From Sulfobacillus thermosulfidooxidans DSM 9293 (GTDB lineage: Bacteria; Bacillota; Sulfobacillia; Sulfobacillales; Sulfobacillaceae), in the NCBI RefSeq assembly GCF_900176145.1, contig NZ_FWWY01000001.1, positions 501,517 to 565,516 of the forward strand: a stretch of 64,000 bases of DNA. Reading direction: 5' to 3'. This document shows, in pieces, positions 1 through 64,000 of the stretch. A program made the position numbers and the translations under genes. Numbering within the stretch: position 1 is the stretch's first letter; each line of letters opens with the position of its first letter. The notes beneath the pieces are model-generated. The model searched no databases, was not told where the DNA came from, and saw only the letters and a program-made list of their open reading frames with translations.

Positions 1-408
1 GTTAATCCAGATTTATTGGAGCAATTAGTCACAAATCCTCATCAAGCACTAGAAAACATCGCTCGGTGGTCGTTAGCCCGCCAGTTTGATCCCAACTTAT
101 ATGAGGCAAACCTCCGGCTGTTAGAAACGGTCTCGGCCGACCGGATTTTACACGAGTTAACAGCCTGTAGTCTTTTTGATAGCCGTCCCGTCTTAGACCA
201 GTATACTGGTCCTGTCTTTCTCATTCGTGGTGCCGAAGACCGGATGACACCGGAAGTCTTGTCCAATGAGTTTTTAGCCATATGGCCAGACATGCCCATT
301 TATACCATTGCGCATAGCGGTCATCTCGTTATGCTCGAACAGCCGGAATTATTTAACGAAACCTTATTAACCATTGCGGATCGCATCCCTGATGCGGAAA
401 AACGATAA
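1..408 (+). CDS. alpha/beta hydrolase, C-terminal part (5' cut by window)
   Basis: The reading frame is open from base 1, so the start lies outside the window. The visible 136 residues resemble the last third of an alpha/beta-hydrolase: a helical lid-like stretch, then VFLIRGAEDRMTP, which matches the strand carrying the acidic member of the triad, and AHSGHLVMLEQPE, which matches the catalytic histidine loop and following helix. The nucleophile elbow is not in the window, so the substrate cannot be inferred. It may be an esterase, a haloperoxidase-like enzyme or a MenH-like enzyme. The gene ends just before a hairpin that can serve as terminator on both strands. Confidence 0.75.
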   Translation, partial: VNPDLLEQLVTNPHQALENIARWSLARQFDPNLYEANLRLLETVSADRILHELTACSLFDSRPVLDQYTGPVFLIRGAEDRMTPEVLSNEFLAIWPDMPIYTIAHSGHLVMLEQPELFNETLLTIADRIPDAEKR

Positions 409-421
409 TGCATAAAAAAAA

Positions 422-437
422 TACGGCCATCTGGCCG
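422..437 (-). terminator. bidirectional intrinsic terminator
   Basis: A perfect 7-bp stem (ACGGCCA/TGGCCGT) with a two-base loop. On the minus strand it is followed by a run of seven T, which ends the tRNA-Leu transcript. On the plus strand it follows the hydrolase stop and is followed by a weaker T-containing stretch. Confidence 0.75.
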
Positions 438-445
438 TTAAAATT

Positions 446-532
446 TGGTGCCGAAGGCCGGACTTGAACCGGCACGAGGGTGACCTCATACGATTTTGAG
501 TCGTACGCGTCTGCCAATTCCGCCACTTCGGC
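446..532 (-). tRNA. tRNA-Leu (anticodon CAA)
   Basis: The minus strand folds as an 87-nt class II tRNA. The acceptor GCCGAAG pairs with the 3' end, an enlarged variable arm follows the anticodon stem, the T-loop is GGTTCAAGTCC, and the CCA end is encoded. The anticodon loop reads CTCAAAA, giving CAA, which decodes UUG leucine codons. Confidence 0.95.
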
Positions 533-587
533 GACAACGTGGTTATTATAGCACAGGTTTTTTCTCAACTCAATAGGCAATAACAAA

Positions 588-616
588 CAGGGCGCCTCTC
601 ATTAGAGAGCGCCCTG
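588..616 (-). terminator. terminator downstream of glnA
   Basis: Strong inverted repeat (CAGGGCGCTCTC with GAGAGGCGCCCTG, short loop) just after the glnA stop on the minus strand. The sequence after it is T-rich but interrupted (TTTGTTATTG). Confidence 0.65.
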
Positions 617-627
617 TGAACAATGTT

Positions 628-2046
628 TTAGCTGTTAAAGTACAACTCGAATTCCATTGGATGCGGCCGTAGATTGACGGCATTCACTTCGTTGACGCGT
701 TTGTAATCAATCCACGTTTGAATCAGATCTTCGGAGAATACGCCGCCTTCCAATAAGAATGCGTGGTCTTGCTCTAAGGCATCCAGTGATTCAGACAAGG
801 AACCGGGAACACTTTGGATATTGGCGAGTTCGGCTTTGCTTAACGCGTAAATGTTCTTGTCTAAGGGCCCAAAGCCTTCCTTCACCGGATCTAAACCTTG
901 ACGGATACCATCGAGACCAGCCATCAACATCGCTGCAAATGCTAAGTAGGGGTTCGATGTGGAATCCGGGGTGCGGAACTCAATGCGGCTCGCTTGCGGA
1001 CGGTCATTGACTGGAATGCGAATAGCAGCTGAGCGGTTACCATGAGAAAAGACAATGTTGACAGGAGCTTCAAATCCGGGCACCAACCGCCGATAACTGT
1101 TCGTCGAGGGATTGCTAAAGGCTAAAATGGCCCGCGCATGTTTTAAAATACCGGCAATATAGCTTAACGCAAGCGGCGACATATGCGCATATCCATTTTC
1201 CGAGTAAAATAACGGTTTACTGTCTTTCCACAGGGACTGGTGAACGTGCATGCCATTGCCATTGTCTCCATAAATGGGCTTGGGCATAAAGGTCACGGTC
1301 TTACCATGTTGCTGAGCCACATTACGCAATACATACTTGTACATCATCACGGTGTCAGCCTGTTTGGTCAAGGTGTTAAAGCGTAAGTCGATTTCCCCTT
1401 GACCCGCGGTAGCGACTTCGTGGTGGTGCATTTCCACGCGGATACCGACACTTTGCAACGCTTTGACCATGGCCGTTCGTAAGGCAGCCGTGCTGTCCAA
1501 GGGTGGAACTGGAAAGTACCCTTCTTTAGTGCGAATGGTGTGCCCTAAGCTGCCTTCTGCAAAGGAATTCCAAAATCCTTCCGAAGAATCAACCTGATAT
1601 GCCGCATGATAACCTTGATTGATGTAGCGGACGGAATCGAAAATGAAAAACTCAATTTCTGGTCCCCAATAGGACACATCCGCAATCCCGGACGCCTTAA
1701 GATATTCTTCAGCGTTCCGTGCAATCCGGCGCGGGTCACGTTGATAGGGAACATGCTGAGGATCTGTTACATCCGCTACCAAACTCAACGTCGGCACCGT
1801 TGCAAACGGATCCACCACAGCGGTGTCAGGATCAGGAATCATTAGCATGTCACTTTCTTCAATGCCGCGGAAACCTCGAAGACTAGAACCGTCAAACGGA
1901 ATTCCATTGGTAAAGGTGTCCTCATCGACTTCACTGACCGGTATTGTCACGTGTTGCCACGTTCCCGGTAAGTCAATGATATGCACGTCAATCATTTCGA
2001 TATTCTTTTCCCGTATAGTACGTAACACATCCTCAGCTTTCACCAT
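628..2046 (-). CDS. glnA: glutamine synthetase type I
   Basis: Makes glutamine from glutamate, ammonia and ATP, the main entry of ammonium into metabolism. All type I landmarks are present: the N-terminal IPFDGSSLRGF segment, the metal/ammonium-site block HHHEVATAGQGEIDLRFN, the ATP-site region KPIYGDNGNGMHVHQSL, the glutamate flap region NRSAAIRIP and the C-terminal DKNIYALS tyrosine loop. At 472 residues it is nearer the long beta form (about 470) than the Bacillus alpha form (about 444). Whether the loop tyrosine is adenylylated depends on a glnE elsewhere. It is transcribed alone from about 200 bp of upstream DNA, and no GlnR/TnrA-like operator was recognised there. Confidence 0.96.
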   Translation of the reverse strand: MVKAEDVLRTIREKNIEMIDVHIIDLPGTWQHVTIPVSEVDEDTFTNGIPFDGSSLRGFRGIEESDMLMIPDPDTAVVDPFATVPTLSLVADVTDPQHVPYQRDPRRIARNAEEYLKASGIADVSYWGPEIEFFIFDSVRYINQGYHAAYQVDSSEGFWNSFAEGSLGHTIRTKEGYFPVPPLDSTAALRTAMVKALQSVGIRVEMHHHEVATAGQGEIDLRFNTLTKQADTVMMYKYVLRNVAQQHGKTVTFMPKPIYGDNGNGMHVHQSLWKDSKPLFYSENGYAHMSPLALSYIAGILKHARAILAFSNPSTNSYRRLVPGFEAPVNIVFSHGNRSAAIRIPVNDRPQASRIEFRTPDSTSNPYLAFAAMLMAGLDGIRQGLDPVKEGFGPLDKNIYALSKAELANIQSVPGSLSESLDALEQDHAFLLEGGVFSEDLIQTWIDYKRVNEVNAVNLRPHPMEFELYFNS

Positions 2047-2190
2047 AAAATCCCCCTCGTAAGTTTACAAACAGCGTGCACTTTGACGAAAACTCGTCAA
2101 TACGATGTTAAGTATATGAATGGATCTATCATACTGTCAATATGGCTTGTAAGCTTTTCAACAAAATCTCACACTGCCTCAGTGTATGCA

Positions 2191-2219
2191 AAAAAGCCCA
2201 GAATCATCCTGGGCTTTTT
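2191..2219 (-). terminator. intrinsic terminator after superoxide dismutase
   Basis: Stem AGCCCAG/CTGGGCT flanked by A5 and T5, so it can act on both strands. It lies about 30 bp after the superoxide dismutase stop on the minus strand. Confidence 0.8.
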
Positions 2220-2246
2220 GCGAGAAAAATAGCTGGTGTGAGCACC

Positions 2247-2846
2247 TTAGATGTGATATTTCTCGAGGCGCTTGTTGACTTCATCCCAGTCAACATTCTT
2301 CATAAATGCCTCTATGTACGGAGCCCGCTTCACACCATAGTCAATCCCGTAAGAATGCTCGTACACGTCGAGAACAAAGAGAGGATAGGCTCCCCAAGGC
2401 ACGCCCACATTGTGCGCATCTTGACCATAAATGTGCAGTTTTTCATCGTCCAAGTCATAAGCGAGGACAACCCAACCACGGACCGCCAATCCGGTGGCTT
2501 TAAACTCCGCTTCAAATTTTTGATAGGATCCAAAATCCCGTTCAATCAATTCGCGAATGCGGCCATGGGCTTCTCCGCCTTTTCCACCCAAGTTGTCAAA
2601 ATACCATTCATGCAGCTTCGATCCGTTTAAGCAAAAGGTTTCCTCAGTCTTTAATCCTCGCAGTTCACTGTAGGACTGGTTGGCCGTGGACAAATCCACG
2701 GTTTCCATCTTGCTGCGAATTTCGTTCAGCTTATTAACGTAACCCTTATATAAAATCCCATAATGCTGCTCAATCTCTTCTTTGCTGATGCCCTCCATGG
2801 TCAAGCAGCTCTCTTTGAGATCACGATATGGACGTTGTTCCGCCAT
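2247..2846 (-). CDS. Fe/Mn-family superoxide dismutase
   Basis: Converts superoxide to peroxide and oxygen; 199 residues, the usual length for the family. The four metal ligands sit in recognisable contexts: a histidine in EIEQHYGILYKGYVNKLNEI, a histidine in LNGSKLHEWYFDNLGG, and the aspartate and histidine of DVYEHSYGIDYG. There is no signal peptide, so it is cytoplasmic. Start chosen at ATG behind an ACAGGAGG ribosome binding site. The LNGSKLHEWYFDNL form resembles archaeal and acidophile enzymes more than E. coli SodB. Which metal it uses cannot be read with confidence. Confidence 0.93.
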   Translation of the reverse strand: MAEQRPYRDLKESCLTMEGISKEEIEQHYGILYKGYVNKLNEIRSKMETVDLSTANQSYSELRGLKTEETFCLNGSKLHEWYFDNLGGKGGEAHGRIRELIERDFGSYQKFEAEFKATGLAVRGWVVLAYDLDDEKLHIYGQDAHNVGVPWGAYPLFVLDVYEHSYGIDYGVKRAPYIEAFMKNVDWDEVNKRLEKYHI

Positions 2847-3164
2847 TAAACATCCTCCTGTCTAAGTTAAAGTCAGAGATTTAAGCAAACTTGTCTTCAG
2901 CCTAACCCGATAAAACTAAAAAACAATGTAAGCTAGGCCATTCCTACCAAATTTAGTATAACAGAACTTGCCCGAATGCGTGCCTCCTCCGTCTGGTCAA
3001 AAGATAAGCGGGAGCATCTAGAGCGTGCACAAGATCCACTTGGTCCTGATCTGTGGCCATATCTACATCCATAAGCATCTTAGCATCTTGCGTTTCCCAC
3101 AAAAATCAGCATATGCTTGTTTCACAAAATGAGTCGACCAAATACCAGGAAGGCGGTATGTCTC
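2847..3164. other. divergent intergenic region sod/hisC
   Basis: About 318 bp between the divergent superoxide dismutase and hisC. It must hold both promoters, but no strong -35/-10 pair stands out. No T-box motif (AGGGTGGNACCGCG) or histidine leader peptide was found ahead of the his operon. A 50-codon minus-strand open frame (2953-3105) occupies part of it and is listed separately. Confidence 0.5.
2953..3105 (-). pseudogene. possible remnant of a coding region
   Basis: A 50-codon minus-strand open frame bounded by TGA upstream and TAA downstream. It has no convincing ribosome binding site at its 5' end. Its reading contains KMLMDVDMATDQDQVDL, which is faintly like the DxDTxEDL segment near the end of MobA-like nucleotidyltransferases, then an arginine-rich tail. 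It may be the C-terminal stub of a lost gene or a chance open frame. Confidence 0.2.
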
Positions 3165-4253
3165 GTGATCCAGCCCAAGACCAGTCTTTTAACCTTAACC
3201 CCTTATGTCCCGGGGCGGTCAATTGAATCCGTGTACCAAGATACCGGCATTGAAGCAATTAAATTAGCGTCCAACGAAAGTCTTTGGGGCCCCTCGCCCA
3301 AGGCGATCGATGCAGCCAAAAAGGCTTTAAATCACTTGTCTCTTTATCCTGAAGCGCATTTATCTGAAGTCTATGAGTTGTTAGCGGATCTTAGTGGCTT
3401 AAGCGCGGATCACATTATTGCGGGAAATGGAGCGGATGAACTCTTGCAGCTCATCGCCCTCACGTTCGCCGGTCCCGGCGATGAGATCATTTTCCCAGCC
3501 CCTAGCTTTTCCGCATACCGCCATGGAACCTTATTGACGGGCGCCACTCCTGTGGTCATTCCATTAAATGCACAAGGCGCTCCCGATCTCCAAGAGGCCT
3601 TGGCTCATGTATCCGCCAAAACACGGATTATCTTCCTTTGCAGCCCCAACAATCCGACTGGTGGTATCCTCCACCAAGATGAATGGAACGCTTTTTTAGC
3701 GCATGTTCCGCCGTCAGTACTTGTCGTCGTCGATCAAGCCTATTTTGAATTTGTCGAGGATCCCCACTATGCCCAGTTGCGTGAAGATATTTTAGCCGGC
3801 CGCCCAGTCATTATGGTGCGCACCTTATCGAAAATTTACGCGTTAGCCGCGTTGCGCATTGGGTGGGCTGCTGCTCCCTTGCCCATCATCCAGTCGCTAA
3901 GAACCGTCAGACAACCCTTTTCGGTCAACCGGGTCGCGTATATGGCGGCACAAGGAGCTCTGACCGATCAAAAATACGTGGCCAAAGTTCGTCAAGAAAC
4001 CGTGGCCGCCAGAGCCTTTATGGCCGATCAATTCAGTCAGCGTGGGTATTCGTTTTGGCCATCTCACGCCAATTTCATGACCATTGACCTGCATGACGAT
4101 GCTGAGAAGTGGGCTCGACAACTAGAGATGATGGGCTACGTCACACGGCCAGCGACAAGTTTTGGACTCCCGCATCATCTACGCGTAACTGTGGCTCCCA
4201 TTCCCATTCTTGAAGGATTCTTCAATGCCTTTGATCGCGTGCGCGAGCGTTGA
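3165..4253 (+). CDS. hisC: histidinol-phosphate aminotransferase
   Basis: PLP-dependent transamination of imidazole acetol phosphate with glutamate. Fold type I landmarks are present: the substrate segment LASNESLWGPSP, AGNGADELLQ, SPNNPTGG, and the lysine that binds PLP in TLSKIYALAALRIGWA. GTG at 3165 is chosen as start because AGGAAGGCGG lies 8 bases upstream. An in-frame TTG (3117) and ATG (3129) have no ribosome binding site. That gives 362 residues, normal for the family. It is the first gene of the his operon, 73 bp ahead of hisZ. Confidence 0.92.
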   Translation: MIQPKTSLLTLTPYVPGRSIESVYQDTGIEAIKLASNESLWGPSPKAIDAAKKALNHLSLYPEAHLSEVYELLADLSGLSADHIIAGNGADELLQLIALTFAGPGDEIIFPAPSFSAYRHGTLLTGATPVVIPLNAQGAPDLQEALAHVSAKTRIIFLCSPNNPTGGILHQDEWNAFLAHVPPSVLVVVDQAYFEFVEDPHYAQLREDILAGRPVIMVRTLSKIYALAALRIGWAAAPLPIIQSLRTVRQPFSVNRVAYMAAQGALTDQKYVAKVRQETVAARAFMADQFSQRGYSFWPSHANFMTIDLHDDAEKWARQLEMMGYVTRPATSFGLPHHLRVTVAPIPILEGFFNAFDRVRER

Positions 4254-4326
4254 CAATTGTTTGCAACTAGGTTACTGTAAACATATTCTTTAGTTCGCTG
4301 AATCGCTAATGTAATGAGGTGTTTTC

Positions 4327-5163
4327 ATGGACGAATGGCTGAACCAAAATCGTCGGGAATATGAACTGATGATGATGGTCATTAATCAATTTTTAGCTCA
4401 AGGATTTTATCCGGTGCCCACAGCTCCGGCACAAGCGGGTCACTACCGCGAGGATCACACGCAATCGATTTTGGAACTATTGTCTTCTTTTCCCGAAAGT
4501 CATATCCAGTTCCCGTTACAGGTTTTTTCACTAGGCCCCGTTTATGATCCGGGTTATGGACGATGGGCGGAGACCATTGATGTCGAAATATTAGGGGCTG
4601 GGGGACCTCAACATGAACTCTTAGCACTCGAGCTGATTATGCGGCTGATTACCACCTGGCCCGGGTTAGCCTCACGCACGTTAATGGTTATGGGACATTT
4701 AGGTTTACTTAATCAGGTTTTGACCAGAGAATCGGTTCCGGATGTTATCGTTACCCAAATTCGCCAGGCACTGAGGTCAGGGAATTTGGTCACCGCCGAA
4801 TCCTTGATGACCCACACCACTCCCAAAAGCCGACGCTTGTTGCTGTCTAAACCCTACAAGGAGTTCCTGGATAATCTCCGCAAAACGCTGCCGGAAGCAG
4901 ACTTTGACCATTTATCCCGGCTAGAACAGGTTGTGCATCAACACGTCGAAACCCGGTGGGACTTGTCATTAACCGGAAATTGGCCTTATTACACCGATCT
5001 CGTGTTTTCCCTTTATCTTAAAGACGTGGGACAGCCGGTATTGAATGGGGGCCGCTTTGTTCAAGAAATCAATGGCCGGTCCTGGCAAGGGGTCGGCTTC
5101 ACCCTCTATCTCGACCCGTTATATCACGCTGTCGGCCAAGAAATGGAGTCGTTAATGTCATGA
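4327..5163 (+). CDS. hisZ: ATP phosphoribosyltransferase regulatory subunit
   Basis: A class II histidyl-tRNA-synthetase-like protein lacking aminoacylation function; in the family it pairs with short-form HisG for activity and histidine feedback. Residues such as YYTDLVFSLYLKDVGQPVLNGGRF match the HisRS motif region, with the usual catalytic signatures degenerate. At 278 residues it is shorter than typical HisZ (about 390). Its stop overlaps the hisG start (ATGA at 5160-5163), so the two are translationally coupled, which fits a heteromeric complex. The assignment rests on this context and on the partner being the short HisG. Confidence 0.8.
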   Translation: MDEWLNQNRREYELMMMVINQFLAQGFYPVPTAPAQAGHYREDHTQSILELLSSFPESHIQFPLQVFSLGPVYDPGYGRWAETIDVEILGAGGPQHELLALELIMRLITTWPGLASRTLMVMGHLGLLNQVLTRESVPDVIVTQIRQALRSGNLVTAESLMTHTTPKSRRLLLSKPYKEFLDNLRKTLPEADFDHLSRLEQVVHQHVETRWDLSLTGNWPYYTDLVFSLYLKDVGQPVLNGGRFVQEINGRSWQGVGFTLYLDPLYHAVGQEMESLMS

Positions 5164-5780
5164 GTTTTCAGAATGTCACTGTCGCGATCGCCAAAGGGCG
5201 CATTCTCGAAGGAGCCAAGACGTTGTGGCAACAAAGTGGGCTTTTATGGCCAGTCGATGAAGATAGTCGGCAATTATGGTTTGCGCCCAGTCCCGAGCGG
5301 CCGGGTATGCTCATTGCCCGGGCCCGGGATATTCCGACCTTGGTTGGGATGGGTATTGCCGATTTAGGGATCGTGGGGCTCGACGTATTGGAAGAATATC
5401 CCAATAACCATGTTTTGCAAGTGGCGGATTTGAAATTTGCCCAATGTCGTGTGGTTTTGGCTGGTCAAAAAAATCAATGGCCTGAAGGCCCAACCCGCAT
5501 TGCGACCAAATATCAAAGGATTGCCCAGACGTATTTTACAATTCATCGGCATCCGGTAGAAATGGTTTCTCTCTCAGGAAGTCTGGAACTGGCACCCGTC
5601 ATTGGTTTAGCACCTTATATTGTTGATATCGTCGATACGGGAAACACCTTGCGTCAACATCAGCTGACAGAGATTGCAACAATTTTGGAATCCAGTGCAC
5701 GCCTTATTGCCAACGCCTCGCATTGGCGAACGAAGCCCGAACTCGAACACGTCAGGCATCTCCTCCAACATGAGGAGTAA
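5160..5780 (+). CDS. hisG: ATP phosphoribosyltransferase, short form
   Basis: First committed step of histidine synthesis, joining ATP and PRPP. It has 206 residues, so it lacks the C-terminal regulatory domain of the long form and needs HisZ. Recognisable blocks are VAIAKGRILEGA at the N-terminus, VGMGIADLGIVGLDVLEE, and the PRPP-binding loop VDIVDTGNTLRQH. It overlaps hisZ by 4 bp. Confidence 0.94.
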   Translation: MSFQNVTVAIAKGRILEGAKTLWQQSGLLWPVDEDSRQLWFAPSPERPGMLIARARDIPTLVGMGIADLGIVGLDVLEEYPNNHVLQVADLKFAQCRVVLAGQKNQWPEGPTRIATKYQRIAQTYFTIHRHPVEMVSLSGSLELAPVIGLAPYIVDIVDTGNTLRQHQLTEIATILESSARLIANASHWRTKPELEHVRHLLQHEE

Positions 5781-5828
5781 GAAGGACTACGCAATTTTAG
5801 GGTCTAAAACGGCGAAAGGAAGAAGAAG

Positions 5829-7055
5829 ATGAATTCCGTTCAAGAAACTGTTCGTCAAATTCTTGACGACATTAAACAACAGGGATTATCTAAGGCTTTA
5901 GAATATACTGAGCAATTTGATGGGGTTCGTCTAGAGCCTGATCAGGTTTTAGTGGATGTGGCAAGCCTTCCGGATCCGTCTTTGAATCCTGACCAAAAAG
6001 AAGCCATCGATTTTGCGGCCAGCCAAATTCGGCAATTTCATCAAGCGACCAAGCCATCCTCGACCGAAGTGGATCCAGTACCAGGCTTACATTTAGAAGA
6101 GCGATTAGTGCCGTTAAACCGGGTGGGAATTTATGTCCCCAATGGACAATATCCCCTCGTGTCCAGCTTATTAATGAGTGCAATCCCCGCCCAAGTTGCA
6201 GGAGTCAACGATCTCATTGCGGCGATTGCTCCTCGGTCGCCTTTAGAATCTAATCCCCTTTGGGTCTATGCGTTAAAGGTGACAGGTATCCGCACCGTGC
6301 TGCGTTTAGGCGGAGCTCAAGCCATTGCCATCATGGGTTATGGGTTTGATGGCTTCCCTCCCGTCGATCTCATCGCGGGACCAGGTAACCAGTTTGTCGC
6401 TCAAGCGAAACAAGAATTGTTCCGACAAAGCGTTGTGGGAATTGATGTGATTGCCGGTCCATCAGAAGTTCTCGTTATTACGGGGGAAATTGACGAGAAA
6501 CAAGCTGAAGTCGCCGCATTAGATTTACTCGCGCAAGCCGAACATGCGCCTGATGCCCATGCATATTTCGTATCTTGGAATGCCCTAGCCATCAAGACCG
6601 TGCAAAACATGGTTGCGCAGTGGACCACAGATCATCAAGGCATATTAGGCCAAATTGATTGGATTACGGTGGACAGCCCTAAAGAAGCCGTTCGTTTTGC
6701 CAACCAGGTTGCGCCTGAGCACCTGGGTCTCATTGGCCAAGACGCTGAATCTCTTGCAGAGGGCATTAAAACGGCTGGTGCGTTATTCGTTGGCTGGCTG
6801 GCAGGCCAAGCCTTGGGCGATTATGTCGCGGGTCCCAGCCATGTCTTGCCCACAGGCGGAACCGGACGCTTTTTAGGGGGATTGTCAACCCGAACCTTCA
6901 TGCGCCGCATGTCCGTTATTGCTACAGATGACGACTTACCTGAAGCATTCCTTCGTGCCGGCCAGGTACTCGCATCTTTAGAAGGACTCAAGTTTCATGA
7001 ACAATCCCTACGCACCCGGCTGATACGAAAAGCATCACAGGGGATCTCACAATGA
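5829..7055 (+). CDS. hisD: histidinol dehydrogenase
   Basis: Zinc- and NAD-dependent four-electron oxidation of histidinol to histidine, the last step of the pathway. Family blocks are RVGIYVPNGQYPLVSSLLMS, RLGGAQAIAIMGYG, DLIAGPGNQFV, DVIAGPSEVLVI, the QAEHAPDAHA metal/base region, APEHLGL and GDYVAGPSHVLPTGGTGRF. It has 408 residues, close to the usual 420-430. It lies 48 bp after hisG with its own AAGGAAGAAG ribosome binding site, and ends with a 4-bp overlap onto hisB. Confidence 0.96.
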   Translation: MNSVQETVRQILDDIKQQGLSKALEYTEQFDGVRLEPDQVLVDVASLPDPSLNPDQKEAIDFAASQIRQFHQATKPSSTEVDPVPGLHLEERLVPLNRVGIYVPNGQYPLVSSLLMSAIPAQVAGVNDLIAAIAPRSPLESNPLWVYALKVTGIRTVLRLGGAQAIAIMGYGFDGFPPVDLIAGPGNQFVAQAKQELFRQSVVGIDVIAGPSEVLVITGEIDEKQAEVAALDLLAQAEHAPDAHAYFVSWNALAIKTVQNMVAQWTTDHQGILGQIDWITVDSPKEAVRFANQVAPEHLGLIGQDAESLAEGIKTAGALFVGWLAGQALGDYVAGPSHVLPTGGTGRFLGGLSTRTFMRRMSVIATDDDLPEAFLRAGQVLASLEGLKFHEQSLRTRLIRKASQGISQ

Positions 7056-7636
7056 CGCGACAACAAGAAATTACGCGTGTGACCAAAGAAACGGAAGTGC
7101 GGGTTCTCGTCAATTTAGATAGTCAATCCCCCACCACTATTGAAACCAATATCCCGTTATTCACCCATTTTTTGACGGCCATGGCCAAACATGGACATGT
7201 TGCCTGGCAAATCTTTGGGCATGGAGATGTTGAAGTCGATCCTCATCATCTCATTGAAGATGTTGGCATTGTCATGGGTCAAGCAGTGCGAGAAGCATTG
7301 GGTGATATGCGGGGAATCAAACGCTTTGGCCAACGTTATTTACCCATGGATGATGCTTTGGTCTTGTGTGCTCTCGATATTTCCGGACGAGGCGGATTAT
7401 ATTGGTCTGGACAGTTTCCGGATCGCCCCATTAATGGCATCGACGCGGAAGTTTGGCCCGAATTCTTTCGGGCTTTTGCCCAGCACGGCGGCATTACTTT
7501 GCATCTTGTTTGCCAAGCAGGGCAAAATGCACACCACGTTTATGAGGCCGCGTTCAAAGCATTAGGGCAAGCCTTATATGAAGCCATTCAAGTAGATCCA
7601 GATGGCGATGTACCTTCCACCAAAGGAGTGCTTTAG
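7052..7636 (+). CDS. hisB: imidazoleglycerol-phosphate dehydratase
   Basis: Dehydrates imidazole glycerol phosphate to imidazole acetol phosphate. It has the duplicated histidine metal motifs of the family: HFLTAMAKHG, DPHHLIEDVGIVMG and GQNAHHVYEAAFKALGQAL. With 194 residues it is a single-function enzyme, without the N-terminal histidinol-phosphatase domain of the enterobacterial fusion. It starts within the last codons of hisD (ATGA overlap). Confidence 0.96.
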   Translation: MTRQQEITRVTKETEVRVLVNLDSQSPTTIETNIPLFTHFLTAMAKHGHVAWQIFGHGDVEVDPHHLIEDVGIVMGQAVREALGDMRGIKRFGQRYLPMDDALVLCALDISGRGGLYWSGQFPDRPINGIDAEVWPEFFRAFAQHGGITLHLVCQAGQNAHHVYEAAFKALGQALYEAIQVDPDGDVPSTKGVL

Positions 7637-7640
7637 GCAT

Positions 7641-8276
7641 ATGGAGATTGCTGTCATTGATTATGGCAATGGAAATTTAGGGAGTTTGCTAGCGGCCTTA
7701 AGACGCCTTGGCCAACAACCACGAGTGATACGAGATGCCCACGATATTCGACCGGTAGATACAGTGATCTTTCCGGGAGTGGGTTCTTTAGCCTCTGTCA
7801 TCGATCGACTCAAGGATCACGGGTTGTTTAACTGGCTTAATGAGCTTTATGACGCACAAACCCCGATATTGGGCATTTGTTTAGGACTTCAATTATTCTT
7901 CGATCACGGGGCCGAAGGTGGGGAAGGACTCCATTGGATCAAAGGATCGGTGCCAGAAATTCAAGCCCCGATTCTCCCCCATATTGGTTGGAATACCGTT
8001 GATGTTACTCCCCATCCCTTTTTGTGGAAAGGGTTAGCGGCACCCTATACATTCTACTTCGTTCACACTTACCGCATTTTGCCCGACGATGCATCCATTG
8101 TCCGTGGTGTGACCCAGTATTATGAGCCGTTCCCGGTGGCTATTGAGTCCCCTCCCTTGTATGGCGTGCAGTTTCATCCGGAACTCAGTGGTCATAAGGG
8201 GGCCCAAGTTTTACGCAATTTCTTAGAAATGGTGGAGAATCCTCATGGAAATTTGGCCAGCCGTCGATTGGCTTGA
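7641..8276 (+). CDS. hisH: imidazole glycerol phosphate synthase, glutamine amidotransferase subunit
   Basis: Releases ammonia from glutamine for HisF. A class I amidotransferase triad is visible: nucleophile Cys80 in LGICLGLQLFF, and the histidine and glutamate in GVQFHPELSG. Other blocks are DYGNGNLGSL and FPGVGS. ATG at 7641 is chosen behind AAAGGAG; an upstream in-frame ATG at 7602 lies inside hisB and would add 13 unrelated residues. Length is 211. It overlaps hisA by 32 bp. Confidence 0.95.
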   Translation: MEIAVIDYGNGNLGSLLAALRRLGQQPRVIRDAHDIRPVDTVIFPGVGSLASVIDRLKDHGLFNWLNELYDAQTPILGICLGLQLFFDHGAEGGEGLHWIKGSVPEIQAPILPHIGWNTVDVTPHPFLWKGLAAPYTFYFVHTYRILPDDASIVRGVTQYYEPFPVAIESPPLYGVQFHPELSGHKGAQVLRNFLEMVENPHGNLASRRLA

Positions 8277-8961
8277 CGGATATATGGTGCGTCTAGAACA
8301 AGGACAATATCACGCCGTAACCCGCTATAGCGATAACCCTCTTTTGGTGTTTCAAACGCGCTTTGGGCAATTGCCCCGCCGTATCCATCTAGTCGATCTA
8401 GATGGTGCGCGGACGGGACACTTTACAGCATGGAGACTGCTTGAGCAGTTAAGCCACCATGGTGTTGAGGTGGAAGTTGGCGGCGGATTTCGCGATCAAT
8501 CATCCATTGAACAAGCTCTCGGCGCTGGAGCTCGGCGTGTGGTCCTCGGCACACAATTACTACAAGATCTTGCCTGGGCTAAGGAACTCTTGACACATTT
8601 TACTCCCGACCAACTTGTTGCTAGTCTCGATATTTCTATGGGACAGGCCAAATTAGAAGGATGGACCAAAGATGGAGGCAGTGCCGTAATACTCTGGCAA
8701 AATCTCTACCAGATGGGGTACACATTATGCAATGTCACCGATATTTCCCGGGACGGAACGTTGCAAGGCGTCAATATCGCCTTCTGGCAAGAGATTGTCG
8801 AGCATTATCCTGGCGATATCGGGGCAGGCGGAGGCATCCGCTCCGACCAGGACTTAGTCGTGTTGCAACAGTTGGGAATCCATCGTGCGGTAATTGGTAA
8901 GGGTTGGCTCAGCGGACAAATCGATTTATCGCAATGGGAAGGAGTGTTTTATGGTGGTTAA
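8245..8961 (+). CDS. hisA: phosphoribosylformimino-5-aminoimidazole carboxamide ribotide isomerase
   Basis: Amadori isomerase with a (beta/alpha)8 barrel. The N-terminus MEIWPAVDWLDGYMVRLEQG carries the first catalytic aspartate, and the second half has LVASLDIS. Phosphate-binding loops are VGGGFRD and GAGGGIRS. It has 238 residues, normal length. Its last 11 bases overlap the hisF start. The more usual AIDLLDG is AVDWLDG here, a mild divergence. Confidence 0.93.
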   Translation: MEIWPAVDWLDGYMVRLEQGQYHAVTRYSDNPLLVFQTRFGQLPRRIHLVDLDGARTGHFTAWRLLEQLSHHGVEVEVGGGFRDQSSIEQALGAGARRVVLGTQLLQDLAWAKELLTHFTPDQLVASLDISMGQAKLEGWTKDGGSAVILWQNLYQMGYTLCNVTDISRDGTLQGVNIAFWQEIVEHYPGDIGAGGGIRSDQDLVVLQQLGIHRAVIGKGWLSGQIDLSQWEGVFYGG

Positions 8962-9712
8962 ACCTCGCATTATTCCCTGTCTGGATGTCAAACACGGGCG
9001 CGTGGTCAAAGGAGTCAATTTTAATGACCTGCAAGACTCTGGGGATCCGGTGGAACTGGCCGTCAAATATTGTGACGATGGGGCCGACGAACTCGTTTGG
9101 TTGGACATTATTGCCACCGTCGAAGACCAAGAATTAAGTCTTGACCTAATCCAAAAAGCCCGAGATTCCCTCTCCATTCCGTTGACGGTAGGTGGTGGGA
9201 TAAGGTCTATCCGGCACGTTGAACAACTCCTCGAACATGGCGCCGACAAAGTGTCGATTAATACCTATGGACTTGAAAACCCCAAGATTCTGGAGGAAGT
9301 GGCGAGGCGTTGGGGTGAACAATGTCTGGTAGTGGCCATCGATGCCAAGCTCGAGGGGGACCACTATCAAGTTTATGTGCACGGAGGTCGAACCCGTACC
9401 CATTATGATTTGGGGTCATGGTTAAAACAAGCCGAAGATTTAGGGGCCGGAGAATTTCTTCTAACCAGCATTGACTATGACGGCACACAACGGGGCTATG
9501 ATTTGCCTATGCTCCGTTATGCCCGTCAAATCGTTCACCGGCCCGTCATTGCCTCAGGGGGGGCAGGAAGCATTGAACATTTGGCCGAAGCTATTGAAGA
9601 AGGCCAGCAAGCCGTCTTATTAGCATCATTACTTCACCAAAAACAAATCACCATTGGGGAAATTAAAGCAGCTTTATTTGAGAAGGGACTGGATATCCGG
9701 TGGCCGTTATAA
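8951..9712 (+). CDS. hisF: imidazole glycerol phosphate synthase, cyclase subunit
   Basis: Uses ammonia from HisH to close the imidazole ring, releasing AICAR. Key blocks are IIPCLDVKHGRVVKGVNF with the first catalytic aspartate, VGGGIRS, VVAIDAK with the second aspartate, and ASGGAGS. ATG 8951 is chosen (GGAAGGAG upstream), giving 253 residues, which is standard; a longer in-frame start at 8894 would lie inside hisA and add no family sequence. It overlaps hisIE by 13 bp. Confidence 0.96.
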   Translation: MVVKPRIIPCLDVKHGRVVKGVNFNDLQDSGDPVELAVKYCDDGADELVWLDIIATVEDQELSLDLIQKARDSLSIPLTVGGGIRSIRHVEQLLEHGADKVSINTYGLENPKILEEVARRWGEQCLVVAIDAKLEGDHYQVYVHGGRTRTHYDLGSWLKQAEDLGAGEFLLTSIDYDGTQRGYDLPMLRYARQIVHRPVIASGGAGSIEHLAEAIEEGQQAVLLASLLHQKQITIGEIKAALFEKGLDIRWPL

Positions 9713-10377
9713 ACGAAGCAGGAAAAATTCTTTACCCAGTAGTCGTTCAAAGGGCTACGACCCGGCAAGTTTTAATGTGCGCATTTGCCGACGATGAGGC
9801 GCTAGAACTGACGCGCAAGACAAAACGGGCCCACTTTTACAGCCGCTCCCGCCAGAGCCTCTGGGAAAAAGGGCTGACCTCTGGAAATTATTTAATCGTC
9901 CAAGACGTTCTGCCCGATTGCGATAATGACAGTTTTCTTTATGTGGTGACCAATGATAATCCCGCCTGCCACAGAAATACAACGTCGTGTTTTGACAATA
10001 GCCCTGGATCCGAGGATGGTCCCAATCCCTTGGCACGGCTCTATCAATATATTCATGAGCGCCAAAATGCGGATCCAAACCAGTCGTATACCGCCCAGCT
10101 GTTACAAGGACCCCTAGAAAAGTTGTTGAAGAAAATTGGAGAAGAAGCTATCGAGGTCATTGTTGCCGCTGCCACTGATTCTCATACAGAGGGGGCCGAC
10201 TTGGTGTGGGAAAGCTGTGATTTGTTATATCACCTGAGTGTTCTACTTGCCCGCTTTGATGTCTCGTTACAAACATTGGACCAGGAGCTTATTCGCCGTC
10301 ATGACAGGAGCTTATTCGCCGTCATGAATCGTCATCCCCTGAGGCTCTTGAGCCATAATCCGAACCACTGCCGGTAA
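9700..10377 (+). CDS. hisIE: phosphoribosyl-AMP cyclohydrolase / phosphoribosyl-ATP pyrophosphohydrolase fusion
   Basis: Bifunctional enzyme for steps two and three. HisI domain (about 1-110): MCAFADDEAL, the TRKTKRAHFYSRSRQSLWEKG block, metal residues in DVLPDCDNDSFL, and PACH. HisE domain (about 120-205): LLKKIGEEAIEVIVAA and DLLYHLSVLLA. Start is GTG. After ELIRRH the natural C-terminus is replaced: a perfect 23-bp tandem duplication (10282-10304, 10305-10327) shifts the frame and gives a 24-residue foreign tail ending at 10377. Without it the frame would close about 17 residues past QELIRRH. The catalytic parts are upstream, so activity is probably kept. Confidence 0.9.
   Translation: MAVINEAGKILYPVVVQRATTRQVLMCAFADDEALELTRKTKRAHFYSRSRQSLWEKGLTSGNYLIVQDVLPDCDNDSFLYVVTNDNPACHRNTTSCFDNSPGSEDGPNPLARLYQYIHERQNADPNQSYTAQLLQGPLEKLLKKIGEEAIEVIVAAATDSHTEGADLVWESCDLLYHLSVLLARFDVSLQTLDQELIRRHDRSLFAVMNRHPLRLLSHNPNHCR
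10282..10327. repeat. 23-bp perfect tandem duplication in the 3' end of hisIE
   Basis: Two adjacent identical 23-base units beginning CAGGAGCTTATTCGCC. Since 23 is not a multiple of three, the duplication frameshifts hisIE and extends it into the convergent gene. Confidence 0.95.
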
Positions 10378-11634
10378 CCAGGCACTATGGAACGGTTTGT
10401 CTGAAAGCCACGGCTTATAGGCCCATATTATGCGCAATCCTGCCGGCGATAGACTGACGAGCGCTTCATCTTCAATCGCTTGCCAGAGTTGATAGACATC
10501 GCCCAATTTCCGTGCAACTTCTATCGCGTCTTTTTCATTATGATCGGCCAGAGCTTGCCACAGGTCTTGTTCGTCACAAGACTCCGGATCTGCAAGGTTC
10601 GTTAGACTTAACGTATCCGTGCCTTCTGCTGGGTCCAAATAGGCCATTGATAGGGCCAAGAACCATCCCCAGGCTCCCCAAATAGCTAGGCGCTCATCTT
10701 GCTCGGAACAAGCAAATCGTGAGATGCCCAGCCAATCAGTAAGGGCTAAAAGGTGTCGCGAGAATTGATCATGGTGATGGATGGTTGGAGTGAGTTGAAT
10801 AAGCTGGGCAGATACTTCGATTAAAAGTGCCGCCAGTCGCCGGTTACTAAGACCCGACGTGCTCCGTGCAACCTGGTCTAATAAGGCGCCCGTGATATCT
10901 TGGGTATAACAGGTAAAGAGATTTCCGGTCATGATGTCAGAGCGTGGAAAAGACTGAATAATGTCGATGACATATTTTACAGGATCCCAAGCCCGAACGC
11001 CGCTTGACTCCGTTTTCGGCACAAGCGGCGTCACACGGTGAGAGGAGGAGACCCATTGGGCTTGTGCACGCGTCGCCAAACGAAAATCCGGGACCTCGAG
11101 GATGGGCGGCCACCACTGTCCCAATTGGACACTAATTTGCCACAACGAGGGCAAAAATGTCAGAACGGGCTGCGGCATGCCATGCGGTAACGTCAATGCT
11201 AAGACCGATTGGGGACCAGAAAGACGCAGTTGACGTTCCGTATGCCACTCGGCCAAACGTAGCGAACCCGTCAACCAAGCCGTTTTGAGATCCCCTTGTC
11301 CTGATGTTCTTAAGGTATTTCGAATGCGTTTCTGCCCAAGCATGACTAAGGCCCTTTGAATGAGGCGGGTGACCACGGCCCAGCCCGTGGTACAAGAGCT
11401 CGTATTAAGGCTCAGTAATGCTCTTCCCATATCGATGCGTTCATATAGCATATCCGCATTTTCACGGACACGGGGACTTACCACAAAATGCCATAAAGCC
11501 CGAGATAACTCGCTCAATGGAAGATTGTGAGTGCGCCAATGACGGATCCAGTCATTGACTTCATACACAGACAGCTGGTCAATTTGATCCACAAGCGATA
11601 CGCCAATGGATCGCCAGCTTTGGGCGGATTTCAT
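10312..11634 (-). CDS. conserved hypothetical protein, 440 aa
   Basis: I do not recognise a family. The long open frame is largely helical in character, rich in Leu, Ala and Trp, without a signal peptide or clear membrane segments; the middle has two PP/WWPP stretches and the C-terminus is rich in tryptophan and acidic residues. ATG start has GCCTCC/GGAGGC on its upstream side as ribosome binding site. It is convergent with hisIE and overlaps its 3' end by 66 bp because of the 23-bp duplication. It is divergent from the gene at 11805. Confidence 0.7.
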   Translation of the reverse strand: MKSAQSWRSIGVSLVDQIDQLSVYEVNDWIRHWRTHNLPLSELSRALWHFVVSPRVRENADMLYERIDMGRALLSLNTSSCTTGWAVVTRLIQRALVMLGQKRIRNTLRTSGQGDLKTAWLTGSLRLAEWHTERQLRLSGPQSVLALTLPHGMPQPVLTFLPSLWQISVQLGQWWPPILEVPDFRLATRAQAQWVSSSHRVTPLVPKTESSGVRAWDPVKYVIDIIQSFPRSDIMTGNLFTCYTQDITGALLDQVARSTSGLSNRRLAALLIEVSAQLIQLTPTIHHHDQFSRHLLALTDWLGISRFACSEQDERLAIWGAWGWFLALSMAYLDPAEGTDTLSLTNLADPESCDEQDLWQALADHNEKDAIEVARKLGDVYQLWQAIEDEALVSLSPAGLRIIWAYKPWLSDKPFHSAWLPAVVRIMAQEPQGMTIHDGE

Positions 11635-11730
11635 GAACAGGCCTCCTTGGCTTATCCGCGAAAAAACGCGTGCAGTACTATTTATTGTACAGGGCTCTAC
11701 TAGCGCAGGGGAAATTTCAAGGACGAAATC

Positions 11731-11759
11731 TAGACACTTTTCTTATAACAAGGCACAAT
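11731..11759 (+). promoter_or_regulatory. candidate sigma-A promoter for the 11805 operon
   Basis: TAGACA, a 17-base spacer, then CACAAT, about 45 bases ahead of the ATG at 11805. It lies between divergent genes. Chosen by eye only. Confidence 0.35.
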
Positions 11760-11804
11760 AACGATAAGCACATGTGTTGAGTTTATAAAAAAGGGTGAGG
11801 AATA

Positions 11805-12200
11805 ATGGCATTCTTACGTTCGTGGGGTTATGCGAAAGATCGACCACTAACATCGTATCAGGAACAACGACTTAATGAACTGTTAGACAAATACCATGAA
11901 GTGCAACACGAGAATTTTGTTGATGAGCTTGATGTCACGCAAGCGCTTATTGGCCGTGCTATTCCCTTTAGTGAATTAACCGTCCAAGAAGCAAATAAAA
12001 TCGCTGCTCATCTCAATGTCCGCATTGCTTTACACACCTATTTTAGTGAATACCTGCCGTCGCCCGCACCGGATTTTGCCCAGGAAACCGAATGGCTTAA
12101 CAGTGATCGGCCTTTATTAAACCGGGTGATTGCGCGTGCCGGTTGGGATACCGGAGAATATTTCTTATCGCCATATCCTTTAGATAAGGAGTCAGAATAA
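11805..12200 (+). CDS. hypothetical protein, 131 aa
   Basis: Soluble, acidic, mostly helical small protein of unknown family. It has AAGGGTGAGG as ribosome binding site and ends 6 bp before a response regulator gene, so it is probably the first gene of that operon. It might be a dedicated accessory of the two-component pair, but nothing in the sequence proves this. Confidence 0.7.
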   Translation: MAFLRSWGYAKDRPLTSYQEQRLNELLDKYHEVQHENFVDELDVTQALIGRAIPFSELTVQEANKIAAHLNVRIALHTYFSEYLPSPAPDFAQETEWLNSDRPLLNRVIARAGWDTGEYFLSPYPLDKESE

Positions 12201-12206
12201 CACGGT

Positions 12207-12878
12207 ATGGACACACACCGCATTCTTGTTGTTGACGATGAAGAAGTCATCCGGGACGTTTTACAAATCGGGTTGTCGCACCGGGGCTTTCAAGTTTTAA
12301 CCTGCCAGGATAGCGAAGAAGCCTTGCAAAAGGTCGGCAGCTTCAAACCCCATGCGGCCGTGATTGATGTGATGATGCCCGGTGAAGATGGTTTCCAATT
12401 AAGTCGTAAATTACGCCAAGACCCTCATCTCTTCATTCTGATGTTGACCGCACGCGATGCTGTGTCCGACCGTATTTTAGGTCTCGAAGGGGGGGCTGAC
12501 GATTACGTGATCAAACCTTTTGATTTTGACGAATTAGTCGCCCGCCTTCGAGCGGGACTCAGACGAGTCCATCAAGATCAAAACCATGATCTAAAGTTCG
12601 GCCCCCTAAAAATGGATGATGCGAGCCATAAGGTGTTTTTGAATGATGACCCGGTAAATTTAACCGCCAAAGAATATGAGCTGTTACGATATTTATTGCT
12701 AAATCCCGGTGTTGTCCTGTCAAAGATACAAATCTTGCAACATGTGTGGGGTTATGATTATCCGGGCGATGACAATTTGGTAGAAGTTCATATTTCAAGT
12801 TTGAGAGAAAAGTTACAAGACCGGACGAAAAAACTGATCCAGACGGTTCGAGGATTTGGTTACCGGCTAGGAAGTTAA
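12207..12878 (+). CDS. response regulator, OmpR/PhoB type
   Basis: Receiver domain (1-120) with acidic pocket DDEE, phospho-acceptor Asp54 in VIDVMMPGEDGF, threonine in LMLTARD and lysine in DDYVIKPF. The C-terminal winged helix (130-223) has LTAKEYELLRYLL, the EVHISSLREKL recognition helix region and TVRGFGYRL. DNA-binding output, paired with the kinase that starts 4 bp after its stop. Confidence 0.95.
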   Translation: MDTHRILVVDDEEVIRDVLQIGLSHRGFQVLTCQDSEEALQKVGSFKPHAAVIDVMMPGEDGFQLSRKLRQDPHLFILMLTARDAVSDRILGLEGGADDYVIKPFDFDELVARLRAGLRRVHQDQNHDLKFGPLKMDDASHKVFLNDDPVNLTAKEYELLRYLLLNPGVVLSKIQILQHVWGYDYPGDDNLVEVHISSLREKLQDRTKKLIQTVRGFGYRLGS

Positions 12879-12882
12879 TTCC

Positions 12883-14295
12883 ATGGCGCAAAAAACCTTA
12901 ACCGATGAACTCATTGGACGGCAAATATTGCTTTTGGCAATCTTGCTCATTATTATCGGAATTAGCCAATATTTGGCTCTGCGGTTTGTGCTCTTCCATT
13001 CTGAGGCTCGTTCGCTCCATCAAGAGATTACGGTCTTAGCGCCCATCATCCATCATGCGATGGTCAAACACGGCGCCCTAAATTTCCACTCCTTAGCGAA
13101 TTTACTGGTGACGCGTCTTGAGTCCCCCGGTGTGGACGTTATTATTACCAATCGCTTTGGCTTGCTTATCGCCAGTTCATCCCCATTCAGCACACAAGTC
13201 GTTCCTCCCTTGGACGTCACGCACACGTATTTTCTGTGGCACCATCATATTGTCGTCGATGCCCCTTTGGGGTCTCTAGCCCATCCTTCGGGATATGTCT
13301 GGTTATTAGCGGCCACCAATTCCTTAGACCGGATATTAGTCCGGGACATTGAACTATTTGCATTCCTCGGGTTCTTGTCCTTAGCCATTACCGGCTGGTT
13401 GGGATCTTTATCTGTCAAACATAGCCTGGTGCCCCTGAAACAAATTCGTGATAGCACTGTACGGATTGCTCAAGGGGAAATTGGCCATACCACGATGTTA
13501 AAGAATCCTCCCAAAGAGCTCGGAGAACTAGGCGACGCCATTAATGTCATGTCTTTAGCGATTAAAGATTTGCTCGATCAAGAAAAAATGCTCTCTGACC
13601 AAATGCGTCGGTTTGTTGCCGATGCTTCCCACGAATTGCGAACCCCCTTAACGGCACTGAATGGATTTCTTACCTTAATGTCTGAAGATCATCTCACCGA
13701 AGAAGAAATCCAACGGGGATTTCAAGCCATGCGCCAAGAAGCCCAACGCATGGCTCGCCTTGTCAATCAGTTATTAACGCTCTCGCGGCTTGACACGGCA
13801 CACGAAACTGCGCTTTCTATGCATCCGATTTCACTAGAAGAATGGCTCAATGGTTGCATGCCGCTCATTGAACGTTTGACCCGCGATCATGCCCTGCAAA
13901 TCGAGACATCTCCCGTGACGGTTGATGCCGACAAAGATCGGTTAACCGAAATGCTGTTAAACCTCGTTGAAAACGCTAGTCGTTATACGCCACAAGGGTC
14001 GACAATTATGATCCGCATTAAGCGTGAGCATCCCTACGGACTGGTTGAAGTCATCGATGACGGGCCGGGTATCAATGAGAACGATTTGCCACATATTTTC
14101 GATCGGTTTTTTCGCGGGGACCCTTCACGCACGTCCAAATCGGGGGGTAGCGGATTAGGTCTCAGTATTGTTCAAGCATTGGCGCATGCCATGAATGGCC
14201 AGGTCGAAGTATTTAACCGAACACCACCTGAACATGGAGCTGTTTTTGTTATCAAACTTCCCCTATCCTCGCAAGAATCTCCGGATCATGATTAA
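12883..14295 (+). CDS. membrane sensor histidine kinase
   Basis: Two membrane segments (about 15-38 and 158-178) flank an extracytoplasmic sensor of about 120 residues. Then follow HAMP, the H-box ADASHELRTPLTAL (phospho-histidine near residue 250), N-box LLNLVENASRYTP, and ATP-lid motifs VIDDGPGIN and GGSGLGLSIVQAL. The extracellular domain is histidine-rich (IIHHAM, FLWHHHIVVDA), which could relate to metal or pH sensing, but this is speculation. Partner of the regulator immediately upstream. Confidence 0.95.
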   Translation: MAQKTLTDELIGRQILLLAILLIIIGISQYLALRFVLFHSEARSLHQEITVLAPIIHHAMVKHGALNFHSLANLLVTRLESPGVDVIITNRFGLLIASSSPFSTQVVPPLDVTHTYFLWHHHIVVDAPLGSLAHPSGYVWLLAATNSLDRILVRDIELFAFLGFLSLAITGWLGSLSVKHSLVPLKQIRDSTVRIAQGEIGHTTMLKNPPKELGELGDAINVMSLAIKDLLDQEKMLSDQMRRFVADASHELRTPLTALNGFLTLMSEDHLTEEEIQRGFQAMRQEAQRMARLVNQLLTLSRLDTAHETALSMHPISLEEWLNGCMPLIERLTRDHALQIETSPVTVDADKDRLTEMLLNLVENASRYTPQGSTIMIRIKREHPYGLVEVIDDGPGINENDLPHIFDRFFRGDPSRTSKSGGSGLGLSIVQALAHAMNGQVEVFNRTPPEHGAVFVIKLPLSSQESPDHD

Positions 14296-14394
14296 GGCCG
14301 ATCTCTAATTTCAGCCAGAGTTCAGCTCATAGCCGGATGTGATTTTTCATCCCCGACAATACTAAAAACACCACGTTATTGCGGAGGATGATAC

Positions 14395-15411
14395 ATGATG
14401 AAACGGACTCATCAACTCGCTGCCGCCCTTTCAGCCTTCACGGTGTTTACGGCGCAGCCAGTTTTCGCCATATCTTCTAGACCCGATGCCCATTTCTCTT
14501 TGACTGCTCCCTCAGTCCGCCAAAACTGGCACCATAATCTGATTCTCTTCGGCGAAATTCTGGCGGTCTCTCCCACTCACATATCGGTATTTCTCCCACA
14601 TCGCTTAGTAGCGCTGCAGCTTTCGGTCAAGAATCTCACTGTGCGGGCCCAAAACTATCCCCTATCGTTAACGCAGGCAACCCGTATTCTTCATACGGGA
14701 GAACTTGTACAACTTCATATTCATCCCCATACCAAAAACGTTTTAAGTATTCAACCCCTGGCTTATGGAACGGCCGTGGACACTTTAAATCACTGGACTT
14801 TATCGGTACGCGAAAGAGGTACCTCCTCGTCAAAGCCGTGGCCGCTGTCGACCTTACAGGTCCCTATTTTCGGTAGTCGCTCCATCAAAAGCGGCGAAAA
14901 CATCGAGGTTTTTGGCTGGGCGGCGCAAGGAGTCATCCATCCTACCGCCGTGGCCGTAAAACCTCTTCACATTAAAGCCCAGGTAAAGTCTAAAACGGAA
15001 CAATATCTTCATTTCGCTGACCAACAAGGTCATTCCTACACCATCAATCTCTCATCGCAAAGGCCGTGGCTTCGTCAATTAGCCGTTAACAGCCCCGTGA
15101 TATTAATCGTCGACCCGGCTACCCAAAATATCTTAGGCGTCAGACCAGCTCATACTCACGCCCACCTAATACATTGTCTCAGTCATAATATTTATGGTCA
15201 GTTAGTCAAAAAATCGCCAGAGCAATGGCAACTAAAAACGTCATGGGGCACGGAAAGTGTATCCGTACAGGGTAGATCCATAAAAATTGTGGGTCTGAAC
15301 TCTCATGGAGTATCCACCCTCAACGATTTGCCCCTGAACTCCCAACTTCTCATCCATTTTTCCCCGCCCCCTGGCCCCATCACGGTTCGCATAATTCGAG
15401 CTGGCTTGTGA
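14395..15411 (+). CDS. secreted protein of unknown function, possible target of the two-component system
   Basis: N-terminal signal peptide (KR, hydrophobic stretch, likely cleavage after PVFA near residue 26). The remaining 310 residues look all-beta, with repeated short blocks of the form ILAVSPTHISVFLP, QYLHFADQQGHSYTINL and QLVKKSPEQWQLKTSWG that suggest three or more copies of an OB- or DUF5666-like barrel. High basic and histidine content is typical of exported proteins of acidophiles. It has its own GCGGAGG ribosome binding site and lies 99 bp after the kinase. Confidence 0.75.
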   Translation: MMKRTHQLAAALSAFTVFTAQPVFAISSRPDAHFSLTAPSVRQNWHHNLILFGEILAVSPTHISVFLPHRLVALQLSVKNLTVRAQNYPLSLTQATRILHTGELVQLHIHPHTKNVLSIQPLAYGTAVDTLNHWTLSVRERGTSSSKPWPLSTLQVPIFGSRSIKSGENIEVFGWAAQGVIHPTAVAVKPLHIKAQVKSKTEQYLHFADQQGHSYTINLSSQRPWLRQLAVNSPVILIVDPATQNILGVRPAHTHAHLIHCLSHNIYGQLVKKSPEQWQLKTSWGTESVSVQGRSIKIVGLNSHGVSTLNDLPLNSQLLIHFSPPPGPITVRIIRAGL

Positions 15412-15490
15412 TGCATGAACTCTCTCGCCACTTAATCCGGTCAGGTTGAGATGAAGGGTTTCTCGGTGTCAATTGGAGCCTCTTGGTGGA

Positions 15491-15589
15491 ATGCCCTGCT
15501 TCGCGATCACACAAGCCGCAATTGGGGTCGGCGTGATCCCTCTGTCCCAAGCATTGACAGACAAATTCGGCGTGGACGAGCCCGATTGA
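15491..15589 (+). other. short ORF, 32 codons, doubtful gene
   Basis: ATG start with a loosely placed GGAG about 11 bases upstream. The peptide begins MPCFAITQAAIGVGVIPLS and is hydrophobic at first, then acidic (ending DEPD). It could be a gene fragment or a small peptide. Composition looks protein-like, but there is no homology evidence. Confidence 0.25.
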
Positions 15590-15682
15590 CCGGAGAGGTG
15601 AATATGGAGAACCGCACATTTTTGCGAACTGGGTTGGGGGGCATGTGTCGCCGCCGCACGTTCCGAACGTGATGGGAAGCCA

Positions 15683-15733
15683 AAAGCCCTTCCACGTTGC
15701 CGAACCTGAACCGCAACAACGTAGAAGGGCTTT
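15683..15733. terminator. long hairpin, probable terminator of the MFS gene
   Basis: AAAGCCCTTC-C-ACGTTG pairs with CAACGT-A-GAAGGGCTTT across a 17-base loop. It lies 16 bp after the MFS gene stop (minus strand), so it may terminate it, and it also faces the end of the 14395 gene. The loop is large for a classic terminator; a mobile-element end is another possibility. Confidence 0.45.
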
Positions 15734-15748
15734 GACAGATCACCCGTC

Positions 15749-16999
15749 CTATCCAGCAAGTCCCCGAGAATCACGCACTTGCCGTCTCGTCAGGAATTCC
15801 TTGCGGGCTTCTGTTGCCATAATGCCCATCCCCACAAATTGAATCAGTCCGATCAGCCAAAATCCCCATCCAATGTGTCCTTGACTAATGACGAGACTTA
15901 AAGCCAAAGGACCAAATGTTCCGGAGAGATCAAATGACGATTGCGCAATGGTATTGGCGGCCACTAGAAGGTGGCGGTCAACACTACTCGCAATCCGCAT
16001 GGAAACGAGCGGAAATAAGACAGCGTGAGGCCAGGCCAAAAGCCAAAATCCTATAAGAAACACAATCAACGATGGGGCCCATCCCATCAGTCCTAGACCT
16101 ACCCCACCGATGCCTAAAGACCAAAACATCCAGGTGGCTTTACGCTCAAGTTTTTTCTGACGGACGAATCGTGAGACGACCAGACGTCCCAGTAACGACG
16201 CGACAAAGAAACTTGTCAGGACCAATTCAACGAGACTATAGGATAATCCGAAACGGTCCTTAACGTCTAAGCCTCCATAAGACATCGCCGCAGCAAAAGA
16301 TAAATTAAACAAAAATAATGACGCAAAACTCCGCATATAGGTAGGATTGTGCACTAAATCCGATAGTGCAGACCGTAATTTAAAACCTTTTGGTTTTTCA
16401 TCCTTTAATAACCGTTGCTGAAACCGCCGGTAATTCAAGGTCATCACGCCTAACCCAATTAGCGCAAACGTTAATAACAGGACGTATAAGCCTTTCAAGG
16501 CCACATGCGTCAAGATCAAAGTTCCTAAAATAGGCGCCACAACCAAACTCGTAGACAGCGCCAAGGAATAGTAACTGAGATTTTTTTCCCGGTCTTCTTG
16601 GGGAGATAAGGCGCCCATCAGAGAAAGCAAATGAGGCATGATAAGGGCCGTAGAGACTCCCGCAAGGGCTACCGCTAACAAAAATTCTACAAAGTTGTGG
16701 CTGAGAAGCACTCCAGAAATAGCTAATGTCAACAATACAAATCCAACAGTCATGACCCGTGGGACATCATGTAAATTGACGCGTGCACTATAACCAAAAC
16801 GCACCATCATGGTGACCACGGCATAGACTGAAGTGGTCAGACCTACTTCAGCTAATTGCGCTCCCAAGGAATGGGCATACAAAGGATTATTGGATTGCAT
16901 CATCGATGAATTAGCGCGCGCCAAAAAGGTTAAGATCAGAATTAAATAGATGACCGCCGAACTTTTCGAGGCCAAATTAAGATTCCAACGCCGCTTCAC
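15749..16999 (-). CDS. major facilitator superfamily transporter
   Basis: 416 residues with about 12 hydrophobic segments in two halves separated by a basic cytoplasmic loop near residue 200 (RRFQQRLLKDEKPKGFKLR). The motif-A region between segments 2 and 3 is degenerate (VRFGYSARVNLHDVPR). Likely a proton-driven exporter of small molecules; the substrate is unknown. It stands alone, convergent with the 14395 gene. Confidence 0.85.
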   Translation of the reverse strand: MKRRWNLNLASKSSAVIYLILILTFLARANSSMMQSNNPLYAHSLGAQLAEVGLTTSVYAVVTMMVRFGYSARVNLHDVPRVMTVGFVLLTLAISGVLLSHNFVEFLLAVALAGVSTALIMPHLLSLMGALSPQEDREKNLSYYSLALSTSLVVAPILGTLILTHVALKGLYVLLLTFALIGLGVMTLNYRRFQQRLLKDEKPKGFKLRSALSDLVHNPTYMRSFASLFLFNLSFAAAMSYGGLDVKDRFGLSYSLVELVLTSFFVASLLGRLVVSRFVRQKKLERKATWMFWSLGIGGVGLGLMGWAPSLIVFLIGFWLLAWPHAVLFPLVSMRIASSVDRHLLVAANTIAQSSFDLSGTFGPLALSLVISQGHIGWGFWLIGLIQFVGMGIMATEARKEFLTRRQVRDSRGLAG

Positions 17000-17491
17000 C
17001 GATCTGTCACTTCCCTTCTTGTTATTCTGTTAATTTTATTTGACGATTGTTTTTCAACCTCGATCACGAGACGATCCATTGGCCCTTTTCGTTCATACCG
17101 CCAGGTCCTGTCGTCTTCTGGTTATTGCCTGGTTCTGTTCCGTTCGTTCCTGTGTGTTTTAATAAACGGAGAGATTTTGTAACCTTCTTAAATTCTATTC
17201 TCTCACCGCATAAACACACCACTATTCTAAACAGCCATTAGCATGATACTGCTTTTTTCATTATGTGTATGTAGTTGCTTTTTACTATTTGTGATACTTT
17301 TCATAAATGGTTTCAACAATGCCTATGCCTCTTAATCATATAGCTCGTTATGACTAGTTGTATAGTGGAAGAATTTAATCTTTTCGTTTACAACATTGCT
17401 CCGAAAGTACGATAGAGACGCCTATAGTACATGATTACCATTAATAACGATTTGAAACACCGGTCTAACCGGAATGTAAGGAGGTTTAATC
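17000..17491. other. intergenic region upstream of SQR
   Basis: About 490 bp, A+T-rich towards the SQR gene. It carries the divergent promoters of the MFS transporter and the SQR. No gene, repeat or riboswitch was recognised, and no promoter can be chosen with confidence. Confidence 0.5.
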
Positions 17492-18754
17492 ATGGGCAAA
17501 CCACATGTTGTGGTTCTTGGCTCAAACTTTGCCGGATTAGGTGCCGCGCAAAAGATTCGTGAATTTGCCAAGGACACCGTGGACATCACAGTAATCGACC
17601 GCAAACCGTATTTACTGTTTGTCCCCAATATCCCCTATGAAGTTTTTGAAAACCGCAATCCCATGCTTTCCCTACACATGCCCGTTGTCGATGCATTACA
17701 TGAAGATAACATACGCTTCATTCAAGGTGAAGTCAAAGCCTTGGATCCGGATGCGCAAATCGTGGAATATGTGCCAACGGAGCGCGTAGGTGCAGCCGTT
17801 GAAAAAATACATTACGATTATGTTGTCGTAGCTATCGGAGCCCGTTTAGCGTACGATAAGATTGAAGGTTTTGCTGAATATGGACATACTGTCAGTGATA
17901 CCTTCTACGGGGAAAAGCTACGCCTGTTCTTGCAGAATGAATACAAAGGAGGCCCGGTCGCCGTAGGATCGGCCCGATTCCATCAGGGAACGATGACCAA
18001 AGACCTTGTTCCCACGGCCGAAGCCGCCTGTGAAGGACCGCCTGTAGAAGTCATGTTATCCTTTGGGCACTGGTTGCAAAGCCGTGGTCTCGGCGGCCCG
18101 GAAAAGATTACGGTATTTACTCCGGCTGAAATTATTGCGGAAGACGCCGGTGTCGGCATTGTGAACGCTCTCTTAGGCATTGCCAGCTCCATGGGCTATC
18201 ACTACATGAACAATACCAAAGACATCAAACGCATTACTAAAGATGGTATTGAATTCGAAAATGGGCAATCCCTCGAAGCCGAACTCAAGATTATCTTCCC
18301 TGACTGGCAAGCTCATGACTTCATGCGCGGATTACCCATTTCGGATGATCAAGGATTCGTGTTAACCGACATGACCACGAGAAACCCGAAGTACCGCAAC
18401 GTTTTTGCCTGTGGTGATGCCGCGGCTGTAACAGTGCCGAAGTTAGGAATTCTTGCCCACATGGGTGCAGAAACCGTTGGGAAGCAAATTGCCATGGATA
18501 TGGGTCGCATGTCCCCCGAAAAGGCCAATGTCCCGATGCACTTTATTGTGAACTGCATTGGTGATATGGGTGGTAACCAGGCTTTTGCTATCAACTCTGA
18601 CACCTGGTATGGTGGCACCAAGTCTAGCTTAAAGATGGGACATATCCCGTTCTTAATGAAGATGCAGTACAAAGAGATGTTCTTCCGCACCAAAGGCAAA
18701 GTGCCTGACTGGGGTATTCCAGCGGCAGACTTCTTGATTCAAAAACTCAGCTAA
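17492..18754 (+). CDS. sqr: sulfide:quinone oxidoreductase-like flavoprotein
   Basis: Oxidises sulfide to sulfur or polysulfide and passes electrons to the quinone pool at the inner face of the membrane. The N-terminal dinucleotide fold VVLGSNFAGLGAAQ and the second FAD motif NVFACGDAAAV are clear. The two redox cysteines of SQRs are present as Cys180 (EAACEGPP) and Cys355 (VNCIGDMGG); the third, N-terminal cysteine of some types is absent. A C-terminal YKEMFFRTKGKVPDWGIP segment may be amphipathic and bind membrane. 420 residues. It sits 32 bp ahead of a DUF1641 gene. A close paralogue is encoded at 48246-49511. Confidence 0.88.
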   Translation: MGKPHVVVLGSNFAGLGAAQKIREFAKDTVDITVIDRKPYLLFVPNIPYEVFENRNPMLSLHMPVVDALHEDNIRFIQGEVKALDPDAQIVEYVPTERVGAAVEKIHYDYVVVAIGARLAYDKIEGFAEYGHTVSDTFYGEKLRLFLQNEYKGGPVAVGSARFHQGTMTKDLVPTAEAACEGPPVEVMLSFGHWLQSRGLGGPEKITVFTPAEIIAEDAGVGIVNALLGIASSMGYHYMNNTKDIKRITKDGIEFENGQSLEAELKIIFPDWQAHDFMRGLPISDDQGFVLTDMTTRNPKYRNVFACGDAAAVTVPKLGILAHMGAETVGKQIAMDMGRMSPEKANVPMHFIVNCIGDMGGNQAFAINSDTWYGGTKSSLKMGHIPFLMKMQYKEMFFRTKGKVPDWGIPAADFLIQKLS

Positions 18755-18786
18755 TCAGTAAAATTTGGAAATAAGGAGCGCTTGCG

Positions 18787-19989
18787 ATGGCCGTAAATAA
18801 AGTGGCGAACGAAAATGAGACTCCCAAGCCCATTGAACTGACGCCAGAACAATGGCAGGGTTTAGCACGCCTCGGCGAGCTCATCCAAGCCGTCGACCAA
18901 GGCCTGAAAACGGGCCTTGGTTCCGCTCTTACCGAAAATGTCTTGACGCTGAGTCAGACTCTTCCATCCGACTTGCCTCAATCTCTAAAGGCCGCGGCGG
19001 AGACGTTAACCACACTTCACCGCTCCGGCCTGCTCCAGCAACTAGAGATGTTATTGCAACTCGCCAGCCAAGTTCCAGAATTTTGGCAGGAAGTTGTTCC
19101 CGAAAAACTCTTGAATGTTGCGGAGGATGTGAGTCAAGTTGATTTTAAGGGAGTCTTGTCCTTAGGCGAAGAAGCGAGTAAGACACGAGCTCTCAGTGCG
19201 ATGATTGCGCTCTTGCGTTATGTGACCCAAGAAGCTCCTCAAGACTTTTTGGGACAAGTCACGGAGTTTGTCAATCAAACCGCACCGATTTTAAACAACC
19301 CAGATTTGCTTAAGGTACTGCCCGTCTACATCGATCTTCTTGTTCAGCTTCAAAAGAGCGGCCTGTTAGATCGTGTAATGGACGTGGTCACCTATTATCA
19401 AGGGCTTGCGCCCTTGCTGAATCTCGGACCCGTCATTCAAAGCGTGTTAGAGTACCTGAATTCGAGCAATTTGGTTGAAAACGTGAAGCAAATTCGCCCG
19501 GACAATTTAGCGTTATTAGCTGCGGAAGCCAGTGATCCCGATACCACAGCAGTTTTAGCCGATGCTTTACGGTTGGCCAGATTATTGCGAAACAGTGATA
19601 TTACAGCGGAATTCACCAGTGACTTTATCAAGATATCAGGTATAATGTTAGATCGCGAATTTTTAGATACCTTGCCTGAGTTGCTTGAAACCGCTGTATT
19701 GTTGCGCAAAACCGGCCTCTTAAAGTCACTGCAGCAGGTATTGCTCGCTTTCCCCAGTTTGGCAGCCTTGCCGTGGAATGACTATATTGCAAGTGCTGTC
19801 AACACAGCTAATAAATTCGATATCGCAGACATTCTCAAAAAAGTCAAGGAAGCATCGCAAGAGGCAGAAACAAAATCTGCCCATCTTGGCGGTCTCGGCG
19901 GTTTGATGCGGCTCATGAAGGATAAAGAGGTTCAAAAGTTGATGCAGTTTGCGGTGAGTTTAGGCAGCAAATTTTTGCCGACAAAATAA
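18787..19989 (+). CDS. DUF1641 family protein, SQR-associated
   Basis: 400 residues, almost entirely helical, built from repeating Leu-rich helices (LLKVLPVYIDLLVQLQKSGLLDRV, LLETAVLLRKTGLLKSL units). The repeated LxxSGLL signature is what points to DUF1641. No transmembrane segment or signal peptide is obvious. It shares a transcript with the SQR upstream and is closed by a strong terminator, so it probably assists or docks the flavoprotein; the function is not known. Confidence 0.75.
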   Translation: MAVNKVANENETPKPIELTPEQWQGLARLGELIQAVDQGLKTGLGSALTENVLTLSQTLPSDLPQSLKAAAETLTTLHRSGLLQQLEMLLQLASQVPEFWQEVVPEKLLNVAEDVSQVDFKGVLSLGEEASKTRALSAMIALLRYVTQEAPQDFLGQVTEFVNQTAPILNNPDLLKVLPVYIDLLVQLQKSGLLDRVMDVVTYYQGLAPLLNLGPVIQSVLEYLNSSNLVENVKQIRPDNLALLAAEASDPDTTAVLADALRLARLLRNSDITAEFTSDFIKISGIMLDREFLDTLPELLETAVLLRKTGLLKSLQQVLLAFPSLAALPWNDYIASAVNTANKFDIADILKKVKEASQEAETKSAHLGGLGGLMRLMKDKEVQKLMQFAVSLGSKFLPTK

Positions 19990-20009
19990 CCAGACGATAG
20001 ACCTTATAT

Positions 20010-20039
20010 CCAGCCCAGTTCTTCTGGGCTGGTTTTTTT
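20010..20039 (+). terminator. intrinsic terminator of the SQR-DUF1641 operon
   Basis: CCAGCCCAG/CTGGGCTGG stem with a four-base loop and a T7 run, 20 bp after the DUF1641 stop. Confidence 0.93.
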
Positions 20040-20105
20040 CTACCTAAAATTGGCATGCCCAATTCGAGAGAAAAACGGGTAAAGAGACCAATGCCCGGTA
20101 ATAAT

Positions 20106-20130
20106 ACCTCCATGTTAGAGAGACGGAGGT
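20106..20130 (+). promoter_or_regulatory. inverted repeat that can mask the spore-protein ribosome binding site
   Basis: ACCTCC at 20106-20111 is the exact complement of GGAGGT at 20125-20130, the ribosome binding site of the gene at 20137. The hairpin has a 13-base loop, so pairing could limit translation. Confidence 0.4.
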
Positions 20131-20136
20131 GAAAAA

Positions 20137-20355
20137 ATGGCGCGTGGAAGCAACACTGGTAACCGCGCACTCGTGCAAGGCGCCGCCAGGGCGTTGGATC
20201 AATTTAAGTACGAAGTGGCCCGGGAACTCGGCTTGCAAGGAGTCGAAGACGGTTATTGGGGAGACATTCCCTCTCGGCAATGTGGTGCAGTAGGAGGCCA
20301 CATGGTGCGCAAGATGATCGAAATGGCCGAACAGCAAATGGCCGGACGGCGGTAA
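20137..20355 (+). CDS. small acid-soluble spore protein, alpha/beta type
   Basis: 72 residues. It matches the DNA-saturating spore protein family: LDQFKYEVARELGL (family form LDQMKYEIAxEFGV, the germination protease region), then SRQCGAVGGHMVRKMIEMAEQQ (family form ARQNGSVGGEITKRLVxxAEQQ). It coats and protects DNA in the forespore and marks the host as a spore former. It is monocistronic between two terminators, with a strong GGAGGTG ribosome binding site that lies inside a hairpin. A sigma-G promoter was not identified with confidence. Confidence 0.93.
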   Translation: MARGSNTGNRALVQGAARALDQFKYEVARELGLQGVEDGYWGDIPSRQCGAVGGHMVRKMIEMAEQQMAGRR

Positions 20356-20385
20356 TCGCCAACCGATCTCTTATATGGAATTCAT

Positions 20386-20413
20386 GGGCCTCCTCCTAAT
20401 TTGAGGAGGTCCC
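20386..20413 (+). terminator. terminator of the spore-protein gene
   Basis: GGGCCTCCTC/GAGGAGGTCCC stem followed by TTTCTTGATTT. It may also serve the convergent dehydrogenase gene. Confidence 0.75.
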
Positions 20414-20434
20414 TTTCTTGATTTATCCCTCGGG

Positions 20435-21448
20435 TTAAATGTCTAGGACAATTTTCCCAAACAAACCGTGCGACTCCATCCTTCGGTGCGCTTCGCTCGC
20501 ATCCGCTAACGCAAAGGTTTGATCGATTACGGGAATCAATGCCCCGCGCGCAAAAAGCGGAAGAATCCGCGGTAAAATCGCTGAAGATCCCATGTACGCT
20601 CCCAAAACCGTAAGTCTCCGCCGGAAAAGTTGGCCGAGTTCGATTTGCACCTTACCTCCACTCGTGCTCCCGACAGAAATCACCGTACCACCCCGCCGCA
20701 CCATCTCTAAAGACTGCGAAAAGCTTGCTTGTCCTAAGGAATCGACGACAATGTCAGCGCCTTTCGAATGGGTCATGGTTAACACCTCAGGACTAATGGG
20801 AAGGGACCCGTCCCAAACGATAACATCGGAAGCGCCCAGTTGTTTTAAGCGTTCCACAAATGTCTGAGAACGAACCACAGCGATTACCCGCATGGCACGT
20901 AAACGAGCCAGTTGAAGGGTCGCAAGCCCTAAACCCCCATTGGCTCCCCAGATCACAATAGTTTGTCCCGGTGTCGCTTGTGCACGGGTCAAAAAGTCTT
21001 CCGCCGTAACAAAGGGAATACCGATCGACGCCGCCTCAATAAATGTCAAGCCACTAGGCATCGGTACCACATTTTGCACCGGCACCACAATTTGTTCGGC
21101 ATACGTTCCATCCAGGATACGGTAATGCGGGCAACTATTTTGCTGACCGGAAAGGCAATAGACACACCGGCCACAACTAAGCCCCGGATTAATCACCACT
21201 TTTTGACCGACGGCATAATCACGGGCCCCGGGACCTAATGCATCAATCTCACCGGCTCCATCTGATCCGGGAATCAAAGGCTCGGGAAAGGCACCAAAGG
21301 CTCCTTGGCGAACCCAGATGTCGCGGTGATTAACTCCCGCTGCACGTAAGCGGACCCGCACTTCCCCAGGACCCGGTTCTGGATTCGCAACGTCTTCATA
21401 CACTAAGACGGACGGGTCACCTGGCTGATGTATTCGAATGGCATGCAC
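20435..21448 (-). CDS. zinc-dependent alcohol dehydrogenase / quinone reductase (MDR family)
   Basis: 337 residues. GroES-like domain with GVNHRDIWVRQG, PGSDGAGEI and the structural zinc knuckle CGRCVYCLSGQQNSC; nucleotide-binding domain with WGANGGLGLATLQLA. In the usual catalytic-zinc position after GVNHRD the alcohol dehydrogenase cysteine is replaced (HRDIWVRQG), so it resembles MDR enzymes that keep the structural but not the full catalytic zinc site. The substrate is unknown. It is monocistronic. Confidence 0.88.
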   Translation of the reverse strand: MHAIRIHQPGDPSVLVYEDVANPEPGPGEVRVRLRAAGVNHRDIWVRQGAFGAFPEPLIPGSDGAGEIDALGPGARDYAVGQKVVINPGLSCGRCVYCLSGQQNSCPHYRILDGTYAEQIVVPVQNVVPMPSGLTFIEAASIGIPFVTAEDFLTRAQATPGQTIVIWGANGGLGLATLQLARLRAMRVIAVVRSQTFVERLKQLGASDVIVWDGSLPISPEVLTMTHSKGADIVVDSLGQASFSQSLEMVRRGGTVISVGSTSGGKVQIELGQLFRRRLTVLGAYMGSSAILPRILPLFARGALIPVIDQTFALADASEAHRRMESHGLFGKIVLDI

Positions 21449-21510
21449 AATAATATCCTCCTAAGTTCTCTCCTGAGTTCTCGCATTCTCTTTCACAATG
21501 CTCTATCATA

Positions 21511-22875
21511 TCATGATTGATACTGCGCCCATTTCAATGACCAGGCTAAGCGTCTGGTTTCTTGCCATAACGGATAAGGATGAAAATCAGGTGGAAAGAT
21601 CGGCCAATCCCAATGAAGGTCCTTGGGCTCTTTCACGTAATCTAAAAAGGTTAAGGGCAACGATACGGCCCCGACTGGGGTACTGAAGTGGTAAATTGCC
21701 GAGGCGGCCCACTCTTCAATCGCTAAATCTCTTGCCGTCCGCACCAGGGCAGGGAGTCTCCCCGTTTCGAGAACCTGATCCACAATTTCATGGGCACTTT
21801 GTCGGAGCAGTTTCTCGCCTAGCAGACTCATTTCTTGTCCATTAAATAGTCTTTGAGATCCCCATTGCGCGGGAGCTTTCACGTGTGGCAACCTCTGCCC
21901 AGGAGTTGCCCCCGTCATCAATAGGGCTAAGGCCACAACCATGTCCGCGGCGCTGTAACTTTGATCATGAATGATGGCAGGACCCAATCCATAACGCGTG
22001 ATGATCGTTAAAAGGGTTTGAGGATCAGACAATGCCGGGGGTGTAAGCGGTTGAATACGGCCGCTTAATGATGCAATATCAATCCATTCGATGCCAGCAA
22101 TTTGGCGAATATGGCGAATATATTGCCGGAATCCTTCATAGGCTTCATGACGGTCCTGGATACAGCGTAGAGGGGCTTTTCGCAAAGTAGCATTGGTCGC
22201 CCCCAATTCAAAATTCACCGCATCCCAAAACTTCGTAGTCACCAGTTCGGTAGGATGAACCATAACCATAAACGCGTCTTGTGGCGCCAAGTCCTGTGGC
22301 GCCTGTTCGATTAACTGGATCGCCTCATCCAAATTGTCCGGTAACTTCATCGCAAAAGGCTTAGGATTTAGGACCGGCAACGACCAGTGGACAATATCTT
22401 CTATCCACATGGGTTGTCTTGCCGTATCTAAGTAACTATTCCAGCTGTCACTAAAAAAAATCGGCATGTTTAGCAAAGACAATGCATCCACAGCTTGAGG
22501 AACCCAATTACCGCCGGGTTGTGTGAAATATACGGGAGACTTGATAAGGTCCTTGACCATATCAATTCCCACTTTTTCCCGGGCAATGAATCGGGCCACG
22601 CCGTCCTCGTAATCGAGTTCGGCCATTTCCTCGGCAATGGTAGGATGTTCGCTGTGACTCGTTGAGTGAAATCCCACGCTATTTTTTTGTGCCAATCGCT
22701 CTAAAGTTTTCATTTGATGATGCGCAAACAGACTTTGTGCTTTTTTGCCGACAATGCCGTAACTGGCGGGCATTTGATATTCATCCATGACGTCCAACAC
22801 AAACTCCAAGGCTTCGTCCGATTCCTCAGTCACAAAATCTTCAATATCAAATCGTATTAAGCCATATAACGTCAT
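21511..22875 (-). CDS. polysaccharide deacetylase-like protein
   Basis: Start at ATG 22875 (AAAGGA upstream), coupled to the glycosyltransferase stop by an ATGA overlap; 454 residues. The first 240 residues resemble a NodB/PgdA-type barrel: LIRFDIEDFV with a metal-binding-type aspartate, HSTSHSEH with an HxxxH-type pair, and a late MVHPTEL. The C-terminal 200 residues are a separate domain of unknown family. With the glycosyltransferase upstream this suggests modification of a surface glycan, although catalytic residues are not all certain. Confidence 0.65.
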   Translation of the reverse strand: MTLYGLIRFDIEDFVTEESDEALEFVLDVMDEYQMPASYGIVGKKAQSLFAHHQMKTLERLAQKNSVGFHSTSHSEHPTIAEEMAELDYEDGVARFIAREKVGIDMVKDLIKSPVYFTQPGGNWVPQAVDALSLLNMPIFFSDSWNSYLDTARQPMWIEDIVHWSLPVLNPKPFAMKLPDNLDEAIQLIEQAPQDLAPQDAFMVMVHPTELVTTKFWDAVNFELGATNATLRKAPLRCIQDRHEAYEGFRQYIRHIRQIAGIEWIDIASLSGRIQPLTPPALSDPQTLLTIITRYGLGPAIIHDQSYSAADMVVALALLMTGATPGQRLPHVKAPAQWGSQRLFNGQEMSLLGEKLLRQSAHEIVDQVLETGRLPALVRTARDLAIEEWAASAIYHFSTPVGAVSLPLTFLDYVKEPKDLHWDWPIFPPDFHPYPLWQETRRLAWSLKWAQYQS

Positions 22876-23878
22876 ACTCCGCATCCTTTCGAACACAGTG
22901 ACCAAGCCATTTGACGATAGATCAGAGCATAAGCCTGGGCCTCGTGAGAGGGCAAATGCCTCGATAAAATCCGCAGACGCGCATTTTTCCGCATCTCATC
23001 GGCCTCTTGGGGATGATCGAGGGTCAAACGGAACGCCGCAATCAATTCTTCCGGGGTGTCGAACAACAACCCCGTTTTCCCATCCTCGATGAGATACCGG
23101 TTCCCATGAATATTGCTGGCGACGATCAAAGCACCACAACTCATGGCCTCCATGAGCGCGTTAGAGACGCCTTCGATCCGACTCGTATTCAAAACAATGG
23201 TGGCCCGTTGGTACCATGTCCCCATCTGCTCCTTCGGCACTTCGCCCATCACCTGCACCCACGGTTTATCCTGGGCGGCTTGCACTACCCGTTCCCATTC
23301 TTCCCCATCACGCACCGGTCCTAATATGGCGAGCTGAAAATCGATCCCCAGGGTCTTACGGGCGGATTGTACGAGGTCGATCGCCCAGGCACTGCGTTTC
23401 ACCGGGCGAATCCCGCCAGCCATCACGACTAAGGGGGGCCAATCCCGCGTTTGAGACGAATCCGCGGGGCAGAACATCGTTTCATCCACCGACGGCGGGA
23501 TCACCTGCACGCGGTGCTCCCACGCGGGAGCATCCGCCAACAACCGTTTACGGGCATTGGGCGTAAACACCACCTGATGGTGCAAGGATGACAGGGTGTG
23601 GCGAATCGGCCCGGGATCTTTCGCCCAATCTCCCCATAAGTCGGTTCCGGTCCACGTGACCACGATTTTTTCAGGGTCAATGCCCTGGTGGAGTAATCGT
23701 TGTCCCACTTGCACCGCATTCCAGGCATGATACACGTCATAGTCCCCAGATGGGGATGATAACGTTCGACGTGTGCGTTAAGACCTAAGTGGTTGAGACC
23801 ACGTTGCAGGCGTTCAGCCGACACAAAATTCCCCCCCGTAACGGGGGTATCAGGCGGCACAATTAAACCGATTTTCAT
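22872..23878 (-). pseudogene. family 4 glycosyltransferase, frameshifted
   Basis: The N-terminal part (MKIGLIVPPDTPVTGGNF..., 23878 to about 23747) and the remainder (from DYDVYHAWNAVQVGQRLL) lie in different frames. Restoring one base in the C4 run at 23744-23747 (G4 to G5 on the coding strand) joins HPHLG to DYDVYH and gives about 335 residues. The C-terminal domain is intact: VMAGGIRPVKR, ILGPVRDGEEW, and the nucleotide-sugar site SRIEGVSNALMEAMSCGALIVAS. A homopolymer change could be a real mutation, phase variation or a sequencing error. The region looks richer in G+C than its neighbours. Confidence 0.85.
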
Positions 23879-23902
23879 CAGGCTTTCGTCCTTTCTCGTC
23901 TG

Positions 23903-24256
23903 TTACCCAATGCGTGTGCCATTAGGAACCGGACAATCGACATTTAATAAGATGACATCCGTGTCACTGAGCATAGCGCCTAAAATGAGCACTTCGGACC
24001 TGACCCCCGCCACCTTTTTAGGAGGGAGATTCAAGACGGCAATGACTTGTCTTCCTACCAAATCGCCAGGATGATACCGCACGGTAAGTTGGGCAGAAGA
24101 CTCTTTTATTCCGAGAGGACCAAAATCAACAGTGATATGATATGCAGGTTTTTTTGCTTTGGGATTCAGTTCAGCGCGAAGAATAGTTCCCACATAGAGT
24201 CCAACTTGAAAAAATTGTTCTGGAGAAATTGGTGTTAACTCTTCGATGATATTCAC
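23903..24256 (-). CDS. csaA: CsaA-like tRNA-binding protein
   Basis: 117 residues, a stand-alone OB-fold of the EMAP/Arc1p/MetRS C-terminal type. Conserved blocks are VGLYVGTILRAELNPKAKKP, YHITVDFGPLGIKESSAQ, GRQVIAVLNLPPKKVAGVRSEVLILGA and the PVPNGTRI tail. In Bacillus this dimer binds tRNA and was first described as a secretion-linked chaperone. It lies 24 bp ahead of the glycosyltransferase on the same strand. Confidence 0.9.
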   Translation of the reverse strand: MNIIEELTPISPEQFFQVGLYVGTILRAELNPKAKKPAYHITVDFGPLGIKESSAQLTVRYHPGDLVGRQVIAVLNLPPKKVAGVRSEVLILGAMLSDTDVILLNVDCPVPNGTRIG

Positions 24257-24301
24257 CCCTATTGAATAGGCGGATTCACGTCGTCCCCCACCTTAAAACT
24301 G

Positions 24302-25534
24302 TCAACGGACATCGTGCGGAAAATATAATCGCCTTATCACTTGTTTTTCCCTGGCAATGGCATTAACCGGCTTAGAGAGTCTCGACATTTCAATCAGTAT
24401 CTTTTCGTCATCATCCCATAAAAACAGGGCACTGTCTTTATCCTCACTATTTTCGGCTCCTAAATAATAATCATAGTAAACTGTACCCGTTTCGTCGACC
24501 GCCAAATAATATGCAGGATCATAGCCATGTGATTGCACTTGAACCCTCAGTTTCTGATAGGTGTCCATATCATGGTCAGGATATTCCATGTACGTAAAAA
24601 GATGACGGTTTAGAAATCGTCGGCATAGGTCTTTCAAAATGGGATCCGAACTGTCCTGCCAAACATTGAAAGCATTAAACAATACGGTATCATCTAAGGC
24701 AAAATAGCTGTCTAAACGAAGGGATTGCGTAAACAATTCAGCTAAAGCGGGATGAGGCATGGGCGGTTCTTGACCACCTGCAACCAGATCTTTAACCCGC
24801 TTTAAAATGGCTTTCAAAATCACCTCAGCTGAACGTGACACGGGATGGAAATAGACTTGCCAATACATAAAATATCGGGCAAGCAAATAGGCTTCAACCG
24901 TATGTAATCCCGAACGCTTGACCACAATTCTGCCGCCTAAAGGCCGCATCACACGAATAATGCGGGCTAAATCAAACTTGCCATAATCGACCCCTGTAAA
25001 AATGGAATCCCGCATCAAATAGTCTAAACGGTCCGCATCTAGCTGACCACTGACCAACGACACGACCAACTTTTGAGGATGTGTCTTATTAATGACAGAA
25101 GCCACCTGAGAAGGCAGCTCTGGGTCGATTTGTGCTAATACTTGATGAACTTCGGTTGTCGGTTCAAGAATAATGCGCTCGCCCCACATTTCATGCCGTA
25201 AGCCAATCACTTTTTCTAAGGCGTGAGAAAACGGGGCATGTCCAATGTCATGCAAAAGTCCCGCCACCATAACAAGCTGATTATACTCAGATGGCCACTC
25301 ATAGGCATTGCGGGCAAAGGATTGGATAATTTGTCTAATCACCTCATAGACCCCTAAGGAATGCGAAAACCGACTATGTTCACCCCCGGGATAGGTAACA
25401 TAGGATGTGCCCAATTGCCGAATGCGCCTTAGCCGTTGCATTTCTTTGGTATTAATCAAATCCCAAATCAAGGGATCATTCACATAAATATAGCCATGAA
25501 CCGGATCTTTAAAGACTTTTTCCTCATCTAACAT
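24302..25534 (-). CDS. HD-domain phosphohydrolase (dGTPase-like)
   Basis: 410 residues from ATG 25534 (AAGGCGG behind it; the GTG three codons upstream is too close to that site). The metal-dependent HD motifs are HSRFSHSLGVYE, LLHDIGHAPFSHALE and a later DADRLDYLMRDS. The arrangement matches the COG1078 group (such as Bacillus YwfO), related to deoxynucleoside triphosphate triphosphohydrolases. The exact substrate is not known. Confidence 0.88.
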   Translation of the reverse strand: MLDEEKVFKDPVHGYIYVNDPLIWDLINTKEMQRLRRIRQLGTSYVTYPGGEHSRFSHSLGVYEVIRQIIQSFARNAYEWPSEYNQLVMVAGLLHDIGHAPFSHALEKVIGLRHEMWGERIILEPTTEVHQVLAQIDPELPSQVASVINKTHPQKLVVSLVSGQLDADRLDYLMRDSIFTGVDYGKFDLARIIRVMRPLGGRIVVKRSGLHTVEAYLLARYFMYWQVYFHPVSRSAEVILKAILKRVKDLVAGGQEPPMPHPALAELFTQSLRLDSYFALDDTVLFNAFNVWQDSSDPILKDLCRRFLNRHLFTYMEYPDHDMDTYQKLRVQVQSHGYDPAYYLAVDETGTVYYDYYLGAENSEDKDSALFLWDDDEKILIEMSRLSKPVNAIAREKQVIRRLYFPHDVR

Positions 25535-25596
25535 GGCCTTCACCGCCTTTATCTGGCTATTGTGCAGTTCATGGATTCATCCCCCTTGATAGGGAT

Positions 25597-25830
25597 CTAT
25601 TTTTTGCGCCATTGACGAATCACCATCGCAATAGACATTCCGAGCCCTAATAAAATGAGAAACGCTCCAATATCTCCCAAAAAATGTGACCAGGTTGCAC
25701 TCACGATATGGGCAATGCCCATCAAAATCAATCCCACGGCAATCACAACGGATGATCGCGCCATTTTTCCCGCCGCGCCAAGTCCCACGCCGATGACCCC
25801 AACAATCACTTCTAGCCAGCCTGCATTCAT
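25597..25830 (-). CDS. small membrane protein, 77 aa
   Basis: Two to three hydrophobic segments (about 8-20, 27-45, 53-70) ending in a positively charged RQWRKK tail. Its ribosome binding site AAAGGGGGAAG is strong. Family not recognised. It precedes the HD gene by about 60 bp on the same strand. Confidence 0.65.
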   Translation of the reverse strand: MNAGWLEVIVGVIGVGLGAAGKMARSSVVIAVGLILMGIAHIVSATWSHFLGDIGAFLILLGLGMSIAMVIRQWRKK

Positions 25831-25964
25831 GCATCTTCCCCCTTTAATGCTTATTCTACGAAATTTTTCTGGGATTCAGGAAAACATTAACGGAAGAAGG
25901 GGCTCACACCCTTCGAATCCGCTTCACATATCATGACCATGATTCGCTTGAGGAGCGTGATAGA

Positions 25965-27197
25965 ATGCAAAGACCATACATGACGACATTCAATGCGCGA
26001 AAACGAGCCCTGATCCTTCGCCGCCTCTTCCTCTGGATTTTGGCTATTGGTCCCGGTGTCATTGGCATGGTAGCCGACAATGATGCCGGAGGAATGTTGT
26101 CATATCTCGTTACCGGTTCACAAGATCATTTGCAGTGGTTTTTGCCAGCGCTTTTTGTCATGGCCCCACTCACTTATGTCATTCAAGAATTGGCCCTTCG
26201 TGTGGCGCTCGCCACGCGACTGCCCTATAGTCAAATCATTTCGCGTAAATTTGGCCAGACAATCGCCAAATTCAATGCGCTAGTGCTGCATGGCCTGAAT
26301 ATGATGATTTTAGTCACCGAATTTATCGGCATGACCTCGGCACTCACCCTGCTCGGTGTGCCATGGACCTTAGGTCTCATTGTATCTTTAATATTAGTCC
26401 TTGGTGTGACGTCTTTTCGACGATACCGGCAAATGGAACGGCTGTTACTAATCTTAGCTGTCGCAAATCTCGCATTTATTCCGTCCTTGATGACGCTGCA
26501 TCCCAGTGTGCATAGTTGGCGTAGTGCGTTTTCGGGTTCATTTACCGGGGAAACGGCGTTTCTTTTGTTATCCTTGGCCGGCAATGCCATTGCCCCTTGG
26601 ATGATCTTTTGGCAACAAAACGCGGTCTGGGCAGGTAATGTTCAAAACTTAACCTCTGGTCGCAAAGATATTCGCTTGGGCATTATCGTGCAAGTGTTCA
26701 TGGCGACCGTCGTGATGCTCATTGGCGCCTTTGCAGCCCATGCCGCCGTCACGGGCAGGAATCCTTTATTATGGCTACAACATTATGGGGGCACCACCGC
26801 CGCTGCTTTATTTGCGATCGGACTTTTTGATGCAGGATTTTTGGCCGCATCCACAATTTCCATCTCCTCCGCGTGGATGGTGCAAGAAGCCTTTGCTGAT
26901 AAATTGCATGACCGGAGTCAAAGTCCGACACAAGGTCCCTATGCCGCGCTACACATTGCGACGGTGTCTGTTGCGGCTCTGGTTGTGTTGTTACCCCATT
27001 TATCGGCCGCTCGGATTGCCTTATGGGCTCAAGCTTTGGGTGCCTTGTGGATGCCTATTAGTTTACTGATGCTTGGGATCATTGCCTCCGATCGCCGTCT
27101 CATGGGCACCATGGTCATGCACCGTCAGCGCCAAATCATTTTGACTGGCACCATTTTCATCTTTGTTCTCTTAGCATTCTGCACATTTGTTGGGTAA
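25965..27197 (+). CDS. NRAMP-like metal transporter, copy 1
   Basis: 410 residues with about 11 membrane segments and NRAMP architecture. The segment 1 metal motif is GPGVIGMVADNDAGGML instead of the classic DPGN, and the segment 6 MPH motif of MntH is replaced by GNAIAPWMIFWQQNAVW. These changes are typical of NRAMP-related branches whose substrate need not be manganese (some carry magnesium). It has a GAGGAGCG ribosome binding site. A paralogue follows in tandem. Confidence 0.85.
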   Translation: MQRPYMTTFNARKRALILRRLFLWILAIGPGVIGMVADNDAGGMLSYLVTGSQDHLQWFLPALFVMAPLTYVIQELALRVALATRLPYSQIISRKFGQTIAKFNALVLHGLNMMILVTEFIGMTSALTLLGVPWTLGLIVSLILVLGVTSFRRYRQMERLLLILAVANLAFIPSLMTLHPSVHSWRSAFSGSFTGETAFLLLSLAGNAIAPWMIFWQQNAVWAGNVQNLTSGRKDIRLGIIVQVFMATVVMLIGAFAAHAAVTGRNPLLWLQHYGGTTAAALFAIGLFDAGFLAASTISISSAWMVQEAFADKLHDRSQSPTQGPYAALHIATVSVAALVVLLPHLSAARIALWAQALGALWMPISLLMLGIIASDRRLMGTMVMHRQRQIILTGTIFIFVLLAFCTFVG

Positions 27198-27311
27198 TAC
27201 CTCATGCTTAAAGCGTACAAATCATGACCTCATTGTTCTCGTCACGACGCTCACGGTTCGTTATGATATTCGTGTGAGTTAAAGCATCTTATCAAGAAAG
27301 AGGGAGTCTTA

Positions 27312-27428
27312 TTGTCTTTCAACCTGATCCCTGATTCCCTGAATATGGATACTCACGCATATCAGCACAGTGATCTTCCCCATCAAGTGTCCACCGCTTT
27401 TGGGGTTACCAGCCCTCCTGTACCATGA
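27312..27428 (+). CDS. 38-codon leader ORF coupled to the second NRAMP-like gene
   Basis: TTG start behind AAGAGGGAG with a 5-base gap. It encodes a 38-residue peptide starting MSFNLIPDSLNMDTHAYQHS and ending PPVP. Its TGA stop overlaps the ATG of the next gene (ATGA, 27425-27428). The downstream gene has no ribosome binding site of its own, so its translation probably depends on ribosomes finishing this ORF. It may be a regulatory leader; there is no evidence that the peptide itself has a function. Confidence 0.5.
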   Translation: MSFNLIPDSLNMDTHAYQHSDLPHQVSTAFGVTSPPVP

Positions 27429-28642
27429 CGACGGGGAAATCAGCAACATCTCACTTTTTCATTCGCCGCATATTGCTTTGGTTTTTAGCTCTTGGGCCAG
27501 GCGTTTTAGGAATGGTAGCCGACAACGATGCGGGAGGCATGTTATCCTACCTGGTTACAGGATCGCATAATCATTTACCATGGTTTGTGCTGGCACTTTT
27601 TATCATGGCTCCTATTACTTTTCTCATCCAAGATCTGGCGTTAAAGGTGGCATTAGCCACACATCTTCCCTATAGTCAAATCATTGCGCATAAATTTGGT
27701 AGCGGGACCGCTAAATTCAATGCCATCATTCTTCATCTTTTAAACATGATGATTTTAATCACAGAGTTTATCGGCATGACATCCGCCTTGGATTTTTGGG
27801 GTGTTCCCTGGAATAGAGGACTCATCGCATCCTTTCTTGTTGTCCTCGCCGTCACCTTGTTTCGACATGTGCGCCAGATGGAACATCTCTTATTAATGTT
27901 AGCGGTCGCTAATCTCGCCTTTATTCCCGCTCTTTTCCTGTTACACCCCAGTATTCACACATGGCATAAAGCATTATCCGGTGGGTTTAATCATCATATT
28001 CCTTTTCTATTACTGTCCTTGGCCGGAAATGCCATCACCCCATGGATGATTTTTTGGCAGCAAAACGCCGTGTGGGCTGGCAATGTAAAAAACTTATCCT
28101 CAGGACAGAAGGACATTCGAACGGGAATCCTCGCTCAAGTGTTCATAGCGACCGTTGTGATCCTCATTGGAGCTTTAGCGGCCCCTGTAGCTGTATCTGG
28201 GCGCAATCCCCTCTTGTGGCTTCAACATTATGGGGGCACAACGGTGGCTGGACTCTTCGCTGTAGGACTATTTGATGCGGGATTTCTCGCCGCATCCACC
28301 ATTTCGGTGTCATCGGCATGGATGGTGCAAGAAGCATTTTCCCAAAAACTCTTAGAGCCCAATACAAGTCCCACTCAAGGTCGATTTTCGATTTTGCACA
28401 TTGCGACACTCTCTGTCACCGCAGCTGTTGTGTTATCACCGCATTTGCCCACGGCATCATTGGCTTTATGGTCGCAAGCATTAGGTGCTCTTTGGATGCC
28501 GATCACATTAGCGATGCTGGGTCTTATTGCCCGCGATCCTCAGATTATGGGACAGATGGTTATGCCCCGTCGCCGTCAATTCTTATTAGGTTCTGTCATA
28601 TCATTGTTTGTCGGACTCGCCGTCTTCAGTCTTGTGAGTTAA
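27425..28642 (+). CDS. NRAMP-like metal transporter, copy 2
   Basis: 405 residues, closely similar along its length to the copy at 25965: GPGVLGMVADNDAGGML in segment 1 and AGNAITPWMIFWQQNAVW in segment 6. It probably arose by tandem duplication. The region ahead of its ATG (CCCTCCTGTACC) has no Shine-Dalgarno sequence, and start usage seems to be coupled to the short ORF that ends on it. The two copies may differ in regulation more than in substrate. Confidence 0.85.
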   Translation: MTTGKSATSHFFIRRILLWFLALGPGVLGMVADNDAGGMLSYLVTGSHNHLPWFVLALFIMAPITFLIQDLALKVALATHLPYSQIIAHKFGSGTAKFNAIILHLLNMMILITEFIGMTSALDFWGVPWNRGLIASFLVVLAVTLFRHVRQMEHLLLMLAVANLAFIPALFLLHPSIHTWHKALSGGFNHHIPFLLLSLAGNAITPWMIFWQQNAVWAGNVKNLSSGQKDIRTGILAQVFIATVVILIGALAAPVAVSGRNPLLWLQHYGGTTVAGLFAVGLFDAGFLAASTISVSSAWMVQEAFSQKLLEPNTSPTQGRFSILHIATLSVTAAVVLSPHLPTASLALWSQALGALWMPITLAMLGLIARDPQIMGQMVMPRRRQFLLGSVISLFVGLAVFSLVS

Positions 28643-28772
28643 AAGGACATCGAACCACCTAATCCCCATCTTTAGAACTGTAGACGGAAAGTTCCATCGC
28701 CGCGATGAGGAATTTTCGCTATGATAATAAAGACAATCAAGGCGTTACACCACACGTACAGGAGAGGATTAC

Positions 28773-30185
28773 ATGGCGTCAGGTGAAATCGATACAGTTC
28801 TCGCATATTTACAAAACCACCATGAACAATACCGCAAGGAACTGATTCAGTTTTTGCAGATTCCCAGTATCTCGGCCTTGTCCACTCACAAAGAGGACGT
28901 TCATAGGGCCGCCACGTGGCTCGCTCACCGTCTTCAAGCGGCAGGTGTTCCCCATGTGCGCATTGAGGAAACCCCGGGTCACCCTATTGTCTTTGGAGAA
29001 GTCATAACTGATCCTCATCGACCCACGGTACTCGTTTACGGACATTATGATGTCCAGCCTGTCGATCCCTTGGACCAATGGACGAATCCGCCGTTTTCTC
29101 CCACCATCATCGATAACATTTTATATGCCCGGGGTTCCAGTGATGACAAGGGGCAAGTCTATATGCAAGTCATCGCCGCCGAAGCCTGGTTAAAAACAGG
29201 AACTCTGCCCGTAAATCTCAAATTTTTATTCGAAGGCGAAGAAGAAATTGGCAGTGTGCACTTGGAGCACTACATCCAAACCCATCAAGAGGAGCTACGA
29301 GCTGATCTGGCCGTCATTTCAGACACGCCGATGTTTGCTGCCGGTGTTCCCGCTGTGTGCTATGGCTTGCGCGGTCTCGCCGCTTTAGAAATTCATGTAG
29401 AGGGCCCCTATCAAGACTTGCACTCGGGTGTCTTTGGTGGCGCCGTCGCCAATCCTGCGCATGTTCTGGCCCAAATTATCGCCAGCTTGCACGACGATGA
29501 AGGGCGTGTCACGGTCCCAGGCTTTTATGATGATGTAGACGGTCTTAGCGAGGAAGAACGAAAAAATTTTGCTGCCTTGCCTTTTGATGAGGAAGAGTTT
29601 CGCCAATCAACGGGATCTCCCGCATTATATGGTGAAGCAGGCTACACCACATTAGAGCGAATTTGGACGAGACCGACGCTCGAAGTCAATGGAATGTGGG
29701 CGGGCTTTATTGGCGAAGGGCGCAAAACAATCATTCCCCAAAGTGCCCACGCGAAAATATCATGCCGATTAGTCCCCCACCAAGATCCTCAAAAGATTTT
29801 GAATCAGGTCAACCAGTTTATCACGGACCAGTGTCCTCCCACCGTCAAATTGCGTATTGATCGCGGTGAGGGGGATCCGGGCACGGTCACTCCGTTAGAT
29901 CACTTTGCCACGCAAGCAGCGGTCCAAGCTATTCGTGCGGTCTATCATCAAGATGCGGCCTTTATTCGCATGGGAGGCTCAATTCCGGTTGTGGTAACCT
30001 TTGACCAAGTCCTTAACATCCCTACGGTGTTATTGGGTTTTGCATTGCCTGATGAAAATTTTCATGCGCCCAATGAACATTTTCATCTCGAAAACTTTGA
30101 TAAGGGTGCGGAAACAATCGCCACCTTATGGCAAATACTAGGCCAAACGCATCACCACCAAGGAGGAACTCATGTCAATCCCTGA
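28773..30185 (+). CDS. M20-family metallopeptidase (dipeptidase-like)
   Basis: 470 residues, two-domain zinc peptidase. Metal and catalytic blocks are [43 protein letters not shown] and a C-terminal [11 protein letters not shown]. The lid domain starts at [12 protein letters not shown] with LHSGVFGG. Likely a cytoplasmic dipeptidase of the CNDP/PepV-like group. Its end overlaps the serine acetyltransferase start by 14 bp, pointing to joint expression. An imperfect hairpin at about 28687-28713 and a TATGAT-like box lie just upstream. Confidence 0.9.
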
Positions 30186-31080
30186 ATTTAGCATTGAGGG
30201 ACTGTCCCAAATTGTTCGCAGTCTAGAGCGCTATGATGAAGCGACATTGACGAATGCTGGGCCCAAGACTCCCACCACACGTCGTGCCACAGAACAACTC
30301 ATTTGGCGACTCGAAAGCCTGTTATTTCCTTTTGAGCATCCTTGGGAAGAAGCCGTTGAAGCCCAGGGAACCGCCGCCCGTATCGAATTATTGGGACGAA
30401 TTATTTGGGATTTAGCTCATCAAATTCACCGGGTTGATCCTCATGACTGCACGGGAGATCCCTGCCAGGGATTATGTCGAGCCTTTCACACCGCCATTGA
30501 ATTTGGCAAACGACTTCCAGACATTCAGGCTCTTTTGTATATGGACGCTGATGCCGCTTACCAAGGAGATCCGGCAGCACGCAATCGATCCGAAGTCATA
30601 TCCACTTATCCCGGGTTTTATGCCATTATGGTATACAGGTTAGCGCATGAGCTCTTCCGACTAGACGTGCCATTACTGCCCCGGCTCATGACGGAGATTG
30701 CTCATAGCCAAACCGGGATCGACATTCATCCCGGAGCGCAAATTGGTTCGAGTTTCTTCATTGACCATGGAACCGGGGTCGTGATTGGCGAAACCACGGA
30801 AGTCGGCGATCAAGTCACCTTATATCAGGGAGTGACTCTGGGCGCATTAAATTTTCCTCGGGATGTACAAGGACAAATCATTCGCGGGCAAAAACGGCAT
30901 CCCACGATTGGGGATCGGGTGGTCATCTATTCCGGTGCGACCATCCTAGGAGGGAATACGGTGATTGGCGCGGGGAGCGTCATTGGAGGCAATGTGTGGC
31001 TGACACATAGTGTTCCAGAAAATTCTCGCGTAATCAACCAACCCCAAGTTGATGTCAAAGCGGTCACCCATAAAAATTGA
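30172..31080 (+). CDS. cysE: serine O-acetyltransferase
   Basis: Makes O-acetylserine for cysteine synthesis. The N-terminal helical half (1-170) is followed by a left-handed beta-helix of hexapeptide repeats from [20 protein letters not shown] through [22 protein letters not shown] to [21 protein letters not shown]. 302 residues, longer than the E. coli enzyme, in line with the EpsC/plant-like type with an extended N-terminus. Overlaps the M20 peptidase and is followed by a small unknown gene and a PLP dehydratase. Confidence 0.93.
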
Positions 31081-31100
31081 AAATAGGAAGGACCAGTGTG

Positions 31101-31529
31101 ATGCAAACCATTCATGATAATAAACCTGCTCTTTCGACGGGCACAGGGAGCATTTTTGTAGACCTTATATTTTGGCATCCCAAAGACAGCAATGAAGCGC
31201 CATTGACCACGTTTCTCGAACAAACCAGACTAGGCGAACGGTCGCAAACGGTCCAATGGCTCAACAAAATCACGGTACGTTTAAGTATGTGGAATGGATA
31301 TTATTGGTCCGATCTTCCCGCTGAAAAGTGGCCAGAAGCCCAGCGCGACTTGCAAACCTTTATTGCGGAAACCATGCGTCATTATCAAATCCCCAAGGCG
31401 GAATATGATACGCGGGCCTTTTCTATCGGACTAGCCAAAAAAGTTCGGCGGCAAAAAGTTCACCTCAATCAGCTGCCATTACAGCAACCCAGGCGCGATA
31501 ATCCGGTTTGGTGGGTGATTGTTCCGTGA
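31101..31529 (+). CDS. hypothetical protein, 142 aa
   Basis: Start at ATG 31101 behind AGGAAGGA. A soluble, tryptophan-rich, basic protein of unrecognised family. Its stop overlaps the start of the dehydratase gene as GTGA (31526-31529), so it is translated with it. Its fixed place between cysE and the dehydratase suggests a role with them, but there is no direct evidence. Confidence 0.65.
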   Translation: MQTIHDNKPALSTGTGSIFVDLIFWHPKDSNEAPLTTFLEQTRLGERSQTVQWLNKITVRLSMWNGYYWSDLPAEKWPEAQRDLQTFIAETMRHYQIPKAEYDTRAFSIGLAKKVRRQKVHLNQLPLQQPRRDNPVWWVIVP

Positions 31530-32488
31530 TCGCGCTCAAAATGTCTGCCATCGATGCAGCCTATGAGCGTATTCGACCCGTTGTGTACGAGACGCCGCTC
31601 ATAAAAAATCACAGTTTATCTGAACTTAGCCAGTGTGATTTAGCACTCAAAGCTGAAAATCTTCAACGCACCGGGTCGTTCAAGATTCGCGGAGCATTTA
31701 ATAAACTGGCATTAATTCACGAGGCGGGCGGCAAAGGGGCCGTGAGTGGATCATCTGGCAATCATGGCGCGGCAGTCGCTTGGGCAGCCCGCTATTTTGG
31801 CTTAACTGCTCGCATTGTCGTTCCCACCACCGCCTCCGCTGCCAAAGTTGAGGCCATTAAAGCGTATGGCGCAGATATTGAATTTTGTGGCACGACGAGC
31901 CATGAGCGCATTGAACGGGCTAAAGCCATTGCCCAAGAAACCTCTCTCAGCTTTGTGGCCCCTTTTGATGACCCTGAGGTGATGGCAGGGCAGGGTACAA
32001 TTGGCTTGGAAATTCTGCAACAGATGCCGGAAGTCGAAATCATCGTCGTTCCCATTGGGGGCGGTGGTCTAATCTCAGGAATCGCTACCGCTGTGAAAAG
32101 CCAAAGGCCCGATATTCGGATTATTGGTGTCGAGCCGTTAGGCGCTCCCAAAGCCTATGAATCGCGCAAGCATCATCAACGGCGGATTTTGTCGTCCACC
32201 GAGACCATTGCTGATGGATTAAAGACCATCTCACTAGGAGAACTAACCTACCCGATTATTGAACATCTGGTCGATGATATTGTGCTGGTCGATGATGATG
32301 AAATCCGCCGGGCCATGTCCTTATTGTTAACGCGTCAAAAAATGTTAGCAGAACCCTCGGGAGCCGCAACACTCGCGTATGCCTTACGTAAGCCCGATAG
32401 GCTTCATCACCGCAAAACGGTTGTGGTCATTAGTGGCGGAAACATTGATCCAATAAATCTTTGTGAGCTCTTAACACACCCGCATTAA
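31526..32488 (+). CDS. PLP-dependent threonine/serine dehydratase
   Basis: Fold type II enzyme: PLP lysine in RTGSFKIRGAFNKL, SSGNHGAAVAWAA, the phosphate-cradle glycines IGGGGLISGIATA, and a C-terminal VVVISGGNID. 320 residues, so the C-terminal regulatory ACT domain of biosynthetic IlvA is absent; it is like catabolic threonine dehydratase or serine racemase. GTG 31526 is chosen because it forms a GTGA overlap; ATG at 31541 is the alternative. Likely product is 2-oxobutyrate or pyruvate plus ammonia. Confidence 0.88.
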   Translation: MIALKMSAIDAAYERIRPVVYETPLIKNHSLSELSQCDLALKAENLQRTGSFKIRGAFNKLALIHEAGGKGAVSGSSGNHGAAVAWAARYFGLTARIVVPTTASAAKVEAIKAYGADIEFCGTTSHERIERAKAIAQETSLSFVAPFDDPEVMAGQGTIGLEILQQMPEVEIIVVPIGGGGLISGIATAVKSQRPDIRIIGVEPLGAPKAYESRKHHQRRILSSTETIADGLKTISLGELTYPIIEHLVDDIVLVDDDEIRRAMSLLLTRQKMLAEPSGAATLAYALRKPDRLHHRKTVVVISGGNIDPINLCELLTHPH

Positions 32489-32800
32489 AAATCAGTCATC
32501 AATAGAACCTGCCAAGGACATGCCACGCGAATTCACGCCTGGGATGTCCTTGCCGCTCTTCCTCAGACTTGCCTCCCATGTTCTGTCGCAGGCGCTTATG
32601 CGTGTACCCGCCATAACCGATATTGGACGGCCTTTTTACGTTTTCGAAGGTCGTCTTCTGTGTTTACCTCTATCACAAGTGAAACCCTTTTGTTCCCTGT
32701 GCGGCAATACATAGATCTCCCAGGTTTTGGGTAACCTAAGTCACGGTACCTAGAGGAAATCAAGGGCGGAGCCGAACGTCCAAAAAGGAGACCTGGAACA
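32489..32800. other. intergenic region
   Basis: About 310 bp without a convincing gene. An inverted repeat AAGGACAT...ATGTCCTT (about 32514-32551) follows the dehydratase but lacks a T run. A 64-codon open frame at 32520-32714 has AAGGA only one base from its ATG and is not supported. Confidence 0.4.
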
Positions 32801-32965
32801 ATGGATGAGCAGCAACATGTTTGTGCCTGTGGCGAAATCGCCCACTATGAATGTCGCGATTGCCAACAACCGTTGTGCACAGAACATACTTGCAGCAGTT
32901 GTGGCCGCTGTGAAGCGGATTGTATTTGCCACTTATTATGGTGGACGCCGGATTTGTTTATTTAA
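32801..32965 (+). CDS. Cys/His-rich zinc-finger-like miniprotein, 54 aa
   Basis: ATG behind AAAAAGGAG with an 11-base gap. The 54-residue product has ten cysteines and four histidines: HVCACGEIAHYECRDC, then PLCTEHTCSSCGRCEADC, then ICH. The spacing recalls B-box or double zinc-ribbon domains that bind two or more zinc ions. The last 10 residues (LLWWTPDLFI) are hydrophobic and aromatic. It is monocistronic, 116 bp upstream of a TDT-family transporter. No homologue is known to me; a metal-binding or protein-docking role is inferred. Confidence 0.6.
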   Translation: MDEQQHVCACGEIAHYECRDCQQPLCTEHTCSSCGRCEADCICHLLWWTPDLFI

Positions 32966-33081
32966 CACTGGTTTTCAACATTCCGAAAACAGTTGACAGA
33001 AAGCCATAAGCCATATGGGTTGTCTTCATGTTACGATTTTCACATAAGAACATATACCTAAACAAAAGGAGGGGATCGTAG

Positions 33082-34182
33082 ATGTTAGCCTTTGTGAAAA
33101 ATTTCACGCCAAACTGGTTTACCGTAGGCATGGGGACAGGTATTACCGCTTTGGGCGCATACCTTTATCCCGGCGGTCCCCTATGGCTCAAGGATTTGGG
33201 TACAGGGCTGTGGATATTAAACACCGTGATTGTGGGAGTCCTTTTACTACTCATGTTGTTGCGTTGGATCTTTAATTGGAAGGGATCTATTGCTATTTTG
33301 CATGACCCTATTCAATCGATGTTTTTAGGAGCTGTCCCGATGGCTTTGACCACGGTCATTAACGGATTCATTGATATGGGTCAACGCTTAATTGGACATG
33401 AAGCCCTGACCATCGCCATGGTCTTGCTCGTGATCAATGTGTTAATGGCGCTGGGATCAGGCATTGTTGTTCCCTTTATGATGTTCATTTCTCACGATCA
33501 CCGCTTAGATAAACTGACGGGAATATGGTTGATGCCCGTTGTGCCCGCTGAAGTGGCCGCAGCCAGTGGAGGATTACTCCTTCCCTATCTCACCAATGTG
33601 GCGGCCCAAAAAACCTTGATGGTCATTAGTTTAGGGTTGTGGGCCTTAAGCGTTCCCTTAGCATTTTTGATGCTCGGATTTTTATTCTTGCGCTTAGCGG
33701 TTCACAAATTGCCCCCTAAGGAAATGGCGATTTCCACGTGGATTTCTTTGGGCACGTTAGGCACCGGCATTATGGGGCTCATCGGATTAGGAAAATCCTT
33801 ACCCATTTTATTTGGCTCTTTAGGGCACGCTATGGATGGTGCCGCCGTCCTTGGTTCGTTTGCTCTGTGGGGCTTTGGTTTATGGTGGTTGACCTTAAGC
33901 ATTCTCATCACCATTTACTATGCACACAAAGGATTGCCCTTCAATTTAGGGTGGTGGGGATTAACCTTCCCCTTGGGCGTTTTTACTGGTGGAACGGATA
34001 TGCTCTATGACCAGATGCATGTTGGGCTCATCGCTTTCTTTGCTCACCTGTTTTATGTCTTGCTTGCCGTTTTTTGGACCCTGGTCGCGGTCAAGACGAC
34101 GGGCGGAGTCCTCACGGGTCGTTTGACTCTGACTGGCGCCCCCAAGCCTACGCCGATGCCCACAAAGACGGCCGTAAGTTAA
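33082..34182 (+). CDS. TDT/SLAC1-family transporter
   Basis: 366 residues with about ten membrane segments. The opening NFTPNWFTVGMGTGITALG is the hallmark of the tellurite-resistance/dicarboxylate transporter family (TehA, Mae1, Ssu1, SLAC1). Members carry C4-dicarboxylates, sulfite or other anions; sulfite export would suit a sulfur oxidiser but is only a guess. AAAGGAGGGG ribosome binding site. Promoter-like TTGACA (32993) and TTGTCT-17-CATAAG (33020-33048) lie upstream. Confidence 0.85.
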   Translation: MLAFVKNFTPNWFTVGMGTGITALGAYLYPGGPLWLKDLGTGLWILNTVIVGVLLLLMLLRWIFNWKGSIAILHDPIQSMFLGAVPMALTTVINGFIDMGQRLIGHEALTIAMVLLVINVLMALGSGIVVPFMMFISHDHRLDKLTGIWLMPVVPAEVAAASGGLLLPYLTNVAAQKTLMVISLGLWALSVPLAFLMLGFLFLRLAVHKLPPKEMAISTWISLGTLGTGIMGLIGLGKSLPILFGSLGHAMDGAAVLGSFALWGFGLWWLTLSILITIYYAHKGLPFNLGWWGLTFPLGVFTGGTDMLYDQMHVGLIAFFAHLFYVLLAVFWTLVAVKTTGGVLTGRLTLTGAPKPTPMPTKTAVS

Positions 34183-34208
34183 AGGCTCGAGCACAACTCT
34201 CGAGCCTT
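34182..34208 (+). terminator. hairpin after the TDT transporter gene
   Basis: AAGGCTCGAG/CTCGAGCCTT perfect stem directly overlapping the stop region, followed only by a weak T-containing stretch. Possibly a terminator or a processing site. Confidence 0.5.
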
Positions 34209-34292
34209 CGGCTTGAAGGTTTGTCGACAATCTTTTACGATCAGACAGTACAAGTCAAAGATATGTCGACACAAATTCAGGCAGGTGAATGC

Positions 34293-35183
34293 ATGACAGG
34301 GGTAACGATAGTGATTCCCGTCTGGTACGGAAGGGATTTTCTCAGTCGATGTTTAGAAAGTGTGCGCCAGCAAGAAAAGGTCCCATATCCTATTCAGGTC
34401 ATCGTGGTAGAAGACGGAACTCCGGAACATTATATGGCGGAAGACATTGCATATCGTTACCATGCCGAATATCATTATATTCCCAAAAATCAAGGGGTGG
34501 CTCACGCGAGGCGTTTTGGAGCCAACCTTTCTGTATTTGATGACGGTTTTCTCGCTTTTTTAGACCAGGATGATTATTGGTATCCAACGTTTTTAACCGT
34601 CATGATTGATGCGCTGTCCCGCCATCTTGATCGGGGTTTTGCCGTAGCGAATGCCGATATCGTCTTTTCGTCTGGAAGAAAATATCAATTGTACCAAACC
34701 AAATTTCCGTCTCTCAGGTTGCAGGACTTAAAAATGTTTAACCATATCGTCACCCCATCACAAGTCCTTATGCGACTTCAGGCTTTTAGGCAGATTCACT
34801 GGACAGGGGAGCTGAAAACGCCAGGTGCTGATGATTGGCTGTTGTGGTTGTCGTTAAGTAGTCAGGGATTTCCCGGAATTTTCGTCCCCAAGACATTAAT
34901 CGCCTATTTGGAACACGAAGGGGGAGCCCATCAAAATATTTCAAAAATGCGACAAAGCGAAGCCAGTGTTGTTGAGGACTGGTTTCCCCAATTAGGATTT
35001 TCCAAATGGGATCAAAGACGGTATTGGGCTGGGGTTGAAATCGAACGCGCCTTACATCACGCCTATCAAAAAGATTGGGGACAATTTATTCGTCGCCTCA
35101 CTCTCACCACAATAAAAGATCCGACGGCCGCATTGTCAGCAGCATGGTACCGGATTGAGCGAAAGTTAAAGCACTGGGTTTAA
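34293..35183 (+). CDS. family 2 glycosyltransferase
   Basis: GT-A fold: VTIVIPVWYGRDFLSRCLESV, then VIVVEDGTPEHY, KNQGVAHARRFG, the metal-binding LDQDDYWYP (DxD-like) and ADDWLLWLSLS. 296 residues from ATG 34293 (AGGTGA four bases before); an ATG at 34263 is possible. The long in-frame extension back to 34074 overlaps the transporter gene and is not credible. Acceptor unknown. The LysR gene follows 27 bp later. Confidence 0.88.
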   Translation: MTGVTIVIPVWYGRDFLSRCLESVRQQEKVPYPIQVIVVEDGTPEHYMAEDIAYRYHAEYHYIPKNQGVAHARRFGANLSVFDDGFLAFLDQDDYWYPTFLTVMIDALSRHLDRGFAVANADIVFSSGRKYQLYQTKFPSLRLQDLKMFNHIVTPSQVLMRLQAFRQIHWTGELKTPGADDWLLWLSLSSQGFPGIFVPKTLIAYLEHEGGAHQNISKMRQSEASVVEDWFPQLGFSKWDQRRYWAGVEIERALHHAYQKDWGQFIRRLTLTTIKDPTAALSAAWYRIERKLKHWV

Positions 35184-35210
35184 CGACAAAAATAAAGGAG
35201 GCAGAGACCT

Positions 35211-36134
35211 TTGGACAATCGGTTATTAGTATTTTTGGCGACAGCACGGGAAGGACATATTACGGGTGCTGCCCGGTTATTGAATTTATCTGTCTCTGCA
35301 GCCTCCCACCAAATCGCCCAACTCGAACTGGAATTTAGCACCCCTTTATTCGTGCGGGGTAACCGCGGGATGCGTCTCACCCCGGCTGGCGAAACCTTAT
35401 TCGCTTATGCCAATCAAATCGAAGCCCTATGGCAAACGGCCTACCGAGAAGTTAGACAGACTGCAGAAGGCGAGCAATGGGTCCATGTTGCCGCATCCCA
35501 TACTGTCACCGAGTTCTTCTTACCCGAACCGTTAGGACAATTTCGGCGCACTCATCCCGCAGTCCATATTCATTTGACCATGGCGAACAGTACCGAAGTG
35601 ATTAGTCAGGTGGAAACCGGACGCGTAGATTTTGGCATTGCTGAAGGGCGTGTGGGACACCGAAATCTAAAAGTGACCAATTTATGGCAAGATCAACTCG
35701 GGTTGATTGTGGCAAGTCACCATCCTTTAGCCACGCGCACCGCGGTAACGGTTAAGGATCTGGAGTCCGTCGACCTCATTCTGCGTGAAGAGGGTTCTGG
35801 AACCCGTAGTATTTTGGACCAAGCCTTGGCTCACCATGGACTAGGTGTTTCCAATCTTCGCGTCACCGCCGAATTATCGTCGATTCGGGCCATCTTAGAT
35901 CTCGTACGCAATAACATTGGGTGTTCGGTCATGTCGTGGATGATTGCGCGCAACATGCCCGATATCACCTTTTTGCCGATTGAGGACTTGCAATTGACGC
36001 GGCGCATTCATTTGATTCGCCGGCCCACGAATGAAGGACGCAGTGCCATGGAACACCTCATTGATCAATTAGTGCGCGCAGCTCGGGAATTTAATTTAAG
36101 CCCCCGGCAGGATCTGGACCCCATCAACGAATAA
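35211..36134 (+). CDS. LysR-family transcriptional regulator
   Basis: Winged-helix DNA-binding domain at the N-terminus (GHITGAARLLNLSVSAASHQIAQLE, LFVRGNRGMRLTPAGE) and a periplasmic-binding-like effector domain (85-300). TTG start is supported by AAAGGAGG nine bases upstream; 307 residues. It resembles the CysB/YeiE-like branch with LREEGSGTR in the ligand cleft. It faces the end of the complex I-like operon, so its target is not evident from position. Confidence 0.92.
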   Translation: MDNRLLVFLATAREGHITGAARLLNLSVSAASHQIAQLELEFSTPLFVRGNRGMRLTPAGETLFAYANQIEALWQTAYREVRQTAEGEQWVHVAASHTVTEFFLPEPLGQFRRTHPAVHIHLTMANSTEVISQVETGRVDFGIAEGRVGHRNLKVTNLWQDQLGLIVASHHPLATRTAVTVKDLESVDLILREEGSGTRSILDQALAHHGLGVSNLRVTAELSSIRAILDLVRNNIGCSVMSWMIARNMPDITFLPIEDLQLTRRIHLIRRPTNEGRSAMEHLIDQLVRAAREFNLSPRQDLDPINE

Positions 36135-36182
36135 CCTCTAGCAAGCGAAATGGCCCGGGATCGGCCCCATCTGTTGTCGCCG

Positions 36183-38273
36183 TTAAGGCACAGGATGCCA
36201 AAGGGCCAATAACACGGCGACTATAGCACCATACACCAGCCAGCTCAAATATGCCGGGGTCGATCCTGATTGGGTCTTTCGCACTTGTCCTGCAATATAC
36301 CGAACCAATTTCAACAAGGGCAAATAGCCCTGTTCTTCTAATCGGTAAATAATGGTGTGACGATAGAACCGGACGCCTCCTTTGTCATAGCGTTGCCGCT
36401 TAAGACCAAAGAATCCTTGAAACGCCAATCGCAAGGGATGGACAAATCCTTCTGCCGTAAAACTCTTTTGGGCATTGTAATCCTGAGCCCCCCCTGTCCA
36501 CGGCTCAACCAAACGGACAGCCTTCCCTTTACGCATAAAATGACGAATGAGGGCCACAATTCCCGCCAACACAATGCCCATTAACAAGAGCACATAGGGA
36601 TCGCCCACCGAAAATCCTTGTGGAAAGAATATCGTTCCGGGGGCTCCCGGGGCCTTCACCAAATCTCCTCCGATATGAACCAAAAGCGGTACAGCCTTGG
36701 GATCAATAAGGAGCGGGGCAATCACAGATTGGCCATTGTTGCCAAAAATCTGCGAGCCTTGAAGATTTAACCACGGAATCAGCCAAGGAACCCCGGGCCC
36801 TGCAATCAAGACAGGTAAAAGCGCAATGACATAACCTACAACCTGTGTCGGTCGAAGTTTTTGCGCGGGTCGTTCAACTAGACGTGGAGCGCGACGTTTA
36901 GGTCCAAGAAACACAAACCCAAACCAGCGGATATACGTTCCTACCCCGACCGCACTGGCTAAGGCTAAAAAGATACCCGCCAGCAAGAACAGCAAGTGAA
37001 TATTACGCAGAGCCAAAGTGGTCCCGAGCGGTTTTAAAATGGATTCCAACAGGAGCCATTCCCCCACAAATCCTCCCAGAGGAGGTACTGCCGCCAAGGT
37101 GCCTACCGCCACCGCCGCGGCCAAACTCAACTTGGGCCGGTCATGGGCTATTCCGCCCAATCCATCAATCGTATGGGCAATGGGTTCGGTTTCTTCTGTA
37201 ATCGAAAACAAGACAAACTTTGCTCCAGCATGCATAATCAGCAAGATCATGGCCGCATCCCATGCCAATGTCGAAACCAAGGACTGGGGATTAGCCGCTT
37301 GCGCAATGTTCCAAATGCCCAAAGCGGAAAAGACCAGACCCAAGATTTCTAAGGTGGAATACGCCAAAATTTGTTTAACATGTCGGGAGACAATACTATA
37401 TAACGCGGCCACAAACGCTCCGGTCGTCCCTAAAATGAGCAAAATAATGCCCCAGCCTATGCCTGGATGGACCACATTTTCCACGGCTAAAATCCCTAAG
37501 ACCGCCAGGGCCGTAAACACCCCCGAGAAAAGCCCGGCCACCGGTCCTGGAGCTTCAGGTTCTGCTAGAGGCATCCAAATCATTACGGGGAATAACCCAG
37601 CTTTAACTCCAAATGCCAGCAAGACAAGAACCATGATGACCAGTTTGACGGCACTTGGCATGTGGGACGCTTCATGAGCTAACACCCGAAAATTGTCAGC
37701 GACAAACGATAGGGCGGCCCCATGATGTACCATGATCAGTCCCATGGCGAAAAGCAGTAGCAAACCTCCCATTTCCGACAAAATGAGTAAAACCCACCCC
37801 GCGTTCCAGAGTTTTCGGGACCGACGTGTCGTCACCAGCCCTAAATAGGAGCTTAAAGAAATAGCTTCTAATCCGAGCAGCAAGCTAAGCCCCCCGCCAG
37901 CCAGCAAGAAGAACCCCATACTGGAGGCCATTGGCACCAGGGCCCACAAGATCCGGGTTTCTGTAAGTGTCTTCCGAATAAGGAGCCAAGTTGCGCCTAA
38001 CAACACCCCGCTTAAGATGCTCCATAGATCCGCCATAGGTAAGGGTGCAAAGTGAAGGGGCGGAAAGGGTGTAGGCAAACTGGCGATGCCTGGGATTAAG
38101 GCATTTTGACTTATCATCCATCCCATCACCACAAGCCCCAAACTCGCCAACAAGACTTCCGCTCGTAATAGCGCTCGCGTCGCACTTTGGCCGATCACGC
38201 TGATAAGCCCGGCGGATAGGGGGCCGACAAGTCCTAACACAATCCACAGTTCACCCCAAAGCGCTGCGTTCAT
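36183..38273 (-). CDS. HyfB/NuoL-like proton-pump subunit of an Ehr-type complex
   Basis: Antiporter-like membrane subunit with about 16 segments and the extended C-terminus seen in HyfB/HycC. Conserved glutamate and lysines lie in the proton-channel segments (GLEAISLSSYLGL, VKAGLFPVMIWMPLAEPEAPGPVAGLFSG, YSTLEILGLVFSALG). ATG 38273 chosen (AAGGAGAG eight bases before), giving 696 residues; upstream in-frame sequence overlaps the small-subunit gene and adds nothing. Overlaps that gene's end by 23 bp. Last gene of the operon. Confidence 0.9.
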   Translation of the reverse strand: MNAALWGELWIVLGLVGPLSAGLISVIGQSATRALLRAEVLLASLGLVVMGWMISQNALIPGIASLPTPFPPLHFAPLPMADLWSILSGVLLGATWLLIRKTLTETRILWALVPMASSMGFFLLAGGGLSLLLGLEAISLSSYLGLVTTRRSRKLWNAGWVLLILSEMGGLLLLFAMGLIMVHHGAALSFVADNFRVLAHEASHMPSAVKLVIMVLVLLAFGVKAGLFPVMIWMPLAEPEAPGPVAGLFSGVFTALAVLGILAVENVVHPGIGWGIILLILGTTGAFVAALYSIVSRHVKQILAYSTLEILGLVFSALGIWNIAQAANPQSLVSTLAWDAAMILLIMHAGAKFVLFSITEETEPIAHTIDGLGGIAHDRPKLSLAAAVAVGTLAAVPPLGGFVGEWLLLESILKPLGTTLALRNIHLLFLLAGIFLALASAVGVGTYIRWFGFVFLGPKRRAPRLVERPAQKLRPTQVVGYVIALLPVLIAGPGVPWLIPWLNLQGSQIFGNNGQSVIAPLLIDPKAVPLLVHIGGDLVKAPGAPGTIFFPQGFSVGDPYVLLLMGIVLAGIVALIRHFMRKGKAVRLVEPWTGGAQDYNAQKSFTAEGFVHPLRLAFQGFFGLKRQRYDKGGVRFYRHTIIYRLEEQGYLPLLKLVRYIAGQVRKTQSGSTPAYLSWLVYGAIVAVLLALWHPVP

Positions 38274-38823
38274 TCTGATTCTCTCCTTGTTGAATCGGAT
38301 AGGTTTCCACAGCCTGTAATAGTCCTTGGAGAATATCTGCAGGCGTGGGCGGACATCCGGTAATTTCGACGGTGAGCGGCAGGACATTTTTCAAAGAACC
38401 CAGCACATCTGGCGCATGGGCAAACACATGTCCGTTAATGGCACACTGCCCTAAGGCCACGACCCGTTTAGGAGATGGCATCCCTTCAAATACGTGTTGC
38501 AGAATCTCAACCATCGGGCGTGTAATCACACCGGTCACAACCAAAATGTCCGCATGACGCGGAGACGGCGTGAAGGAAAAACCAAACCGAGAAAAATCAT
38601 AGTCCGGACTGGTAAGAAGCTGCAGTTCCGACTCACAGCCGTTACATGATCCTCCATCGACATGACGAATCGCCATGGCACGACGTATTGGAGCTGTTTC
38701 GTCATTCAGTGTACCCTGGATATGAATTTCTCCACGCGACACGATGTGGGGATCAGATTGTGCCGGAAATGTGGTGGTTTTGGGACCATGCAGCAAATCG
38801 GATAACCAGCGCCAGTAAAACAT
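38251..38823 (-). CDS. NuoB/HyfI-like Fe-S small subunit
   Basis: 190 residues from ATG 38823 behind GGGGAGGTGATG. The [4Fe-4S] cysteines corresponding to the N2 or proximal cluster are kept: GGSCNGCESELQLL, ALGQCAINGHV and TGCPPTPADILQG. In complex I this subunit passes electrons to quinone, in group 4 hydrogenases to the [NiFe] site. Since its partner large subunit lacks the [NiFe] ligands, electron transfer to quinone or another acceptor is more likely. Confidence 0.92.
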   Translation of the reverse strand: MFYWRWLSDLLHGPKTTTFPAQSDPHIVSRGEIHIQGTLNDETAPIRRAMAIRHVDGGSCNGCESELQLLTSPDYDFSRFGFSFTPSPRHADILVVTGVITRPMVEILQHVFEGMPSPKRVVALGQCAINGHVFAHAPDVLGSLKNVLPLTVEITGCPPTPADILQGLLQAVETYPIQQGENQNERSALG

Positions 38824-38836
38824 GTCATCACCTCCC

Positions 38837-40216
38837 CTATTGATCCCATCCGGCAACACTTAACAAAAAGCTGGCATCAATAATCGGAAAATCTTGTAAA
38901 ATATTCCCATTCGCCATAGCCGGTGGCACCACATACCAATTTCGTGCCGAGGGGGTCGCCACGGCAACATGCCGAATGATTTCGCCAGAGCCATCTAGCC
39001 AGAGTGCATAAGCCAACATGCCGCGGGGCGCTTCGACCATCCCAATCCCAGGTCCTTGGCTTGGGCCTTCCTCAAATACCGTGGAAACGTGAGAATGTCT
39101 TGGAGCTACTGGCAATAACCGGCGGATAATATTGACACTCGCCGTTATTTCTCGCGATTTGACCAGAAAACGAGCGTACGCATCCCTTTTGTCTGAAGAT
39201 GGGATAGCAAAAGAAATTTCATCATAGACCCCATAATCCCAAAGCGAGCGCACATCTACTTTAAGACCCGAGGCCCGTCCTACCGGACCCACGGGCGCAA
39301 TAAACTGCACGGTCTGTTCAGAAATCGTTCCTGCCCCCACTAAGCGGTCAAGGAATGAGGGGGTATGAAATAAACTGTCGGTAATAGCTTGCGCTTGTTC
39401 GCCCACGGCAATAATGGATGCTGACGCCTCATCAGCTACCTGGTTCAAGGCATTTTTGACTAAGGCCCCACGCAAATAGCGGTCACCAAAGAGCTTATAG
39501 TTCCATCGAAGAATTTGTTCTTTCAGATGAAGATAATCCATCTGGGCCACCGGCAATCCTGTCGACGACGCCAACAGGGCTAAATCCCCAAGATGAGACG
39601 CCAACCGCTCCATTTCCAATGCCACAGAACGGTAAATCTTGGTGCCCTCGTCGACAATTTTTCCCTGGGCATTTTCGACAGCCATCATGAACGCCCATTG
39701 ATGGGCAAATGATGAGGTGGCTGTCATGCGTTCAATGAGTTCTAAGGCTTGCGGCACCGTTTTCCCGCGACACAATGTCGTAATATGACGGCGCTTATAG
39801 CCGTGCTTCAGTGTCAAGTGCACAATTTCATCGCCCATCACAGCGAGGTCATAACGCAAGCTTTCACTCACGTCCCCATGGACAGGTCCCAAGGGATAGG
39901 TAAAAATCCCTTTACCACGGACAACCCGCTCGGGATGCGAAGGAGGAACCCAGGTTATCGACGACGGGGTATCGCGCGAAATGTCTTCTTGGAGATGGAT
40001 CCATTCACCAATTCCTGCGGTAGAAGGCCTAGGAACCTCCCTCGGATGAGAGAGACCCCACCATTCGTATTCTTTAGATCCCGGGTGACGCCCAATTCCC
40101 CACAAGATACCGTCCGGACCTGGAGTTAATAACACTAATAAGGTACCGTCGCGTCGGCGCTGAAGAATCTGATCAAGCCATCTTACCGCTTCTTGTTCGC
40201 CCCAAATTTGTTCCAC
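38837..40216 (-). CDS. NuoCD/HyfG-like large subunit lacking [NiFe] ligands
   Basis: 459 residues: a NuoC-like N-terminal part (about 1-115) fused to a NuoD/hydrogenase-large-subunit-like part. Where HycE has RVCGICGFAHS this protein has RMTATSSFAHQ, and where hydrogenases end in DPCxxC it has DFPIIDASFLLSVAGWDQ. All four cysteine ligands of the [NiFe] centre are therefore absent. The fold core is kept (VALEMERLASHLGDLALL, PVGPVGRASGLKVDVR, EAPRGMLAYALWLDG). GTG start with AAGGGAGTGAG. It cannot be a hydrogenase of the known type. Confidence 0.92.
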   Translation of the reverse strand: MEQIWGEQEAVRWLDQILQRRRDGTLLVLLTPGPDGILWGIGRHPGSKEYEWWGLSHPREVPRPSTAGIGEWIHLQEDISRDTPSSITWVPPSHPERVVRGKGIFTYPLGPVHGDVSESLRYDLAVMGDEIVHLTLKHGYKRRHITTLCRGKTVPQALELIERMTATSSFAHQWAFMMAVENAQGKIVDEGTKIYRSVALEMERLASHLGDLALLASSTGLPVAQMDYLHLKEQILRWNYKLFGDRYLRGALVKNALNQVADEASASIIAVGEQAQAITDSLFHTPSFLDRLVGAGTISEQTVQFIAPVGPVGRASGLKVDVRSLWDYGVYDEISFAIPSSDKRDAYARFLVKSREITASVNIIRRLLPVAPRHSHVSTVFEEGPSQGPGIGMVEAPRGMLAYALWLDGSGEIIRHVAVATPSARNWYVVPPAMANGNILQDFPIIDASFLLSVAGWDQ

Positions 40217-40247
40217 TAAAGCTCACTCCCTTCTCACCACGATCTGT

Positions 40248-41705
40248 TCATGAATTCTTTGGCATCACGACACGAGATGGCGAAGTATAGCGTAAGATGG
40301 CGGCCGCATGATGAAACATGTGTGGTAACAGTCCCGGCAAGGCAATGCCACCAATCACGACCAAAACCCCGAGTGTCATGGAGGGAAGAATCAACCGCCA
40401 TGATTCATGGACACGGTTTTTGCGCGATTCACCTGGGGTAAATAGCCACCGCGGCATTTTTAAGGTAATCCCCCCAAAAATGGCTAACAAGAGAATGATC
40501 GCGACAATGGTGACGACCACGTGGCCCTGGGCAATTCCCCCCATTAAAATGAGCCATTCACTCCAAAAAGGAGCGAAGGGCGGCAAGCCCACAATCCCGG
40601 TTGCCCCTAAGGCCAATAATCCGCCCGTATACGGTGAGCTTTCTAATAATCCGGACGTGTCAGGTAGGCTCGACACGCCATGATAATAGAGCCGGACAGT
40701 CCCCGCGTTATAAAACAACAACGTTTTATTAATGGCATGGGTCCAAACATGCAGTAATGCTCCTAAGACTCCTAATCCCCCAAACCCCAAGCCTAGGGCA
40801 ATAAGACCGATATGCTCGATACTCGAATAAGCCCAAAGGCGCTTCAGATCTTTTTGAAAGGCAACAAAACTAGCCGCGATAATCAATGATAACAAGCCCA
40901 AAATCCATAGCAAATCATGGGGCCAAGCCGCTGGAACAGCACCGGATGAAAGCGAAAACAATCGATCAAGAATTAAGACAGCCCCAGCTAACTTAACTCC
41001 GGATAATAGGGCCGATACAGGAGCCGGGGCTTCACTGTGCGCATCCGGCAACCATGTGTGAAAGGGCGCTAATCCTGCTTTGGCCCCATAGCCGACGGCA
41101 GCTAAAATAATGCCGGCCAAGACCATGGTCGAGTTGATGGGCAAAGATGTTGAAGCAGGCATCAACCCCCAAGTGCCCAAGTTTCTCGCGCTTCCCACGA
41201 GAATCAAAATGGTTCCGAGCAGACCAGCTAGTCCCCCGCTCTCTGTCACCACCAGATACCGCCAGGCCGCTTCAAGCGATGTACGTGTACCTGAGGTTTG
41301 CACTAAATAGATAGAGGACAATGTGGCCACCTCTAGCGCTACCCAAAGCAGCAAGTAGTTGGCCAATAACGCCATTGCCATTAATGATCCCACAAAGGTG
41401 TAAAGACCTAAGTAATATCCTTTGACACGGCGCTCATCCCAATCATGTAAACCGCTCTCGACCGCGATATAGGGACCGGAAAACCAAATGGCAAAGGCTC
41501 CAAACACGGTTGCCGTAATATCAAACCAATAAGCTAAAGCGTCCACTGGTCGAAAGAGGTGCCATAGGGGCATAAACAACGAGGCCATCATCAGCACAAT
41601 GACGAGCCCATTAAATGTCCGTAGATATTTGACAGGAAGAACCCAACCGATGAGGATAGCTCCCAACAAAATGGCTAGCGGCCAGATGTTTATCCACACG
41701 TTCAT
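40248..41705 (-). CDS. HyfF/NuoN-like proton-pump subunit
   Basis: 485 residues with about 14 membrane segments of the antiporter-like family: LLLWVALEVATLSSIYL, AKAGLAPFHTWLPDAHSEAPAPVSALLSGVKL and YSSIEHIGLIALGLG. This is the second pump-like subunit of the complex. Its start overlaps the HyfE-like gene by four bases (ATGA). Confidence 0.92.
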   Translation of the reverse strand: MNVWINIWPLAILLGAILIGWVLPVKYLRTFNGLVIVLMMASLFMPLWHLFRPVDALAYWFDITATVFGAFAIWFSGPYIAVESGLHDWDERRVKGYYLGLYTFVGSLMAMALLANYLLLWVALEVATLSSIYLVQTSGTRTSLEAAWRYLVVTESGGLAGLLGTILILVGSARNLGTWGLMPASTSLPINSTMVLAGIILAAVGYGAKAGLAPFHTWLPDAHSEAPAPVSALLSGVKLAGAVLILDRLFSLSSGAVPAAWPHDLLWILGLLSLIIAASFVAFQKDLKRLWAYSSIEHIGLIALGLGFGGLGVLGALLHVWTHAINKTLLFYNAGTVRLYYHGVSSLPDTSGLLESSPYTGGLLALGATGIVGLPPFAPFWSEWLILMGGIAQGHVVVTIVAIILLLAIFGGITLKMPRWLFTPGESRKNRVHESWRLILPSMTLGVLVVIGGIALPGLLPHMFHHAAAILRYTSPSRVVMPKNS

Positions 41706-42340
41706 CCTTTTAATTCCCCCGCTTTTCTGACGTCGACGGAATCATATTGGGCCCGCATCAAGGCCATATAAACGCTCAAAAGTAATGCCATACCAATCGC
41801 TACCCCATCAGCCAAGATATCAGGGATCAGGGGAAATGCACTCACTAACACAATAGCCAGCGTACTGGTAATGACCTCAAAATTTAACAGTCCCCAGGCT
41901 TCACTCCAAATTTCATAGCGAAGCGTCATCTGAACAAAAGCCACTAACCATGCGGCCCACAAAATGCCTTGAGTGATGGGATGATCGCCATGGAATTGGT
42001 CTCCTAGCAAGAAGCCTAAAATCGTGACGGCCAAACTTATGATTAAGACAAATGCCATGCCAAACCGACTCTGGGCACTGTAATCGCGCTCGACCGCATA
42101 AGAACCCGTATGCATCACATAAGGCACGACGATCACTTTGACGAGGACAACCAATACCGCAGAAAACCATAACCCATTTTGATGCAAGCTCTCAGCTAAC
42201 AACGCCAAGAGAGAGGCCTGCGCTAGGGCGTCCAAACGATATAAAATCCTCGCCGATCGGTTATTTTTGACAAGCATGACGATAACCGTAAAAGCCCACA
42301 TAAGCGAAGCCGTTAACCGCAGCCACATGCTTAAGGTCAT
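41702..42340 (-). CDS. HyfE-like membrane subunit
   Basis: 212 residues, six to seven hydrophobic segments; HyfE combines NuoK-like and NuoJ-like features in hydrogenase-4 type complexes. ALLAESLHQNGLWFSAVLVVLVKVIVVPYVM carries the lysine within a membrane segment typical of the family. GGAGGT ribosome binding site nine bases before ATG. Coupled to the HyfF-like gene downstream. Confidence 0.85.
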   Translation of the reverse strand: MTLSMWLRLTASLMWAFTVIVMLVKNNRSARILYRLDALAQASLLALLAESLHQNGLWFSAVLVVLVKVIVVPYVMHTGSYAVERDYSAQSRFGMAFVLIISLAVTILGFLLGDQFHGDHPITQGILWAAWLVAFVQMTLRYEIWSEAWGLLNFEVITSTLAIVLVSAFPLIPDILADGVAIGMALLLSVYMALMRAQYDSVDVRKAGELKG

Positions 42341-42361
42341 CTTTGCCTTACCTCCTTTCCT

Positions 42362-43312
42362 TTACACTAAAGACCATGCGGCTGTCACAGCACCAATAAT
42401 CGCGAGGACAATCGCTGCGGTAATAAAGTCCACATTGCGAATTAACCGCAATTTGGCGAAGCTGACCTCAATGGTGATTAACACGCCCGCAGCGAAAATA
42501 AGTTTCACCATGACCCAGAACACCGCTAAAGCTAATGACGATACGGCCAGTGAGCGAGCCAGACCAAATGGGGAGACCAACACATTCATCAAAATGATGG
42601 TCAACACCGTGAATTTCATCCAGCCGCCCCATTCATAGAGCATCAAATCCAACCCGCTCGATTCAAATGTCCGTCCGGGATCGATCATGGAAAGCTCTTG
42701 TGCCGTCGATGGATTATCGACCGGAATATGACCACTTTCCGCAATTAAAAAGAGGAACCATCCCACGATAATGAGAATATGGGCAGGACTAAATTCCCAC
42801 GGTGGCGATCCTAACGTTTGATTGACCACAAATGGTATTGTGGCGCCGGCCGCTTGGGCCGCAATAAATACGAGGAGGAGGGCTAAGGGTTCGGTAAATG
42901 TCGCAATCAACCGGATCCGGCTCACACCCAAAACGGGATAGACGCTTCCGCTATCGAGTGCGGCAAAGAGTAAGGCAATACCGCCACCGCCCAAAATCAT
43001 GCCTCCGGCTAACATATCTCCCATCCAAGCAAACGGTAAGGGAAATGTTGTGAGCACTGGGATCAACATGGCCACAATGAGAGGAGCAATAAAGTAGAAG
43101 ACTGGTGCCCATTCTGAGACCCATGATGTTTGGGTGGTCCGGATGGTCTCTTTATGCATCCATTTCCGCAAATCACGGTAAGGCTGCCAAATGGGCGGCC
43201 CATAACGTCCAGCCAACCGCGCTTTGTAACGATCCATAATCCCTTTAAGAAGAGGCGAAAAACCCAAAACAAAAAGAACTTGTATGAGTTGGGCCACATA
43301 TTCATTGACCAA
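42362..43312 (-). CDS. HyfC/NuoH-like membrane anchor subunit
   Basis: 316 residues, about eight membrane segments. Conserved loop GRYGPPIWQPYRDLRKWMHKE and the later IDPGRTFESSGLDLMLYEWGGWMK resemble the quinone-chamber/joint loops of NuoH and hydrogenase-4 subunit C. TTG start preceded by GGGAGG eight bases away. First gene of the six-gene operon. Confidence 0.92.
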   Translation of the reverse strand: MVNEYVAQLIQVLFVLGFSPLLKGIMDRYKARLAGRYGPPIWQPYRDLRKWMHKETIRTTQTSWVSEWAPVFYFIAPLIVAMLIPVLTTFPLPFAWMGDMLAGGMILGGGGIALLFAALDSGSVYPVLGVSRIRLIATFTEPLALLLVFIAAQAAGATIPFVVNQTLGSPPWEFSPAHILIIVGWFLFLIAESGHIPVDNPSTAQELSMIDPGRTFESSGLDLMLYEWGGWMKFTVLTIILMNVLVSPFGLARSLAVSSLALAVFWVMVKLIFAAGVLITIEVSFAKLRLIRNVDFITAAIVLAIIGAVTAAWSLV

Positions 43313-43360
43313 GCTATCATCCTCCCTAGATGGGGACAGCGATAAAAGGCAACAATAAAT

Positions 43361-43386
43361 CCTGCCAGGACATTAAATCTGGCAGG
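43361..43386 (-). terminator. hairpin between the DUF190 gene and the complex operon
   Basis: CCTGCCA/TGGCAGG stem with a 12-base loop, followed on the minus strand by ATTTATTGTT. A weak terminator or attenuator that could let some DUF190 transcripts read into the operon. Confidence 0.5.
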
Positions 43387-43466
43387 AGTCATTATCCGCA
43401 CTATGCACGGAGGTTCTGGACCTAGGGTCCAAGGCGGAATCCATCGCCTGGTGTTTAATTGACCAA

Positions 43467-43844
43467 TTACTGAGAATTATCGCGATCGATGTGTGGATCG
43501 TTTGTCTGATTGTGAGTATATTTCACCACTTTCACGGGGTCAATAGTAATTAGGCCTGCGTCCACCATCGTATCTAAAACGGGGAGAAACTTTTCTACAT
43601 ACTCTTTACTATCTACAATCTCCACCAGAATCGGCATATCACTGGATAAATCTAATAAGTTCACCGTGTGAATTCTGGATGTCGGACCAAATCCTTCTAA
43701 CGCGCGCATCACTGTGGCTCCCGCCATACCCATTTCTCGTGCTTTCAACACAATGGCATGGTATAGCGGTTTATGATGCCACCTCGCATCTTCGCCAATG
43801 AAAATCCTGAGTCGGAGAGCTTCTCCCGATATTTTCACTGCCAT
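43467..43844 (-). CDS. DUF190 (PII-like) protein
   Basis: 125 residues with the ferredoxin-like PII-related fold of DUF190: GEALRLRIFIGEDARWHHKPLYHAIVLKAREMGMAGATVMRALEGFG, then LSSDMPILVEIVDS. Relatives are trimeric and often bind adenine nucleotides beside transporters or bicarbonate systems. Here it sits 154 bp upstream of the complex I-like operon on the same strand, so it may be a regulatory partner of that membrane complex; this is inference from position. Confidence 0.85.
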   Translation of the reverse strand: MAVKISGEALRLRIFIGEDARWHHKPLYHAIVLKAREMGMAGATVMRALEGFGPTSRIHTVNLLDLSSDMPILVEIVDSKEYVEKFLPVLDTMVDAGLITIDPVKVVKYTHNQTNDPHIDRDNSQ

Positions 43845-43958
43845 ACGGTCTCGTCTCCCTATTTTTTTGCTATTGTATCACATCAGACAATCTTTGGAAA
43901 AAAATCAACGAGCCCTATGGCTTTGGAGCTTAGCTCCTTGCCTTAGATCTCAGATCCC

Positions 43959-44189
43959 TTATTGGTGTGTTGGCTCCAGGTACGATTTTCGTCCCTCGTG
44001 TTTGGTTTCTAAGATACGGTAAAAACCCAAATTTCGAGTATGTCCCCAACCGGACGCCTGGATCGCACCGCTTTGAACTATCCGCCATTGCCCCTTAAAT
44101 TTACCTGCCATATTTTCATCTTGCCATGAACATGGTCTAAGAGAACGTCGTTCATGAAAAGAACGGGTAACCACATACCCCGCCATCAT
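43959..44189 (-). CDS. small basic hypothetical protein, 76 aa
   Basis: No family recognised. The support is its ATG at 44189, which overlaps the stop of the acetyltransferase gene as ATGA, and an unbroken frame with protein-like composition (GKFKGQWRIVQSGAIQASGW). An in-frame GTG at 44198 is the other start. It could also be a chance open frame. Confidence 0.45.
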   Translation of the reverse strand: MMAGYVVTRSFHERRSLRPCSWQDENMAGKFKGQWRIVQSGAIQASGWGHTRNLGFYRILETKHEGRKSYLEPTHQ

Positions 44190-44611
44190 TGCGTCCACAG
44201 GCAGTGAAAGCGCTCAACGCCCGGATATTTCTCACCTAGGGAGGAAATTACAAATCCGCAGCGACGGTAAAAATCCACCGTATCCCCATCCGTTTCCGCC
44301 ATGACGCGGTTCAATTGTTCCCTTTTCACCACCTCGGCAATAAGGAATCGTCCCCACCCTTGGTGACGAAAAATTTTTTCTACGGCGATATGGAGAATTT
44401 GTCCTGAAAAATCCGGGAGATGTTTGATGCCAATCACTGCTGCCACCTGGGTCCCTTCACATAATACATATAATGAAGCGACAGAGGGGGTATAAACTTC
44501 GGCAATTAGCCTCTCAAGATGGTCTGGTTTGGGATTGCCTACGGCATAGGCTAGCACGTTTAGCAATGAGTCTTTTGCGATATAAGGGTCAGGATATAAG
44601 GTTAAGTACAT
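44186..44611 (-). CDS. GNAT-family N-acetyltransferase
   Basis: 141 residues. The acetyl-CoA loop is RHQGWGRFLIAEVV, preceded by the beta-4 strand GQILHIAVEKIF and followed by DGDTVDFYRRCGFVI. Substrate unknown. Coupled to a 76-codon ORF by ATGA. Confidence 0.88.
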   Translation of the reverse strand: MYLTLYPDPYIAKDSLLNVLAYAVGNPKPDHLERLIAEVYTPSVASLYVLCEGTQVAAVIGIKHLPDFSGQILHIAVEKIFRHQGWGRFLIAEVVKREQLNRVMAETDGDTVDFYRRCGFVISSLGEKYPGVERFHCLWTQ

Positions 44612-44661
44612 GAATGGGCTCCTGATCTGTTATTTATGGCATCAGAATAGCATAATGATAT

Positions 44662-44688
44662 AAAAAAACACCTACCGGAAGGTAGGTG
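44662..44688 (-). terminator. terminator of RNase P RNA
   Basis: CACCTACC/GGTAGGTG perfect stem followed on the minus strand by T7. Directly after the rnpB 3' end. Confidence 0.92.
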
Positions 44689-44689
44689 C

Positions 44690-45043
44690 GATGCGAGTTA
44701 ACTAATAAGCCGAGTTCTGTCGAGGATGACCATTTATCTTGGACGCCAGTTACCTGACGCCTCCAGCGACCTACCCGGACAGTCAGCGAGCAACCTCATC
44801 CTGCCCCTATTCGGTCTTGCTGCGGGTGGGGTTTACCAAGCAAGTCAGTCACCTGACTTCTGGTGCGCTCTTACCGCACCGTTTCATCCTTACCAAGAGT
44901 AACCTTGGCGGTTTGTTTTCTGTGGCACTTTCCTTAGGGTCGCCCCCACTGGACGTTATCCAGCACCCTGCTCTATGCAGCTCGGACTTTCCTCAGATGC
45001 CACCTTTCGGATTAGCACCCGCGGTCATCTTGTTAGCTCGCAC
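44690..45043 (-). ncRNA. rnpB: RNase P RNA, bacterial
   Basis: Catalytic RNA of RNase P, which trims tRNA 5' ends. The minus strand carries the universal signatures: GAGGAAAGTCCGAGCTGC and GCAGGGTGCTGG near the 5' side, and CGACAGAACTCGGCTTAT near the 3' side. P1 forms from TGCGAGCTAAC with GTTAACTCGCA, which sets the approximate ends. Length about 354 nt. Its ends are estimated from P1 pairing. Confidence 0.95.
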
Positions 45044-45105
45044 TTTGGATGTTTATTATCACGCCAAACGGTTCGTTCGTCAACTGATGGTTAATGGGAT
45101 GGTTG

Positions 45106-45558
45106 TCACAATTTGCTTCGAAGATCTTCCATGGCCTTCACAGCCAATCGATCGGCCATTTCATTATATTCATTCCCCGCATGACCTTTGACTTTAGTCC
45201 AATTCACCTGTCGATCTTTAACTAAATCAAGCATCTGGCGCCATAAATCTTGATTTTCAACGGGTTGCCCTTTGGCATTCTTCCAACCGCGCTTTTCCCA
45301 ATTCGCAAACCAATTTTGTTTAAAAGCATTAATCACATAGGCCGAGTCGCTAAAAATTGTCACGTCAGCGCCTTTCGGTGTATGTTTTAACGCCTCAATC
45401 ACCGCTGTCATTTCCATTCGGTTGTTGGTCGTTCGTGGCTCGGCACCGAAATAGGACGGACCGTCAACAAAAACACACGCCCAGCCACCGGGCTGCCCAC
45501 CAGGCGCTTGATTATTGGCACAAGCGCCATCCGTATAAACCTGATACGTTATTCCCAC
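45106..45558 (-). CDS. rnhA: ribonuclease HI
   Basis: Cuts RNA in RNA/DNA hybrids. 150 residues with the four acidic catalytic residues in context: Asp10 in YTDGACANN, Glu in NNRMEMTAVIEAL, Asp in IFSDSAYVINAF and Asp in NEMADRLAV. The basic handle region KQNWFANWEKRGWKNAKG is present. Overlaps the gene upstream by 10 bp. Confidence 0.95.
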   Translation of the reverse strand: MGITYQVYTDGACANNQAPGGQPGGWACVFVDGPSYFGAEPRTTNNRMEMTAVIEALKHTPKGADVTIFSDSAYVINAFKQNWFANWEKRGWKNAKGQPVENQDLWRQMLDLVKDRQVNWTKVKGHAGNEYNEMADRLAVKAMEDLRSKL

Positions 45559-46358
45559 AGTCTTTTCTTATCTCCCCATAGTTTGTGCAATCCCGGGTAT
45601 AATAACTCGCCAGGTTGTTTCATGTCGACGACAATGTGATATTCTGCCAATTTTAGACGGCTGGACCAGCTCAGTTTTTCGCAATGGATTGTAGGAGGAC
45701 GACGATGCATAATAGCATGAATGAGTTCTGGTGTCTCTTCCATAAACCACCATGCCCCATCACCATCTTCATAGGCTTGAGCAAGCCCTAAACGATTTTT
45801 CAGGGCAATCCAGTCAAACGCGACCTCTTCGTAGGGATGTGCGGCCAACAACGCATTTTCGACGCGCTCTTGGTACCATTTGGGCACAATCACTTCTAAC
45901 CGCATTTCCTCTTCAGCATTCAATTGGCCAATCTGTCCTAAAAACGGATGGGTGTCCTCTTCGGGCCAAAATGTTCCTGTCCCTTTGGACGCATAACTAC
46001 ACCGTGAATAATGGCCAATGTGGCCTGCTCCTGCTTGCCATAGCGCTTCTCGAACTGTTTCTAAATGATCAGGTGGAACATATGTCACCAATTTATAATA
46101 GGGCTCAATATAGGCTAATGGCCCCACGGCTTTTCCAATATTGAGTTCTTTTAAGGCTCTTAGACGGCTAAAATATCCGATGGTGGGCACAGTTTCGGAA
46201 GCGTCTTCCCACATTTTAAGGGTCAAAACACGCCCCGATAACCCGGCTTTGTTCAGGCTAAACTCGACGTCCTCGTATCCTGCATCAAGGAACGAGGATG
46301 CCGGTAAATACTTAATATCTGGCCCAACAAAATCCTGAATTTGCTCGTTCGAGATCAT
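45549..46358 (-). CDS. NIF3-derived protein (insert domain with altered flanks)
   Basis: 269 residues from ATG 46358, coupled to trmK by ATGA. Residues about 90-200 match the PII/CutA-like insert domain of long NIF3 proteins such as YqfO: YKLVTYVPPDHLETVREALWQAGAGHIGHYSRCSY, then LEVIVPKWYQERVENALLAAHPYEEVAFD. The N- and C-terminal parts do not show the metal-binding THHP and HE-type motifs of the NIF3 core. It holds the trmK-adjacent place that nif3 has in many Firmicutes, so it may be a degraded or repurposed homologue. Confidence 0.7.
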   Translation of the reverse strand: MISNEQIQDFVGPDIKYLPASSFLDAGYEDVEFSLNKAGLSGRVLTLKMWEDASETVPTIGYFSRLRALKELNIGKAVGPLAYIEPYYKLVTYVPPDHLETVREALWQAGAGHIGHYSRCSYASKGTGTFWPEEDTHPFLGQIGQLNAEEEMRLEVIVPKWYQERVENALLAAHPYEEVAFDWIALKNRLGLAQAYEDGDGAWWFMEETPELIHAIMHRRPPTIHCEKLSWSSRLKLAEYHIVVDMKQPGELLYPGLHKLWGDKKRLWE

Positions 46359-47017
46359 GATATAACTCCCGTTAAATACTGCTTTTCGCGTTGCCAAGCC
46401 TCAAGCTGTGGAGTATCCAAAGAGGCATGATCGATATACTGATTTAACTGGATCACACGTGCTTTGACTAAGCTCTGAAATAAAGGACTATGTTGAAATT
46501 CTGTCGGCACCCAAAAAAACGGGGACCGGTCATCAAGATCGTTGTGGGCTGCTCTTTGGACCAACCACATCCCATAGATCTTTCCGTGTTCCTTAACCAG
46601 TTCAGCGCGTTGAATGAACCAATTATTCTCCAATAAGTACCGACGAAGAAGAAACAAACCCTGCATTGGTTGTACGATAAAAGCTGGAATGGCGCGGCTT
46701 TCATAGTCCTGGTGCAGAATGTGTTGAATAGTTCTGGGCCCCATTCCTGCAATCACGGCGACATCGATGGATATTGGCAAAGCGAGTAACGGGACGATTC
46801 CATCACCTAAAACCGGGGTGATGCGGGGAAAAAATGACCGGGTATAAGAGGTAAGCTGCTGCCACCCTTTTAGCGTTTTTTCGGTAGCATAAACTTGTTG
46901 TCCCTGTTCGGCGAGAGCCCGGGCCAAACGTCCTTGCCCCGCACCGACATCCGCGACGACCGCAAACGATTTACACCAGTCCCGAATGATTGCTAGTCTT
47001 TTCTCTAACGGCGCCAT
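46355..47017 (-). CDS. trmK: tRNA (adenine22-N1)-methyltransferase
   Basis: SAM-dependent methylase of A22 in tRNA. Rossmann motif VVADVGAGQGRLARALAEQG, then an ATEKTLKGW acidic position, LGDGIVPLL and VAVIAGMGPRTIQHIL, which match TrmK/YqfN. ATG 47017 chosen behind AAGGAGGG, giving 220 residues; the longer in-frame start lies inside tdk. Next to the NIF3-derived gene as in Bacillus (yqfN-yqfO). Confidence 0.88.
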   Translation of the reverse strand: MAPLEKRLAIIRDWCKSFAVVADVGAGQGRLARALAEQGQQVYATEKTLKGWQQLTSYTRSFFPRITPVLGDGIVPLLALPISIDVAVIAGMGPRTIQHILHQDYESRAIPAFIVQPMQGLFLLRRYLLENNWFIQRAELVKEHGKIYGMWLVQRAAHNDLDDRSPFFWVPTEFQHSPLFQSLVKARVIQLNQYIDHASLDTPQLEAWQREKQYLTGVIS

Positions 47018-47600
47018 CGTTCTGCCCTCCTTGGCTTCGACGAGAGGACAGCTGATCGTAGCATTCCAAGCACAGTGCTGTATAATTCCTTTCGCCCACC
47101 ATGACCTGTTCTCGACTGTCATTAAGCCGGTATGATATCATAGCGGGATTATGGCATAAGGAACACTGTGCATGCAATTTAATAATGTTATCAGCTACAC
47201 ACAGAAGATCCCCCATCGGTCCAAACGGATTTTCATTGGAGTCCATATCAAGACCCGCAATGGCCACATGCCGTCCTTGATGTCGCCAAACACGCACCAC
47301 GTCAACAATATGTCGTGAAAAAAATTGCGTTTCATCGATAGCAATAACATCTGCCTGATATTTTTGCACAATATCATGAAAACCCAATCCCTGTGTGTCC
47401 ACCGCAAACACAGGCACATGAGTGAGACTCGTATTGACGATCCGTCTTTGAATATCGCGTTCACTCTGCCGATTAGCCATATGGGGATAAAAAATGACGG
47501 TCGCATAACCAGCTGTTATCGCTTGTTCCACATAATGGATTAACTGCTCGGATTTACCGGAAAACATCCCGCCAGTTATGACGGTTATTGTGCCTGCCAA
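46971..47600 (-). CDS. tdk: thymidine kinase
   Basis: Salvage kinase making dTMP from thymidine. Walker A GGMFSGKSEQLIHYV, Walker B-type DVIAIDETQFF, lasso-region VMVGERNYTALC and zinc knuckles CSLCHNP and CLECYD. 209 residues. Overlaps trmK by 47 bp. Confidence 0.96.
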   Translation of the reverse strand: MAGTITVITGGMFSGKSEQLIHYVEQAITAGYATVIFYPHMANRQSERDIQRRIVNTSLTHVPVFAVDTQGLGFHDIVQKYQADVIAIDETQFFSRHIVDVVRVWRHQGRHVAIAGLDMDSNENPFGPMGDLLCVADNIIKLHAQCSLCHNPAMISYRLNDSREQVMVGERNYTALCLECYDQLSSRRSQGGQNDGAVREKTSNHSGLV

Positions 47601-47750
47601 AAACCATTGCCTCCTTATGTCTTTCTTCTTAACAATACTGGATTGGTCGCTTCATTCCTTCTGCATTTTGCTGATCTTTTGCCCAGCAAATTCTTAATCC
47701 TAGGACTTGACGGCGTGCGACAAGGCTGCTATTATACTTGATGTCGGCAT

Positions 47751-47826
47751 TCCTCGATAGCTCAATTGGTAGAGCACCCGGCTGTTAACCGGGTGGTTGC
47801 AGGTTCGAGTCCTGCTCGGGGAGCCA
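47751..47826 (+). tRNA. tRNA-Asn (GTT)
   Basis: 76 nt. Acceptor TCCTCGA pairs with TCGGGGA, D-arm AGCTCAATTGGTAGAGC, anticodon loop CTGTTAA (GTT), T-loop GGTTCGAGTCC, encoded CCA. Confidence 0.96.
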
Positions 47827-47833
47827 TTTTTTT

Positions 47834-47908
47834 GGGCCCATAGCTCAGTGGTAGAGCTGCCGGCTCATAACCGGTTGGTCGGAGGTTCGAATCCTTCTGG
47901 GCCCACCA
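47834..47908 (+). tRNA. tRNA with CAT anticodon (elongator Met, or Ile2)
   Basis: 75 nt, acceptor GGGCCCA/TGGGCCC fully paired, so it is not an initiator. Anticodon loop CTCATAA. The GGTTGGTCG variable region recalls the AUA-reading tRNA-Ile2, whose C34 is modified to lysidine by TilS, so Met versus Ile2 remains open. Confidence 0.93.
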
Positions 47909-47949
47909 GTTGACGGAACATAAACCGGTTTTATATAATACAAGTCTAA

Positions 47950-48024
47950 GGGCGCGTAGCTCAGTGGTAGAGCGCTTGCTTCACACGCAAGAGGTCACAG
48001 GTTCGATACCTGTCGTGCCCACCA
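47950..48024 (+). tRNA. tRNA-Val (CAC)
   Basis: 75 nt. Acceptor GGGCGCG/CGTGCCC, anticodon loop TTCACAC (CAC), T-loop GGTTCGATACC, encoded CCA. Third of a three-tRNA array. Confidence 0.96.
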
Positions 48025-48032
48025 TTTTACAA

Positions 48033-48057
48033 AACGCCGTATTTTAGGCGGTTTTTT
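48033..48057 (+). terminator. terminator of the tRNA array
   Basis: ACGCC/GGCG(G)T short stem and T7 run, 9 bp after tRNA-Val. Confidence 0.75.
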
Positions 48058-48168
48058 TATATCTGTATTTCCTCGTTTAATCTGCATCAACAGGCATATT
48101 CTTTATCACCATGGTGTCTTTCGACTTCTCTCCATAGCAGCCTCAATTCATACTTGTTACATATTGAA

Positions 48169-48203
48169 GAAAGGACTACCGCTTATCTTCAGTAGTCCCT
48201 TTA
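48169..48203 (-). terminator. hairpin downstream of the second SQR gene
   Basis: AAAGGACTAC/GTAGTCCCTTT stem with a 12-base loop, 43 bp after the SQR stop on the minus strand; moderate T content follows. Confidence 0.6.
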
Positions 48204-48245
48204 TCTTAGTCAGTAATCCTGTATCGTGTATAGAGATTATAGGAA

Positions 48246-49511
48246 TTAGAAGTTGTTAGCCATGAAGTTTGCAAAGGGAATACCCCAATCTGGAACTTTC
48301 CCTTTTGTCCGGAAAAACATTTCTTTATATTGAGCCTTTAATAAAAAGACAACTTCTGAACCGACTTTCAGTTGTTCCATTTTTCCGCCATACCAAGAAT
48401 CGGAGTTAATAAAGAAAGCCTTTTTATCTCCCATATCGCCAAGACAATTGACAATGAAATGTGGTGGAATATTAGCTTTCGCAGGTTCCATCCGGCCCAT
48501 GTCCATGGCAATCTGCTTGGCTACCATATCACCCGTAATGTGCGCTAAATAACCCAACTTGGGAACAACAACGGCCGCTGCATCACCACACGCAAAAACA
48601 TTCTTATACGTCGGATGACGCATCGTCATGTCGGTTAACACAAATCCCTGATCATCAACGATCGGCGTATTTTTCATAAATTCGTGGGGTTGCCAGTCTG
48701 GAAAGATAATCTTGAGTTCAGCTTCGATCGATGAGCCGTCTTGTAATTCGACACCGTCTTTAGTCAGTCGACGAATGCCCTGCGCTTTGTTCTTGTAATG
48801 CACGCCCGCTTCCGCAGCAAACTTTAAGATGGAAGAAACATTACCAAGACCCGCATCCTCAGCGATAGTGTCTCCTGGCGTAAACACGGTAATTTTATCA
48901 GGATTCCCTAACCCATGGTTTTTAAGCCACGTTGCCATGGAAAATACCATTTCTACGGGAGGCCCTTCACAAGCCGCCGCCGCCATCGGTACTAAATCTT
49001 GGGTCATGGTTCCTTGGTGAAAGAAATCTGATCCAATAGCAATAGGGCCACCTTTATAATCGTTCCGTAGATAACGGCGCAATTTTTCGCCATAAAATGT
49101 ATCGCTCACCGTTTGTCCATATTCTGCAAATCCTTCAATATCATCATAGGCTAGCCGGTTTCCTAAGGCAAAGACAACATAATCATAATGAATCGTTTCG
49201 GCTGCTGCTCCAGGACGTTCAGTCGGCACATATTCCACCGTCTGGCGGTCCACATCGAATCCTTTGACTTCACCTTGGATAAAATAAATGTCATCCTCTT
49301 CTAAAGGCTTAACAATATCCATATGCATTGTCAGCGCGGGATTACGATCATAATCTAAAACTTCCGAAGGAATATTGGGAACAAAAAGAAGATAGTTCTT
49401 TCGATCAATTAATGTAATGTCAACTGTATCACGGGCGTATTCGCGAATTTTTTGAGCCGCCCCTAATCCGGAAAAATTCCCTCCCAATACTAATACGTGT
49501 GGTTTAGCCAT
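48246..49511 (-). CDS. sqr: sulfide:quinone oxidoreductase-like flavoprotein, second copy
   Basis: 421 residues, highly similar to the SQR at 17492 from end to end. FAD motifs VLVLGGNFSGLGAAQ and NVFACGDAAAV; redox-type cysteines Cys181 (AAACEGPP) and Cys356 (VNCLGDMGD). The conserved tail YKEMFFRTKGKVPDWGIP is also present. Unlike the first copy it has no DUF1641 neighbour and is monocistronic. It probably serves different sulfide levels or conditions (inference). Confidence 0.87.
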   Translation of the reverse strand: MAKPHVLVLGGNFSGLGAAQKIREYARDTVDITLIDRKNYLLFVPNIPSEVLDYDRNPALTMHMDIVKPLEEDDIYFIQGEVKGFDVDRQTVEYVPTERPGAAAETIHYDYVVFALGNRLAYDDIEGFAEYGQTVSDTFYGEKLRRYLRNDYKGGPIAIGSDFFHQGTMTQDLVPMAAAACEGPPVEMVFSMATWLKNHGLGNPDKITVFTPGDTIAEDAGLGNVSSILKFAAEAGVHYKNKAQGIRRLTKDGVELQDGSSIEAELKIIFPDWQPHEFMKNTPIVDDQGFVLTDMTMRHPTYKNVFACGDAAAVVVPKLGYLAHITGDMVAKQIAMDMGRMEPAKANIPPHFIVNCLGDMGDKKAFFINSDSWYGGKMEQLKVGSEVVFLLKAQYKEMFFRTKGKVPDWGIPFANFMANNF

Positions 49512-49676
49512 TTTAGCGCTTCCTATCTTTTTCTGACTTTATTTAATCATATGTCGGATGTAATTATTTAACAATGATTCATCTCAGCCATTTCCATAAA
49601 GTGACATCTCTTTCGTTAAGCCTAGTTCTTTTTTGCTATTCCATTTGATAATAACTTCTGGATACCGTGCTATGTC

Positions 49677-50435
49677 TCAAGAGGCTGTGATCTGGACTTG
49701 TCCTTTGCCATGACTTTTGGCATGATACAAGGCATGATCAGCACGGCGCGCTATGGTCCAAATGCTGACAGAATCTTCTTGGCTCGTCCATCCGGCTACG
49801 CCAGCAGAAAATGTACAGCCGGTCAAGCCATCGCAGTTTGCTTCGCGAAACGCGATTAATAACCGGTTGGCGGCTGCCACAGCTTCTGATGGGCTCGCCC
49901 CTGGCAAAATCCATCCGAATTCCTCGCCACCCAATCGTCCCGTGATATCACTATGGCGCGCATGGCTTTGCAGTAAGGAGCCTAAAGTGCGAATCACAGC
50001 ATCGCCAACCAAATGGCCATTGGTATCATTCACCCGTTTAAAATCATCCAGATCTAAATAGACAAACGCCCACGGCTGGCCTTGCGATCCCAACCATTGA
50101 ACCATCTCTTCAGCGCGTGCCCAAAACACATCCGCCCTATATAAACCACTTAAGGCATCATAATCCGCCCGGTGTTGGAGGGGACGCACTAACCGAACCC
50201 ACACGACTGCGCGAATAATGCCCAAAAGCAGCATGCTACCAAACCAGTTCATCCCGCAAATCCACAAAAGAGTGGTCCGTAGTGAGTCTGGAAAAATCCC
50301 CCATCCAATCCACAATACACCAGCAACTAACAACGAATATCCTATGGCAAGAGGCCATACGATGCGTTCTACAGCATGCCACACCGAATACCCGCTGTGA
50401 TGGCGCCTTCTCTCTCCTCCGGGTCGTTTTACCAT
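49677..50435 (-). CDS. membrane-bound diguanylate cyclase (GGDEF)
   Basis: 252 residues: two N-terminal membrane segments (about 26-46 and 56-78), then a GGDEF domain with metal-site DLDDFKRVNDTNGHLVGD and active-site loop GGEEFGWILPG. The GGEEF form is active in many enzymes. No RxxD inhibitory site is seen at the usual position. Likely makes c-di-GMP at the membrane in response to an unknown signal. Confidence 0.9.
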   Translation of the reverse strand: MVKRPGGERRRHHSGYSVWHAVERIVWPLAIGYSLLVAGVLWIGWGIFPDSLRTTLLWICGMNWFGSMLLLGIIRAVVWVRLVRPLQHRADYDALSGLYRADVFWARAEEMVQWLGSQGQPWAFVYLDLDDFKRVNDTNGHLVGDAVIRTLGSLLQSHARHSDITGRLGGEEFGWILPGASPSEAVAAANRLLIAFREANCDGLTGCTFSAGVAGWTSQEDSVSIWTIARRADHALYHAKSHGKGQVQITAS

Positions 50436-50569
50436 GCGATCACCTGGCCCTGGCTATGATTAAACTTATCTCCTAAGAATTTATCGAATATTTTAACTTC
50501 AATTGGTTTTCATTGTAGCAATTATTTCCTTATATTGTCTCAATATAACGAGATTTTTATAGTCACAAC

Positions 50570-50785
50570 GATCTACCAGGGCATAGGACAGGTACCCCAA
50601 CGGATCACGTATCGCCGTGTCTTTCAAACGTTAAGGCGTAGTCTGGTTGAACACCTCGGCATGTTGCTGATGGGATAGGAGGGAGACTCCGGAGGATCGC
50701 TCCAGGGTCTCACGGTCCGTGCGCCGAGCCATCATGATTCCCCTAGAATCTCCGCCCTTGAGAGCGGAGAGGTTCAAGTATCAAT
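50570..50785 (+). mobile_element. probable remnant of the right end of an IS200/IS605 (tnpB) element
   Basis: A stop-interrupted plus-strand stretch ends in AGAATCTCCGC-loop-GCGGAGAGGTTCAAG, the kind of terminal hairpin plus TTCAA end found at the right end of IS605/IS1341 elements, where it also forms the 3' part of the guide (omega) RNA. No intact tnpB or tnpA remains in the window. The left boundary is not defined. Confidence 0.5.
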
Positions 50786-50792
50786 GCACAAG

Positions 50793-50823
50793 CAGGCTAA
50801 CGATCGCTCCCGACCGTTAGCCT
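50793..50823. terminator. inverted repeat between the scar and the MBL gene
   Basis: AGGCTAACG/CGTTAGCCT stem with a 13-base loop lies about 20 bp after the stop of the MBL gene (minus strand). Only modest T-richness follows on either side, so terminator function is uncertain. Confidence 0.45.
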
Positions 50824-50845
50824 TCTCGACATTATTTTTTCCGGA

Positions 50846-51643
50846 TTATTTTGGCGAAGAGAGCACGCGCGGAATATATATCGGCCATTCTTGACCATAT
50901 CCCAGTACCGCAACAGATAACTCGGGCCAGTACTCATGGGCATACCGCACAACTTGCCCAATGTCCCCCAAGTTGTTGGCAAATGCATCATAATGCATCG
51001 GAATCAGGACTTTCGCACCGATCCGCCCTGCCAATTCAACCGCTTCCCAGGCCGTCAAATTGCCCACAATATCTTCGCGCTCCCGGAAGAAGTCACGCCC
51101 GTTGATAGGCAGAAGCGCCACGTGAATCCCCGCCGCGCTTAACGTATCAAACAAAGACGGAGATAAAATGGTATCACCGCTATGATAGACACGAATGCCC
51201 CCAAAATCCATGATGTAGCCTAAAAATTGTCCCGGGATCCCGGAATCATACCCATCTTCAACATGAAGCGCATGTACACTAGGAATGGCTTGAATCTTTA
51301 ATGTTGTGCTTAAATCCACCCATTCAAATAAACGCGGATAAAGATATTCAGATGGCAAAAATCCGGCTTTCACAAGCCGTTCTTTCAAGTGAAGTGGAGC
51401 CATGACTTGAAGTCCAGGATTATGTTTCTTGAGATGGACAATGCTTTCCCAATCAAAATGATCCAAATGCTCATGCGTACTTAAAATCCAGTCAATGGGT
51501 CCTAGATCCTCGACTTGAAAGCGCGGATCATTGGCCCCACGGGTCGGCGTGAGAAAAGGATCAATAAGAATACGCAGTGAACGCGGTGTCGTGATTTCCA
51601 TGAGAAATCCTGATTGCCCTAACCAAAATAACGATGCTCCCAT
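50846..51643 (-). CDS. metallo-beta-lactamase-fold hydrolase (UlaG-like)
   Basis: 265 residues from ATG 51643 (AAAGGT upstream). Metal-binding motif STHEHLDHFDWESI, later VYHSGDTILSP and a terminal IPMHYDAF histidine. The LFWLGQSGFLMEI opening is like the UlaG/YtkL-type group of hydrolases (lactonases and phosphodiesterases). The substrate is not evident. Confidence 0.88.
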   Translation of the reverse strand: MGASLFWLGQSGFLMEITTPRSLRILIDPFLTPTRGANDPRFQVEDLGPIDWILSTHEHLDHFDWESIVHLKKHNPGLQVMAPLHLKERLVKAGFLPSEYLYPRLFEWVDLSTTLKIQAIPSVHALHVEDGYDSGIPGQFLGYIMDFGGIRVYHSGDTILSPSLFDTLSAAGIHVALLPINGRDFFREREDIVGNLTAWEAVELAGRIGAKVLIPMHYDAFANNLGDIGQVVRYAHEYWPELSVAVLGYGQEWPIYIPRVLSSPK

Positions 51644-51730
51644 ATTTTGACCTTTCTTCATCCTCAATAATAATTCGTGATCTCATCGTAACGGCCGTGA
51701 CTCTAAAGCACATCCCCTGGTAGCGCTCAT

Positions 51731-51763
51731 AAAAAACCCTTTATGCAGTCGTGCATAAAGGGT
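51731..51763 (-). terminator. terminator of the sugar ABC operon
   Basis: ACCCTTTATGCA/TGCATAAAGGGT stem followed by T5 on the minus strand, about 30 bp after the permease stop. Confidence 0.92.
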
Positions 51764-51790
51764 ACCACAAGGTTCTTTCATCGTGACCTT

Positions 51791-52612
51791 TTAGCCTTTA
51801 ACGGAACCAGCCAACAAGCCCCGTACAAAATATTTGCCCAGAAAAATATATACAACAAGAGTGGGGATTGACGCCATCAACGCGCTCGCCATTTGCACAT
51901 TCCACTGGATGGTCTGACTACCAGCAATATTCACCACGGCGACTGTAACGGGTTGATGCGGTGGATTGGTTACAGACACCGCAAATAAAAAGTTATTCCA
52001 AATTTGCGTAAACTGCCAAATCCCGGTTACCACAAAACCTGAAGCCGATAAGGGCAAGACAATATAACGAAAAATACCCCAATAGCCCGCTCCATCAATT
52101 TTTCCCGCTTCAATCATTTCGTCAGGAATCGCCGCATAGAAGTTGCGAAAGATGAGCGTGGTAATAGGAATGCCATAAACCACGTTAACTAAAATCAAGC
52201 CCGGTATCGATCCATACAAATGTAAGGTATCCAGTACTCGCAAGACAGGAATCAAAACGGCTTGATACGGTATAAACATCCCCAACAGGATAATAAAAAA
52301 TACCGTGTTCGAACCCTTAAATCGCCATTTGGCCAAGGCATACCCGTTCATGGCACCAATGAGCGACGAAATCACGGTCGCGGGAATGGTGAGATACACG
52401 CTGTTCATAAAATTGGGCCCTAATTTTTGCCAGGCCGTGGCTAAACTCGCAAAACTGATATGCTGTGGCAAATCCCACATCTGCGATAAATTAATGGCGG
52501 CACCTGATTTCAAACTCGTAACCGCAACCACATAGACGGGCATGAGATATAGCACCGCAAAAATCGTCAAGAGCAGATAAAGCAGGGAACGGTTCAATCG
52601 ACGAACAGCCAT
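51791..52612 (-). CDS. carbohydrate ABC transporter permease, MalG type
   Basis: 273 residues, six membrane segments, with the cytoplasmic coupling (EAA) loop around PDEMIEAGKIDGAGYWGIFRYIVLPLS. It follows the MalF-type gene with no gap. Sugar specificity unknown. Confidence 0.93.
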   Translation of the reverse strand: MAVRRLNRSLLYLLLTIFAVLYLMPVYVVAVTSLKSGAAINLSQMWDLPQHISFASLATAWQKLGPNFMNSVYLTIPATVISSLIGAMNGYALAKWRFKGSNTVFFIILLGMFIPYQAVLIPVLRVLDTLHLYGSIPGLILVNVVYGIPITTLIFRNFYAAIPDEMIEAGKIDGAGYWGIFRYIVLPLSASGFVVTGIWQFTQIWNNFLFAVSVTNPPHQPVTVAVVNIAGSQTIQWNVQMASALMASIPTLVVYIFLGKYFVRGLLAGSVKG

Positions 52613-53599
52613 TTATGCTCCCTCCTCCTTGCGCAACACCGAAATCAGATAGGGGATACTAAAGGCCGCCATAATCAAAAAAAGAATGGTCGCAATGGCC
52701 GCACCCTCGGCAAATTGACTCCCTTGGAAAGTCGTCTCAAACATATTGAGTGTGGGCATATCCGTGGTGAAATCCTGACCCGGCCCCGTCATCGCATAAA
52801 TTAATCCGAAGACTTTCAGCGACGCCGCACTCAAAATAATGACGGCAGTAACCGTTGAGGATTTCAATTGGGGAAAGATGACCGACCAAAACAACCGCCA
52901 TGAACCCGCCCCATCAATGCGGGCCGCTTCCTTAATTTCTTCGGGGATGGCTCGTAATCCAGCCAAATAAATCGCCATCGCAAATCCCGACATTTGCCAG
53001 ATGGCGGCAATCGTTACGGCAACCAGGGCCAAAGGAATCCCAAGCTGAATGAGTCCTACGGTAATACTTGGATCAATCGCCGTGCTCAAAAACCAATTGG
53101 GCGGATGCTGATCCCCTAACGCGCGCAAAATCAAATTCACCCCGGTCTGGGGGTTCAGCACCCATGACCAGATAACGCCAGTGGCCACAAAGGAAATCGC
53201 CATGGGGAAAATAAAAATACTCCGGAATAAACTCTCAAAACGAATTTTCTGATCAATCAATACCGCTAAAAATAATCCTAGGGCCAGACATCCTAATACA
53301 AATAATGCGGTAAACACCACAAGATTGCGAATATCAGACTGAAACCGGAAGGTTTCAAAGACAGCGACATAATTTTTCAATCCCGCAAAACTCAAGTTGG
53401 GAATATAACTGTTCCAATTGGTTAAGGACAGATATCCAGTCCAGGCAATAAAACCATAAACAAAGATTCCCAACGCAGCAAGTGATGGGACCAATACCAT
53501 AACGGCAGACGCCTTATCCCATGAGAAAGGTTTTTTCTTTACGGGTTTCACAGTCATTTCTTCGCTATCTTTCACAATAGCCCGTTTTATCACCCTCAT
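52613..53599 (-). CDS. carbohydrate ABC transporter permease, MalF type
   Basis: About 328 residues from ATG 53599 (AAAGGAGG just before); GTG 53593 or ATG 53557 are also possible. The longer open frame overlaps the binding-protein gene and is not needed. EAA loop IPEEIKEAARIDGAGSWRLFWSVIFP; six to seven membrane segments. Partner of the MalG-type permease. Confidence 0.92.
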   Translation of the reverse strand: MRVIKRAIVKDSEEMTVKPVKKKPFSWDKASAVMVLVPSLAALGIFVYGFIAWTGYLSLTNWNSYIPNLSFAGLKNYVAVFETFRFQSDIRNLVVFTALFVLGCLALGLFLAVLIDQKIRFESLFRSIFIFPMAISFVATGVIWSWVLNPQTGVNLILRALGDQHPPNWFLSTAIDPSITVGLIQLGIPLALVAVTIAAIWQMSGFAMAIYLAGLRAIPEEIKEAARIDGAGSWRLFWSVIFPQLKSSTVTAVIILSAASLKVFGLIYAMTGPGQDFTTDMPTLNMFETTFQGSQFAEGAAIATILFLIMAAFSIPYLISVLRKEEGA

Positions 53600-53657
53600 T
53601 ACCCTCCTTTGTTGCGAGGAGTAAGCGGCAGGCTCGGCCTGCCGCTTAAAACGTGTC

Positions 53658-54965
53658 TTACGGGAGCGGGTTAGCCTGGGCCGCGCTGGCAACGGCTTGG
53701 ACAAATTGGTTCACGTTGTGATTGCTGACCAAAATGTCCATGGCATTGTTGACCGCGTTGGTAAAGCCCGGGTTCACAGCTCCTTGACCAATGACCAGGA
53801 CTAATGTGTCCTTCTTGTAGGACTGCATCGCAGACCGCGAATAGGCATCATAGTCATTGGGATTGGCATCAAGCCGCGGGGAAAATGTTCCTTTCAATGG
53901 GTTGAAAATGGCTTGTCCTTTCGCTGAGCCAAGCACTTTCAAGTAATCCAAGGTGGCCGTCTTGTGCTTGAGATGGGAAGGCAGACCGAATACGTCCGAA
54001 ACAACAGCAAACGTTCCTTTGGTTTGGGGCGTTGGAGCCCAGCCAAATCCCGTACCGGGGGTTAAATGGAGATCCGTGGTGAAATAACCCTGGGCCCAGT
54101 CTCCCATGATGTTCATGGCCGCCTGGCCATCAGCCACCATCTGGTCCGCTTGTTGCCAGTGCAGCGCCGTGTAATCCGTGTTGGTGTAATTCAACATCTT
54201 GGTAAAGGTCTGGGTAGCTTGAACCACTCCTGGACTGTTCCATGAGGCCTTGCCATTGAGCAACGCGTCATATTCCTTGGGTCCTACAGTCCCTAGCAGC
54301 ACATCGCTCCATAACAGGGTCGCTTCCCAATCCCCATGATTCGCTAAAGCGAGAGGGGTGACGCCGTGTGCCTTCAACACGTTAGCATCTTGGAAAAATT
54401 GAGCGAAGGTGCTTGGCGGTGTCAAATTATATTTTTTGAAAATCGTGGGGTTATACCACAAAACATTAGCTCGCTGCATATCAACGGGCACGGCATAAAT
54501 TTTGCCGTTAAACGTCAATAAGTTTAATAGCGATTTTGGATAATCATGATACCATCCTTGTTGTTGGTATAACGAGTTCAATGGTGTCATGTCTCCAGCT
54601 TGGACCCATGAATAGAGCTGTCCGTGTCCAGCGTGTACCTGGAATGTTCCTGGCGGATTTCCCGCTTCCATCCGGCTGGCTAAAACAGCCTTCGCATTGG
54701 AACCGGCTCCTCCAGCCACCGCATCATTGATCACTTTAAATTGAGGATATTCTTTGGTAAATTGCGCATTCAATGCGGCAAGTGCTTTACTGCTGGCCAC
54801 ACCCGTCCACCAGCTAAAAATTTGTAATTGTGTCGGTGAATTATTAACAGTTCCGGTCGATCCTGATCCTCCAGACGCGCTTTGGGAGCCACATCCGGCT
54901 AACCCCAACGTACTTGCTGCCATAACAGCTAAAAGACTTAATGTCGCCTTTCGCTTGATCTGCAT
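53658..54965 (-). CDS. sugar-binding lipoprotein of an ABC importer
   Basis: Lipoprotein signal LLAVMAASTLGLAGCGS with the lipobox cysteine near residue 25, then a family 1 solute-binding fold (LQIFSWWTGVASSKALAALNAQF..., NGKIYAVPVDMQR, AAMNIMGDWAQGYF). ATG 54965 chosen behind GAGGAGG. 435 residues. First gene of the operon. No ATPase gene is nearby, so a shared MsmX-type ATPase is likely. Confidence 0.93.
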   Translation of the reverse strand: MQIKRKATLSLLAVMAASTLGLAGCGSQSASGGSGSTGTVNNSPTQLQIFSWWTGVASSKALAALNAQFTKEYPQFKVINDAVAGGAGSNAKAVLASRMEAGNPPGTFQVHAGHGQLYSWVQAGDMTPLNSLYQQQGWYHDYPKSLLNLLTFNGKIYAVPVDMQRANVLWYNPTIFKKYNLTPPSTFAQFFQDANVLKAHGVTPLALANHGDWEATLLWSDVLLGTVGPKEYDALLNGKASWNSPGVVQATQTFTKMLNYTNTDYTALHWQQADQMVADGQAAMNIMGDWAQGYFTTDLHLTPGTGFGWAPTPQTKGTFAVVSDVFGLPSHLKHKTATLDYLKVLGSAKGQAIFNPLKGTFSPRLDANPNDYDAYSRSAMQSYKKDTLVLVIGQGAVNPGFTNAVNNAMDILVSNHNVNQFVQAVASAAQANPLP

Positions 54966-55206
54966 CACGCAGCCTCCTCATGCTAAATGTTTGACAATTC
55001 TGTTTTTTCGAAGATAATCCAACTCACCGCTCACATAATGTAACAAATCAACAAAGTTTGCACAATATGTTTTGGAATTTGTCCAAAAAATCCCTAAACT
55101 GATCAAAAACTACCGAAATTTTGATGCTTACCGGCGTCTTAATTGATATGTTATATTAACAACACTGTGAGCCGAAATAAATTCCTGCATGCGAGGATGA
55201 TGTGCC
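54966..55206. promoter_or_regulatory. divergent control region of sugar importer and ROK regulator
   Basis: About 240 bp, A+T-rich. It contains a candidate promoter for the regulator (TTGATG-17-TGATAT, 55121-55149) and an imperfect palindrome around TTAATTGATATGTTATATTAA's core (55140-55160) that could bind the ROK protein. Both by eye. Confidence 0.4.
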
Positions 55207-56454
55207 GTGCGCATCAATATTGACGCGCAAAGAATGCGCCAATTGAACAAATATACCGTCTTGCATTGGATTTATAATCATCCCAATGTGTCTCGTGCTG
55301 ACATCGCCAAATTGACGGGTTTAAATCGTGCCACAGTATCATCCTTAGTCGACGAACTCCTCGCCGAGGATTTCATTCAAGAACTGGGTCAAAGTACGTC
55401 ATCAGGGGGACGAAAACCGATTATTTTGCAGTTCAACGCCAGAACAGGGTTCAGCATCGGCGTTGATGTCCAAATTTCGTCGATTAAGACGCTCTTAACC
55501 GATGCCCGAGGTCAGGTTGTGGACAAAAAAATCACGACTTTGCGTCCTCCCTCCGACGGGAGTTTTCGGGAAATCATGTTGCAGATTATCGAAGAACATG
55601 TCCGGGACATTCTGCGCACATGTCCACCCAGCTCACATGGTATTTTTGGCGTGGGGATTGCCCTGCCTGGGATGGTCGATTACAGTAGGGGACATGTTTA
55701 TTATCTGCCTAATGTGAATGTCGAAAACTGGAATTTTACCCAGGCTTTGGCCAGCCGGATTAATTTACCTGTTGTCATTGATAACGACGCCAATTGTGGA
55801 GCTTGGGCCGAGTTTTTGCGTCACCCTACAGATAGCCTCGTCTTTATTAACGCCGGGATTGGCGTGGGAGCAGGTCTTATTCTTCACGGGCAGCTGGTAC
55901 GCGGTCGCCATGGGATTGCTGGCGAATGGGGACATACCACGATTTCGGCGACCGGGCTTTTGTGTGCCTGTGGTAATTATGGATGTTGGGAACTCTATTC
56001 TTCGGAGCGTGCATTAGCTCGCTATTTACACGAAGAAGGAGTCAGCGAAACTGACCCCTTCATTCCCTCATTTATCGAGCGGGTATTGGCCCAAACGCCC
56101 CACGACATCCGTTACCAGCGAGCATTTTCTCAATTAGGAGCATATTTAGGGATTGGCATATCGAATATCCTTAATGCCTTTAATCCCCGTTTTATCAGTA
56201 TTGGAGGAACCATCTCACAAGCGGCGCATTGGTTATTGCCAGAAATTCACCGGATGCTTAAAAAGCGAGCCATTGGAGCTAATAAACAAATCGGCGTATT
56301 TGCCGCAGATTTAGACATGGTCGCCATTGGGGCAGCGGGTTTAGTCTTGTCTCGGGTTCTTCCTCTCACCCCATTGCCCTCGTTCAACACATTAAATATC
56401 GATCAAGTACCGCACGATCTTCCTCGCCTTCTCGCCAATTCTGAGTCGAATTAA
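55207..56454 (+). CDS. ROK-family transcriptional regulator
   Basis: 415 residues: N-terminal winged helix (VSRADIAKLTGLNRATVSSLVDELL) and a ROK sugar-kinase-like domain with GVGIALPGMVDYSRG, VIDNDANCGAWAEF, INAGIGVGAGLILHGQL and the zinc motif CACGNYGCWELYSS. GTG start. XylR/NagC type; divergent from the sugar importer, which it probably controls in response to a sugar. Confidence 0.92.
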   Translation: MRINIDAQRMRQLNKYTVLHWIYNHPNVSRADIAKLTGLNRATVSSLVDELLAEDFIQELGQSTSSGGRKPIILQFNARTGFSIGVDVQISSIKTLLTDARGQVVDKKITTLRPPSDGSFREIMLQIIEEHVRDILRTCPPSSHGIFGVGIALPGMVDYSRGHVYYLPNVNVENWNFTQALASRINLPVVIDNDANCGAWAEFLRHPTDSLVFINAGIGVGAGLILHGQLVRGRHGIAGEWGHTTISATGLLCACGNYGCWELYSSERALARYLHEEGVSETDPFIPSFIERVLAQTPHDIRYQRAFSQLGAYLGIGISNILNAFNPRFISIGGTISQAAHWLLPEIHRMLKKRAIGANKQIGVFAADLDMVAIGAAGLVLSRVLPLTPLPSFNTLNIDQVPHDLPRLLANSESN

Positions 56455-57281
56455 CGCACTCCAGAAAATCCGATGACCTCTAATCCTTTGTCACGCATCA
56501 ATTGCACAAAGGGCTGAATGCCGGTCAAATCACCGGGCAAATGCCCTATCACCACCACATTTCCTTGGCTTTCTTTACGCAACCGCCATTTGGCGTCATT
56601 GGCCAAGTGAATATAGACAACCGTTCCAATGCCATGGCGAAAGTAGGTTTGAGCAATTTCATAGCCTCCGTTGGTTCCCGCTCCGTGCACAATGGCCACC
56701 CGCCCAGCGGGGTTGTCCGGTTCTCCCACGGCCACCTGGACTTGGGTGGGGGCCGATGCAATTTCGGGGATTTCTGTCAAGGCCGCCACAACATCCTTCA
56801 CTGTCGCTTCCGTCCCTAATTCCGAAACCGCTTGAACCATACGTTGCCGTCCATATTCGTCTAAGGCATTATGAATATTCATAAACGGCATCTTGAGTAA
56901 TCGGGCCACGGAAACCACGTGGTCATAATTTGCGCTGTGAAAGCGGTCCGTCCAACGATCCGTTAACGTGCGAATAGCCTCTTCCGCCTCTTTCTGCGGC
57001 ACTCCATGAGCAACCATCAGGTCAACATGCCGGGAAAAAATTTTAGGAAAGCCCACCAGACGATCAGCAGGATGATGGGCAATCACTAAATCCACCCCAA
57101 GTTCCCGGCCCAATAACAAGTCGGCAGATGCCACATCAATACCAAATAATATCCGGTGGATATTTTCCCCAGGAATGTACGTTGCACTATCTGGTGGTAT
57201 TTCATCTAATCCCGCTAATTCCAAAGACCACCTCATAATCTCCTCAGTCGAAGCTGTCGCCATCTTCTCAGTCTTATCCAT
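56451..57281 (-). CDS. NIF3-like metal-binding protein
   Basis: 276 residues from ATG 57281 (AAAAAGG upstream). NIF3-type signatures: ILFGIDVASADLLL, VDLVIAHHPADRL with the paired histidines, FMNIHNALDEYGR and a late VVIGHLPGD. Members form hexameric rings with a dinuclear metal site; the reaction is not settled. It is the last gene of the oligopeptide-importer operon, 38 bp after oppC, and overlaps the ROK gene end by 4 bp. Confidence 0.75.
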   Translation of the reverse strand: MDKTEKMATASTEEIMRWSLELAGLDEIPPDSATYIPGENIHRILFGIDVASADLLLGRELGVDLVIAHHPADRLVGFPKIFSRHVDLMVAHGVPQKEAEEAIRTLTDRWTDRFHSANYDHVVSVARLLKMPFMNIHNALDEYGRQRMVQAVSELGTEATVKDVVAALTEIPEIASAPTQVQVAVGEPDNPAGRVAIVHGAGTNGGYEIAQTYFRHGIGTVVYIHLANDAKWRLRKESQGNVVVIGHLPGDLTGIQPFVQLMRDKGLEVIGFSGVR

Positions 57282-57319
57282 AACCATCATCCTTTTTCCA
57301 CGCGCCTTCTGACGCAAGA

Positions 57320-58198
57320 TTATTTCGGATCAAAGACATCACGTAGGCCATCACCCAACGTACTGAATCCCAACACCGCAAGAAATATGGCCAGCCCCGG
57401 AAAGAATGAAATCCAAGGCGCCAAGTTAAGATACTGCGATCCATCTTCCAGCATGGATCCCCAATTGGGAGAAGGCGGAGGCGGACCTAACCCTAAAAAC
57501 GACAGGCTGGCCACACTCAAAATCGCTGTGCCAATATTCAATGTGGCCACCACGATTATCGGCGTGGCAGAATTTAATAAAATGTGGCGGAGCATAATTC
57601 GCCATGGGCTGGCCCCAAGACACCGGGCGGCTTCCACAAACTCTCGTGAACGGATACTTAACACTTGGCCACGGGTAATCCGGGCAAATTGCGGGATGGT
57701 GACCGCACCAATGGCCATCACTGCGTGAATGAGGGATGGTCCTAAAATCCAGGCAATCGCCAACGCCAGTACAAGAGGTGGGAACGCCAAGGCCGCATCC
57801 ACCAAGCGCATGATGATTTCATCAAGCAGTCCCCCATAAAAACCGGAAATCAAGCCAATAGGCACTCCAATTCCAACGCCGACAAACACGATTAAGACTC
57901 CAGCCCCTAACGATCCTCTGGATCCATAAATAATCCGGGACAACAAATCCCGTCCCAGTTCGTCAGTACCCAGAAGATGCGTGGCGGAAGGCGGTTTAAA
58001 GGCCTCGGAAAAATGGGTGGCCAAAGGAGGATAGGGTGCCAGAACGGGCGCGAAAACAGCCATAAGTACCAAAAACATCACGATGACCGCTCCCACAATA
58101 CTGAGTTTGTTGCGTAAAAAACGTCTCAGAGCGCGGTGACGCGACCTGGGTTCTACAGATTCCCACGCTATGTCGAGTTGAGGATCGAGTGCCGCCAT
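57320..58198 (-). CDS. peptide ABC transporter permease, OppC/DppC type
   Basis: 292 residues; cytoplasmic N-terminus, five to six membrane segments, and the coupling loop REFVEAARCLGASPWRIMLRHILLNS. HLLGTDELGRDLLSRIIYGSRGSL is the OppC hallmark. Follows OppB in the operon. Confidence 0.94.
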   Translation of the reverse strand: MAALDPQLDIAWESVEPRSRHRALRRFLRNKLSIVGAVIVMFLVLMAVFAPVLAPYPPLATHFSEAFKPPSATHLLGTDELGRDLLSRIIYGSRGSLGAGVLIVFVGVGIGVPIGLISGFYGGLLDEIIMRLVDAALAFPPLVLALAIAWILGPSLIHAVMAIGAVTIPQFARITRGQVLSIRSREFVEAARCLGASPWRIMLRHILLNSATPIIVVATLNIGTAILSVASLSFLGLGPPPPSPNWGSMLEDGSQYLNLAPWISFFPGLAIFLAVLGFSTLGDGLRDVFDPK

Positions 58199-58236
58199 TT
58201 TTCTCCTCCCTTCTTGTCTCGTTAACCACGACCGGC

Positions 58237-59181
58237 TTATTGATAACGAATGCGGGGATCAAGCCACGCATAAACCAGGTCAACCATTAAATTGGCCAAG
58301 AGAACCACCACCGCCATAAAGAGGACAGAACCATCCAAAACCGGATAATCACGGTCAAAAATCGCATTCACAACCAGTTGGCCCATTCCGGGAAGAGAAA
58401 AAATCGATTCCGTAATCACCACACCACCGAGTAACCCACCAATTTGTAAGCCAATGACCGTGACAACAGGGACCAAGGCATTACGAAGACCATGGCGAAT
58501 GACCACTGTCCATTCGTTGATGCCTTTAGCTCGCGCCACTTGGATATACAAAAGGCGCATCACTTCCAACAGTTCACCACGCAAAACCCGTGAGGTGACA
58601 GCAGCCAGTGGAAGGGCTAGCACAATCACGGGAAGGATGAGATGAATGAGATTCCCCCCCACACTCGTTGTGAGGGGGACCCATCCTAAAGACGGAAGCC
58701 ATTTCAAAGTCACGGCAAAAAAGTACACCAAGAGCAGTGCCAACCAGAAATTCGGTACAGCGGCCCCAATGAGAGCTAAAAGACGGGAGACGCTATCAAT
58801 CCACGTATTGGGACGGTAAGCCGCCAAAATTCCTGTCGGCAAGGCAATGATCAAAGACGCAAGAATGGCCAGCATGGTCAATTCTAATGTCACAGGCAAC
58901 CGCGTTAAAATCAGCGACAAAACGGGTTGTCCATCCAGTAAGGAAACGCCCAGATTCCCCTCTAGAACATGGCTGACATAACTCGCAAATTGCTCCCATA
59001 GGGGCTTTGTTAGCCCCATTTTCACATCTAATAGGTGTACGGCTTGCGGACTGGCTTGTTCGCCCAATATCGTGTATGCAGGATTCCCGGGACTCAGATG
59101 GATGAGACTAAAGGTCACCACCACCACCACGAAGGCTACGGGAATCAGGCTGACAATCCGTCTGATGATAAAAGGAATCAT
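58237..59181 (-). CDS. peptide ABC transporter permease, OppB/DppB type
   Basis: 314 residues; N-terminal IIRRIVSLIPVAFVVVVVTFSLIHLSPGNP, six membrane segments and the coupling loop LLYIQVARAKGINEWTVVIRHGLRNALVP. Follows the binding protein by 10 bp. Confidence 0.94.
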   Translation of the reverse strand: MIPFIIRRIVSLIPVAFVVVVVTFSLIHLSPGNPAYTILGEQASPQAVHLLDVKMGLTKPLWEQFASYVSHVLEGNLGVSLLDGQPVLSLILTRLPVTLELTMLAILASLIIALPTGILAAYRPNTWIDSVSRLLALIGAAVPNFWLALLLVYFFAVTLKWLPSLGWVPLTTSVGGNLIHLILPVIVLALPLAAVTSRVLRGELLEVMRLLYIQVARAKGINEWTVVIRHGLRNALVPVVTVIGLQIGGLLGGVVITESIFSLPGMGQLVVNAIFDRDYPVLDGSVLFMAVVVLLANLMVDLVYAWLDPRIRYQ

Positions 59182-59190
59182 AGTCTGCGC

Positions 59191-60759
59191 CTACTTTATC
59201 CACACATCACTAAACCGCATTAATCCATCAGGATAAACCGTAAACCCATGCACAGAGGGTGACCAAGCCTGAATCACAGGCGTGTATTCCAAAAAGATGT
59301 AGGGTGCTTGATGCAGGACAATTGCCGCTGCCTGATCATAGTATTGTTTGCGCACACTCTGAGACGAGGCTTCCCGGGCTTTTAACAACAGGCTATCGAC
59401 CTCAGGATTCGAGTAGCGCGGGTCATTAAAACTGCCACCCGTGGTATCAAACGCATAACTATTTTGATCCGGGTCAGGTCTCCCGCTCCATCCCAATAAA
59501 TCCGCTTGGAAATTGCCATTAATGGCATCGGTCAGTAAGGTGGTGAAATCGACCGGTTCGATATGCATGGTGATGCCGACTTTGGCTAACTCGCTTTGGA
59601 TTGCTTGCATCTCTTGGATGGTGATAGGATTATTGTCTCCCAGCAAGGTAAAGGAAAATCCATGTGGATTACCGGCTTTCACCAGTTGTTCCTTAGCCAA
59701 GGTATCGGAAAAAGGCACGCGAATCTTGGGATCATAGGCCCACGATGCCGGAGAAAATTGCGTGTAGGCCGGAATGGCGTGACCAAAGTAGAGTAACTGG
59801 TTAAGCGCCTCACGGTTAATGGCGTAGTTAATGGCTTCCCGGTTATGCACATTGTTAAAGGGCGCCGCTTGCGTATTGAGTTCCATATCGGCATAGCCGA
59901 GGCCTGGCTTTTCCGCATATTTAAGCGATGAGTTTGATGAGAGGCTACTAACATCTTGGAATGGTACGCCATCAATGACATTGACCTGACCAGTGACTAG
60001 CGCATTATACTCTTGAACCGGATTGGTAATAGGCGTATAAACAATTTTGTTGAGGTAGGGTTTCCCTTTTTGCCAGTATAAAGGATTTTTTTCTAGAATC
60101 ATGTGGTCGTTCTTAATCCACTGGACAAACTTAAATGGCCCGGTCCCCACCGGATGTAAGCCATAGGCACTTCCCCACTTCTTCATCGCGGTTGGCGAAG
60201 AAATCATTCCCGTGCGCCCCGTCAAAATAGACAGAAAGGCTGAATATGGGGCTTTAAGATTGACCACTACTTCATAGGGATTGGGCGCCGACAAACTTTG
60301 TACTAAAGCTAAATTGCTCCGTCTGGGACTGGCATTGGTGGGATTCATCTCCCAGTCCCAGTTATAGATCACGGCTTGCGCATTAAATGGGGTGCCATCT
60401 TGAAACTTGACGCCGTGACGTAAAAACAGCGTATAGGTTTTGCCGCCATTGGTAATCGTCCAATGGGTAACAAGATTGGGTTCGACTGTCATTGTGGGTG
60501 ATAATTTGAGTAAGGGATCAAAAATATTGATAAATGCTTGCCGATCAATTAATGCCGATGACATCGCAGGATTTAACGTCACAAAATCTGAATCAATTCC
60601 CACATTAAGTGTTCCTCCGCTAATAGGAGCTTGGGCCACTTGTGGACTGGATGACGACGTGGACGTTGGTGAACTTTGCGCTGACGACGAACCACATCCT
60701 GCTAAACCTATGGTCAATGTGGATATGGCGGCTAAGGCCCAGGCTGTTTTGGATGCCAT
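59191..60759 (-). CDS. peptide-binding lipoprotein, OppA/DppA type
   Basis: 522 residues from ATG 60759 (GAGGGGG upstream). Lipobox in STLTIGLAGCGS. Family 5 solute-binding fold: GGTLNVGIDSDFVTLNP, YTLFLRHGVKFQDGTPFNAQAVIYNWDWE, GTGPFKFVQW. Ligand likely a short peptide or a related nitrogen compound. First transport gene after the gntR regulator. Confidence 0.94.
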   Translation of the reverse strand: MASKTAWALAAISTLTIGLAGCGSSSAQSSPTSTSSSSPQVAQAPISGGTLNVGIDSDFVTLNPAMSSALIDRQAFINIFDPLLKLSPTMTVEPNLVTHWTITNGGKTYTLFLRHGVKFQDGTPFNAQAVIYNWDWEMNPTNASPRRSNLALVQSLSAPNPYEVVVNLKAPYSAFLSILTGRTGMISSPTAMKKWGSAYGLHPVGTGPFKFVQWIKNDHMILEKNPLYWQKGKPYLNKIVYTPITNPVQEYNALVTGQVNVIDGVPFQDVSSLSSNSSLKYAEKPGLGYADMELNTQAAPFNNVHNREAINYAINREALNQLLYFGHAIPAYTQFSPASWAYDPKIRVPFSDTLAKEQLVKAGNPHGFSFTLLGDNNPITIQEMQAIQSELAKVGITMHIEPVDFTTLLTDAINGNFQADLLGWSGRPDPDQNSYAFDTTGGSFNDPRYSNPEVDSLLLKAREASSQSVRKQYYDQAAAIVLHQAPYIFLEYTPVIQAWSPSVHGFTVYPDGLMRFSDVWIK

Positions 60760-60792
60760 AAACAAAATCCCCCCTCATAATGACAATTGACG

Positions 60793-61506
60793 TTACGGAC
60801 TTTCAGCCGTTAACCGGCTAATCAGAGTTTGACGCGTCCTCGCCACATGGCCTCTAGCCTGTTTTTCCGCTTCATCGGCTTGTCCATTGCGAATTGCATC
60901 GAATATTGCGCGGTGTTCGGCCAGTGACGTATTCACCCGTGTCTTAGGTATCCAATCCAAAGACACCATGCGTGTCCGAAACGCCGATAAATCTTGTAGA
61001 CAATGGATCACATAACTGTTCTTGGACATTTTGGCGATGGTGTCATGAAACACACCATGAACACCGTCAAATTCCTTAGGACTGAGCTGGCCCGATTCCA
61101 TCTTGAGCAAGGCGTCCTCGAGCCTTAGCATGTCGTCGGGATTATAATGATTTTCGGCAGCGAGTCTAGCGGCTAATCCTTCCAATACTTCACGAACTTG
61201 ATAAGCTTCGCGTATAGACTCCACCGAAAGCCGTGAAACAATCAATCCTCGGTGTCCATCAACACTGACCAGTCCCTCAGACATAAGCTGTTTTAAAGCT
61301 TCTCGCACAGGCGTCCTAGATACTTGCAATGACTCCGCTAAAGACCGCTCAACAAGGCGGTGTCCTGGCGGCAAATCTCCATCAACAATCGCTTGCCGGA
61401 GTTGTTGATATACCTCCTCCGCAACACTTTGTGGCACGATGGGTTTCAACAATGATGTGGACAACGGTGCTGACGGCGACGTCGGTGATTCGAAGTTTTC
61501 CTTCAC
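60793..61506 (-). CDS. GntR-family regulator with FCD domain
   Basis: N-terminal winged helix (HRLVERSLAESLQVSRTPVREALKQLMSEGLV) and C-terminal FCD ligand domain with acidic/histidine metal residues (FHDTIAKMSKNSY, LAEHRAIFDAIRNGQADEAE). GTG 61506 is favoured because GGGAGG lies six bases before; ATGs at 61512 and 61521 overlap that site. 237 residues. It is first in the gntR-oppA-oppB-oppC-nif3-like set and probably controls it. Confidence 0.9.
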   Translation of the reverse strand: MKENFESPTSPSAPLSTSLLKPIVPQSVAEEVYQQLRQAIVDGDLPPGHRLVERSLAESLQVSRTPVREALKQLMSEGLVSVDGHRGLIVSRLSVESIREAYQVREVLEGLAARLAAENHYNPDDMLRLEDALLKMESGQLSPKEFDGVHGVFHDTIAKMSKNSYVIHCLQDLSAFRTRMVSLDWIPKTRVNTSLAEHRAIFDAIRNGQADEAEKQARGHVARTRQTLISRLTAESP

Positions 61507-61615
61507 AATCATGCCTCCCATCCTGACGTGAATATATTTCGACAGGTCTTCGTAAAATTCCTGCCAAACAAATTAAATTTTCTAAATTGGAATACCGTGC
61601 ACCAAGATGTGGCTT

Positions 61616-62524
61616 TTATACTTTATATGATGCCTTTTTTGTTGTCTTTCGTTCCTGCTTTATCACCAGCCAGACGCCCATCACAATGCACAACGCTCCC
61701 AGCCAAAACCCCGAATTGGGCCGTTCATGGAGAAAAAACCATCCTAAGAGGGTACCCGTTAACGGCTGAAAAAAGAAATAGACCGCGCCATTACCTGCTT
61801 CCACCATCGATAGCCCCTGATTCCATAAAAAAAATGCCACGGCTGTCGAAATCACTCCCAGGTAGACAATTCCCCACCACAACCCGGGACTTAGAAAACG
61901 CATAAAAACGGCGTGTTCGAGAAACCACGGAAAAGCAAACGGTGTTAAGAGAACTGTGGCGACACCAAGAGCATAGGTCGTTATCACCACCAACGAATAA
62001 TGCGCAGGAACCTTTTTGATTAGGACAGACAACAAGGCCCAGGTCAGCGCTGCGACAACTAAAATCATTCCGCCTAGACGTAAATCTCCTGTAGATGGTC
62101 CCAATCCGACGATCATGACGACGCCTAATGACGCCAGCACCACCGAGGCCACTTTGGCCCACGTCAGCGGTTCTTTCAATATTCCATAAGCAAAGATCAC
62201 CATAAACGCCGGAGTAGCCGCAGTAATAATAGCTCCCCATTGGGCGGTCGAAAGAGCCGTTCCAAGAAACTGCGCCCAAATGGAAATGGTATAACCAACA
62301 AGCCCCAAAATGCCAATCAATAACCAATCGCGGCGTTCAATGCGCCACGACACACGCCATATTTTCCCCACGACAATCAGCGCAGCAATCCCCAAAACAT
62401 AACGAAGCCATACTAATGGCACCGGCGGAATTTTGGTGAGGACGACTTTACTGACAACATACATGCCACCCCAAATCGATGCCGCTAATGCTAAAAAGAG
62501 GTTACCCCAAAGCTTGCGTGACAT
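61616..62524 (-). CDS. EamA/DMT-family transporter
   Basis: 302 residues with ten membrane segments in two EamA repeats (ASIWGGMYVVSKVVL and GMILVVAALTWALLSVLIKK starts). ATG 62524 behind GTGAGG. Likely an exporter of an amino acid or metabolite. Separate promoter expected in the 158 bp upstream. Confidence 0.9.
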   Translation of the reverse strand: MSRKLWGNLFLALAASIWGGMYVVSKVVLTKIPPVPLVWLRYVLGIAALIVVGKIWRVSWRIERRDWLLIGILGLVGYTISIWAQFLGTALSTAQWGAIITAATPAFMVIFAYGILKEPLTWAKVASVVLASLGVVMIVGLGPSTGDLRLGGMILVVAALTWALLSVLIKKVPAHYSLVVITTYALGVATVLLTPFAFPWFLEHAVFMRFLSPGLWWGIVYLGVISTAVAFFLWNQGLSMVEAGNGAVYFFFQPLTGTLLGWFFLHERPNSGFWLGALCIVMGVWLVIKQERKTTKKASYKV

Positions 62525-62682
62525 CCTCAAAGCCTCACTTCTTCATCTTGGTAGGCAAACCGTGAGTGAAATCATATTGCCAGCATTTTCGATTGCATCC
62601 TAATTTGGCAAAAAGAGTCGGAAAGGCGAGTTTAAAAACTGGTATTCTTGCGCCCGGAAAATCAGGCAAATGCGCATTCCAC

Positions 62683-63450
62683 TTAACCATCCACAGGGCT
62701 TAAAGGCGCAATGCGGACGTTTTGACTTTTTAGAAAACTCGAAAGACGCATGGCGATTTCATCGGCCCCTGGGGTATCCCCATGCACACAAACAGTATCA
62801 ATCTTGCGAGGAAGATGTTCGCCAGTAATCGCCACAATTTCCTGGTGGGTAATCATGTGCATGACACGTTCAAGGACCTGGTGAACATCATGAATCACCG
62901 CGCCCGGCACACTTCTCGGTACGAGTTGTCCATCGGCCTGATAGGCTCTGTCGGCATACACCTCATAAGCCACAGGCAGTCCCTTGGCTTGTGCCGCTTC
63001 CATTAACAATCCGCCATAGCTAATCACGATTAATTCCGGATTAAAGGCAGCAATTGCGTCGACAATGGCTTCGGCATAGGCAGGATTAGTCATGGCCATA
63101 TTGTTGAGTTGTCCATGGGGTTTCACATGTTGCAAAGGCCATTTTGCCTCCGTAGCAAAAGCGGATAACGCTCCGATTTGATATAAGACATCACTGCGAA
63201 TTTCTTCGTAAGACAGGACCATATTACGCCGTCCAAAGCCCACTAAATCCGGGAAACTGGGATGAGCCCCCACGCGCACTTGGTGCTCTTTAGCCAACTG
63301 AACCGTTTTTCTCATCACGCGGGGATCGCCAGCATGAAAGCCACAGGCGACATTGGCCGAGGAGATATAGGGCATAATGCGGGCATCATATCCCATGGTA
63401 TAAGCCCCAAAACTTTCGCCCATGTCGCAATTAATGTCAATGGTGAGCAT
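62683..63450 (-). CDS. pxpA: 5-oxoprolinase subunit A (LamB/YcsF family)
   Basis: 255 residues from ATG 63450 (AAAGGAG eight bases before). Family blocks DINCDMGESFGAY, ISSANVACGFHAGDP, VRVGAHPSFPDLVGFGRR, VKPHGQLNN and a C-terminal VCVHGDTPGA. PxpA works with PxpB and PxpC in ATP-dependent opening of 5-oxoproline to glutamate; those partners are not in the window. It follows the formamidase-like gene closely. Confidence 0.93.
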   Translation of the reverse strand: MLTIDINCDMGESFGAYTMGYDARIMPYISSANVACGFHAGDPRVMRKTVQLAKEHQVRVGAHPSFPDLVGFGRRNMVLSYEEIRSDVLYQIGALSAFATEAKWPLQHVKPHGQLNNMAMTNPAYAEAIVDAIAAFNPELIVISYGGLLMEAAQAKGLPVAYEVYADRAYQADGQLVPRSVPGAVIHDVHQVLERVMHMITHQEIVAITGEHLPRKIDTVCVHGDTPGADEIAMRLSSFLKSQNVRIAPLSPVDG

Positions 63451-63455
63451 CCCTG

Positions 63456-64000
63456 TCACTCCTTTGTGTCATGGTTAAACAGTTTTTTAGGTATGACCGC
63501 ATGAATCCCTTTAATCGAATTCACCACTTGCGTAATCTGAAAATCGCCGCCAGCACTGAGCAGCGCATATCCTTCGGCTTCATCTAAGCCACGAGACTTT
63601 AAAAACCGTAATGATCGCTCCAGGGTATCTGTCATGGCCTTATCCAATGTCTCGCCAAATCCATGCACCATCCAAGCCTCGTCGGTTTCCAGCACCGGTC
63701 CTGGCACCGTCCACTGGCGGTGCAGCGCAAGCTGAACCAGAACCGTCAAATGGCCTTCGATGGCTGTGCCTGATACTTCACCATCCCCTTCGGCTAAATG
63801 GGTATCTCCCATAAACACCATGGCCTCTGGTACTTGTACGGGATAATACATCGCTGTTCCGGGCATAAAATGCCGGTTATCCACATTGCCGCCAAAAACT
63901 CCTGGAGGAATTGTAGACACCTTTCCACGCATCTTAGGTGCTACCCCACAAATCCCTAAATGAGGTCTTAACGGAACACGGTAGGATGTACAGGGTAAAC
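63456..64000 (-). CDS. acetamidase/formamidase-family protein, C-terminal part (5' cut by window)
   Basis: The frame is open to the window edge, so the N-terminus is missing. The visible 180 residues match the amidase fold: LRPHLGICGVAPK, STIPPGVFGGNVDNRHF, and the metal/active-site block GDTHLAEGDGEVSGTAIEG. It hydrolyses formamide, acetamide or a related amide to ammonia and acid. It ends 6 bp before the pxpA start, with which it is probably co-transcribed. Confidence 0.88.
   Translation of the reverse strand, partial: LPCTSYRVPLRPHLGICGVAPKMRGKVSTIPPGVFGGNVDNRHFMPGTAMYYPVQVPEAMVFMGDTHLAEGDGEVSGTAIEGHLTVLVQLALHRQWTVPGPVLETDEAWMVHGFGETLDKAMTDTLERSLRFLKSRGLDEAEGYALLSAGGDFQITQVVNSIKGIHAVIPKKLFNHDTKE

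Follow-up and report, generated by a model that had tools for sequence, protein, structure and literature searches.

A small cysteine-rich, probably zinc-binding protein specific to the Sulfobacillus order

The 54-codon open reading frame (ORF) at positions 32801 to 32965 (plus strand, stop codon included) of a 64,000-nt stretch of the Sulfobacillus thermosulfidooxidans DSM 9293 genome, hereafter the window, is a real gene. It is specific to its order and near-core in the Sulfobacillus group, and its conserved context is the end of an upstream amino-acid operon. The encoded cysteine-rich protein probably binds zinc, to judge by its residue pattern, and there is an even chance that this single-copy gene encodes a small metal-stabilised protein acting as a binding adaptor. 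As far as family libraries and a literature search reach, the protein family is undescribed: searches of Pfam, NCBIfam, PHROGs and PADLOC gave no family above cut-off, and no description was found in the limited literature collection searched.

The gene and its distribution

The protein, MDEQQHVCACGEIAHYECRDCQQPLCTEHTCSSCGRCEADCICHLLWWTPDLFI, is read from the ATG at 32801 to the TAA ending at 32965. Its ten cysteines are found at positions 8, 10, 18, 21, 26, 31, 34, 37, 41 and 43 and its four histidines at positions 6, 15, 29 and 44; sequence and translation agree with the placement, size and composition given in the original prediction. The well-placed ribosome-binding site that had been proposed is present as well (AAAAAGGAG, 32782 to 32790, plus strand, 10 nt before the ATG). 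An SD-like motif lies ahead of 32 of the 34 aligned gene copies, which start with ATG in 28 cases and with GTG in six. Among the 640 window ORFs of at least 30 aa, the 54-aa ORF ranks first in Cys richness and is the only one with at least ten Cys within 70 aa or less. As a simulated control, 40 first-order Markov windows were used, in which the maximum was 8 Cys and no ORF had at least ten in up to 70 aa.

A profile built from 34 rows was used to determine the distribution of the protein. The gene is found in 35 of the 42 genomes of the order, with one copy each, and in 26 of the 30 good-quality genomes, and none of the 112 further genomes of the class matches the profile (154 genomes in all). 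In G038 the contig ends inside the gene; this copy was counted as a match and excluded from the alignment of 34 homologues (A1) used below. A single-sequence search of 61 genomes gave matches in 39 at E up to 0.1, and every match with E below 1e-4 is within the own order. In its own genome the gene is single-copy, the next matches having E 0.07 or worse.

Of the seven genomes in which the profile found nothing, three (G007, G028 and G030) have a completeness of 61-71%. The gene is missing in G010 and G019 (genus g4), where the 142-aa neighbour described below is retained, and in G036, where the PLP enzyme is retained, in each case on a stretch beside a conserved neighbour. G005 still has the same neighbours, the PLP enzyme and the transporter, but the gene between them has decayed to a remnant (L069:9136-9255), GRCGTDYICSLLWY followed by a stop. 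Because of these four losses, the gene is regarded as useful but not essential.

No wider distribution was found. When 84,980 species were scanned independently by pattern, 181 pattern stretches and 27 confirmed loci were obtained, the latter titled Sulfobacillus, Bacillota, one 'Clostridiales' MAG and one 'Actinomycetes' MAG, and all 27 encode proteins already found among the relatives. Among 398 genomes of the phylum, only four gave a match: three are members of the order, and the fourth match, 25 residues long (E 9e-4), belongs to a 344-aa Fe-S-like protein with ferredoxin-like Cys motifs. A mobile or phage origin was rejected, since tblastn against 72,556 plasmids and 50,697 phage records found nothing and none of 21 pattern stretches on viral contigs was confirmed as the 54-aa protein.

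The substitution pattern is that of a protein-coding gene under purifying selection. In the ten Cys columns of A1, 339 of 340 cells contain Cys, encoded by 209 TGC and 130 TGT codons; the dense, ordered Cys pattern claimed from the single sequence is thus conserved in the relatives. Relative to the window sequence, codon positions 1, 2 and 3 show 634, 499 and 1088 differences over 1731 codons. A dN/dS near one had been named as the contrary outcome; the closest pair has a ratio of 0.036 (Nei-Gojobori, dS 0.64, dN 0.023). The pair L044/L046 has a ratio of 0.038, and the close pair L054/L059 one of 0.34 from no more than seven differences. Across the 32 pairs with an estimated dS below 1.5 the median is 0.39, a value that probably reflects saturation among mostly divergent pairs and is given no weight. 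A spurious ORF is ruled out by conservation, codon pattern and selection, and the original call of a genuine gene stands on conservation across the order, purifying selection and the lack of an equal in the Markov windows.

Genomic context

The genes upstream of the 54-aa gene are encoded on the same strand and are largely conserved. In the window they comprise, in conserved order, an M20 family dipeptidase (28773 to 30185; NCBIfam NF006053, 649.9 bits, cut-off 441), a serine O-acetyltransferase of the EpsC/CysE type (30172 to 31080; NF041874, 158.4 bits, cut-off 150), an order-specific 142-aa protein (31101 to 31529; the ORF opens at 31077 and the ATG was chosen by the analyst) and a PLP enzyme resembling threonine/serine dehydratases (31541 to 32488; the ORF opens at 31508 and the start was likewise chosen). 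The PLP enzyme matches Pfam PALP (5.7e-88) and scores below the NCBIfam equivalog cut-offs. In 32 of the 35 genomes with the 54-aa gene, the serine acetyltransferase and the 142-aa protein are encoded upstream of it in the same orientation. Exceptions are G012 (contig end), G006 (gene not beside the operon) and G014 (gene moved out of the operon). The PLP enzyme is found upstream of 29 of the 35 copies, within 200 nt in 25; in the window the distance is 316 nt, by alignment end, and the 312-nt gap between the two genes (32489 to 32800) could contain a separate promoter for the 54-aa gene. A common insertion between the two genes in this genus was considered and rejected, as the gaps align poorly beyond the closest pair. 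The PLP enzyme is not an obligatory partner, because G015, G023 and G035 keep the 54-aa gene without it as a neighbour.

Further upstream, the M20 dipeptidase and Nramp-type transporter genes are found in most loci. All four genomes of genus g12 (G034, G038, G039 and G040) have the 54-aa gene and no M20 match near it. The window has two tandem Nramp-type transporter genes (25965 to 27197 and 27425 to 28642), which were grouped together by blastp and the first of which was Pfam-scanned.

The 142-aa protein is present in 41 of the 42 genomes of the order, with second copies in some, and in none of the 112 other genomes of the class. It has no match in Pfam or NCBIfam. Its structural model is confident (pLDDT 83.8), with weak fold matches at E 0.022 or worse, those in the PDB being ferredoxin/ACT-like at E 0.027 or worse. 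ACT domains are amino-acid-sensing modules.

Downstream genes vary between genera. A SLAC1/TehA-type anion transporter follows directly in six of the 35 copies, all within the genus of the window. The location upstream of an anion transporter gene, as originally noted, therefore holds within this genus, whereas the context that is conserved is the amino-acid operon upstream; a functional link to the transporter was rejected on the same count.

Three further observations were made in the window. The sequence CATGTTACnnTTTTCACAT at 33027 to 33045, which precedes the SLAC1-type transporter, is shared by 7 of 7 aligned loci of the genus, including the locus with the decayed gene, and could be an operator or promoter for this transporter. 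The region 32920 to 33119, which runs from the 3' part of the ORF through the intergenic region to the start of the transporter, is 99% identical to the closest relative (G003/L035), compared with 82-95% in most other 200-nt steps, and may represent a recombination tract or an unusual constraint. A minus-strand cluster at 36183 to 43312 looks, from reading alone, as if it encoded subunits of a membrane-hydrogenase or complex-I type.

Conserved residues and fold resemblances

Fourteen positions are invariant in all 34 rows of A1, namely M1, C10, G11, C18, C21, C26, C31, C34, R36, C37, C41, C43, W48 and P50. C8 occurs in 33 rows and is shifted by one residue in the remaining copy, and D20 is kept in 31. 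Position 29 is His in 28 rows and Asp in six, and position 40 is Asp in 28 and His in six. Such an H/D exchange at both positions would be expected of metal ligands. H6, H15 and H44 are His in only 2, 3 and 17 copies, so that of the four histidines in the proposed Cys/His pattern H29 alone is constrained and the other three are not conserved. With residues 29 and 40, the ten Cys would bring the ligand-type positions to twelve, which would suffice for three tetrahedral sites; a B-box-like pair of sites would take eight positions.

Three parts are distinguished along the protein, all on the plus strand. The first half (32822 to 32893, codons 8-31) has the B-box/HIT-like pattern CxCGxxAxxxCxDCxxxLCxx[HD]xC with sub-threshold Pfam matches. 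The second cluster (32891 to 32929, codons 31-43), CxxCxRCxx[DH]CxC, has a Cys spacing as in [4Fe-4S] sequence hits. The tail (32936 to 32962, codons 46-54) is mostly [RL]WWxP[DE]xF; it is conserved, as are W48 and P50 within it in 34 of 34 copies, which bears out the aromatic hydrophobic tail of the original prediction.

Searches with the window protein gave no match in NCBIfam, PADLOC or PHROGs (the latter two at E up to 1) and a Pfam zf-HIT match (PF04438) of 14.9 bits against a gathering cut-off of 24.7, covering residues 8-26. Over all 34 members, the best Pfam match is ANCHR-like_BBOX (PF22586; 19.2 bits, E 0.0013, gathering cut-off 27), and zf-HIT is matched by two members at E up to 1. 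The AlphaFold2 model (28 rows) is poor, with pLDDT 67 and pTM 0.39. With this low-confidence model, the Foldseek top hit is the piggyBac transposase cross-brace finger 5lme (E 0.063, 42 columns), followed by PML B-box1 (E 0.23 and 0.53), and no fold match reaches E 0.001. VIA-align scores did not exceed Z 3.4, the hits including Rim2, FYVE and SRCAP-complex chains (Z 2.3 for 6imq_B), and no fold match reached Z 5. A profile search of the PDB returned the piggyBac finger at E 0.51 and ferredoxin and PsaC chains at E 0.12 or worse, and nothing useful with the first half alone.

Among the closest known systems is the B-box (PF22586; PML B-box1 structures 2mvw and 6imq). The first half of the 54-aa protein has the same C-x(1-2)-C-x7-C-x2-C-x4-C-x2-[CHD] order. 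In contrast to the B-box, CxxCxRCxx[DH]CxC takes the place of the His-rich end, the protein is free-standing, bacterial and 54 aa long with an aromatic tail, and its scores are below cut-off. The HIT zinc finger has a similar cross-braced Cys/His motif, but residues 8-26 cover only part of its 30-position model. The piggyBac finger aligns with 24% identity and rmsd 5.5 to the low-confidence model, and no transposase is involved in the case of the 54-aa gene. RING-like, HIT, MYND, PHD, AN1 and FYVE fingers are classed as cross-braced binuclear treble clefs, to which the B-box was moved, according to PMC4999995. The fold and family hints are mutually consistent in kind, pointing weakly to cross-braced zinc fingers; each is sub-threshold and none amounts to a membership. 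Regarding the B-box or zinc-ribbon style initially suggested, the B-box remains as a weak resemblance, whereas for the zinc ribbon, defined by two CxxC knuckles on a zinc-ribbon fold, support was limited to hits on ribosomal protein L32 at E about 0.1, and no zinc-ribbon family occurs among the Pfam matches of the 34 members.

Proposed function and alternative explanations

In the proposed mechanism, the ten Cys together with residue 29 (His/Asp), and perhaps residue 40 (Asp/His), would bind two or three zinc ions that hold the protein in a compact cross-braced core. This core would present R36 and the C-terminal RWWxP[DE]FF-type peptide for docking onto a partner whose activity or assembly could thereby be tuned, most simply a product of the same operon for amino-acid/cysteine-precursor metabolism. 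The fixed place at the operon suggests, without proof, a partner in this metabolism; that the partner is any one given operon product is doubtful and the least certain step. Unlikely as a whole is the most specific version, a small metal-binding domain that would pack three tetrahedral zinc sites, formed by twelve ligand positions (ten Cys, H/D29 and D/H40), into about 36 residues and whose docking peptide would regulate cysteine-precursor metabolism specifically in the Sulfobacillus order. The poor model, the lack of a fold match at E 0.001 or Z 5, the dispensability of the gene and its location away from the operon in G006 and G014 count against the adaptor reading.

Ten Cys in 54 aa could also make a metallothionein-like buffer that holds zinc or other soft metals, or else thiols, in a metal-rich acidophile and has no specific partner. 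Bacterial metallothioneins of the SmtA type are likewise short and Cys-rich with His, and contain a zinc-finger-like fold, as described in PMC10612145. Four of the 34 members touch the eukaryotic metallothionein model (Metallothio_Euk) at E up to 1. The best of these matches is at E 0.32, however, no metallothionein model is above cut-off, NCBIfam gave none for the window protein, and SmtA-type proteins show no sequence match. Moreover, the 54-aa gene differs from these in its context, being linked to an amino-acid operon and not to metal resistance genes. A zinc-held docking scaffold is favoured over the buffer, which seems improbable, because R36, W48 and P50 are invariant and the aromatic tail is conserved, none of which metal storage needs. 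An iron-sulfur miniprotein, with a [4Fe-4S] cluster on C31, C34, C37 and C41 or C43 and a zinc site in the first half, is less probable still. It is kept alive by C31-x2-C34-x2-C37-x3-C41, since C-x2-C-x2-C-x3-C is the Cys spacing of ferredoxin motifs, and by the ferredoxin and PsaC chains among the profile hits and the 344-aa protein with ferredoxin-like Cys motifs as the single weak phylum hit. These hits (E 0.12 or worse; 9e-4 in the phylum) can follow from Cys spacing alone, and no Fer4 family is above cut-off (Fer4_4 in one of 34 members at E 0.12). Classical ferredoxin motifs have a Pro after the last Cys; in the 54-aa protein, only one motif is present, this Pro is absent and a CxC end takes its place. 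The exchanges at positions 29 and 40 also fit zinc better.

The conservation of the M20 and Nramp-type genes upstream in most loci would fit a role of the 54-aa protein in passing metal from the Nramp-type transporter to the M20 metallo-dipeptidase of the operon. This is very unlikely, as the four g12 genomes keep the 54-aa gene without a nearby M20 match, and the nearly all-Cys sites look structural, not exchangeable. Least probable of all is a Cys-codon-rich leader peptide, whose translation would control a downstream gene, the protein itself being irrelevant. The ten Cys codons near a serine acetyltransferase and the 99% identity to the closest relative from the 3' part of the ORF to the transporter start are in its favour, but non-Cys residues are invariant, TGC and TGT replace each other freely as Cys codons, and the downstream genes differ among genera. 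Rfam (E up to 1) gave no family over 28000 to 36500, and a promoter/terminator scan found one terminator-like site, equal to the shuffled expectation; a leader peptide or RNA element was rejected on these results and the codon switching.

The 54-aa protein is ordinary in kind, a small, Cys-rich, probably zinc-binding protein, near-core in a group of biotechnologically used acidophiles. If the adaptor reading is true, it would be a regulator of the enzymes of the operon and a very small zinc scaffold; if it is false, the protein would still represent a clean, testable small-protein family.

Follow-up and report, generated by a model that had tools for sequence, protein, structure and literature searches.

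What does a membrane complex of the hydrogenase-4 type do once its large subunit can no longer hold nickel and iron? The question is raised by a six-gene operon of Sulfobacillus thermosulfidooxidans DSM 9293, which we analysed within a window of 64,000 nucleotides. Complexes of this kind are known as energy-converting hydrogenase-related, or Ehr (Coppi 2005; Marreiros 2013, both as cited in PMC4378227), and the six-gene set of Sulfobacillus was listed as Ehr-like in 2014 with no function assigned (PMC4378227). The Sulfobacillus Ehr itself is therefore not new; the link to fluoride described below is absent from an earlier note on this DNA.

Organisation of the hyf operon

The operon lies on the minus strand in the order hyfC-E-F-G-I-B with all six frames open, and its Pfam and NCBIfam matches comprise NADHdh, Proton_antipo_M (twice), Complex1_49kDa, Oxidored_q6 and the hydrogenase-4 membrane subunit. 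Thus, the six Hyf-like genes described previously are all present and intact, with the family matches expected of them. The hyfC-like gene (42362..43312, TTG start) encodes a membrane subunit of the NuoH family (PF00146, E 4.7e-25) whose charged residues are invariant across about 61 relatives. The hyfE-like membrane subunit (41702..42340) was assigned from its operon position and from a match to NF008556 (hydrogenase 4 membrane subunit, E 2e-8) that falls below the curated cut-off of that model. Two antiporter-type subunits are encoded by the hyfF-like (40248..41705; PF00361, E 4e-47) and hyfB-like (36183..38273; PF00361, E 7e-34) genes. Their pump residues are all kept, as the earlier note had held: E125, K209, H323, K327 and E383 of HyfF are conserved in 63/63 sequences, and E175, K232, H356 and K360 of HyfB in 65/65, with E413 in 64/64. 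The true starts of hyfB and hyfI are likely to be 38273 and 38823, both slightly within the listed open reading frames. The operon contains neither a ferredoxin-like HyfA/HyfH gene, in agreement with the earlier reading, nor a formate dehydrogenase gene.

The hyfI-like gene (38251..38823; PF01058, E 1e-25) codes for the small subunit, which retains the four cysteines (CxxC...C...C) of a proximal [4Fe-4S] cluster of the N2 type, also as claimed before; the CCCC pattern is found in 53 of 57 relatives. Since HyfI aligns without gaps to the four-cysteine loop of MbhJ around CNGC, it has no three-cysteine cluster loop of the MBS type, and MBS-like chemistry was rejected on this ground. The sulfur-linked coupling once suggested for this complex is not borne out, as the loop tied to sulfur reduction is missing from HyfI.

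The large subunit

The hyfG-like gene (38837..40216) encodes the large subunit. In the alignment with E. coli HycE, RMTATSSFAHQ of HyfG pairs with RVCGICGFAHS and the C-terminus ...DFPIIDASFLLSVAGWDQ pairs with ...DAPLIIGSLDPCYSCTDR, so that the RxCGxC and DPCxxC ligands of group 4 [NiFe] hydrogenases and formate hydrogenlyase are both absent. The whole protein of 459 residues contains a single cysteine, which makes a [NiFe] site impossible and confirms the reported loss of both cysteine pairs. The two circumstances that the earlier note named as able to overturn this loss do not hold: the single cysteine leaves no room for displaced ligands, and a sequencing error is excluded by orthologs that share these residues, at 93, 73 and 66 % identity as well as across dozens of genera. 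With six core subunits in one operon, no [NiFe] ligands and the proximal cluster cysteines kept, membership of the Ehr class is upheld.

The AF2 model of HyfG (pLDDT 84) has HycE as its closest structure, with a TM of 0.87. HyfG keeps E118, the hydrogenase proton-transfer glutamate, and H172, and the former [NiFe] pocket carries a conserved hydroxyl-rich motif together with a Glu. In complex I of T. thermophilus, His38 and Tyr87 of Nqo4 are the quinone-headgroup residues. Alignment places Ser117 and Ala166 of HyfG at these positions, and coupling to quinone of the known kind, which the earlier note had thought conceivable, is therefore unlikely. No electron acceptor site is recognisable in the complex.

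A fluoride riboswitch in the operon leader

The leader of the operon contains a match to the fluoride riboswitch aptamer (RF01734, crcB motif; 43376..43457, minus strand) at 43.4 bits, above the gathering cut-off of 34 bits, with an E of 1e-8 over the whole window, and the match was again recovered in a whole-genome search. The aptamer sits directly 5' of hyfC, between this gene and an upstream DUF190 (COG1993) gene (43467..43844, minus strand; PF02641, E 8e-38). Neither the riboswitch nor the DUF190 gene had been noticed before. A terminator-like hairpin (43351..43387, minus strand; fold z = -4.0) was found by reading the leader: TCCTGCCAG...CTGGCAGGA, with TTTATTGTT behind it. The conserved 3' end of the aptamer doubles as the 5' arm of this hairpin, and such an overlap of terminator and aptamer is the arrangement expected of an ON switch. 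A strict terminator scan did not pick up the hairpin, owing to the length of the loop and a tail poor in U; hairpins of this type occur in 25 of 59 riboswitch-Ehr leaders, compared with 2.1 in shuffles. Judged from the sequence, control of the operon by a fluoride riboswitch is strongly supported, and we infer that fluoride would induce the hyf genes in this organism.

Conservation of the riboswitch and its neighbours

The pairing was followed in 61 relatives, where the orthologous operons were termed class A and a second Ehr class was termed class B. A riboswitch precedes 33/36 class A and 12/14 class B operons, where it lies 2.0-3.8 kb before hyfG on the same strand; in the genomes of the same relatives it accompanies none of 16 three-cysteine paralogs and none of 49 nuoD genes. 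Among the five misses, two class A operons and one class B operon are cut by a contig end. Another class B miss lies just downstream of a riboswitch-bearing class A operon. In a wider set spanning about ten phyla, the riboswitch is found at one spacing before 59/61 operons ordered C-E-F-G-I-B and before 0/11 ordered B-C-E-F-G-I. In 148 further genomes, sampled separately from another phylum, a riboswitch accompanied all five Ehr operons that had room for it and no other listed family member.

The riboswitch-bearing Ehr form one clade (support 100/99), and a 100/99 branch sets all Ehr rows apart from HycE, MbhL and NuoD in a midpoint-rooted tree with these three long-branch references. No riboswitch-controlled HyfG among those read has CxxC at either end; by their ligand sites, the fluoride-riboswitch 'formate hydrogenlyase' genes among those tested are Ehr and not hydrogenases.

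Beyond the six hyf genes, two neighbours of interest recur: DUF190 homologs lie near 13 riboswitch-Ehr loci, and crcB, which codes for the fluoride channel, lies near eight. Neither ever adjoins an Ehr without riboswitch in this comparison, and DUF190 homologs are near no B-C-E-F-G-I or class C loci. Dedicated electron-donor genes are not conserved in these neighbourhoods, and no operon examined contains an electron-input subunit. A convergent LysR gene was considered as the regulator, but its conservation does not extend beyond the four closest genomes.

Proposed role of the complex

We propose, with a probability of about 0.7, that the operon encodes a fluoride-induced, ion-translocating Ehr complex serving under fluoride and acid stress. 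Without fluoride, the leader RNA would fold the terminator hairpin and transcription would halt before hyfC; on a rise in cytoplasmic fluoride, the RNA would bind the ion, the hairpin would be blocked and hyfCEFGIB would be transcribed. The product would be a membrane ion pump resembling complex I (HyfB, C, E and F), to which HyfG and HyfI would add a small cytoplasmic arm with one [4Fe-4S] cluster and a former [NiFe] pocket that is now empty but could still be protonated. The most likely task of this complex would be to move H+ (or H+/Na+) across the membrane and so offset the acidification and the drop in proton-motive force caused by HF entry, and this pump activity would support fluoride resistance. 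These observations suggest that the complex protects cells against fluoride and is not making H2. The sequence itself shows that the leader carries the riboswitch at a conserved position, that the metal ligands are gone and that the pump and cluster residues are conserved; the ion moved, its direction and its driving force, either electrons via the cluster or an ion gradient, we infer.

The retained proximal cluster speaks for redox chemistry and counts against this role. Fluoride riboswitches also control enolase and further genes of metabolism, and thus regulation by fluoride alone is no proof that Ehr acts on fluoride or pH. In favour of the proposed role, Na+/H+ antiporters are the commonest fluoride-riboswitch genes next to the exporters (PMC11139923), and in two of the genomes, G010 and G022, the Ehr riboswitch is the sole one detected while a search for CrcB or CLC genes gave none. 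The tolerance of S. thermosulfidooxidans itself is low, with complete inhibition by fluoride during sulfur oxidation (PMC12831704), so that the Ehr system would be limited at best.

A more direct role, which we regard as rather unlikely, would be the export of fluoride itself: the emptied pocket (Arg163, Thr/Ser, Glu118, His172) would bind F- or HF for expulsion by the antiporter-like subunits, driven by electrons or an ion gradient. This branch of the complex I and hydrogenase-4 family might then represent a dedicated fluoride-resistance machine and a third kind of exporter beside Fluc and CLC-F, again a rather improbable outcome. The strict riboswitch control and the conserved pocket motif and Glu are consistent with export, as are four genomes with an estimated completeness of 95-99 % (G010, G022, G036 and G057) that carry riboswitch and Ehr but yielded no CrcB or CLC gene. 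However, most Ehr carriers also possess CrcB and/or CLC genes, the pocket is located in the cytoplasmic arm with a motif that differs between classes A and B, and a path for F- has no known precedent in the Ehr/hydrogenase family.

The cluster cysteines would also fit a respiratory or fermentative bypass, in which an electron-transfer pump running from ferredoxin or formate dehydrogenase to an acceptor is induced for energy supply in place of fluoride-inhibited metabolism. A pairing of Ehr with formate dehydrogenase has been proposed (PMC6349859), and Sulfobacillus has selenocysteine formate dehydrogenases with NuoEFG-like genes (PMC4378227). Yet the conserved operons lack any electron-input gene and HyfG lacks the quinone ligands, which leaves the bypass quite unlikely.

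The earlier note thought of coupling to quinone, ferredoxin or a sulfur-linked carrier; an Ehr of that type, unconnected with fluoride, agrees with the fold, the subunit set and a host that oxidises sulfur. The assignment to the Ehr class stands, but the coupling functions are not supported, the link in the sequence being to fluoride: the riboswitch precedes 59 of 61 operons in about ten phyla, mostly not known sulfur oxidisers, and with the missing His38/Tyr87 equivalents and the four-cysteine loop this makes the reading very improbable. A true formate hydrogenlyase or [NiFe] hydrogenase, as such riboswitch genes are annotated and as HycE being the nearest solved structure might suggest, is already refuted at these loci by the missing ligands, with one cysteine in HyfG and CxxC at neither end of its riboswitch-controlled relatives, and can practically be dismissed.

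Two loose ends come together in this operon: the Ehr, in the literature from 2005-2013 onwards with no function attached, and the 'formate hydrogenlyase' entries in lists of fluoride-riboswitch genes, which date from 2010. A 2024 review explains the latter as real formate metabolism (PMC11139923), and a literature search on crcB, hydrogenase and fluoride together, outside subscription journals, returned no title or abstract linking Ehr to fluoride. If the riboswitch genes are a clade of Ehr, Ehr gains a physiological role that is testable by fluoride addition, and the 'formate hydrogenlyase' listing needs another explanation. A relative of respiratory complex I would then take part in the defence against a toxic ion, which bears on how fluoride poisons the acidophiles used in bioleaching; a study of their fluoride tolerance from 2026 (PMC12831704) mentions neither riboswitch nor exporter.

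Comparison with known systems

The 'formate hydrogen lyase' genes reported with the fluoride riboswitch (Weinberg 2010, PMC2864571; reviewed in PMC11139923) have the same regulatory RNA before Hyf/Hyc-like genes, but they were taken as genuine, whereas in those read here no site for nickel or iron is left. Formate hydrogenlyase and hydrogenase-4 (HycE, PDB 7z0s) are alike in fold (TM 0.87), in the proton-transfer Glu and in the cluster motif of the small subunit; here, in contrast, there are neither the four [NiFe] cysteines nor subunits of the HyfA/HyfH type. Complex I (Nqo4/NuoD) shares the membrane pump subunits and the 49-kDa fold, although the present operon lacks the His38/Tyr87 equivalents and the NuoE/F/G/I genes, and its small subunit has CxxC in place of the tandem Cys of NuoB. 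The MBS sulfane reductase of Pyrococcus furiosus, with a shortened loop and three Cys ligands on its proximal cluster (PMC7684303), resembles the Ehr described here in having neither a [NiFe] site nor quinone ligands; however, it has no equivalent of MbhL Glu21, while the Ehr keeps Glu118 and a four-Cys loop. Published Ehr have in common with the Sulfobacillus complex the six subunits, the missing [NiFe] ligands and the retained proximal cluster cysteines; the difference is that one C-E-F-G-I-B clade is tied to the fluoride riboswitch, whereas the B-C-E-F-G-I Ehr are not.

The hyf operon and its large subunit

The window (G000:C1:501517-565516 of the 3.86 Mb source genome) carries six genes in the order hyfC-hyfE-hyfF-hyfG-hyfI-hyfB, running from 43312 down to 36183 on the minus strand; relatives of the large subunit that carry a name belong to Sulfobacillus. 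The absence of a [NiFe] site from the large subunit, as claimed in the earlier note, is confirmed: RVCGICGFAHS of E. coli HycE aligns with RMTATSSFAHQ in HyfG, and the C-terminus reads DFPIIDASFLLSVAGWDQ in HyfG versus DAPLIIGSLDPCYSCTDR in HycE. Since HyfG has a single cysteine among its 459 residues, four cysteine ligands are impossible in any arrangement. Orthologs at 93, 73 and 66% identity, together with many more distant ones, agree with this protein, and its AlphaFold model (pLDDT 84, pTM 0.88) is closest to HycE (TM 0.87). The small subunit HyfI retains CNGC, C139 and C169 and is ungapped versus the hydrogenase MbhJ around the first cysteine pair; these four cysteines are kept in 53 of 57 relatives.

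Membership of the operon in the energy-converting hydrogenase-related (Ehr) complexes is likewise supported. Six syntenic genes of this kind occur in all Sulfobacillus genomes studied by Justice et al. 2014 (PMC4378227), who described the set as lacking [NiFe] motifs, resembling Ehr and of unknown function; the observation is thus correct and not new for the genus.

A predicted fluoride riboswitch before hyfC

The earlier reading of the locus stands for the operon and overlooked one element: on the minus strand at 43376-43457, between hyfC and a DUF190 gene (43467-43844), Rfam detects a fluoride riboswitch (RF01734) with a score of 43.4 bits (gathering score 34; E 1e-8 over the window). At its 3' end the aptamer reads CTCCTGCC, a stretch that doubles as the 5' arm of the hairpin TCCTGCCAG / CTGGCAGGA, after which comes TTTATTGTT; the leader fold has a z of -4.0. 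Among 59 leaders of the riboswitch-Ehr kind, 25 have a terminator-like hairpin beginning within the last part of the aptamer (mean 2.1, maximum 5 in dinucleotide shuffles). Judged from sequence, this overlap has the layout of an ON switch, in which fluoride binding would turn the genes on. Further upstream lies a class A RNase P RNA (44690-45040, minus strand, 324.8 bits).

The source genome has other fluoride riboswitches. One, in the region L155 323-4999 (= G000:C1:422322-426998), precedes a DUF190 paralog; sulfocyanin-like, cupredoxin-like and terminal-oxidase-like genes come next on that strand, an order by which these respiratory genes may belong to one fluoride-controlled unit. Another, on the plus strand in the region L155 9041-10647 (= G000:C1:431040-432646), adjoins and diverges from an enolase gene; the gene behind this riboswitch has no Pfam match. 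A weaker match of 30 bits, below the cut-off (L156 5054-6030 = G000:C1:2251053-2252029), precedes a small membrane protein without Pfam match.

Distribution of the riboswitch

All large-subunit genes of 61 relatives were compared with all RF01734 matches. Among the orthologs of the window HyfG (class A), 33/36 have a same-strand riboswitch immediately ahead of hyfC, 3126-3419 bases upstream of hyfG. Of the three without one, two sit no more than about 0.9 kb from where their contig breaks off upstream. For a second Ehr (class B, about 35% identical) the count is 12/14; a contig end truncates one of the two exceptions, and the other follows directly after a class A operon that has the switch. 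No riboswitch was found in these relatives for a third six-gene operon of the same genomes (class C, 0/16; source genome copy at C1:3247275) or for complex I nuoD (0/49).

The scan was extended to 80 named loci from many phyla, a set overlapping with the 61 relatives, using a covariance model built from the riboswitches of the relatives. Where the upstream sequence is long enough, C-E-F-G-I-B operons carry the riboswitch 3.27-4.13 kb upstream of hyfG in 59/61 cases and at 5.3 and 7.0 kb in the remaining two, matches on the Sulfobacillus side being partly by construction since the model was trained there; B-C-E-F-G-I operons have it in 0/11. Rfam's own model, applied to whole genomes of distant carriers, left the picture unchanged. 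An independent set of 148 genomes, drawn from a different phylum, contains five Ehr with upstream room, all with a riboswitch at 3.7-5.2 kb, and no other complex I or group 4 family member among the matches listed has one.

A maximum-likelihood tree built from 95 large subunits groups the riboswitch-bearing Ehr in a single clade (support 100/99), on which the trait requires one change (0/500 shuffles as low). The clade includes Bacillota, Thermodesulfobacteriota, Myxococcota, Pseudomonadota, Nitrospirota, Planctomycetota, Acidobacteriota, Lentisphaerota, Fidelibacterota and one Actinomycetota-labelled record. Our main finding, drawn from genomic sequence, is this clade-wide tie between the predicted fluoride riboswitch and Ehr.

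DUF190 homologs lie near 13 riboswitch-Ehr loci and homologs of the fluoride channel gene crcB near 8; neither was found near other Ehr loci. DUF190 recurs next to both riboswitch-Ehr and crcB and may act as a small regulator of these transport systems; the structures solved for its homologs (2dcl, 1o51) are of unnamed proteins.

Residues kept and lost

The antiporter-type subunits keep E125, K209, H323, K327 and E383 of HyfF (63/63) and E175, K232, H356, K360 (65/65) and E413 (64/64) of HyfB, and in HyfC nearly every conserved charged position is kept. Complex I relies on residues of these types to translocate protons. In HyfG all [NiFe] ligands are lost, H172 is kept, and E118, invariant across classes A and B, aligns with E21 of MbhL, the hydrogenase proton-transfer glutamate. 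The equivalents of His38 and Tyr87 of Nqo4, the T. thermophilus complex I reference, are lost (Ser117 and Ala166). No electron-input subunit was found in any operon examined, and the coupling to quinone, ferredoxin or a sulfur-linked carrier once thought conceivable gained no support.

At two riboswitch-Ehr loci (L070, L080) Ser replaces the first cluster cysteine of HyfI; the cluster may there be dispensable or differently ligated. A second six-gene operon of the source genome, Ehr-like with the order B-C-E-F-G-I (L036 8826-15606 = G000:C1:3246825-3253605), has a large subunit in which three of the four [NiFe] cysteines remain (RVCGADS, ELCYSCNDR). Related operons occur at L037 and L042, and operons of this type have no riboswitch; the source-genome operon may represent an intermediate state of [NiFe] site loss.

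Discussion

The kept pump and cluster residues, the lost ligands and the absence of an electron-input subunit make the complex look like an ion pump, which would contain a single buried cluster plus a vacant, protonatable pocket and would be produced only in the presence of fluoride. HF that enters the cell lowers the cytoplasmic pH and dissipates the proton-motive force. The simplest role that we infer for the complex is to restore proton balance under fluoride; among riboswitch genes, Na+/H+ antiporters rank second in frequency to exporters (PMC11139923). A bolder alternative is that the complex exports F-/HF directly. In four draft genomes (G010, G022, G036 and G057, with an estimated completeness of 95-99%) the riboswitch and Ehr are present and no CrcB or CLC gene was detected, and two of them, G010 and G022, yielded no riboswitch beyond that of Ehr; this is suggestive rather than proof because the assemblies are fragmented.

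'Formate hydrogen lyase' was listed among the genes downstream of the crcB motif by Weinberg et al. 2010 (PMC2864571), and in the openly accessible literature, to which our search extended, no paper was found connecting it with Ehr. A 2024 review (PMC11139923) counts it among the commonest enzymes associated with the riboswitch and accounts for it by formate oxidation; both CxxC motifs are absent from every riboswitch-controlled large subunit that we read.
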